IMG/VR virus record: IMGVR_UViG_3300003877_000012
Location: 1 to 22,820 of that record
DNA: 22,820 nucleotides
Source: a virus
Reading direction: 5' to 3' (one strand)
Shown: piece after piece, positions 1-22,820 of the stretch
How the letters are laid out: each line of letters opens with the position of its first letter
How positions within the stretch are numbered: position 1 is the first letter of the stretch
Notes under the pieces: generated by a model
Databases searched by the model: none
Told to the model about the DNA's origin: nothing
What the model saw: the letters and a program-made list of their open reading frames with translations, nothing else
Program-made: the position numbers and the translations under genes

Positions 1-27
1 CTCCTGCGGCTCCTGCGGCTCCTGCGG
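1..27. repeat. 9-bp tandem repeat, three copies
   Basis: The unit ctcctgcgg occurs three times in a row at the left edge and may continue outside the window. On the minus strand it encodes Ala-Ala-Gly repeats of the partial protein, so it is an in-frame coding repeat and could vary in copy number. Confidence 0.85.
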
Positions 28-247
28 CTGCGAACCCAGACCCTCCGAGCCATGCGGGGGAGGCCCAAGCTCCAGCCATCCCTCCAGTGATGTAAATCGC
101 TGCGGCCATTATGACCATTTTACCCACCTTGGACTTCGCAAATTTCAAAGCTCTGGTAAAGTCTTTTTTGATGTTTTTCTTGACTCCTTTCAGGATTTTT
201 TTCGCGCCCTTCGCGATCCCTTTAAATATCTTATTGAACAGTCCCAT
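1..247 (-). CDS. Partial virion-associated protein with cationic amphipathic N-terminus
   Basis: The gene starts at ATG 247-245 with a strong ribosome site (GGAGG four bases upstream) and runs off the left edge, so only 82 residues are visible. It overlaps the end of the upstream GNAT-like gene by 17 bases. Residues 1-45 are very rich in lysine and start MGLFNKIFKGIAKGAKKILK, with hydrophobic and basic residues alternating as in an amphipathic helix. Residues 46-65 are hydrophobic and Gly/Ala-rich, and then an AAG tripeptide repeats to the edge. From memory, many podophage internal or ejection proteins begin with MGLFKKIFK-like sequence, so a protein ejected with the DNA or touching membrane is a reasonable inference. 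It could also be a structural core protein. No enzymatic domain is visible. Confidence 0.7.
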   Translation of the reverse strand, partial: MGLFNKIFKGIAKGAKKILKGVKKNIKKDFTRALKFAKSKVGKMVIMAAAIYITGGMAGAWASPAWLGGSGFAAAGAAGAAG

Positions 248-671
248 ACCGCCTCCAAATTAACATTGCACCTTCGCGGGCAAACCCGTGGCGCTTTAAA
301 ATACAATCAACACCCGATTCTATGGGCATCGCATAATTAACCAATTGTACACCTTTTCTAGGCTCTACCCAGTCCATCGCTTCAACTATTAACCTCTCCG
401 CGATGTCCAACGTCTTAAAATGTACCGCCACAATGTAAGCATATAATTTCTCCGCAAAATCAAACGGGGACGTTGAAATTAAAATAGCCCCCTCTATCTC
501 TCCTTCTGTGTTCACTTCAACGAGCAATTTTTGTGCCCTAGAACTTATAGAAGTTGTCACAATTGACAAAATTTTAGCTTTATCTGGAGTCAATGATAAC
601 TTAGATTTTACTAGCTTGCCACCCACTTCCACTAAAGCTCTAATGTCTCCAAGTTTCGCATCACGGATCAT
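231..671 (-). CDS. GNAT-fold acetyltransferase-like phage protein
   Basis: This 146-residue protein begins MIRDAKLGDIRALVEVG, the usual opening of GCN5-related N-acetyltransferases (strand 1 and helix 1), and has the later order expected of that fold: a central strand (EIEGAILISTS, about 57-68), a helix after it (about 88-100) and a terminal strand containing KRHGFAREGAMLIWRR. Small GNAT-like proteins occur in the late operons of many podophages, next to virion genes. Its start overlaps the stop of the 542-residue gene as ATGA. The acetyl-CoA loop, normally Q/R-x-x-G-x-G/A, reads HFKTLDIAERL here and lacks the glycines, so catalysis is doubtful. It may be a fold reused structurally. The substrate is unknown. 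Confidence 0.65.
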   Translation of the reverse strand: MIRDAKLGDIRALVEVGGKLVKSKLSLTPDKAKILSIVTTSISSRAQKLLVEVNTEGEIEGAILISTSPFDFAEKLYAYIVAVHFKTLDIAERLIVEAMDWVEPRKGVQLVNYAMPIESGVDCILKRHGFAREGAMLIWRRYGTVQ

Positions 672-2296
672 GGGAACCTTCCAGGATCTGAATTATCTCT
701 GTCTGCCTGTTCTTGCTCTTGGTTCTGCGGTCGCGGAGGTTGTACCCCTGGGTTCGATATCGGCGCCGTATAAGGGGTGCTTGGGCTTGAGTACTGTCCT
801 TGCACAGGCCCTGAGTACCTAGAACTGAACTCATCATACCAATCTCTATACTCAGGGGAGTTATACTCTGGGCGGCTCGCCATGAAATCTGTATACTCGC
901 GTTGAGTTGGACGTTCGGGAACATATTGCTGTAAATCTAGTCCACTAACCCCTTGCAATAAATTCAGCGTTCCTGTGAGACCTTCTCGCAGCGCGGCTAA
1001 TGCAGCTCTTTTTTGTCCACTGGACGTTTCGGGGTTGTTCAGAATATTCATCGACGCTTCCGTGAAATCACTGTACGCATCCATCGCCTGCTGGTTACTT
1101 CGTAGAATGTTCTCGTTTCCGAATGTCGCGTCTGATAACCATTCTCTGTAGTTTATTTCGTTGTCCTGGAGTGTTTCTTGTAGCTGTCTTCCTAAAGCAC
1201 TTTCTTCGATTTGAACATCCAGATTTCGATCAAACCGTTCTCGCTGGTCTCTAATGTTCCTGCGGTTCATCACATCGTCTAGTCTCCTAGCCTCTGCGCG
1301 GTCTCCTGATTGGACGGCTAGATCTCTTGCCTGCATGTACTCCCGCAAGTTATTTGCTTCGGACTGTATGTCTCGCTCTAACTGGCGAGCCTTCGCCGCG
1401 TCTCCTGACTGGACAGCTAGCTGCATTCCGACAATTTTTTCTCGGCTACTTCGGTCTGCGGCTGCAACCGCTGACTGTGCTGTGAGCGACTGAGCAGTCA
1501 TTCGTTCCGAACTAGCTGTTTGTGTGATTTGTTGGATCAATGGCATCACTGCGTCGATCGCAGCTCCTTCGGAGGCTCTTCCCGCAAACGAGGACCCTCC
1601 TAGACCTCTAGCCTCCGCAACCCTGTTGCCTCTAGCTCTTGCGGCCAGCATGTAAGGATCGTTGGAGTCCAGCATGTCGACCAAGCCTTTTTTTGACTCA
1701 GCTAAAGTGTCTGCAAAAGATTGCCCTCCGTATGTCGTTCCTCCTCCGCCTCCAGATCCTGCGCCTGCGCCCCCGCCGCCTAGTTGCCCCGCAGATGATG
1801 TCTCCGTAGGGGTCGTAAGGTTGCCCGGTTGATAGTCCCCTGGAGGGCCAATTGACGGTGCTGTCTCGAACGCGCCCTCATCTTGAGGTTGTGAGGTTGA
1901 TCCATATTGCGCCCCTAAAGGAGCATCCGGAGAGATTACCGGAGGCGTTGGCCTCGTGCTTTTTATAGGCTTCGTGCTTTTATCTGGTGCGCCCGTATAG
2001 TCTCTAGGCATTACATCTAAAGTATTCGACGCTCCTGGAGGGGTCGTCTGCACAGGGCCTCCTAGATTATCTCTAGGCCCCGACCCTAAAGAGTTAATAG
2101 AGGTCTGCGTGGGGATTGTGCCTGTAGGTGACTTAGTGCCTTGAGGGGTCGTCTGCACCGGCCCTCCACGATAATTTCTAGGCATCACATCTAAATTGTA
2201 ACTTCCTCCAGCCGCACCCGCCTTTACAGGAGCGACGTTTTGGTTCGCCCCTTTCACGATAGGTGTCTTTGATTGCGCTGCTGTTACTAAACCCAT
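668..2296 (-). CDS. Gly/Pro-rich coiled-coil virion protein (542 aa)
   Basis: The start codon follows GAGGG at suitable spacing. Residues 1-160 are of low complexity, with Pro, Thr, Ser and Gly, and include imperfect repeats around LDVMPRNYRGGPVQTTP (35-51) and LDVMPRDYTGAP (93-104). Residues 173-190 are almost pure Gly/Ala. Residues 200-390 are helical and charged, with a duplicated AVQSGD-x-AxARxL unit near 294-305 and 327-339. The segment RGLGGSSFAGRASEGAAIDA (230-249) resembles a motif I recall from podophage virion proteins (RGL-NSS-x-GA-E-AA-DA). The C-terminus is again disordered. Position among neck and tail genes and upstream of an ejection-like protein suggests a tail, internal or ejection component. 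No enzyme motif is seen. Confidence 0.75.
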   Translation of the reverse strand: MGLVTAAQSKTPIVKGANQNVAPVKAGAAGGSYNLDVMPRNYRGGPVQTTPQGTKSPTGTIPTQTSINSLGSGPRDNLGGPVQTTPPGASNTLDVMPRDYTGAPDKSTKPIKSTRPTPPVISPDAPLGAQYGSTSQPQDEGAFETAPSIGPPGDYQPGNLTTPTETSSAGQLGGGGAGAGSGGGGGTTYGGQSFADTLAESKKGLVDMLDSNDPYMLAARARGNRVAEARGLGGSSFAGRASEGAAIDAVMPLIQQITQTASSERMTAQSLTAQSAVAAADRSSREKIVGMQLAVQSGDAAKARQLERDIQSEANNLREYMQARDLAVQSGDRAEARRLDDVMNRRNIRDQRERFDRNLDVQIEESALGRQLQETLQDNEINYREWLSDATFGNENILRSNQQAMDAYSDFTEASMNILNNPETSSGQKRAALAALREGLTGTLNLLQGVSGLDLQQYVPERPTQREYTDFMASRPEYNSPEYRDWYDEFSSRYSGPVQGQYSSPSTPYTAPISNPGVQPPRPQNQEQEQADRDNSDPGRFP

Positions 2297-2336
2297 GGTA
2301 TGCCCTCTAAGCGACTAATGCGCCCCTCTCAGATTG

Positions 2337-2681
2337 TTATTTTGCAGTTAAAAAGAACGTGGCACTTTGTGACACTCTATCTGTTGGCCATTCTTTGAGT
2401 ACGAAAAATACTTTATATTCTACATTTACAGAAAGAAAACCGCCCCCATAATTGCACTCATAAAACGTCCCTTTTTTAGTGACTCTTTTAACTGCTCGAA
2501 TATCAAGAAACCAAGTGCCCATGTCGACCATGCAAGTATAGGTTTCAAACGGCCCAAGCTCAGCAAAATCAGTTGTTGATACATAAATATTACTGTTGCG
2601 CTGCTCCATCTTTGCTAAGTGTGGATCTGCAAGTAGATTAGTTGAGATTAAAAATAGTATTGAAATTAGTAATGTTTTCAT
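2337..2681 (-). CDS. Exported protein with Sec signal peptide, unknown function
   Basis: This 114-residue protein opens with a textbook signal peptide: MKTLL, a hydrophobic stretch to about residue 17, then LLADP with likely cleavage after LLA. The mature part of about 95 residues has two cysteines (50 and 76), which could form a periplasmic disulfide, and alternating hydrophobic residues typical of a beta-sandwich (VEYKVFFVLKEWP). The ribosome site is AGGGGAAACGCC before ATG. The gene looks more A/T-rich than the structural genes around it. An exported protein in a virion operon could be a cargo gene altering the cell envelope, for example by superinfection exclusion, or a secreted factor. 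No family is recognised, so function is open. Confidence 0.75.
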   Translation of the reverse strand: MKTLLISILFLISTNLLADPHLAKMEQRNSNIYVSTTDFAELGPFETYTCMVDMGTWFLDIRAVKRVTKKGTFYECNYGGGFLSVNVEYKVFFVLKEWPTDRVSQSATFFLTAK

Positions 2682-2691
2682 GGCGTTTCCC

Positions 2692-3039
2692 CTAGATTAA
2701 TGATTTTAGTTGGTCTACATCTGATTGTCTAACGATGTTTTGGCTCATAGCCCACGCCATTAGGGTATCAAATTCTGCGCTTTTTACGTTGATTGGATCG
2801 CCGCTTTCAAGTATCGATAACAGTAGATCTGCTGTATCTCCGTTAGTAGCTGGTGCTGGATTACTATAGTCGGCACTGTCTCTCACGCCTCTAAGCCTTC
2901 TTAGCGTGCCTAGTGGCAGTGCTTGCAATACGTCTTTTATTTTGACTAGCGTTTTCTCTATTGCAGTATCCTGATCACTATCCTGCCAAACTCTCTCGGT
3001 TGTGCCGTTCGGGTGCGTTATTGTTACGTAACCAATCAT
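2692..3039 (-). CDS. Small late protein of unknown function (115 aa)
   Basis: The start overlaps the stop of the preceding gene as ATGA, indicating coupled translation with the small beta-rich virion proteins upstream. The N-terminus (MIGYVTITHPNGTTERVWQ) looks like a short beta hairpin. The remainder is helical, with a polar insert near 55-68 (SADYSNPAPATNGDT). No signal peptide or membrane segment is present. Small proteins after fibre-like genes are sometimes assembly chaperones or tail-fibre accessory proteins, but nothing in the sequence proves that here. Confidence 0.7.
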   Translation of the reverse strand: MIGYVTITHPNGTTERVWQDSDQDTAIEKTLVKIKDVLQALPLGTLRRLRGVRDSADYSNPAPATNGDTADLLLSILESGDPINVKSAEFDTLMAWAMSQNIVRQSDVDQLKSLI

Positions 3040-3491
3040 GTTAAGTACCTCTTGTACGCTAGTCGCACGTTATTTGTGCCGTCAGACGCTATTTCGACTA
3101 CTAGCGAACTATTAAATGCTATCGCATCATGTGTCCCATGTTGTTCCGACGCGCCTCCATTGTAGGCCCCTACAACACTGCCGGCTCTAGTTGAGCTGAC
3201 GTTAGGTATAGTGGCGTTGGTAACTTCAATGCCGTCTATGACAATGCGTATTTTTGGGTTTGTTATAATTGTAGTGCTTGAGTTTCCGTTTAACATTAAA
3301 AATTGAAGTATGCCTTTTCCGGAAATGTTTAGCACCTCTGTCAATGTTGCGCTTGTTACATCGGCTGTGACTTGTGCACCAAATGCATTAAATACATCGG
3401 TAGTAATTGACGAACTTCCAACCGCCCTCACTGCGTTTAAGCTTGTTGGTGGTGTCGCACCTCCGCCAGCAAATGGGATACTTAGACTCAT
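3036..3491 (-). CDS. Small beta-rich virion structural protein (151 aa)
   Basis: The sequence is rich in Ser, Thr, Val, Ala and Asn, with few charged residues and no cysteine, typical of a beta-sandwich virion protein. The central part (ILQFLMLNGNSSTTIITNP, then KIRIVIDGIEVTNATI) and the end (FNSSLVVEIASDGTNNVRLA) match a pattern I recall from small proteins next to tail-fibre genes in many phages: a free-standing ligand- or head-binding domain. It overlaps the stop of the 116-residue gene as ATGA. It is probably part of a fibre, spike or head decoration. The exact location in the particle cannot be decided. Confidence 0.65.
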   Translation of the reverse strand: MSLSIPFAGGGATPPTSLNAVRAVGSSSITTDVFNAFGAQVTADVTSATLTEVLNISGKGILQFLMLNGNSSTTIITNPKIRIVIDGIEVTNATIPNVSSTRAGSVVGAYNGGASEQHGTHDAIAFNSSLVVEIASDGTNNVRLAYKRYLT

Positions 3492-3838
3492 TGAGGGTCC
3501 CCCTCGATACCGTTTACTTGCACGCTCGCCGCGTTCGCACTCGACGACACTGCTATCGTGTCCCCTGCTTGCATCGCAAGTCCTGTCACGGCTAATGGTG
3601 CTAGATTCGACGCAAAGGTTGCCGTATCTAAATCGTACATTAGATAGTCCTCGTTGGCGACGCCGCTCGCAACGCCGTTTTTGATGTGGGCCACTCTGAA
3701 CAGTGTAGAGGCGTCAGTGCGTTGGGCCACGTAAATATTTACACTCGCCTCACGTAGTGCCGGGACCGTGTATATGTCTGTGAGTGTCCCCGTTCCAGGT
3801 ACATCAACTGCACCTAATTGACCTTTTATAATTGCCAT
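3488..3838 (-). CDS. Small beta-rich virion structural protein (116 aa)
   Basis: The start lies two bases after the stop of the preceding gene. The product has alternating strands: YTVPALREASVNIYVAQRT, then TLFRVAHIKNGVA, then EDYLMYDLDTATF, ending LAMQAGDTIAVSSS and ASVQVNGIEG. This order (YTVP, NIYV-x-R, FRVA, EDYLxYD, GDxIxVxSS, VNGIEG) is familiar from small phage structural proteins found beside tail fibre genes. No signal peptide, cysteine or membrane segment is visible. A role in a fibre, collar or decoration is inferred from composition and position. Confidence 0.65.
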   Translation of the reverse strand: MAIIKGQLGAVDVPGTGTLTDIYTVPALREASVNIYVAQRTDASTLFRVAHIKNGVASGVANEDYLMYDLDTATFASNLAPLAVTGLAMQAGDTIAVSSSANAASVQVNGIEGDPQ

Positions 3839-3840
3839 GC

Positions 3841-4350
3841 TCAGTTCCTAAAATAATGGTTTGCTACTTCGTTAAACAACATCGCGGACGCGGCTGCATT
3901 TTGCTCACTTACTAACGCTGCTGAGGCGCTCGCGGCTGCGTTCGCATCCGAAGTAGATGCCGTCAGTTGGAATACGCCTGCGGCTGTGTATGTAGCAGTG
4001 ACTACTTGGCCAACCCTGATCTCGCCTCCAGCTAGAGGTAAGCCATCGACTCCTTGGATCGCCACGTTAGCTGCTCCGTTAACTTGGATACTCGCAGCTC
4101 CTGTGTTCTCAAAAATGGCTGTGAATGTTACTGTCAGCCCTGCGCTATACGCGACTGTATAAGGTGTTGCGATGAGATAAAGAGTCGCTACCGTGCTGGC
4201 GTCAGTTCCGTATTGCACGCGTTTCAATTCTGCCTCGGCTGGGAGTTTGTCAAACCCCACCTCGACGGCTTCGCGATCCGAATTTTCGTTTGAAGACCTT
4301 GCGGTCGATAGCGGGATTAAACCCGTAGGCGCTGTGTAAAATTCATTCAC
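3841..4350 (-). CDS. Tail-fibre/spike-like structural protein (169 aa), GTG start
   Basis: The reading frame begins with GTG at 4350-4348, two bases after the stop of the 685-residue gene; the nearby ATG (4346-4344) is out of frame, so GTG is the likely start. Residues about 70-130 carry the pattern F-x-N-T-GAASIQVNG, then IQGVDGLPLAGGEIRVGQV, then YTAAGVFQLT, which is the small domain seen in N-terminal parts of many phage tail fibres. Residues 135-158 are Ala-rich (NAAASASAALVSEQNAAASA), possibly a trimeric coiled coil. The protein ends without a long receptor-binding part, so it may be a fibre adaptor or a short fibre whose tip is another protein. Confidence 0.65.
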   Translation of the reverse strand: MNEFYTAPTGLIPLSTARSSNENSDREAVEVGFDKLPAEAELKRVQYGTDASTVATLYLIATPYTVAYSAGLTVTFTAIFENTGAASIQVNGAANVAIQGVDGLPLAGGEIRVGQVVTATYTAAGVFQLTASTSDANAAASASAALVSEQNAAASAMLFNEVANHYFRN

Positions 4351-4352
4351 GG

Positions 4353-6410
4353 TTATCGTCTTCCCCTGAGGCCTCTACGCGTCTTAAATTCGTAGACCAC
4401 ATCTTTAAAAATAAGAATGTCGTCCTTCGCGGACTTACTATACACTATTAAGCTTATCGAGTCTCCCGTTCCAGTTAAATCTACGTACGCGCTCCCCGCC
4501 GCAGAACCTGAATCCCAAAGCATCTCATCCCACAGTCCTATATCCCATGAACTCTTGAATCCTGTTGCTGTATCAACTACCACGTCGGTTGCCCTTACGT
4601 CTGGGGATCCATAAGAGTACTCCGCCGAGATTGACACTGACGAGGTTCCTACAACGACCGCATCAAAAAATGCGCGGAAAAACCGTTTCCTAACTGTTGT
4701 CGATTGCAATGGCTGGTACACGGTCTTGAACCATGCCTCTTTTTCAGCTCCATCAAACGAGACGCCTTTGTCTAGTTCGTACACAAAACCATCCGCTCCG
4801 CCGAAAAGTATCCGTTCGTTCCCTAGTTCGTCCTCCGCGTTGCTCATTACGTTTACCGAGACCCCTAGGTCAAATACTCCAAAGCCAACAATTTGGCCTT
4901 CTTGAAACGTCAGAGTCACCCCTCGTCCGTCAGACGCGACTAGTTTGTAAATGTTATTCGATAAATTGACCGTCGATGCGACGATTGACCCTCTGATCGA
5001 GAGTAGGAACGGCTGAATTAATCGGGACACAGTTGCGTTCTCGAAATTACCGAACGCCTGTACTCTCGACAATTCTATGATCCCTCGGTCGTCTAGCATG
5101 TAGGTGGTCCCAATGCTCTGGGTCGTGTATGCTTGCCCTCCCGCCGAGGCGCTGGCTACGTCGAGAGTGAAATTCTCTGCTACTAACCCCGTTAACGCGT
5201 AGGTCATTCTCCTCGTGATTACGACAAGTGCTTTAGGAGCTTCATCAAAACCTGTGATTGCAGAGCCAACAAAAGTCTCTAACGACCCTTGGGACGCGTC
5301 CCACAAAAACTGGTTGCCCGGCTCCGAGTTTCGCATCACGCCTCGCACGAACCCCAGAACTAAATGGTTCCTGTAAATCGCTACGAAAGCAGGCGTATCT
5401 ATCGCTTGGAATGCTTGGTCCGTGTAGATAGGGAGGATTATGTCCGCTATTGGGTCGTACTCCATGCAGGGGTTCACCCCATCCGCTGTGTAGACTTTAT
5501 AGGCATCCACGGCTCCTGTGAACGTGTGGGACCTCCACTCATTCTTTCCGCCCGGAAGGAGTGATACTTGGCTAGGAGCGCCGCTTGCAGCAACTACGGC
5601 TACTACAGTCGCGCCATCTTCGATGTTCGCTCCGGCTACAAAACCTGCTGTAAAACCCGTTAGAACCATGTACCCGTCAGTGCCTGATATCGTCGTACTC
5701 GAAATTCTTTGAAGGACCGCCGTATTCCCCGCTCCATCATCTAAAGTCGTCCCAGGCAGCGGGTGATTAGCTAGGGTTCCCGATGTGAAGAACATTACCC
5801 AAGATGTACTGACTTGTGTCCACCCAGAAGCGGTCGCCTTGTACATGCGCGCCTCCGAGCCATTAAAATCTCTTACAGCCAACGAGGTCGCTTCATGTTT
5901 AAACGCACCTCTGATCTCTCCAATCCCCGGCACGACACCGATTAAGTCCCTAAAATAAATTTCTTTGGCAAAGCGGACATCGTTTTTCACTTCCGCATCT
6001 GACAGGGTAATGTTTGCCAATGCTCCTGTAGTCGGAGTCACGGTTTCTCCCGAAGTGCCCCCAGTTAAAATGTTTGAGGTGTCGAAAGTTCCTGTCACGG
6101 AAACTACATAGATCCCCGTAGTCCCAATTAAAAGTAGACTGCCTGTTGCGCCTGAGACTGCTTGCGTTATCGTCTCTCCTAGTGTCATCAGACCTGACGG
6201 GGTGCCTGTGCTTATCGCAAACCAACTTGAGTCCACAGGAGAGCTTCTTCCATCAAGCCGTTCAAAGCCTGATAGTTGACGGTATCCACCGTTAAGATCG
6301 CATTCGTAGTTTTTTATTTCGATCAGTCGACCGGGATCAACTTGCTGGGGGGGTGTTACGAGATCAAGCCCTCCGCCGAATATCACCGTTGCATGAGATT
6401 TTTTCTGCAT
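4353..6410 (-). CDS. Large neck/DNA-stabilisation-like protein (685 aa)
   Basis: The gene begins at ATG 6410, sharing a TAATG overlap with the stop of the adaptor gene. The N-terminus (IFGGGLDLVTPPQQVDPGR, then NGGYRQLSGFERLDGR) is a signature I associate with podophage neck or tail-hub proteins placed directly after the gp4-like adaptor, functionally akin to P22 gp10. The rest is beta-rich, with repeated ITGTD/GYMVLTG-like strands and a propeller-like look (YRNHLVLGFVRG, ITRRMTYALTG, ILFGGADGFVYELD). It has no membrane segment. It probably seals the neck and holds packaged DNA. The length exceeds P22 gp10 (about 470 residues), so it may combine hub and nozzle roles. Family assignment is from memory. 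Confidence 0.65.
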   Translation of the reverse strand: MQKKSHATVIFGGGLDLVTPPQQVDPGRLIEIKNYECDLNGGYRQLSGFERLDGRSSPVDSSWFAISTGTPSGLMTLGETITQAVSGATGSLLLIGTTGIYVVSVTGTFDTSNILTGGTSGETVTPTTGALANITLSDAEVKNDVRFAKEIYFRDLIGVVPGIGEIRGAFKHEATSLAVRDFNGSEARMYKATASGWTQVSTSWVMFFTSGTLANHPLPGTTLDDGAGNTAVLQRISSTTISGTDGYMVLTGFTAGFVAGANIEDGATVVAVVAASGAPSQVSLLPGGKNEWRSHTFTGAVDAYKVYTADGVNPCMEYDPIADIILPIYTDQAFQAIDTPAFVAIYRNHLVLGFVRGVMRNSEPGNQFLWDASQGSLETFVGSAITGFDEAPKALVVITRRMTYALTGLVAENFTLDVASASAGGQAYTTQSIGTTYMLDDRGIIELSRVQAFGNFENATVSRLIQPFLLSIRGSIVASTVNLSNNIYKLVASDGRGVTLTFQEGQIVGFGVFDLGVSVNVMSNAEDELGNERILFGGADGFVYELDKGVSFDGAEKEAWFKTVYQPLQSTTVRKRFFRAFFDAVVVGTSSVSISAEYSYGSPDVRATDVVVDTATGFKSSWDIGLWDEMLWDSGSAAGSAYVDLTGTGDSISLIVYSKSAKDDILIFKDVVYEFKTRRGLRGRR

Positions 6411-7099
6411 TAGAAAAATTCATATTGGCTACTTTCAGCGACCACTTGCACTTGAGATCCTGTATTGATCGAATCTCTTGCTTGCCTAGATGGGGCTGAA
6501 TGCGACTCTAGCTGGCGCATTTTTACACTGAATATCTCTAAGGCTTGTTGTTTCACTTCATCAGAACTTTCATAATTAGCATAAAATTGAAGTGCTTTAG
6601 CAACAAGTATATCTCTAAATTGTACCGGAACTGACGGTTCGTCTGTATTGACAAGTAATTCAGTAGGTCGTCTCCAGTATTCAATGGTCACGGTCTGGAC
6701 CGTTGAAGGCGTGTCGTAAAATCTTATGGACTTATCTGGGAGTACCGTGAACATGTGAGGATCCCCTAGCTCTAACGGCGTAGGGTCTAGTTTCCTGCGT
6801 GTCCACATCTCATACACAATCGGTTGATTCTGGGCTGGGATCTTAGCCGTGGCTACATCCCATAAATTATGGTCTGGAGTGGCAGGATAGTCGGGTACAG
6901 CCGCAATGGTGTCGAACGTGTGAAACACATGGAGGAAGTCCCAATCGAACCAAACTCCCTCAACTTCTGTGACCGCTCGTTTTACCCAATTTACAACTCG
7001 GCGGAACTCTCCTTTCTGGTTTACAACGGAGGTAAAAGTCCCGGAAATTCCCGCGTCTTCAACAACCTGTTCGCAAAGATCAAAGAATGTGCGGGGCAT
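6410..7099 (-). CDS. Head-to-tail adaptor (neck) protein, P22 gp4-like family
   Basis: This 229-residue protein starts MPRTFFDLCEQVVEDAGISG and has RRVVNWVKRAVTEVEGVWFDWDFL (by position about 29-52), the pattern of the phage adaptor family that docks under the portal ring. Later parts (MFTVLPDKSIRFYDTP, VTIEYWRRPTEL, and the helix FRDILVAKALQFYANYE) also fit that family. The start has GGAG at good spacing. It lies directly upstream of, and overlaps, the large neck protein, the usual order of adaptor then nozzle. The C-terminal 30 residues are polar and probably flexible. P22 gp4 itself is shorter (166 residues). Confidence 0.7.
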   Translation of the reverse strand: MPRTFFDLCEQVVEDAGISGTFTSVVNQKGEFRRVVNWVKRAVTEVEGVWFDWDFLHVFHTFDTIAAVPDYPATPDHNLWDVATAKIPAQNQPIVYEMWTRRKLDPTPLELGDPHMFTVLPDKSIRFYDTPSTVQTVTIEYWRRPTELLVNTDEPSVPVQFRDILVAKALQFYANYESSDEVKQQALEIFSVKMRQLESHSAPSRQARDSINTGSQVQVVAESSQYEFF

Positions 7100-7102
7100 A
7101 AG

Positions 7103-7447
7103 TTACTCCGATAATAGTTCTAGTTTCTCTTGTGCTGCTGAATACGCATTCGACGCTTTCGTAGCTGCACTCCGATTTTTTGGGTTGTCCGCAGCATTTA
7201 AGGCCGCTTGAGTCTTTTGCATTTTAATTAATGCACTGTCTGCTTCTCTGGCTACCTTCTCTCGTAGCTCTTCTGTCGCAGCGTCAATCTCAGATACTTT
7301 GGGCTTTGCTGCGTCCTGAGGATCTTTCGATTTAAGAAGCCGTCTGTGTACATCGTAAAAATTGCCGCCTTGCTGGAACTTTACTCCAGGGCGTAGAGCG
7401 CAGTGCCCCATAACTTTCGCGAAAGGTTTTTTTGGATCAAATTGCAT
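7103..7447 (-). CDS. Small late protein with alanine-rich helix (114 aa)
   Basis: An open frame with GTG codons extends further upstream to 7459, but ATG 7447-7445 is preceded by GGTGA at good spacing and is preferred. The N-terminus has MQFDPKKPFAKVMGHCALRPG; residues 50-114 are a charged, Ala-rich helix (AATEELREKVAREADSALIK), likely a coiled coil. It sits between a small acidic protein and the neck adaptor with only three bases to the adaptor start region. In many phages this place holds a small head-completion or assembly protein, but no family is recognised here. Confidence 0.65.
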   Translation of the reverse strand: MQFDPKKPFAKVMGHCALRPGVKFQQGGNFYDVHRRLLKSKDPQDAAKPKVSEIDAATEELREKVAREADSALIKMQKTQAALNAADNPKNRSAATKASNAYSAAQEKLELLSE

Positions 7448-7452
7448 TGCTG

Positions 7453-7677
7453 TCACCACATATTGTTGTGCGCTGGCCGACGAATATCCATCGCTTGAGT
7501 TAATGAGACCCCTTCTTCTAAGTCGCCTTCGGGGTAGTCCATCGATGCCTCGCTATTGTGCGTGTCATCGTCAAAATTTAAGGGTAGTTGAGTCATCTCG
7601 TCTGAGATTTCTCTAGGCGCTGGGACCACATCGTCATCGTAGTCCATGCCCGTTCTTGGATAACTGTAAAGTTTCAT
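7453..7677 (-). CDS. Small acidic protein (74 aa)
   Basis: The start has GGAG eight bases upstream. The product is strongly acidic, with DYDDDVVPAPREISDEM and NFDDDTHNSEASMDYPEGD, and carries no predicted membrane segment or cysteine. It looks disordered. It could be a small assembly factor acting on the basic proteins around it, but this is only inferred from charge and position. Confidence 0.6.
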   Translation of the reverse strand: MKLYSYPRTGMDYDDDVVPAPREISDEMTQLPLNFDDDTHNSEASMDYPEGDLEEGVSLTQAMDIRRPAHNNMW

Positions 7678-7704
7678 ATTTGTACTCCGTGGCCATGAGA
7701 TTCA

Positions 7705-7758
7705 GGGGTTTTTACACCCCATCATCGTCAATGCTCACTAAGTGGGTGACGCACTTAG
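7705..7758 (-). terminator. Two short hairpins after the decoration-type gene
   Basis: Within the 77-base gap that follows the 123-residue gene on the minus strand are two perfect small inverted repeats: CTAAGTG/CACTTAG (7738-7744 with 7752-7758, 7-base loop, covering the stop codon) and GGGGT/ACCCC (7705-7709 with 7716-7720, 6-base loop). Neither is followed by a T-run on the coding strand, so a classic intrinsic terminator is not shown. They may protect mRNA 3' ends or attenuate transcription below the capsid genes. Confidence 0.35.
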
Positions 7759-8126
7759 AACCAAGCAATCGTTACGTCTGCGTTAACCGCACCCGCAGTA
7801 GCTGCGCCACCAGAACCAATCACTACTCGTGAATTGGCTACGATAGGGTTTGCGTCCGTATTCGCTATAGTTGCGGCGTTAGCCACAGCATTCGCGCTAG
7901 ATATTGGAATTGGCAGTGTTGCGTACAAGTCGGTAGTCGTACCGTCCCCAACAACAATGTCCGTTGCCGCTGCCGTCACGCCTGTAGTTACTACAGACGA
8001 AATCGAAACGACCCGTCCAATTGCGTTTTCAGGCCCTGCGACAGATAAAAGCGCAGCAGCCGAAGCTACCGACCCCGCTCTTATCGAATACGTCACATAA
8101 ATCGGCTCGTCATAAGTTGCACTCAT
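7755..8126 (-). CDS. Probable capsid decoration / head-fibre protein (123 aa)
   Basis: The start follows AGGAG by a good distance. The protein is made almost wholly of Ala, Val, Thr, Ser, Ile and Gly (SVASAAALLSVAGPENAIGR, VVTTGVTAAATDIVVGDG), with no cysteine and very few lysines: a beta-sandwich of high stability. It lies two genes after the major capsid protein, where N4-gp56-type phages often carry a decoration or cement protein. A function in capsid stabilisation or as a short head fibre is therefore likely but not proven by any recognised motif. Confidence 0.6.
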   Translation of the reverse strand: MSATYDEPIYVTYSIRAGSVASAAALLSVAGPENAIGRVVSISSVVTTGVTAAATDIVVGDGTTTDLYATLPIPISSANAVANAATIANTDANPIVANSRVVIGSGGAATAGAVNADVTIAWF

Positions 8127-8135
8127 AAATTTCTC

Positions 8136-8384
8136 CTATGTCCCGATCCGAAAGCTGCCGGACTTCTCGCTGTTCGCATCTGGGCGTTGAGCTTGGCATA
8201 CTGTTTCGGCGTTTTTAACACTTGTCTTCATTGAGTGGCTTAAACCTGACTCAACCCCTGCTTTATCTACCGAACCCGCAGTCCGAGAACTCTCATAGTT
8301 AGTAGAGTTCTCTCCTGCATTCGGGTTATGCTGGTCTTCGTACATGCTGTACCCTCCAGACATTTTGTCTTTTCTCATTTTCAT
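8136..8384 (-). CDS. Small polar protein between capsid and decoration genes (82 aa)
   Basis: The ATG at 8384 is preceded by GGAG at eight bases. The protein is polar and low in hydrophobic residues (SGGYSMYEDQHNPNAGENST, then SSRTAGSVDKAGVESGLSHS), so it is probably disordered alone. There is one cysteine near the C-terminus. Its place directly after the major capsid gene suggests a minor capsid or assembly component. No family is recognised. Confidence 0.6.
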   Translation of the reverse strand: MKMRKDKMSGGYSMYEDQHNPNAGENSTNYESSRTAGSVDKAGVESGLSHSMKTSVKNAETVCQAQRPDANSEKSGSFRIGT

Positions 8385-8399
8385 TTCAGTTCGCTCCTA

Positions 8400-9341
8400 T
8401 TAAGCTGCTGTATCCCACTTGAGGATCCTGTTTTGAAGGCCATCCGCGCTGTTGTGCACGATCCCGAAACCACCTAAGTAGTACCAGGCAATCCCTTTGC
8501 TTCGTCCAAAATCAGTAGGGATCTTACCTCGAATCGATTCAGGCTCAACAATCGCTTCCGCAACTGTATCAGCGCCAAAGAAGTAAGCTGCATCTGAGAG
8601 TCCGTTACTCCAGTTTTCCGTTGGAAGGTTCGTTTGTTCTACAAATCTAATCCCTTCGTAGCGGCCAGCTTCACCGTTGTAAATAAGCTGCATCCCTGAT
8701 TCTACATATTGATGGATGGTTTCCAGGTCGTTTTTGAAATTCCTCAACGTCGTTGGGCGAGCTATCGCAAAATAGTCATCTTGATAAAAAGGAGTGATTT
8801 CTCGCTCTTTCATCTCGTCGGCAATGGCTTTGATGTGTTCTTTGTTCATCGCCACGTTGTTGGTAATCGTTGCGCCACCTGTCTCTACTGAGACCGCAGT
8901 TGCTGAGTTTCCACCTGTTGGTGTTAACGTAACAACGGTCGCATCAAATTGAGCGTGAGCCGCACGATCAAGCGTCTTTCGCGCGTCGTTCTTAAGTACC
9001 TTGTTAATCACTTCTTTAACAGGATGCTTAGATAGATCATCCAGTTTCTTAGTGTAAGGTACGGAATTGCCGTACTCAGTTACCGTTAGAGTTCCTTGAG
9101 TAATGGTGAAGTTGGTCTCTGGCATCGCTTGAGTTTCTTGCAATGAAGTGCCCTCGGTGACTACATCTGAGTAAATATCCCAGTTGAATAGCTCCCCTTT
9201 CTCCTTGCCTTTACCCTCTTTGATATCACAGAACTGGCGGAACCGACTCATCGGTTGTAATTCGGTTCTGAGATAATCTGATAATTCATCTGAATACATG
9301 AAACCACCTAGGGTATCTGTATTCCACACTTGACCTGACAT
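8400..9341 (-). CDS. Major capsid protein, N4-gp56-like family (HK97 fold)
   Basis: The 313-residue protein lies directly after the scaffold gene. Features typical of the N4-gp56 capsid family are the N-terminal WNTDTLGGFMYSDELSDYLR, the turn GELFNWDIYSDVVTEGTSLQ, the strand GTLTVTEYGNSVPYTKKLDD, the spine helix KEVINKVLKNDARKTLDRAA, the segment DDYFAIARPTTLRNFKNDLE and the strand GEAGRYEGIRFVEQTNLPTE. It would form the icosahedral shell. It is shorter than N4 gp56 itself (about 400 residues) because insertion domains are absent, which may explain the small decoration candidate downstream. AAGGA upstream of ATG gives a good ribosome site, as expected for an abundant product. Confidence 0.85.
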   Translation of the reverse strand: MSGQVWNTDTLGGFMYSDELSDYLRTELQPMSRFRQFCDIKEGKGKEKGELFNWDIYSDVVTEGTSLQETQAMPETNFTITQGTLTVTEYGNSVPYTKKLDDLSKHPVKEVINKVLKNDARKTLDRAAHAQFDATVVTLTPTGGNSATAVSVETGGATITNNVAMNKEHIKAIADEMKEREITPFYQDDYFAIARPTTLRNFKNDLETIHQYVESGMQLIYNGEAGRYEGIRFVEQTNLPTENWSNGLSDAAYFFGADTVAEAIVEPESIRGKIPTDFGRSKGIAWYYLGGFGIVHNSADGLQNRILKWDTAA

Positions 9342-9353
9342 AATATTCGTTCC

Positions 9354-10412
9354 TTATAAGTTGGTTTGGCCCCTCCTCGCCGCCATTGTCTGGAGAATCT
9401 CTTCGCGAGACTTCCTGTGTGGCTGTGCATCGGGCTTAGGTCCTCTTCGGACGGTCCGTTGCGTTGGCTGCGTTGGAGAAAGGCGTTTACGTTCTAAACG
9501 TGTGTTTGATTCAGATTGAAGATCTTGGGAGGGTTTTTCGACTCCTGAAACCCCAGAAACTTTGCGGAGCCAATCTTTCGTTCTTTTGCCTGCTTCGTTG
9601 AAGTAGTCATCATAGGAAGGGTCGGTCGCTAAAAATTCTGGATCTGCTGCTAGATCCTCAGTGAAAGCATTGACACGCTCTAAGAGCATTTTATCTGAGG
9701 CTAAATCTTTAAACTCGTCACTTCGCACAAATGAATCATACGACGTTTTTAGTTTCTCATGATCGGTAACTTTTGCGACTGCTTCGGCCACCTGGTACGT
9801 AATGTCCACGGGTTGGGCTGGAGCTGCTGGTCTCATTACTTTTTCAAGTATGTCAACTGCATCGGTTACTTCGCCATCATACACTTTCGTTAGAGCACTG
9901 TTCAATAGCTCTCTGGTATCTGCAACATTCTCAGGTCGGGCATCCACTAGGGTAGCCGTCTGTTCGTGCTGTGCGATTAAGGCTTCATACCTTTTCTTTA
10001 CTAGGTCGGCTTCATACGTTTTATAATCCGTATTCTCAGCTTTCTGTAAAGCGATGACTGCTGCGTCCATTGGCATTTCAAATTCTTTGCCGTTGTGCTT
10101 TAGTCGAATGAATTGGTTCCCTTCTCGCTCGATGATTCGATCATCCTCTGATTTTTTAGGAATGTCAAGAATTTCTTCTCGCTCGTCCTCTAGCCTATCG
10201 GGAGCTACATTCTGATTTTGGGTTCCCTCGTCAGGATCAAAACCACTGTCTTCTATGAACTGTTGCTTGCTTTCCTCCCTAAGATCCTTAGCGTTGTCAA
10301 CCATCTGGGCCATCGCTGCTTCTCTTGGAGTCTTGACTATCGTGTCAAGTTCGTTCTTCTCTTCGTCCGTCTTTTTCCCTTCCGAGACCGGCTCTTCAAT
10401 CTGTGTACTCAT
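9354..10412 (-). CDS. Scaffolding protein
   Basis: An ATG at 10463 exists, but ATG 10412-10410 has GAGGTGA at ideal spacing and is chosen; it gives 352 residues beginning MSTQIEEPVSEGKKTDEEKN. The protein is highly charged, helical and rich in Glu, Asp, Lys and Gln, without membrane segments; the middle contains KHNGKEFEMPMDAAVIALQK and the C-terminus is basic (RTVRRGPKPDAQPHRKSREE), as expected for a scaffold whose basic tail binds the capsid protein. It lies directly upstream of the major capsid gene, the standard place. It overlaps the end of the 120-residue gene by 17 bases. No protease motif is seen, so it probably leaves the head intact. Confidence 0.75.
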   Translation of the reverse strand: MSTQIEEPVSEGKKTDEEKNELDTIVKTPREAAMAQMVDNAKDLREESKQQFIEDSGFDPDEGTQNQNVAPDRLEDEREEILDIPKKSEDDRIIEREGNQFIRLKHNGKEFEMPMDAAVIALQKAENTDYKTYEADLVKKRYEALIAQHEQTATLVDARPENVADTRELLNSALTKVYDGEVTDAVDILEKVMRPAAPAQPVDITYQVAEAVAKVTDHEKLKTSYDSFVRSDEFKDLASDKMLLERVNAFTEDLAADPEFLATDPSYDDYFNEAGKRTKDWLRKVSGVSGVEKPSQDLQSESNTRLERKRLSPTQPTQRTVRRGPKPDAQPHRKSREEILQTMAARRGQTNL

Positions 10413-10758
10413 TTGTGTCACCTCGTAGTAGTTGTAGTTGTCGTAATGCTTCGTCTCCGTCACTTATGATTAAGCCGAATATAAATTGAACCTTTTCTAT
10501 GACCATATATTGGATCTTCGCTGACTCTTGGTTCTCAGTCCCTATGCTCTCCGCACAAGCTTTAAGGGCCTTCAACTGCTCCCCCAGCAGTGTATTTCTC
10601 AGAGCTATCCCAAACTTCGTGTTTAAAAACGCCTTGGCCTCGTCTCTCTCTGCGATCACTCCATAAAGCTGGTCTAAGACTGCCTCGTGCGAGTTCTCAA
10701 ATTGGTCGAACTCCGCCTGCGTTAACTCATCACTTCCCACATAGTCACCTGTTTTCAT
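10396..10758 (-). CDS. Small helical protein between portal and scaffold (120 aa)
   Basis: The gene starts two bases after the portal stop and overlaps the scaffold start. The product is acidic and helical (LTQAEFDQFENSHEAVLDQL, then EQLKALKACAESIGTENQES), with one cysteine and no membrane segment. A small gene at this place is frequent in podophages of this type, but I do not recognise the family. A role as a portal or scaffold assembly partner is inferred from position only. Confidence 0.65.
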   Translation of the reverse strand: MKTGDYVGSDELTQAEFDQFENSHEAVLDQLYGVIAERDEAKAFLNTKFGIALRNTLLGEQLKALKACAESIGTENQESAKIQYMVIEKVQFIFGLIISDGDEALRQLQLLRGDTNEYTD

Positions 10759-10760
10759 AG

Positions 10761-12986
10761 TTAGATTCCCGGTTTCCCCGTTCGCTCTTTAAGAGCCATT
10801 TCGTCCGATTTACTTTTTGCAGCACTGGCCGCGATATCTCTTCTAGTTCGGTCTTTCTGGCTTTCGATCCCCGCCTTAGCTTCTAGCTGTTGAACCGTGA
10901 TCCCCTCTCGCATCGCGATGTCCGCAAGCCTTACTTCTCTCTCCATCTCTATTTTAGCCATGCCAATCTCCTGTGTGACCTCCACGGCCCTCATCTTAGA
11001 CTGGTCCTGAGATTCCGCAGCTCCTTGCTCGTACGCCTGCTGGATGTCCTGCTCCGTTAGAGGCTTCTCCTCTTCCCCTGGCTTGTTGCCTTTCAAAAAT
11101 CTTGCCCCGTCTTGGAATCCTGCTGCTGACCACATTTCCTTCGCGATCTCATCTCCATCAAGCCTTTGGAGCTGTTCTGGCATACTCTCAAACGATTTAA
11201 GCACGTATCCAAACATGTCAACTTTTTTCTGGGGGCTGGTCGCTCCTAGCCCTACGTTCACGTTGATCGTCAGTTTGTCGTTCAGCACCCGGTCTTTAAT
11301 TTTTTGGGTCTCGTCCTTTGAGAACGTCTTCTTGCCCGCAGGAGCTTCCTCCTCAGGGTCTTGGTTGTACTTGATGCCAAGAGTATTAGCAGAGGCTTCA
11401 AACGCATTATTCATGACCACCTCGTCCGTTTCATATGCTTGGATGAACTGGATTAATAGCTCTAATTGAGGCTTAACCCACGTCTCCGTAAATGTCCTTA
11501 AATCAAACTCACTGATTACATTCGCGCCCTCAGCCAGCATCTCCATCCCTCCAACTGTCTCGTTGAGCGACCGATTGTTTTGCACCGACCCACCCATGAA
11601 CGTACCCGAGATGTCGTTGCTCTCCGTCTCAAGGCGTTCTTGCTCACGGTAGCTGGAGCCTGTTACATCTCTCGTGTCCAGTACTTTAATGTCGCGATCT
11701 GGGTCATCAGTTGTCACCCCGCCTCCAGGCACACTCATCATGAGCGCCTCCAGGTCAACCGCCGCGCCGCGCCTGATTATATACCGTTTGTTCAGAGCTA
11801 ACTTGATGTTGTCGAACCTTAGATTCGCAACGTCGTTCACGCCGACTTGAAGCCCTGCGATCAGCTCCGTGGCTGAACTTGGGGAAAATCTATGCGCCTC
11901 CACGATACTGAACCCGTAAGTTAGCGGGCGCGTACCTGTATGGTAAACGTCTTTCAAGGGTTCTGGGGATGTTAGCAGTCTCTGGGTCCCTAATGTCCAA
12001 TAAACATACTCCTCGCCGCCAACTCGAATGTAGTTCTCATGCACCCAAATTACTTTGAACTCGGTTCGATTTTGTGAGTCCGTTGGATCCGGTCGATTGT
12101 CTCCCTCTCGCGCTTGGCGAACTGTGTTATACGTATCTGAACCTACCGATAGTATGTCCGCAGTAGAATAGGTCCTCCATTTTTGGGTCGTCGTTTTGGT
12201 GTCCGTAGACTCCATGCGCGCTCGGATATCGTCCAATGACATCGGGACCAGACGCACTACATAGGGGCTGGTGCCGATAGGATCTCTCCAGTCACATTGA
12301 GGATCGAGGAGTAAATTCTCTGGAGGGATCATACTGATTACTGGCTCATCTTTTAGAACCCGAGTCTCTTCTACCTCCTCAGACTCCGTTGTGAACCTCC
12401 CTTCTATCGGGTTTCCCAACACGTCTTTTACCTGAACCTCGGTCTTTTTGGTGTATTTAATCGTTTTTTCTTCGTAATCCCAGCTCGTATGCGTGCAACA
12501 TGGCCCATACACTCGGGTGTCCTGCCAAGCTCCGAGCACCGTCAAGTACCACTTTATTGACTTGGAGAGCCTGTATTCTAGCACTTCCTCCATGATATGC
12601 GCCGCTGCAACCTGCTCTGGGTCGTTCGTATTGCCTGGTGTCACCGCGACCATCTTAAGGTTGCTGAAATACGCTGCTGCTGCCTGAGCGGACGATGATC
12701 TCTCCGCCGCCCTCGATAGCGGTCTGAATAGCCTGCTCCGGCCTCTGTATTGCTTTGAGTTGTAGACGCTTCGACGGTAATGTTTGTTGTTGAAATGGTC
12801 CGCGTTGCGCTCCCACTGGGTCGTCAGAGCCGCGTCTTGGTAACTTCTTGCTGTGGTGTAGTTGTTCGAGGCGAGGTCTAGCCAAACTTGGTCCTCGTCT
12901 AGGTCCATCTGAACTAAGTCACTCTCCCCCTGCTCGCCTAACTGGTCGAGTGGGTAGTCTGTATCTGTTGGGATTGTTTGAGTCAC
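10761..12986 (-). CDS. Portal protein (741 aa), GTG start
   Basis: The portal is the dodecameric ring at the DNA entry vertex. The frame opens with GTG at 12986, overlapping the preceding stop as GTGA; the next in-frame ATG is 26 codons further. The N-terminal third has WERNADHFNNKHYRRSVY and the helix LSRAAERSSSAQAAAAYFSN seen in large P22/N4-like portals. The core has MIPPENLLLDPQCDWRDP, YVVRLVPMSLDDIRAR and KVIWVHENYI; then VNDVANLRFDNIKLALNKRY and the long C-terminal helix (from about 650) rich in Gln, Glu and Ala, which would form the barrel. The length of 741 is close to P22 portal (725). It lies between terL and scaffold, as expected. Confidence 0.85.
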   Translation of the reverse strand: MTQTIPTDTDYPLDQLGEQGESDLVQMDLDEDQVWLDLASNNYTTARSYQDAALTTQWERNADHFNNKHYRRSVYNSKQYRGRSRLFRPLSRAAERSSSAQAAAAYFSNLKMVAVTPGNTNDPEQVAAAHIMEEVLEYRLSKSIKWYLTVLGAWQDTRVYGPCCTHTSWDYEEKTIKYTKKTEVQVKDVLGNPIEGRFTTESEEVEETRVLKDEPVISMIPPENLLLDPQCDWRDPIGTSPYVVRLVPMSLDDIRARMESTDTKTTTQKWRTYSTADILSVGSDTYNTVRQAREGDNRPDPTDSQNRTEFKVIWVHENYIRVGGEEYVYWTLGTQRLLTSPEPLKDVYHTGTRPLTYGFSIVEAHRFSPSSATELIAGLQVGVNDVANLRFDNIKLALNKRYIIRRGAAVDLEALMMSVPGGGVTTDDPDRDIKVLDTRDVTGSSYREQERLETESNDISGTFMGGSVQNNRSLNETVGGMEMLAEGANVISEFDLRTFTETWVKPQLELLIQFIQAYETDEVVMNNAFEASANTLGIKYNQDPEEEAPAGKKTFSKDETQKIKDRVLNDKLTINVNVGLGATSPQKKVDMFGYVLKSFESMPEQLQRLDGDEIAKEMWSAAGFQDGARFLKGNKPGEEEKPLTEQDIQQAYEQGAAESQDQSKMRAVEVTQEIGMAKIEMEREVRLADIAMREGITVQQLEAKAGIESQKDRTRRDIAASAAKSKSDEMALKERTGKPGI

Positions 12987-13372
12987 GATAAGTCTGCCTT
13001 GGCATTGCCATGTGTTTCTGCTTGAATGATCCGAACGGCGTCCGCATCAAACTGCTCTCTTGAGAGGCCAAACCGCTCAAGGATCTCGCCTCCTATTCGC
13101 ATCACGTCTCGTGTAAGGGACGGCGCGTTCATCTCTTGAAGTCTCCACCGGTATCCGGCTTTGGGACTCATGTGACGGTTGAATATGTTGCAGATCCCAT
13201 TCTTAATGTCTACGACAACCTCCCACCCATGTCCTGGGTAGCACTTCACAAACTCCTTCCCTAGGCGCATGGCCCAATATTGGTCTTGGTCTTTAAACGC
13301 TTGGTCTTCAATATGAAGCTTGTAGTCAACCTCCGAGTGAGCGTTGAGCTGATTCGCGCCAGTTAAATCCAT
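12983..13372 (-). CDS. Small protein between terminase and portal (129 aa)
   Basis: The gene overlaps the stops and starts of both neighbours (10 bases with the upstream gene, GTGA with the portal). The product is mixed alpha/beta: EDQAFKDQDQYWAMRLGKEF, then GHGWEVVVDIKNGICNIFNR, then the helix VMRIGGEILERFGLSREQFD. No metal-binding or catalytic motif is visible. Placement between terL and portal suggests a role in packaging or head assembly. I do not recognise the family. Confidence 0.7.
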   Translation of the reverse strand: MDLTGANQLNAHSEVDYKLHIEDQAFKDQDQYWAMRLGKEFVKCYPGHGWEVVVDIKNGICNIFNRHMSPKAGYRWRLQEMNAPSLTRDVMRIGGEILERFGLSREQFDADAVRIIQAETHGNAKADLS

Positions 13373-13524
13373 CGGTATGTTGCCCCTGGAGTCTCTGGAC
13401 GCTCGTATTTATACACGCTCCCAAGTCTGTACACAGGGTACGCCAGCTCTCTCCCTGCTAGTTGCAGCGTCAATGCTTTCACGCTCCGCTTCGAGAATCT
13501 CACGGTCGGGGAAATTTTAGCCAT
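13363..13524 (-). CDS. Small basic protein after terminase (53 aa)
   Basis: Two starts are possible: ATG 13569 (68 residues) and ATG 13524. The second has GAGGG at seven bases and gives a 53-residue basic protein, MAKISPTVRFSKRSVKALTL onward; it is preferred. It begins 55 bases after the terL stop. Lys and Arg are abundant in the first half. The family is not recognised; DNA or capsid contact is possible but unproven. Confidence 0.6.
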   Translation of the reverse strand: MAKISPTVRFSKRSVKALTLQLAGRELAYPVYRLGSVYKYERPETPGATYRWI

Positions 13525-13578
13525 ACTTAAACCCTCAAAATTGGTTGCGGATATTATAGGGGTATCCACCCCGAAAGT

Positions 13579-15162
13579 CTACTCGAAGCCGCCTAGGTCT
13601 GGTGCGAACGAGTCCCCAGAACTCCCAGTCGGTCGAATGTTGCGCCTGAAAAAGGTTATAGCTAGGGCGTCTCCGCAATCTGGCGACTTGATTCCGCGCT
13701 TCTTCATCTCGGCTTTACTCTCTAGTTGAAGCCGGTCTCCAGAGGAGTCAAACTTAAATGTCGTGGAGCACAGATCTTGTTGAAGCTCGTTCGCGTCTGG
13801 GATCTGACACCCTGTCTCGAACCATTGCTTCATCGTATGCCAAATCTCCGCTCGCTTGTTTTTGTACCGCTCCTCGTCGATGGCTCGCTCTGCGAACCCC
13901 ACACCGGTTACTTTAGCCCCGTAGCCTAGCTCAACGAGCCGGTCATACACTCCTGCCCCGTAACCTCCGGTCATGTCCACCCCAACGTGGTCCACTCGCC
14001 ACTGGCGCATCGCATGGATCACTCTCCCGCAGACCTCCATCGCATCCAAGTGGTTGTACCGTTTGTACCACAACATGCACCGCCCTTGCCGCACCACAAA
14101 CGCCGTACTGTCGTCTCCCTCTCTCGCCACGTCCACCCCAAGCACCACAGGGCCTGCGGGAACGTAAAAATTCTCGTTGAACTTGCGCCGCGCCTCCACC
14201 ACTAAGCTCGAAGGGATCAAAACATTGTTCACGGACGAATTGAATGCGTCCTCGGGGGTGCCCGGGTACTCCTGCATGAACTGCGCCACGTTGCCTTCTT
14301 TTTGAGCAATTTTCTGCCTCCTCCACGCTAACTGTCCGTGGCTTAGGTCGTGGATCTGCGCAAGGTCCCGCTCCTCGTCCGTGTACTCAAACCCATCCGG
14401 CGTGGGTAGTGAGTACTTAGGCTCCCAATACCACGGAATGAAACACTTAATGTACCCGTTCCACGCGGCATGAGGGTCCTCATCAATGTCGCAAGCGTTC
14501 TGCCACATGTTGTGGAAGTACCCTCCAAACCCTTTAGCTGTAGACTCCAAATACACCTCAGTGCCCGGCTCGTCTGGTATGCCCTCCATCGCTCCATCGC
14601 TGATTTCTTTCGCTGCTCTCCAATAAGCCACTTCAGATCCATGGAAGAATTGTATCGTCTGCGACCGCCCTGTGTCTCCCGTCTTGGCCGTGCCCACCGC
14701 ATACTCAGAATCAAGCTCCGAGAACAAAAGCTCCGAGACGTTTGATTTTTTTGTAATAGGCTTTAGCTCCGCAGGACAGTGCTCGTGGTATCGCTTGGCC
14801 ATGTTGAACAGGTTCTTAGTGGCGTCACCCTCATGCGTTAAAATAAACGCCTTTGTCCCCTCAACATGGATCGTCTTCCAGTACCCGCGCGCCTCCACCC
14901 ATGTGGATAGCCCTTGCTGCCGCGCCTTGCAGATTATGATCCGAACCTTGCCCCACCGCCTAATGCTCTCCTCAACCAGCGACGACAAATACGCCTGCGC
15001 TGCGTTGAACTTGAGCGGCTGCAACCCGTCCGTCTTAGTCTTAATCTTCAAGCACGTCGCCGCAAAATACTCGAAGTCTGTCATACACCGAAGACAAAAC
15101 TTGTCTATCTCCGCCTGGTGCCCCATCGACCCCTCTGCGCCCACATGCTGGTTATACTCCAT
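13579..15162 (-). CDS. terL: Terminase large subunit (packaging ATPase-nuclease)
   Basis: This 527-residue protein drives DNA packaging through the portal. The ATPase half carries a deviant Walker A (CKARQQGLST, 78-87), a Walker B-like strand (IQFFHGSEVAYW, about 170-181) with the acidic residue in SEVAY, and the coupling motif ESTAKGFGG (about 206-214). The linker has FMQEYPGTPEDAF (295-307). The RNase H-like nuclease half has LGVDVAREGDDST (341-353, first Asp), VGVDMTGGYGAGVYDRL (393-409, second acidic site) and SPDCGDALAITF (493-504, third Asp). All three nuclease acids are present, so the enzyme is probably complete. It overlaps terS by 11 bases. The QQGLST form of Walker A resembles headful-type terminases, which suggests but does not prove headful packaging. 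Confidence 0.92.
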   Translation of the reverse strand: MEYNQHVGAEGSMGHQAEIDKFCLRCMTDFEYFAATCLKIKTKTDGLQPLKFNAAQAYLSSLVEESIRRWGKVRIIICKARQQGLSTWVEARGYWKTIHVEGTKAFILTHEGDATKNLFNMAKRYHEHCPAELKPITKKSNVSELLFSELDSEYAVGTAKTGDTGRSQTIQFFHGSEVAYWRAAKEISDGAMEGIPDEPGTEVYLESTAKGFGGYFHNMWQNACDIDEDPHAAWNGYIKCFIPWYWEPKYSLPTPDGFEYTDEERDLAQIHDLSHGQLAWRRQKIAQKEGNVAQFMQEYPGTPEDAFNSSVNNVLIPSSLVVEARRKFNENFYVPAGPVVLGVDVAREGDDSTAFVVRQGRCMLWYKRYNHLDAMEVCGRVIHAMRQWRVDHVGVDMTGGYGAGVYDRLVELGYGAKVTGVGFAERAIDEERYKNKRAEIWHTMKQWFETGCQIPDANELQQDLCSTTFKFDSSGDRLQLESKAEMKKRGIKSPDCGDALAITFFRRNIRPTGSSGDSFAPDLGGFE

Positions 15163-15958
15163 AGACCTTGTCCCCCTTCAAGTCCAACAACTCTCGTTTC
15201 GAAACCTTCCTAGCCACCGCGCCAACACGCTTCGCCTGAATGTCCGCCGACCGATTCATCGCCGCCGACAGCCTCTTCACCCTCTCAGCCTGCGACTCAA
15301 TTGACGAAGTGGCTTTGTCGTCCTGACCATACTCGTGGTCCATCCGGTTCAACTCCTGCAACGCACTAAACGCCATCTTAGGATCTGCCAGCGCAACCAC
15401 CCTCTGCGACGTGACCGTCCCCGACTCCGAGCACACTACCTCATCCTCAACCTTCTTGACCTGCATCCCATACGCCACCAACTCCTTTAAAATCTTCCGC
15501 TTCCCCGTCCCTGACGCAATCGAAAACTCCCCCGCCAACTCCTTCAAATGCTCCCGGTCCGTCACAATCAACTTCTGCAACTCATCATGGTAGTATTTCA
15601 ACGATCTCGATGCCTTCACGAAACCACCAATGTACTCCGCCCGGGCCTTATCCGACGGCAAATGACACATCCGAGCCGATAACACCGCCAATCCTGGGTT
15701 TTTTCGCTTTAAAATCTTTGTGACGTTCCCAGGTGTCTCACCCAATTCCTCCACCACCTGTCCCATCTTCGTGTTCGCAATCGACGAGGCTACGACTCTT
15801 CGCTCCACGTTCGTCAAACCCTCCCACAACAACACAAAATCCGCCTTCGAGGGCCAAAAAGTATTGTCCACCTCCATCGCTAGATCCGACAACACCGCCT
15901 CTATCGAAGCGTTCATCAGCCGATTATTGTATCTCGGGACTTTATCAGGTCTAAACAT
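15152..15958 (-). CDS. terS: Probable terminase small subunit (DNA recognition)
   Basis: The 268-residue protein is the first gene of the late operon and overlaps terL, the standard place for the small subunit that binds the packaging site. Residues about 48-85 (NVERRVVASSIANTKMGQVV, then EELGETPGNVTKILKRKNPG) fit a helix-turn-helix: a helix, then GETPGNVTKILKR as recognition part. The C-terminal half is helical with basic residues at the end (SKRELLDLKGDKVYG), as expected for an oligomer that touches terL. The family is not recognised by exact match, so the call rests on place, length and the HTH. It directly faces the repeat-dense region, where its binding site might lie. Confidence 0.65.
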   Translation of the reverse strand: MFRPDKVPRYNNRLMNASIEAVLSDLAMEVDNTFWPSKADFVLLWEGLTNVERRVVASSIANTKMGQVVEELGETPGNVTKILKRKNPGLAVLSARMCHLPSDKARAEYIGGFVKASRSLKYYHDELQKLIVTDREHLKELAGEFSIASGTGKRKILKELVAYGMQVKKVEDEVVCSESGTVTSQRVVALADPKMAFSALQELNRMDHEYGQDDKATSSIESQAERVKRLSAAMNRSADIQAKRVGAVARKVSKRELLDLKGDKVYGV

Positions 15959-16118
15959 CGCGCCACCAGCGGTAAATGTAAATTTTCAGCTAGTGTATCC
16001 CATAGGACGCAGGATTCCTAGTTAAAGTAGTAGACAAATGCGGTTTTTTCGTTTTTTGGAATTTTTATTTTCACGCAGAAGCCGACCCTATATACATATA
16101 CCGACCAAGCCCCCCAGG

Positions 16119-16220
16119 TCTGAACCTCAAAACCTCTGAGAATTATTGCAAAAACGCGGGTCAAAAAAGGAGTCTCTTTTCGATTTTGGGGCCTAAAATC
16201 TGAGCCTCGAAACCTCTTAG
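16119..16220. repeat. Direct repeat of 22 bp, 80 bp apart
   Basis: The 22-base words at 16119-16140 and 16199-16220 (consensus TCTGARCCTCRAAACCTCTK, then AG) differ at three positions. They stand exactly 80 bases apart and lie 160-260 bases upstream of terS, so they could be protein-binding sites for late control or packaging. No function is shown. Confidence 0.6.
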
Positions 16221-16235
16221 CCGCTTAGGGTTTTA

Positions 16236-16262
16236 CTTGCGGCCCTTGCGGCCCTTGCGGGG
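16236..16262. repeat. 9-bp tandem repeat (cttgcggcc) x3
   Basis: Units at 16236-16244, 16245-16253 and 16254-16262, the last ending gggg instead of ggcc. A further partial unit (cttggg) follows. Confidence 0.7.
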
Positions 16263-16320
16263 CTTGGGTTGTACCGTGGCTGGGGGCTGTATGGCTAGTG
16301 GGCTGGGGGTCAGGTGCTCT

Positions 16321-16370
16321 GAGTGCTCGCAGGTGGAGGGCAGATCTTACCCTATACTATCGCATAGGGG
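16321..16370 (+). promoter_or_regulatory. Duplicated regulatory module, copy 1
   Basis: The module contains TGCTCGCAGGT at 16324-16334 and, exactly 29 bases from its start, TATACTAT at 16353-16360, followed by a base and GCAT. The same words recur with identical spacing at 16667-16716. TATACT matches a sigma70 -10 box at five of six positions, but no -35 TTGACA-like box is present, so an activator or a phage-specific factor would be needed. CCCTAT/ATAGGG at 16350-16355 and 16364-16369 forms a dyad across the -10-like word. Confidence 0.45.
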
Positions 16371-16490
16371 CACTGTCGAACGTCGCATACGGGGCAATCT
16401 GGGGGCTTGATTCCAGGCTTGAGGCGCGGAATTGCTGGCTTTTGGGGTGTTTCAGTGGTTTTGAGGTGTTTTTGGGTCTCGTGGGTGTCT

Positions 16491-16550
16491 TCGCGGATCT
16501 GTGGGGATCTTCGCGGATCTGTGGGGATCTTCGCGGATCTGTGGGGATCT
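16491..16550. repeat. 20-bp tandem repeat x3 with two GATC sites per unit
   Basis: The unit tcgcggatctgtggggatct occurs three times without any change (16491-16510, 16511-16530, 16531-16550). The ten bases before (gtgggtgtct) look like a decayed half-unit. Perfect identity suggests recent expansion or selection for an iteron. Confidence 0.9.
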
Positions 16551-16666
16551 ACCTAATGCCCTAGAATCGTCTCCGCTTCGCCTTTCGGCAGCTTCGATGT
16601 CTCGTTGGCTGCTCTTCTCAGATCTCGCAAGCAAAGTACTCAGCCTCTTAGAGCCTAGGCTTCGAG

Positions 16667-16716
16667 AATGCTCGCAGGTTGTACGATCGTTTAGGGGTAT
16701 ACTATGGCATTAGGAC
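16667..16716 (+). promoter_or_regulatory. Duplicated regulatory module, copy 2
   Basis: TGCTCGCAGGT at 16669-16679 and TATACTAT at 16698-16705, the same 29-base offset as copy 1, again followed by one base and GCAT. Between the conserved words the two copies differ strongly, so the words rather than the whole segment appear conserved. No gene with a ribosome site follows directly, so a small RNA or a replication primer transcript is possible. Confidence 0.45.
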
Positions 16717-16809
16717 TGCGAAATAATTCAGTGGTGGCGATTCTGGGCAGCTTAAATGCTGGGTTTTTGAGGCTGTTGAGCGCGGAACGCGGTTTTAAGG
16801 GTGAAAGTC

Positions 16810-16859
16810 GTTGCAGGTGCAAGAAAACCGTTGCAGGTGCAAGAAAACCGTTGCAGGTG
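16810..16859. repeat. 20-bp tandem repeat x2.5 containing TTGCA/TGCAA words
   Basis: The unit gttgcaggtgcaagaaaacc occurs at 16810-16829 and 16830-16849, followed by a half-unit at 16850-16859. Each unit holds TTGCA and TGCAA as an internal dyad (ttgcaggtgcaa). The TTGCA word recurs in the 11-bp arrays downstream. Confidence 0.9.
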
Positions 16860-16979
16860 AGGTGCACACGAAACGACACAATCGATGTCCTGTGATTTTC
16901 GACTTCTTCGAACACGGGTCGAGGGCACGTAAAATTCAGGTCAGTCTCAAACATCCCAAACCCCCCGCAAGGATCCAAA

Positions 16980-17031
16980 CCCCGAAGATCCTCAGTGATC
17001 CCCACCCCGAAGATCCAAACCCCGAAGATCC
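16980..17031. repeat. 12-bp repeats ccccgaagatcc x3
   Basis: Copies at 16980-16991, 17005-17016 and 17020-17031, with spacers of 13 and 3 bases. Each carries one GATC. Confidence 0.85.
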
Positions 17032-17036
17032 TCTCA

Positions 17037-17115
17037 GTGCAAGCCCCCCCTCGCACAGGGCTTGCACAGGGCTTGCACAGGGCTTGCACAGGGCTTGCAC
17101 TGGGGGGGCTTGCAC
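17037..17115. repeat. Iteron array A: 11-bp repeats inside 14-bp inverted arms
   Basis: Arms GTGCAAGCCCCCCC (17037-17050) and GGGGGGGCTTGCAC (17102-17115) are exact inverse complements. Between them cttgcacaggg repeats at 17061-17071, 17072-17082 and 17083-17093, with variant units on both sides. The array is the mirror of array B at 17354-17434. Confidence 0.9.
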
Positions 17116-17224
17116 CAGCCACAAACTTAGGCCCTATGCGGCCTAGCGCTCCGCTTCAAACGGGGGTAAATGCTCCCTTTCGATTTTTTTGCTCATTACT
17201 CCCAGATTCTTCGGATCCCCACTT

Positions 17225-17260
17225 TCTGATCCCCTCTCTGATCCCCTCTCTGATCCCCAC
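17225..17260. repeat. 12-bp tandem repeat tctgatcccctc x3
   Basis: Units at 17225-17236, 17237-17248 and 17249-17260, the last ending ac. Each has one GATC. The set lies between the two iteron arrays, about 40 bases before the A/T-only stretch. Confidence 0.9.
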
Positions 17261-17300
17261 TGCTTTTACCCACTTTCAGCAACTTTCTCTATTCTCTCTC

Positions 17301-17326
17301 TTATTTATATAATAATAATAATAAAA
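17301..17326. other. 26 consecutive A/T bases, candidate unwinding element
   Basis: From 17301 to 17326 every base is A or T, including a run of taa/ata triplets, inside an otherwise G/C-rich repeat region. It is flanked by array A (left) and array B (right). Such a stretch is what a replication origin needs for strand opening. It could alternatively be a simple-sequence expansion. Confidence 0.55.
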
Positions 17327-17353
17327 GAGTAGTAAAAACAAGCACTTACGTGT

Positions 17354-17434
17354 GGTGCAAGCCCCCCAGTGCAAGCCCCGTGCAAGCCCCGTGCAAGCCC
17401 CCCGCAAGCCCCTAGCGCTGGGGGGGCTTGCACC
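17354..17434. repeat. Iteron array B: mirror-image 11-bp repeats with inverted arms
   Basis: The 11-base unit gtgcaagcccc recurs at 17369-17379, 17380-17390 and 17391-17401, with a variant after it. Outer arms ggtgcaagccccccag (17354-17369) and ctgggggggcttgcacc (17418-17434) pair except for one extra G. The unit is the reverse complement of the array A unit with one base changed, so the arrays face each other across about 240 bases. Confidence 0.9.
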
Positions 17435-17480
17435 GATTCCGAGCTAAAAAGCGTCCGAAACCCTCAAAAATCCCCACTTG

Positions 17481-17504
17481 GATCCCCAGATCCCCAGATC
17501 CCCA
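17481..17504. repeat. 8-bp tandem repeat gatcccca x3
   Basis: Three exact units at 17481-17488, 17489-17496 and 17497-17504, directly before the 29-bp inverted repeat. GATC is thus spaced at eight bases. Confidence 0.9.
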
Positions 17505-17509
17505 AAACC

Positions 17510-17599
17510 CGATCACCAGTGGATATTCACTGATCCCCGTGAAAGTTCATTGGTGATCATGAAAATACATGGGGATCAGTGAATATCCACTGGTGATCG
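17510..17599. repeat. Perfect 29-bp inverted repeat with related word in the spacer
   Basis: Arms at 17510-17538 and 17571-17599 are exact inverse complements over 29 bases (core GATCACCAGTGGATATTCAC). The 32-base spacer holds a diverged further copy (GTGAAAGTTCATTGGTGATC, 17539-17558) and the dyad CATG-N6-CATG (17558-17571). Each arm itself contains CAGTG-N6-CACTG. A long cruciform or hairpin could form. The lack of a T-run argues against a simple terminator; an origin, operator cluster or packaging signal is more fitting. Confidence 0.9.
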
Positions 17600-17713
17600 A
17601 AAAATCCACGACCCTTAATATCCCCCACTACTAAAAGCCACTCCAGCCTAATAGCTTCCACCTCTAAACAACCTCCCAGATCCCCAAAGATCTTGCCACT
17701 AGATCCCTAAACC

Positions 17714-17729
17714 CTTGCATAACTGCAAG
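17714..17729. repeat. Small dyad CTTGCA-N4-TGCAAG
   Basis: CTTGCA (17714-17719) and TGCAAG (17724-17729) are inverse complements around a four-base loop. The TTGCA word links it with the iteron arrays and with the early promoter (17876, 17890, 17921). Confidence 0.6.
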
Positions 17730-17747
17730 TCGCTCAATTACGTCGAG

Positions 17748-17793
17748 TGGTCAACTTAACTAATATTTGGTCAGATTGGCCACATATTGGTCA
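17748..17793 (+). promoter_or_regulatory. Three TGGTCA sites at exact 20-bp spacing
   Basis: TGGTCA starts at 17748, 17768 and 17788; a degenerate fourth (AGGTAT) stands at 17808. The surrounding bases are not conserved, so this is not a simple tandem duplication. Near two helical turns between sites places them on one DNA face, suited to a cooperative regulator about 100-140 bases upstream of the early promoter at 17890. Confidence 0.55.
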
Positions 17794-17868
17794 AATAGGA
17801 TCACCTTAGGTATAAGCCTATACACCCACTTTTACTGATAGACCTAGCCTATGACAAGCATTTAATTT

Positions 17869-17918
17869 CATTTATTTGCAAGGAAACGCTTGCATTATCC
17901 TAATCATTGGATTATATT
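17869..17918 (+). promoter_or_regulatory. Early promoter P1, sigma70-like
   Basis: TTGCAT (17890-17895), 17 bases, TATATT (17913-17918). The spacer holds TAATCATTG at 17901-17909 and CATTTATTT lies upstream at 17869-17877. The same elements occur at 22548-22596 with almost identical spacing, which supports a real, regulated promoter. The transcript would start about 45 bases before the ATG at 17972. Confidence 0.7.
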
Positions 17919-17946
17919 GGTTGCAAGTCAAGGAAACGACCACTTA

Positions 17947-17974
17947 AAAAACAACCACAGAGGCAAGTAAAATG
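17947..17974 (+). repeat. Shared 28-bp leader, copy 1
   Basis: The 28 bases ending in ATG 17972-17974 are identical to 18200-18227. They include AACAACCACAGAGG, so GAGG serves as ribosome site nine bases before ATG. A related but diverged leader precedes ATG 22655. Confidence 0.85.
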
Positions 17975-18178
17975 TATGACTATTTAAATATGTTGCGCGC
18001 ATATAACGCAAAAACTTTGATCGGGCATAGATGTTTATCAATCAAAGACTTTACATCATCTTTTAAACGGGGTGTATATTCAGCGGAATGTGAAACAGGC
18101 TTCTATTCTGTGCCATTTTACGACTCGATCACGGGCAAGCAATATTCGTTACCTATTTTAAATACGTTGCGAACCTAA
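17972..18178 (+). CDS. Early protein of unknown function (68 aa)
   Basis: First gene after promoter P1, with GAGG nine bases before ATG. The product starts MYDYLNMLRAYNAKTLIGHR and is rich in Tyr and Ser, with two cysteines (22 and 40) and no membrane segment. No family is recognised. As the first early gene it may act on host functions or on replication, but the sequence gives no direct hint. Confidence 0.65.
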   Translation: MYDYLNMLRAYNAKTLIGHRCLSIKDFTSSFKRGVYSAECETGFYSVPFYDSITGKQYSLPILNTLRT

Positions 18179-18199
18179 AAAGTAACCCAAAGCCAAGTT

Positions 18200-18227
18200 A
18201 AAAACAACCACAGAGGCAAGTAAAATG
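18200..18227 (+). repeat. Shared 28-bp leader, copy 2
   Basis: Identical to 17947-17974 and ending in ATG 18225-18227. The preceding bases (acccaaagccaagtt) resemble those before ATG 22655 (acccaaagcaaactt), which shows the leader is a recurring unit in this genome. Confidence 0.85.
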
Positions 18228-18425
18228 AGCATATCAAGTAATCTACTAAAACTATCTAAAACATCTCAGAGCGCGGCATTAGAGAACGCGCACGGACAAT
18301 ATGTTGACTACAACGATGACACATATAACGAACTAGAAGTGTTTCAATTCGAGGACGGCAGCTTTTTAGCGTTTCAAAATTGTGATACGTATGAGTGTGT
18401 AGACTTGGCGGGAGAGGAGGAATGA
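18225..18425 (+). CDS. Small acidic early protein (66 aa)
   Basis: ATG is preceded by the shared leader with GAGG. The product is acidic, with YVDYNDDTYNELEVFQFEDG and the ending DLAGEEE, has two cysteines (53 and 58) and no membrane segment. Its first seven residues (MSISSNL) resemble those of the 127-residue gene at 18754 (MSISSEL), and the DNA over the first 15 bases is nearly the same, perhaps a duplicated start region. Small acidic early proteins of phages sometimes mimic DNA or inhibit host enzymes; this is speculation here. Confidence 0.65.
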   Translation: MSISSNLLKLSKTSQSAALENAHGQYVDYNDDTYNELEVFQFEDGSFLAFQNCDTYECVDLAGEEE

Positions 18426-18736
18426 TCGTCTTCAACTTAGGATCAAGCAACAAAGATCTAAAATGGGCAATTGGCAAAGAGTTCGCAGGTCAACGCGTTT
18501 TGGCAAAATGTCAGAGAATGGGCGGGAAATTTACGACCATCCACTGTGGGACTGAGTACGAGATCAAGCCCAACGGGTCGGTGGTCTTTGTTCGAGAGTG
18601 GATGGGATGCATTGCGAACAAAGCTCAGCGCGCGGAGTTTCTCAACCAAGTAGCTGGCGTGGGGTTCATTACTGGTCGACCCACCGCTCGAAAAATCGCT
18701 GAAGCAGTAAACAGCAACACGCTGATCTTAAACTAA
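18422..18736 (+). CDS. Early protein of unknown function (104 aa)
   Basis: A longer frame from 18395 exists, but ATG 18422-18424 overlaps the preceding stop as ATGA and has GGAG at seven bases, so it is chosen. The product is basic and mixed alpha/beta: KWAIGKEFAGQRVLAKCQRM, GKFTTIHCGTEYEIKPNGSV, VFVREWMGCIANKAQRAEFL, and a final helix TARKIAEAVNSN. Three cysteines are present. No family is recognised. The strand-turn-strand YEIKPNGSVVFV could be a small beta-barrel. Confidence 0.65.
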   Translation: MIVFNLGSSNKDLKWAIGKEFAGQRVLAKCQRMGGKFTTIHCGTEYEIKPNGSVVFVREWMGCIANKAQRAEFLNQVAGVGFITGRPTARKIAEAVNSNTLILN

Positions 18737-18753
18737 ACCAAGAGGATAGAACA

Positions 18754-19137
18754 ATGAGTATATCAAGTGAATTAGACAGAGAAGTGAAGCTTTATATTTT
18801 AAGTTGTGTGGATAATGAAGGGTTCGAGTGCTTAGATTATTGGACGCCTTGCGAGTCTATCCCCCAAAAAATTGATTTTCTTAGGGAACGGTTCGAGAGT
18901 GAATTCGGATTTAGAACAAAACAAATAGGGCGGCAAGCGGCCTGTAAGGAGTGGCTGCAAGGGTTAGCGCTGAGTATCGCGTATACGAATTACGATATTT
19001 TAGAGCTTGCGATTAAATGGGGTTCGTTGTCAAAATACCCCTCCAACGCGGAATGTCGCAAAATTTTAGATAATTACTTTAACTTTATGGCCGCCAAAAT
19101 GGTACAGCTTTTTAACGGATATAGGATACCAAACTAA
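18754..19137 (+). CDS. Conserved-type early phage protein (127 aa)
   Basis: AGAGGA upstream of ATG gives the ribosome site. The sequence has the order KIDFLRERFESEFGFRTKQI, GRQAACKEWLQGLALSIAYT, NYDILELAIKWGSL and ILDNYFNFMAAKMVQLFNGY. I recall small proteins in many unrelated phages with the same series (R-x-A-x-x-EWL-x-GL, NY-I-x-x-A-x-x-WG, Y-W/F-x-x-MA-x-K-x-x-QL), always of unknown function. It is helical, with no catalytic motif. It is the most likely of the early genes to have homologues. Confidence 0.7.
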   Translation: MSISSELDREVKLYILSCVDNEGFECLDYWTPCESIPQKIDFLRERFESEFGFRTKQIGRQAACKEWLQGLALSIAYTNYDILELAIKWGSLSKYPSNAECRKILDNYFNFMAAKMVQLFNGYRIPN

Positions 19138-19496
19138 TGATCGATTTAACAGAATACAATAATTCAGAATTATATGACTACGTTCAAAACGACGAGTATT
19201 TTTATAACCAATGCGAATCAATAGAAGATGAAAACGGAATTAATAACCTCATTTTGGAATTAGAGGAGCATTTTGTTTTTACTGAAGATCAAAAGAGTAA
19301 TTTAATAAATGAAATAAGTGAAACATTTTTAACTTTTGATGTTATTGTCGAATCGTTTGTTAACGGCAATAAAAAACAAACGATCGAACAAATAGAGGAA
19401 TTCGGACGGACTGATTTTATAATCGAATTAACTAATCTTGATAACGAAAAATTACGCAATAAAATCGCTTTTTTTATTCTAATGGAATGGAGTTAG
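19137..19496 (+). CDS. Very acidic early protein (119 aa)
   Basis: The start overlaps the preceding stop as TAATG. The product is strongly acidic with few basic residues, for example YNNSELYDYVQNDEYFYNQC and IEDENGINNLILELEEHFVF, and is helical. The gene is A/T-rich compared with the late operon. Acidic early proteins can be DNA mimics that block restriction or host nucleases; there is no motif that shows this here. Confidence 0.65.
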   Translation: MIDLTEYNNSELYDYVQNDEYFYNQCESIEDENGINNLILELEEHFVFTEDQKSNLINEISETFLTFDVIVESFVNGNKKQTIEQIEEFGRTDFIIELTNLDNEKLRNKIAFFILMEWS

Positions 19497-19501
19497 TTAT
19501 T

Positions 19502-19561
19502 ATGAATGTTTATAAAGCTCTAACTTTTAACACTGAGGTAATGCAAAATGATTTATACTAA
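19502..19561 (+). CDS. Possible 19-residue peptide ORF overlapping the next start
   Basis: ATG 19502 opens MNVYKALTFNTEVMQNDLY and ends at TAA 19559-19561, overlapping ATG 19548 of the next gene. GGAG lies nine bases upstream. Its EVMQND segment recurs at the end of the 72-residue protein (19816-20034), because both span the same 19-base junction. It may serve only to couple translation. Existence as a peptide is uncertain. Confidence 0.35.
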   Translation: MNVYKALTFNTEVMQNDLY

Positions 19562-19814
19562 AAAATACGATAATGAATGGGACTGTTACGACCATTGCGT
19601 GACTTTTGATATTCGGTTAGACCTAGGCAACAATTACAGCTATCGACATTTTGTAAAAGCATTAAGCAAAGTTCCAAAAGCAATAGAATATGTTCGGAAA
19701 ATGGATTGTGCCTTAATCGACGGGATCACTATAAAATGCCTTGGGAATTATGGGGTTATTAGTCTAACTACATGCATAAACGATTTAGAAGATCACTTAA
19801 GGGAGTATTATTAA
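19548..19814 (+). CDS. Early protein of unknown function (88 aa)
   Basis: GAGG lies ten bases upstream of ATG in a junction (19535-19553) identical to 20014-20032. The product has DNEWDCYDHCVTFDIRLDLG, SYRHFVKALSKVPKAIEYVR and GITIKCLGNYGVISLTTCIN: a strand-helix-strand arrangement with five cysteines. No family is recognised. Confidence 0.6.
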   Translation: MIYTKKYDNEWDCYDHCVTFDIRLDLGNNYSYRHFVKALSKVPKAIEYVRKMDCALIDGITIKCLGNYGVISLTTCINDLEDHLREYY

Positions 19815-19815
19815 A

Positions 19816-20034
19816 ATGATTAAGGATCAAGCACAATTTATAGCGAGCAAATATGGCATTAATTTTAACAAAAACCAAGTAGGTGAAACGATTCAATGTA
19901 TTGATGAAAAAGGGAATTGGTTTAAGTTAGAACGATTCAATAGTTCCCCTTGGTTCATTGGAGCTTCATCAACTACAAAAATAGTTCTAGATTTTAACGG
20001 ATTTAATAAAAAAGAGGTAATGCAAAATGATTAA
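19816..20034 (+). CDS. Early protein of unknown function (72 aa)
   Basis: It begins one base after the preceding stop, and its last codons (EVMQND) carry the ribosome site and start of the next gene. The product (MIKDQAQFIASKYGINFNKN, then GNWFKLERFNSSPWFIGASS) is a mixed alpha/beta protein with one cysteine. A/T-rich codons are used. No family is recognised. Confidence 0.6.
   Translation: MIKDQAQFIASKYGINFNKNQVGETIQCIDEKGNWFKLERFNSSPWFIGASSTTKIVLDFNGFNKKEVMQND
20014..20032 (+). repeat. 19-bp gene-junction repeat (second copy; first at 19535-19553)
   Basis: gaggtaatgcaaaatgatt stands at both gene junctions and supplies GAGG and ATG for genes at 19548 and 20027. It may show duplication of a translation start unit, as for the 28-bp leader. 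Confidence 0.8.
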
Positions 20035-20344
20035 TCAAAACCATACCTACGAAAAAATGCGGCAATTACATGTTGATTGTCAGTGTGAGTGCTACGACAA
20101 TAAATTAGATAATTGTTGTTTTGAGCGAGCGAGCGCGCCTTACAAATATCGAAGCAAGATAAAGACTACATTTAATTGTAAAAGTTCAGAGACTCGTTAT
20201 TTTGTTGAAAAATGTGACGAGTGGGTGAGAGTGGCTAGAGCGGATTATTTTGAGCGGCTCGCTGTACCCCATAAAACCGTCCATGGCGCGATCAAAACGA
20301 TCAAAGGGGTGATGCACACGCCAAAAACGATCTATTTTAACTAG
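20027..20344 (+). CDS. Cysteine-rich early protein (105 aa), possible metal binder
   Basis: ATG lies within the end of the previous gene. Seven cysteines are present, five of them clustered: C18, C20, C22, C30 and C31 (VDCQCECYDNKLDNCC), then C51 and C63. The C-terminal half is basic (HKTVHGAIKTIKGVMHTPKT). Clustered cysteines together with basic residues suggest zinc coordination and nucleic-acid or protein binding. The cluster does not fit a standard zinc ribbon or finger. No family is recognised. Confidence 0.65.
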   Translation: MINQNHTYEKMRQLHVDCQCECYDNKLDNCCFERASAPYKYRSKIKTTFNCKSSETRYFVEKCDEWVRVARADYFERLAVPHKTVHGAIKTIKGVMHTPKTIYFN

Positions 20345-20529
20345 TGGCTAGCTGCGAGGCCATTAAAGACGCATCGGGGGCATACTATTGCGCTCGATGC
20401 GTCATTACGTTTGAGCTTGACCGACACGAGGCTCTAACAAGTAACTGCTTAAGTCAGCGACAGATCCAAGCAGCAACACACGCGCGTTGGATGCCTCGTT
20501 TGAGGCGCATAATAGGGGAAACCAAATGA
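20344..20529 (+). CDS. Small early protein with CxxC (61 aa), GTG start
   Basis: The frame starts with GTG 20344, overlapping the preceding stop TAG by one base; no clear ribosome site is seen, so translation would rely on coupling. The product has AYYCARCVITFELDRH (C16, C19, H28) and C35, plus C4, a set that could hold one zinc ion. The C-terminus is basic (RWMPRLRRIIGETK). It overlaps the next gene as ATGA. Confidence 0.5.
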   Translation: MASCEAIKDASGAYYCARCVITFELDRHEALTSNCLSQRQIQAATHARWMPRLRRIIGETK

Positions 20530-20765
20530 TTGAGATCATAGAATCCAAGTTTCAAGGGTGCGACGTTGTAGCCGTGATCAAGCGCAACCCTCGCAAAGAT
20601 AAATTATTGTCAGTGCGCGCGGGGCGGTACGGGCCTCACGAGTTTAGGTGCGCGCGTTACCATTCCCCCGTGCCCGTGGTGGACTTGGTGTCCTCGTCGC
20701 TAGGACTTGTCGAGATCCGGCTGCTTAATGAGTATGAGCCACTTTATCCAGATCAAAAAGCTTGA
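20526..20765 (+). CDS. Last early protein, unknown (79 aa)
   Basis: A longer frame from 20487 is possible, but ATG 20526 overlaps the preceding stop as ATGA and has GGGGA at eight bases. The product starts MIEIIESKFQGCDVVAVIKR and is mostly strands with many arginines (NPRKDKLLSVRAGRYGPHEF). No family is recognised. A probable terminator follows. Confidence 0.6.
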   Translation: MIEIIESKFQGCDVVAVIKRNPRKDKLLSVRAGRYGPHEFRCARYHSPVPVVDLVSSSLGLVEIRLLNEYEPLYPDQKA

Positions 20766-20781
20766 AAGCTCCACCTGGTAG

Positions 20782-20838
20782 ACACTAACGGAAAAATCCA
20801 AGTGTTAAAAATGGTCTCCGCCTAAGGGGGCTTTTTTT
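20782..20838 (+). terminator. Hairpin and T-run closing the early operon
   Basis: Two elements lie after the last early gene. ACACT/AGTGT (20782-20786 with 20801-20805) encloses a smaller GGA/TCC pair. Further on, CCGCCTAAGGGGG (20818-20830) can form only a short bulged stem but is followed by seven Ts (20832-20838). A rho-independent terminator is likely, although the stem is weak. Confidence 0.5.
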
Positions 20839-20854
20839 ATGGGTGAGTGTAAAG

Positions 20855-20883
20855 TTGATGTTATGTGGGTTACGTAGTAACAT
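20855..20883 (+). promoter_or_regulatory. Promoter P3 with overlapping operator palindrome
   Basis: TTGATG (20855-20860), 17 bases, TAACAT (20878-20883). The palindrome GTTAC-gta-GTAAC (20869-20881) overlaps the spacer and -10 box, and ATGTTA/TAACAT adds an outer dyad. This is a typical place for a repressor, and the two genes downstream are helix-turn-helix proteins, so autoregulation is likely. Confidence 0.55.
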
Positions 20884-20914
20884 ATTACCACTGCAAACTT
20901 AACAGACGAATCAC

Positions 20915-21238
20915 ATGAACCAAATGTCACGATTAGAAGTTACGGTGTATCTAGGGATCTCAAAGAGCAGGTTCTATAAGCTCATTGACAAAGGGATCAT
21001 AAAACCATCAATCGATAGGATCTTGCGGGGCAATCGCGCTTGTGCTCATGCCTGGTCTGTTGAGTACATCGAGAGCATAGCTCCTAAGGTTGCGGAGTAC
21101 ATCCAAGCATCCAAGCGCGGAGAGGTGGAGAGCCTTCATCCTGACTACATCAAACTAAACCAGAAAAGCGAGGACCATCTTAATACAGTGTTCCGAGAGT
21201 TCTTAGGATCTAAGCAGCGGCATCGAGCGTATGAATAA
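20915..21238 (+). CDS. Helix-turn-helix protein, excisionase/MerR-like (107 aa)
   Basis: Residues 5-32 (SRLEVTVYLGISKSRFYKLI, then DKGIIKPS) form the winged-helix pattern of excisionase, AlpA and MerR-type DNA-binding domains: a helix, a turn GISKS, a recognition helix RFYKLI, then a wing. The remaining 75 residues are helical and basic. Starts at 20915 and 20924 are both possible; neither has a clear ribosome site. It lies behind P3 and overlaps the next HTH gene by eight bases. It may be a transcription regulator or a recombination directionality factor; no integrase is in the window to support the latter. Confidence 0.7.
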   Translation: MNQMSRLEVTVYLGISKSRFYKLIDKGIIKPSIDRILRGNRACAHAWSVEYIESIAPKVAEYIQASKRGEVESLHPDYIKLNQKSEDHLNTVFREFLGSKQRHRAYE

Positions 21239-21425
21239 ATTAAAGCAGTACCGGGAACACGCGGGCCTCACTCAGTATGAGCTATCGAGAAAAACGGGCC
21301 TTAGCTTGTCGATGATCAGTAAAGTCGAGCGCGATGAAACGGGCATATCGATCGAGAACGCGTTCTTCTTATCCGATGCACTGGGTGCAACCATGGAGGA
21401 AATTTGGGGGCTTAGGGTCTCTTAG
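21231..21425 (+). CDS. XRE/Cro-like helix-turn-helix regulator (64 aa)
   Basis: Residues 4-60 fit the HTH_3 (Cro/CI) domain: LKQYREHAGLTQYELSRKTG, then LSLSMISKVERDETGISIEN, then ALGATMEEIWG. The recognition helix is about residues 27-36 (SMISKVERDE). The protein is the domain alone, like Cro or small C-proteins. It overlaps the preceding gene, and its end overlaps by 14 bases the end of the convergent gene on the other strand. It would regulate P3 or the early/late switch. Confidence 0.8.
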   Translation: MNKLKQYREHAGLTQYELSRKTGLSLSMISKVERDETGISIENAFFLSDALGATMEEIWGLRVS

Positions 21426-21669
21426 CGTGGGCTTTTGAGCTTGGTTCGTGGGAGTCAACTTCTAAGCGCTCAACCCTGGAGAGTAAAGGATCTACTAAAG
21501 GGGCAGGACACTCTTGTTTAATGTCCGCAATCAGCCGCTGTGAATAGGCGTCGATCACTTTCCCCAGGCCGATGTTATTAAAGGCCACCGACAACACCAT
21601 CAAAGATCCGGCAAAGACCAGCGCGCTCTTACTGGCGTACTGCTCTAGACCTGGTTGCTTGGCTTTCAT
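21412..21669 (-). CDS. Single-membrane-segment protein in lysis operon (85 aa)
   Basis: The last gene of the leftward operon, starting with a TAATG overlap. One hydrophobic segment, SALVFAGSLMVLSVAFNNIG (about 15-34), follows a short polar N-terminus, and the rest is soluble with a basic end. It might be a holin-like or accessory lysis protein, because it directly follows an Rz1-like gene, but a single segment and the absence of an adjacent endolysin leave this open. Confidence 0.6.
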   Translation of the reverse strand: MKAKQPGLEQYASKSALVFAGSLMVLSVAFNNIGLGKVIDAYSQRLIADIKQECPAPLVDPLLSRVERLEVDSHEPSSKAHAKRP

Positions 21670-21914
21670 TATTTATGGGCTTCGTTGTGGGCTTTGATCA
21701 GTGTTTCAATTCGTGCTTGTCTTATTCGGCACACTTCTTGATTTTGGAAAATCTTTTGGCCAACGGCATCGAGCATCGACGCTTTTTCTTCCTCGGAGAA
21801 TTTCTGAAAATTACATTGTGTCGGAATGGTGAGTGATTTATGGACATTGACATAGCGAGTGGAGCACCCTGGGAGCACAACGAGAAAGACCAAAGCGAGC
21901 AGGGCGGCTTTCAT
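21669..21914 (-). CDS. Outer-membrane lipoprotein, probable o-spanin (Rz1-like)
   Basis: A short signal sequence MKAALLALVFLVVLPGC ends in the lipobox LPGC with Cys17 as lipidation site. The mature part of 65 residues has IPTQC and a terminal helix CRIRQARIETLIKAHNEA, similar in layout to Rz1-type outer spanins. With the i-spanin-like protein at 22263-22523 it could form the two-component spanin that breaks the outer membrane at lysis. The two genes are not nested as in lambda but separated by two small genes. The mature part is less proline-rich than lambda Rz1. Confidence 0.6.
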   Translation of the reverse strand: MKAALLALVFLVVLPGCSTRYVNVHKSLTIPTQCNFQKFSEEEKASMLDAVGQKIFQNQEVCRIRQARIETLIKAHNEAHK

Positions 21915-22165
21915 ATCGATTCAAATCCTGGAGCCACACGGGTATCTAAAAATAGATCGATAAGGTCTCTTTCTACTAGTCTTAGCTCGCCGAGTAGAAT
22001 TAGCGCTTTGCTATCTATGCCGAACTGGTTCCAACAGTTCCCTTCGCCATCGACACCGAGAGCAATAATCGATTGAACTTCTCCCGCTTTCGCTCGCTCT
22101 AAGATATTTTCAATAACTGAAATAGCGTTTTTATTTACTTTTAGCGTGTTGATTTCTGTAATCAT
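21911..22165 (-). CDS. Conserved-type small phage protein (84 aa)
   Basis: ATG 22165 overlaps the preceding stop as ATGA and is chosen over an ATG at 22186. The sequence NAISVIENILERAKAGEVQS, IIALGVDGEGNCWNQFGIDS, then LILLGELRLVERDLIDLF matches a pattern I recall from small phage proteins of unknown function (ERA-x-GE-V, VD/G, G-x-LxLL). It is alpha/beta, without a membrane segment. Its role in this operon is not known. Confidence 0.65.
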   Translation of the reverse strand: MITEINTLKVNKNAISVIENILERAKAGEVQSIIALGVDGEGNCWNQFGIDSKALILLGELRLVERDLIDLFLDTRVAPGFESI

Positions 22166-22266
22166 TTTGATTTCGCTAACACACATTTAGTGCACGTTGG
22201 TTGGTCTTTTTGTGTATGAAATTCGTTGCCACATTTGCTACAGCGCTTTATAGCTAACTCGTTCAT
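22162..22266 (-). CDS. 34-residue zinc-ribbon protein
   Basis: ATG 22266-22264 overlaps the stop of the i-spanin-like gene as ATGA, and its own stop overlaps the next start as ATGA. The product MNELAIKRCSKCGNEFHTQK continues DQPTCTKCVLAKSK. Cysteines 9, 12, 25 and 28 form CxxC-N12-CxxC, a compact zinc ribbon, with many lysines around. Both-side coupling and the four-cysteine set make it a real gene despite its length. It may bind nucleic acid or a host protein. Confidence 0.7.
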   Translation of the reverse strand: MNELAIKRCSKCGNEFHTQKDQPTCTKCVLAKSK

Positions 22267-22523
22267 ATCTCATTCTTCCAATCTATTGAGGATTTTTCGA
22301 TATTCTCGATTAGCTTCTCTTCTGTTATTTCAGCTTCTTTCGCAGCACGTTCAATAATGTTATCAATTTTCTTTTCGGTCTCTAGCCCAGCGTTTTTTGC
22401 TTTCAATTCGCGCTTTTGAAACGACAAAATCTTGACGTAAGCGAGCAAGCCAACAATTAAAGCGGACAAAACCGCTGTTATTTTAATCCAAATTCCACTG
22501 AAAAGTGCTTTCATGTAGCCCAT
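22263..22523 (-). CDS. Membrane-anchored coiled-coil protein, probable i-spanin
   Basis: The 86-residue product has an N-terminal membrane segment (IWIKITAVLSALIVGLLAYV, about 11-30) followed by a charged helix (FQKRELKAKNAGLETEKKID, NIIERAAKEAEITEEKLIEN), the layout of inner-membrane spanins (Rz and DUF2681-type). GAGAG stands before ATG. It is the first gene of the leftward operon. With the lipoprotein at 21669-21914 it would form the spanin complex; sequence alone does not exclude another membrane role. Confidence 0.6.
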   Translation of the reverse strand: MGYMKALFSGIWIKITAVLSALIVGLLAYVKILSFQKRELKAKNAGLETEKKIDNIIERAAKEAEITEEKLIENIEKSSIDWKNEI

Positions 22524-22547
22524 TCTACTCTCTTTTTAAATTATTTG

Positions 22548-22596
22548 CATTTATTTCCGCATAACCCTTGCGTTACGATAATCATTGCGTTACAGT
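22548..22596 (+). promoter_or_regulatory. Early promoter P2, second copy of P1
   Basis: CATTTATTT at 22548-22556, TTGCGT at 22568-22573, TAATCATTG at 22579-22587 in a 17-base spacer, TACAGT at 22591-22596. Spacing to -35 and -10 and the 9-mer are the same as in P1. The distance from -35 to ATG is 87 bases, against 82 for P1. Confidence 0.65.
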
Positions 22597-22654
22597 ACTT
22601 GTGAGCTGAGGACTTGACCCAAAGCAAACTTAAAACAAACCAAAGGCGAAAATT

Positions 22655-22820
22655 ATGATTAATCTAAAAGAAATGCAAGTAACAACTATTCAGTTTTTCG
22701 ATTACTCGAACGCAGATAACTGCACTGACTATTCAGCTAATATTATTTTAGATGAAAAGCTAGTAATACAGTTGAGCGGAAACGAGAACGAAGCCCATAA
22801 AGCCTCAATCCCAAGCGCAA
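22655..22820 (+). CDS. Partial early protein at right edge (55 aa visible)
   Basis: ATG 22655 follows a leader similar to those at 17947 and 18200 (acttaaaacaaaccaaaggc before it, with AAGG as ribosome site). The visible part starts MINLKEMQVTTIQFFDYSNA and is acidic, with strands and one cysteine; the frame is open to the end of the window. No family is recognised. It is probably the first gene of another early operon under P2. Confidence 0.65.
   Translation, partial: MINLKEMQVTTIQFFDYSNADNCTDYSANIILDEKLVIQLSGNENEAHKASIPSA

Follow-up and report, generated by a model that had tools for sequence, protein, structure and literature searches.

Mirror-image iteron arrays around an A/T-only run mark a probable bidirectional replication origin in a phage genome fragment

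Introduction

What is the role of a noncoding gap of about 2 kb in which two arrays of a short repeated word face each other across a stretch made up only of A and T? The gap (positions 15959-17971) lies in a linear virus record from IMG/VR, a phage fragment of 22,820 nucleotides (22.8 kb) that was analysed in full and is here called the window. It separates leftward terminase and structural genes from rightward early genes and holds both arrays. To our knowledge most environmental phage origins are unmapped. An earlier note on this DNA had read the arrays as the two sides of a bidirectional origin bound by an initiator, and our analysis supports that reading as one drawn from sequence: the region is probably a bidirectional, initiator-dependent phage origin of replication. 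Four lines of evidence favor this assignment, the divergent noncoding gap, the stability minimum within it, the layout of the same gap in a near relative and the presence of similar arrays in unrelated phages that encode D5-like helicases.

Results

Gene context of the gap

The leftward genes of the window encode a tail protein, the major head protein, the portal and the large terminase subunit (TerL). The gene adjoining that of TerL is presumed to encode the small terminase subunit (TerS); this name rests on position, as the gene gave no significant match in Pfam or PHROG. The rightward genes, which begin at 17972, are small and mostly without names. Two early genes in a row have a near-identical leader, AACAACCACAGAGGCAAGTAAAATG (17945-17974 and 18199-18227). 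The contig ends 5 kb beyond the gap. Judged by the major head protein, this phage is related to environmental phages and more distantly to Vibrio phages, and one terminase relative sits in a Colwellia metagenome-assembled genome. A GC-skew minimum near 18.3 kb was set aside because skew is confounded by gene direction. The features discussed below are collected in Table 1.

Table 1 Features of the noncoding gap and of the genes at its edges, in window coordinates.
Feature	Position	Strand	Remarks
Large terminase subunit (TerL)	13579..15162	-	PHROG phrog_2, E 1.8e-29; marks contig as phage
TerL-adjacent gene, presumed small terminase subunit (TerS)	15152..15958	-	Left edge of noncoding gap; conserved in relatives
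20-bp tandem repeat TCTTCGCGGATCTGTGGGGA x3.2 with GATC sites	16488..16550	.	Outer repeat
20-bp tandem repeat CGTTGCAGGTGCAAGAAAAC x2.5	16809..16859	+	Contains TGCAAG core
Array A	17034..17117 (core 17037-17115)	-	Five CTTGCAC units in ~11-bp steps plus one degenerate unit; candidate initiator-binding half-site
GATCCCC repeats, 12-14-bp steps	17214..17262 (12-bp repeats 17223-17258)	+	Between array A and A/T run
A/T-only run, 26 bp	17301..17326	.	Candidate DNA unwinding element
Array B	17353..17436 (core 17354-17434)	+	Four GTGCAAG units in 11-14-bp steps plus one degenerate unit; candidate initiator-binding half-site
GATCCCCA x3	17481..17504	+	Outer repeat
90-nt near-perfect palindrome, GATC-rich	17510..17599	.	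41-nt arms, 90% complementary; single-strand hairpin z -13
CTTGCATAACTGCAAG inverted pair	17714..17730	.	Bears iteron core
Three TTGCAAG/CTTGCA sites	17875..17928	+	Flank possible promoter TTGCAT-17-TATATT, read by eye; possible operators for same protein
First rightward early gene	17972..18178	+	Right edge of noncoding gap

Two inverted arrays flank the least stable DNA of the window

The elements that the earlier note had described (facing reverse-complement arrays, their arms, 12-bp GATC repeats and a 26-base A/T run) were all present, and the TTGCA words it had listed were found at 16811, 17715, 17876, 17890 and 17921. The arrays are composed of 11-bp units of the word GTGCAAGCCCC. Array A contains GTGCAAG at 17037 and CTTGCAC at 17061, 17072, 17083, 17094 and 17109, and is closed by 14-nt inverted arms (17037-17050 and 17102-17115). 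Array B contains GTGCAAG at 17355, 17369, 17380 and 17391 and CTTGCAC at 17427, and its closing inverted arms are at 17354-17367 and 17421-17434. One unit of each array points the other way. Aligned with gaps, the arrays are inverted copies, 86% identical, of a single element of about 84 nt, and an ungapped comparison of the halves matched 48 of 84 positions. As in iteron-type origins, several copies of a short word follow one another at steps of roughly one helical turn.

This symmetry is far beyond that of shuffled sequence. The mirror 9-mer score across the A/T run was 69, the peak of the whole contig, against a mean of 0.8 and a maximum of 5 in shuffles and a contig median of 0; centers outside the array region scored far lower. 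The core TGCAAG/CTTGCA occurs 18 times in the 2.0-kb gap (shuffle mean 1.3, maximum 6) and 13 times in the remaining 20.8 kb. Seven of the core sites in the gap fall outside both arrays, a count that only one of 1000 shuffles reached (mean 0.95), and tandem repeats cover 17.7% of the gap as compared with 0.5% elsewhere in the contig.

The A/T-only run is also exceptional, since shuffles gave none longer than 22 bp and the second longest of the contig measures 14 bp. Nearest-neighbor stability, taken over 30 bp, reaches its contig minimum at this run. The run does lie between the arrays, as first noted, but off the center of symmetry, at 185 bp from array A and 27 bp from array B.

Searches with the gap itself returned little. 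The gap searched as DNA against phage and plasmid records had no match, Rfam matches in the window were below the curated cut-offs and reflected the palindrome and hairpins, and a search for the DnaA box TTATNCACA with at most one mismatch found none between 14911 and 18806 (15 in the whole window versus 17 expected).

A near relative retains the plan with a different word

A single TerL query found nothing, and an alignment of five TerL proteins gave L098 and L100. The closest relative by terminase, L006 (78%), is a contig that stops short of the array region. The nearest relative with an intact gap is L098, the TerL of which is 77% identical to that of the window. L098 has three copies of GGTTCAAGGTC (7393-7425), then the longest A/T run of the locus (7507-7526), then two copies of the inverted word CCGACCTTGAA (7750-7772 and 7783). 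It also has 23-nt arms that are 100% complementary, and its mirror 9-mer score was 48, the shuffle maximum being 5. The layout and the 11-bp step are those of the window and the word is another one; therefore, a near relative keeps the plan and not the word. The two words have only the weak core GT(G/T)CAAG in common, and the orientation of the units relative to the A/T run differs between the two phages. A second repeat family, AGCTGTTGGC, lies outside the L098 arrays on both sides (7164-7977).

In four further loci (L100, L008, L012 and L218) the mirror score was not above chance, and in L105 it was marginal. An A/T-rich run is nonetheless present in that gap in all five, along with tandem repeats in most. 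In L098, L100, L008 and L012, as in the window, no 30 bp of the locus are less stable than the A/T run. That of L008 aligns with the window run at 24 of 28 positions in the same orientation, a match that is only supportive because the sequence is of low complexity. The possibility that the earlier note named as refuting an origin, arrays varying freely between isolates as neutral repeats, is borne out in part: among the seven loci, strong mirror arrays were confined to two (the window and L098), while every locus retains the A/T run. The short TAGACA/TGTCTA pairs of L008 and L100 are no more than suggestive. A GGCCACGnnGTTACTGGG-like motif is found beside the A/T run in L098 (7341 and 7639), L012 (2036), L105 (852), L008 (1048) and L218 (7320), and is absent from the window.

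Two other sequences in the gap differ in how they are distributed among these phages. P1 oriR and other Dam-sensitive origins have a GATC cluster with repeats near an A/T-rich stretch, and the window resembles them in having GATC sites with repeats near its A/T run (30 in the gap; shuffle mean 6.3, maximum 16). However, the gap of L098 has no GATC and those of L100, L008 and L012 have two to seven, and thus the cluster is not a shared feature. Among the seven loci the enrichment is private to the window, and no conserved Dam-type GATC cluster was found. An element upstream of the presumed TerS gene (about 16073-16177 in the window, reverse complement) reads AGAGACTCCTTTTTTGA, then GGGGCTTGG..TATATAGGG..TCTGCGT, and is common to the window, L006, L098 and, in part, L105; it is possibly a promoter of the structural operon or a packaging-related site.

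The earlier note had advised seeking the window's own iteron word in relatives. In viral contigs no relative was found, and a looser form of the word gave only L198, which was rejected because its array is one-sided in a GC-rich contig. This phage contig has four to five tandem GTGCAAGCCAT units in 11-bp steps and a single orientation (1306-1347). Papers retrieved by a text search for the iteron words were unrelated.

The L098 word recurs in unrelated phages beside a winged-helix domain

A 20-mer of the L098 word matched, besides itself, two unrelated contigs, L191 and L192, and a looser pattern matched 22 contigs. Eight of the 22 (L192, L199, L201, L202, L206, L207, L214 and L215) have facing clusters around an A/T run, frequently arranged as + + + / - / + + before the run and - - / + / - - after it. 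L191 has a shorter form of the facing clusters. Contigs with a pair of copies only and no A/T run, such as L200, L203, L208 and L209, were excluded from the count. In the unrelated L199 and L192 the A/T run is again the least stable 30 bp. A distant DNA search of phage records with the L199 array gave no match.

L192 encodes a D5-like helicase (DUF5906, D5_N, Pox_D5) together with a family B polymerase. Relatives of this helicase are encoded in L199 and L206, and L201 encodes its C-terminal end. The C-terminal domain of the L192-type helicase, about 62 residues, recurs as a separate small protein immediately beside a GGTTCAAGG array, in L191 (19-384) and in L202 (9085-9744), the latter with two tandem copies of the domain. 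The domain matches Pfam Pox_D5 in L191 and, weakly, RFX/Cdc6 winged-helix domains in L202. It was modelled as a winged helix (pLDDT 82), and the best structural neighbors of the model, with modest scores, were the Cdc6/Orc1 and RFX DNA-binding domains. A profile of the domain matched residues 685-745 of PDB 7ola (E 0.0024), a protein annotated as DNA primase, which we take to be the SaPI5 primase-helicase.

A primase-helicase fusion is the candidate initiator of the lineage

The initiator gene of the window phage itself would lie beyond the end of the contig, which stops 5 kb past the gap. Given the complete relatives, the most likely candidate from their sequences is a fusion of an AEP-type primase and an SF3-like helicase. 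Such a protein of about 780 residues (RepB_primase plus DUF5906) is encoded by L190, which is the contig of L098, and by G003, G005 (by similarity only) and G006; DNA polymerase A is encoded by L190, G003 and G006. The helicase part matches PDB 6k9e/6k9c, entitled 'Primase' (E 1.9e-19). The start of the L190 gene is some 8.7 kb away from the origin-like gap, and the equivalent position in the window is past the contig end. A query with the early gene at 18754-19137 gave 13 loci, two of which lack a primase-helicase. The Pox_D5-type winged-helix domain linked to GGTTCAAGG was not detected in the contig of L098, and the model of the C-terminal region of the lineage protein was uninformative (pLDDT 39).

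Other explanations of the arrays

The strongest rival is that the arrays are operator clusters through which a phage regulator acts on the divergent early and structural promoters, with the A/T run as part of a promoter and no role in replication. The iteron core recurs near the early genes (17714-17730 and 17876-17927), a leftward-facing promoter-like site overlaps the A/T run (17336-17309), and two of the rightward genes encode helix-turn-helix proteins (20915-21238 and 21231-21425), all of which would suit a regulator. The consensus promoter scan that found the leftward site did not report the TTGCAT-17-TATATT pair of Table 1. However, a repressor does not need 26 bp of pure A/T, and unrelated phages having D5-like helicases or their DNA-binding domain likewise enclose their least stable DNA in dense mirror arrays of 11-bp units. 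We therefore consider operators without an origin unlikely, and note that operators for divergent transcription may coexist with an origin.

A second possibility is that the arrays are primase start hairpins on opposite strands, comparable to ssiA and ssiB of RSF1010, used by a RepB-type primase for strand-displacement synthesis. The RepB_primase domain of the relatives and the 14-nt inverted arms that close each array would fit, and the single-stranded folds of arrays A and B are more stable than those of shuffles. That gain is only mild (z -2.5 to -3.1), ssi sites need no tandem repeats, and closing arms comparable to those of the window were not found in the L098 arrays; thus this explanation seems improbable. 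RSF1010 has one hairpin site of about 40 nt per strand (PMC4434180). The window resembles its oriV in having a hairpin-capable element on each strand and relatives with a RepB-type primase domain, and differs in that each element consists of a series of 11-bp units in place of one site of that kind.

It is more improbable still that the region serves packaging (pac) or terminase binding. The gap is directly upstream of the presumed TerS gene, and relatives have a conserved element nearer that gene, but this element (about 16073-16177) is distinct from the arrays, the word of which changes completely between the window and L098 despite the similarity of their TerL proteins. Least probable of all is that the two halves are functionless copies of a small MITE- or REP-like mobile element inserted in opposite directions, for although inverted copies with terminal inverted arms would look much like this, there are no target duplications at either edge and no other copy in the contig, the 22-mer word is unmatched in the public viral contigs searched, and L098 has the same plan in unrelated sequence.

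Discussion

The origin reading suggests a mechanism, which we infer from the observed layout. Oligomers of a phage initiator would bind arrays A and B in opposite orientations. Within an array the units would be aligned on one face of the helix because 11-bp steps are about one helical turn. The bound oligomers would strain and open the A/T run between the arrays, and two replisomes would be loaded facing outward to give two outward forks. Given the additional core copies near the early genes, the same protein may also time early transcription and thereby regulate itself.

The nearest known systems are those of SaPI and SCCmec elements, in which a self-loading helicase (SaPI Rep, Cch2) binds the origin iterons with a domain at its C-terminus; SaPI Rep apparently does so as a pair of hexamers (PMC7581432). 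On this model each of the facing arrays would position one helicase assembly, and the two assemblies would point in opposite directions with the A/T run between them. The likenesses are short iterons, a candidate initiator of the D5/SF3-like helicase kind, the C-terminal domain of which would bind them, and the match of the winged-helix domain of the GGTTCAAGG phages to the C-terminal part of PDB 7ola. The differences are in the iteron word and in placement, as the SaPI-type origin is directly downstream of the helicase gene whereas that proposed for the window occupies a divergent gap at a long distance from the gene of the candidate helicase. Iteron plasmid origins likewise have tandem iterons adjoining an A/T-rich unwinding element, and plasmid Rep proteins bind the iterons and one strand of that element together (PMC4081077). 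In contrast to those origins, the arrays of the window flank both sides in mirror image, the gap has no DnaA box, and the relatives of the window phage encode their own primase-helicase and polymerase. The putative origin of the window would be a variant among iteron origins with self-loading helicase initiators.

More tentatively, with the odds somewhat against us, we suggest that unrelated phages share a modular class of origin, built of mirror iteron arrays that enclose an easily melted A/T run, and that within this class a change of word goes along with a change in the DNA-binding domain of the primase-helicase initiator. In such a class GGTTCAAGG would be read by a winged helix of the Pox_D5 type, which also occurs free-standing, and the window would be a version with its own word. 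The pairing of word and domain in unrelated phages, in which GGTTCAAGG goes with a small winged helix, reaches past this lineage and most deserves to be followed. The analysis offers a recognizable plan, in which arrays of 11-bp units face each other across the least stable DNA of a divergent gap, together with a candidate initiator family. If this is true, it would give a way of recognizing phage origins by their sequence only, and would supply a few portable pairs of initiator and iteron.

Follow-up and report, generated by a model that had tools for sequence, protein, structure and literature searches.

The question raised by this locus is whether two promoter-like sites, P1 and P2, belong to one regulatory unit and whether a factor binds between their hexamers. 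The window considered here, 22,820 bases long, is the entire virus record. Its left part contains minus-strand structural genes, with large terminase, portal and major capsid protein matched by PHROGs and a presumed small terminase (15155-15958) placed among them by its position. A 2-kb non-coding stretch separates the structural genes from small plus-strand genes, which span from e1 at 17972 to the end of h2 at 21425. Next, at 21412-22523, comes a cassette on the minus strand that includes a holin-like protein, and r1 (22655..22820, plus strand), the first gene past P2, is cut by the record end, which lies 224 bases downstream of P2. The full genome is likely above 40-50 kb and the window probably about half of it or less, because longer related records reach 41 to 62 kb.

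P1 (17890..17918, plus strand) reads TTGCAT, a 17-base spacer and TATATT, and P2 (22568..22596, plus strand) reads TTGCGT, a 17-base spacer and TACAGT. Both are non-coding, and each stands at the head of a plus-strand block that follows a minus-strand gene; e1 (17972..18178, plus strand), which encodes 68 amino acids, opens the rightward block. The first-pass annotation described the equal spacing together with a spacer 9-mer, TAATCATTG, at the same offset, and both observations hold: the 9-mer starts 11 bases from the first base of the -35 box at either site (17901 and 22579), and exactly two copies are found when both strands of the window are searched. The common upstream element of the same annotation, CATTTATTT, is present before P1 (17869..17877, plus strand), where its position suits a putative UP-like element, and as an exact copy before P2 (22548..22556, plus strand). 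These are its only window copies, but they are not quite in register, because the distance to the -35 box is 21 bases at P1 and 20 bases at P2. The hexamer bases kept in both copies, TTGC-T and TA-A-T, include the positions most important to sigma70. The two sites resemble each other over about 115 bases, beginning with the AT-rich upstream element and ending at the start codon.

The local alignment of P1 with P2 scores above every one of 3,000 dinucleotide-shuffled pairs. This holds under two scoring schemes, both for the whole upstream region and for the promoter part alone. Among the upstream-region pairs of the 44 called genes, P1/P2 ranks second, after the leader repeat of e1 and e2. With all upstream regions shuffled independently, the top chance score is 27 in one shuffled set and 33 in another, compared to the observed 35, so the margin under multiple testing of the whole window is modest for that score alone. 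P1 and P2 are a real pair of modest significance. A two-copy matrix reveals no third copy in the window; the next site scores 6.5 compared to 44, which falls inside the range obtained from 15 simulated sequences.

The resemblance includes the leaders. One copy (17940..17974, plus strand), with a GAGG Shine-Dalgarno-like stretch, runs to the ATG of e1, and another (22617..22657, plus strand) runs to the ATG of r1. A further copy (18185..18227, plus strand) stands before e2 without a promoter of the P1/P2 type, and the e1 and e2 leaders show perfect identity over the 28 bases up to the ATG. With these copies and a weaker one before e4 (18730..18756, plus strand; 74%), the leader is not tied to promoters. 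Two motifs had been assigned to the leaders of both P1 and P2. The first, cttaaaa-acaa-cca, is present in both as CTTAAAA(A)ACAA(A)CCA, whereas acccaaagc (ACCCAAAGC) occurs only at 18185, in the leader of the second gene, and at 22617, in the P2 leader, and is absent from the P1 leader. A scan of viral_contigs with the leader pattern returned 0 contigs. Leaders duplicated within the same genome, and a resemblance that covers the entire unit beyond the 9-mer, are in line with plain duplicated sigma70 promoters, in which the 9-mer would be common through recent duplication and nothing would be bound in the spacer. This explanation is rather unlikely, as the conservation is patchy, with an identical 9-base block between differing flanks, and the differences are symmetric.

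Over the 26 bases that begin with the -35 box, P1 and P2 differ at positions 5, 9, 10, 11, 21, 22 and 26. In both copies, position 5 is complementary to 26, 9 to 22 and 10 to 21, and 6 of the 7 differences are compensated about one dyad axis. The 9-mer with its TAATCATT block thus forms the center of an imperfect dyad whose arms have changed together. In P1 (17894..17915, plus strand), the dyad reads ATTATCC-TAATCATT-GGATTAT with 6 of 7 arm pairs, and in P2 (22572..22593, plus strand), it reads GTTACGA-TAATCATT-GCGTTAC with 5 of 7; the shared form, RTTAYSN-TAATCATT-GSRTTAY, lies between -35 and -10. Random-substitution controls match this compensation in 4-5 of 20,000 trials over 26 bases (0.0001 in a separate run) and in 9-10 of 20,000 over the 29-base promoter (about 5 in 10,000). 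The control weakens with a wider stretch, giving 143-183 of 20,000 over 39 bases, 924-1,149 over 41 bases and 252-270 over 51 bases (observed 4 pairs), with 1-5% for wider stretches overall. The compensation is suggestive only, because the test was picked after the sequence had been seen, and the covariation counts are tiny, because P1 and P2 are only two copies.

The reading favored here, with moderate confidence, treats P1 and P2 as paralogs, each a promoter-leader unit of the sigma70 type whose spacer holds an operator. Binding of a factor in the spacer, as proposed in the first-pass annotation, is a plausible idea that the symmetric differences strengthen somewhat, although duplication alone explains the conservation. 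The argument originally given for it, that spacer bases are not normally conserved, fails for phage promoter families: T4 early promoters carry an additional consensus beyond the hexamers (PMC2988021), and ESAS repeats hold whole promoters (PMC11373665).

The dyad bases can also be read as a direct repeat, TTGSRTTAY, with 17-base spacing. In P1, it takes the form TTGCATTAT/TTGGATTAT from 17890, in which 8 of 9 bases agree, and in P2, it is the perfect repeat TTGCGTTAC at 22568 and 22585. A phage or host factor on this repeat might recruit the polymerase to a weak promoter, an arrangement consistent with the equal spacing, the degree of agreement in both copies and the weak -35 hexamers. Such an activator site is improbable: 17 bases are not a whole number of helical turns, and 8% of random controls reach a concerted change at two repeat positions. 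The dyad and the direct repeat are not fully separable, because RTTAY is nearly self-complementary. The compensated arms could instead belong to a transcribed RNA hairpin with a conserved loop, UAAUCAUU, and a variable stem, the true starts lying upstream. The outer CTTGCR/YGYRAG arms still pair via G-U, and other capsid relatives have repeated leader hairpins with stems that vary yet pair. A hairpin is nevertheless very improbable, given that the P2 fold is no better than shuffles (z 0.26), that the two-sequence consensus fold is marginal and is equaled by 27 to 74 of 1,000 column shuffles for four forward stretches, and that the kept TTG and TA-A-T suit a promoter.

A sigma70 frequency score ranks P1 (8.95) at 28 and P2 (6.78), a poor sigma70 match, at 145 of 45,580 position-strands. 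A stock sigma70 consensus scan of the window listed neither site, because TTGCAT and TTGCGT match only 3 of the 6 consensus -35 bases. The same intergenic stretches hold sites with equal or higher scores, e.g., TTCTCT-17-TATAAT at 17285 and matches overlapping the leaders. Promoter activity of P1 and P2 is suggested by their position, by the kept TTG and TA-A-T bases and by a relative, G014, described below.

For the paralogous units with a spacer operator, the following mechanism is proposed. P1 and P2 would descend by duplication from one promoter-plus-leader unit of about 115 bases ending at the start codon. From these copies, the sigma70-type RNA polymerase of the host would transcribe the e1 block and the r1-led block rightward, and a repressor on the spacer dyad between -35 and -10 would block the polymerase. 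The early regulon proposed in the first-pass annotation is hypothetical, with only two copies in a 22.8-kb fragment. The A-rich GAGG leader may serve as a start-associated translation leader that has spread also to a promoter-less place. A natural candidate for the repressor is h2 (21231..21425, plus strand), a 64-aa Cro/CI-type HTH_3 protein (E 2.6e-15) from the rightward region. Its neighbor h1 (20915..21238, plus strand) is a weak HTH_17/excisionase-like DNA-binding protein, below the curated cut-off. Binding of h2 or h1 to P1 and P2 is a guess based on genome position, the only link between h2 and the dyad. An intrinsic-terminator-like site (20813..20840, plus strand) precedes h1 and would end the P1 transcript, closing the P1 block, with h1 and h2 under the candidate promoter P3 (20855..20883, plus strand; TTGATG-17-TAACAT). 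P3 contains the dyad GTTACGTAGTAAC at 20869-20881 and may have a regulatory role. Clusters of RTWAY were rejected as an operator unit: three places in the window, namely P2, P3 and a TAA microsatellite, pack 4 sites into 31 bases, and at least one such place occurs in 39 of 100 simulated sequences.

The closest known kind appears to be the ESAS/SAS units of cluster K mycobacteriophages, together with the T4 early promoters. The seven intergenic ESAS repeats of Adephagia, 46-47 bp long, contain an imperfect inverted repeat as well as SigA-like hexamers spaced by 17-18 bp, and the authors of that study regard the binding of a regulator to these repeats as plausible (PMC11373665). SAS leaders are found both with and without ESAS (PMC3203893, Pope et al. 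2011; PMC12699233). The window shares with this system a repeated intergenic unit that combines sigma70-like hexamers, spaced by 17-18 bases, with an imperfect inverted repeat. It also shares a leader associated with gene starts, which in both cases occurs also without the promoter part. Several intergenic promoter copies with such spacing are a mark of ESAS, and P1 and P2 provide two, both non-coding. In contrast, sequence and virus group are unlike, and the fragment has 2 copies compared to 7 in Adephagia. The arms of the ESAS inverted repeat comprise 15-17 bases, whereas those of P1 and P2 comprise 7, of which 6 and 5 are paired. The 13-base SAS GGGATAGGAGCCC before the start codon is not found in the window, where the leaders read ...AACAACCACAGAGGCAAGTAAAATG and ...AAACCAAAGGCGAAAATTATG. 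The P1/P2 unit would work like an ESAS/SAS pair, but because of this arm length and SAS sequence, it is not filed as a member of ESAS/SAS.

T4 early promoters resemble P1 and P2 as a phage promoter set that serves the host polymerase and in which conservation extends past the hexamers. They differ as strong matches with TGn and UP elements, whereas the -35 boxes of P1 and P2 are poor. The TGn extended -10 is absent from both window sites, where the bases before the -10 box are GAT (P1) and CGT (P2). Lambda CII-dependent promoters need TTGC-N6-TTGC around -35; the window has TTGC-type repeats around -35 too, but in the form TTGC-N13-TTGS. General literature searches, too general to prove absence from print, returned no description of the P1/P2 unit. 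The layout is already known in principle from other phages, and the sequence of P1 and P2 is its own.

Capsid relatives of the virus are numerous, with 80 loci kept of 129, and include a contig in a Colwellia bin. Identity to Vibrio phages reaches 67.5% for the capsid and 49-50% for the terminase; a TerL search in viral_contigs gave no match. Twenty related records, two of them annotated Vibrio phage records and several covered in part, were scanned with a simple custom gene caller. In 7 of the 20 (G004, G006, G008, G010, the Colwellia contig, G014 and G015), elements that recur immediately before start codons form clear groups; G004 and G006 carry identical elements and count as one virus, as do G014 and G015. 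In G016, two genes are preceded by an exact repeat of 50 bases, and G021 shows terminators and recurring palindromic stretches that resemble promoters. D65 and G022 have weak leader pairs or terminators, and G017 and G020 contain only weak or terminator-like pairs. In the remaining 7 of the 20 records (1.232.O, G011, G012, G013, G018, G019 and G023), no repeated upstream elements are seen.

A repeated promoter among these 20 records occurs in one virus only, G014, with identical copies in G015. Its five intergenic TTGCNT-17-TANNNT copies (45767+, 41777+, 38242-, 37013- and 46812+) have a conserved 3' half of the spacer and score 43.8-51.0, whereas the next site reaches 7.3 and scores in 6 simulated sequences do not exceed 9.4; a scan of viral_contigs with this unit matches the G014 and G015 records only. 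This five-copy precedent of a conserved spacer in a capsid relative, together with two non-coding, block-heading copies that are alike through the start codon, supports P1 and P2 as a shared regulatory unit. The P1/P2 unit itself is absent from all relatives searched. Homology with the relatives' promoters was considered and is unproven, since the best scores (34) are scattered over 2,400 comparisons, in which G014 copies rank 7 at best with ATAACC-TTGCGTT as the only common stretch.

Pattern matches in viral_contigs are chance or nothing. TTGNNTTANNNTAATCATTGNNTTA matches 5 contigs in other contexts, with no likeness to P1 or P2 outside the pattern and 4 of the 5 near-identical to each other, and RTTAYSNTAATCATTGSRTTAY matches 3 contigs, all 3 inside called genes. 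TAATCATTG alone occurs in 2 of 25 records searched, one of which is the window, and its counts vary widely across five host-size genomes and are uninformative.

A broader and quite unlikely proposal concerns all viruses with this capsid module. Each would possess a promoter or leader address of its own, repeated within the genome and recognized by a factor that the virus itself encodes, and these addresses would change faster than the capsid genes. Examples are P1/P2, the TTGCNT...TTATTGATAAACTG set of G014 and the hairpin leaders in G008/G010 and the Colwellia bin contig. The compensation between the arms of P1 and P2 would then mean that symmetry or structure is recognized, beyond sequence.

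If the reading favored for P1 and P2 is right, the promoter-plus-start-leader repeats of mycobacteriophages would extend to another virus group, one whose capsid relatives include Vibrio phages and a contig in a Colwellia bin, and such address units may be a recurring, fast-changing phage means to coregulate small genes. The P1/P2 dyads would be concrete candidate binding sites for the small HTH proteins that this genome also encodes.

A Pfam search of the early proteins, covering e1 to e6, e8 and r1, assigned no family to e1, e2, e4, e5, e6 and e8, and e3 and r1 have sub-threshold matches only. Rfam gives 6 weak matches under the gathering score in the window, 5 of them on a 41-base inverted repeat. 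Distant relatives of e4 are present in other phages.

The small plus-strand gene e1 is separated from the divergent presumed small terminase gene by a non-coding gap of ~2 kb (15959-17971), which is dense in short tandem and inverted repeats. One is a 41-base inverted repeat whose arms, at 17510-17550 and 17559-17599, match at 90%. Another is a set of CTTGCACAGGG repeats, which at 17050-17104 run in the opposite orientation to those at 17365-17408. The repeat-rich gap is a possible replication origin or control region. The small gene e4 (18754-19137) has distant relatives with 27-44% identity in unrelated phages, including Aeromonas phages and Pelagibacter phage HTVC010P.

The candidate promoter ahead of the putative HTH genes h1 and h2 (20855-20888) contains the dyad GTTACGTAGTAAC and four RTWAY pentamers. 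With a microsatellite set aside, the window holds one other such cluster, at the promoter-like site P2, but a cluster of this kind also turns up in many simulated sequences.

Among the related records found via capsid genes, G014 (L112-L114) carries a private promoter unit of the type TTGCNTT...TTATTGATAAACTGAAGG at 36.8-47 kb, with five copies, all intergenic, two of which share a leader. G021 (L127) shows ATAGCAAAGCTAT/ATAGCATTGCTAT-like palindromes in three stretches at 16.0-17.9 kb, one of them surrounding a TTGACA-like box; these stretches resemble the repressor operators of a switch. Nine repeated leader hairpins lie upstream of small genes in G008, G010, and the Colwellia contig (L091, L094, and L111). 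Most copies differ in the stem and still fold, and the flanks AATGATCTGY...TGTCGGAATCATCC and AATCATTCG...GCTGAAATA are kept; the hairpins look like a covarying RNA element.
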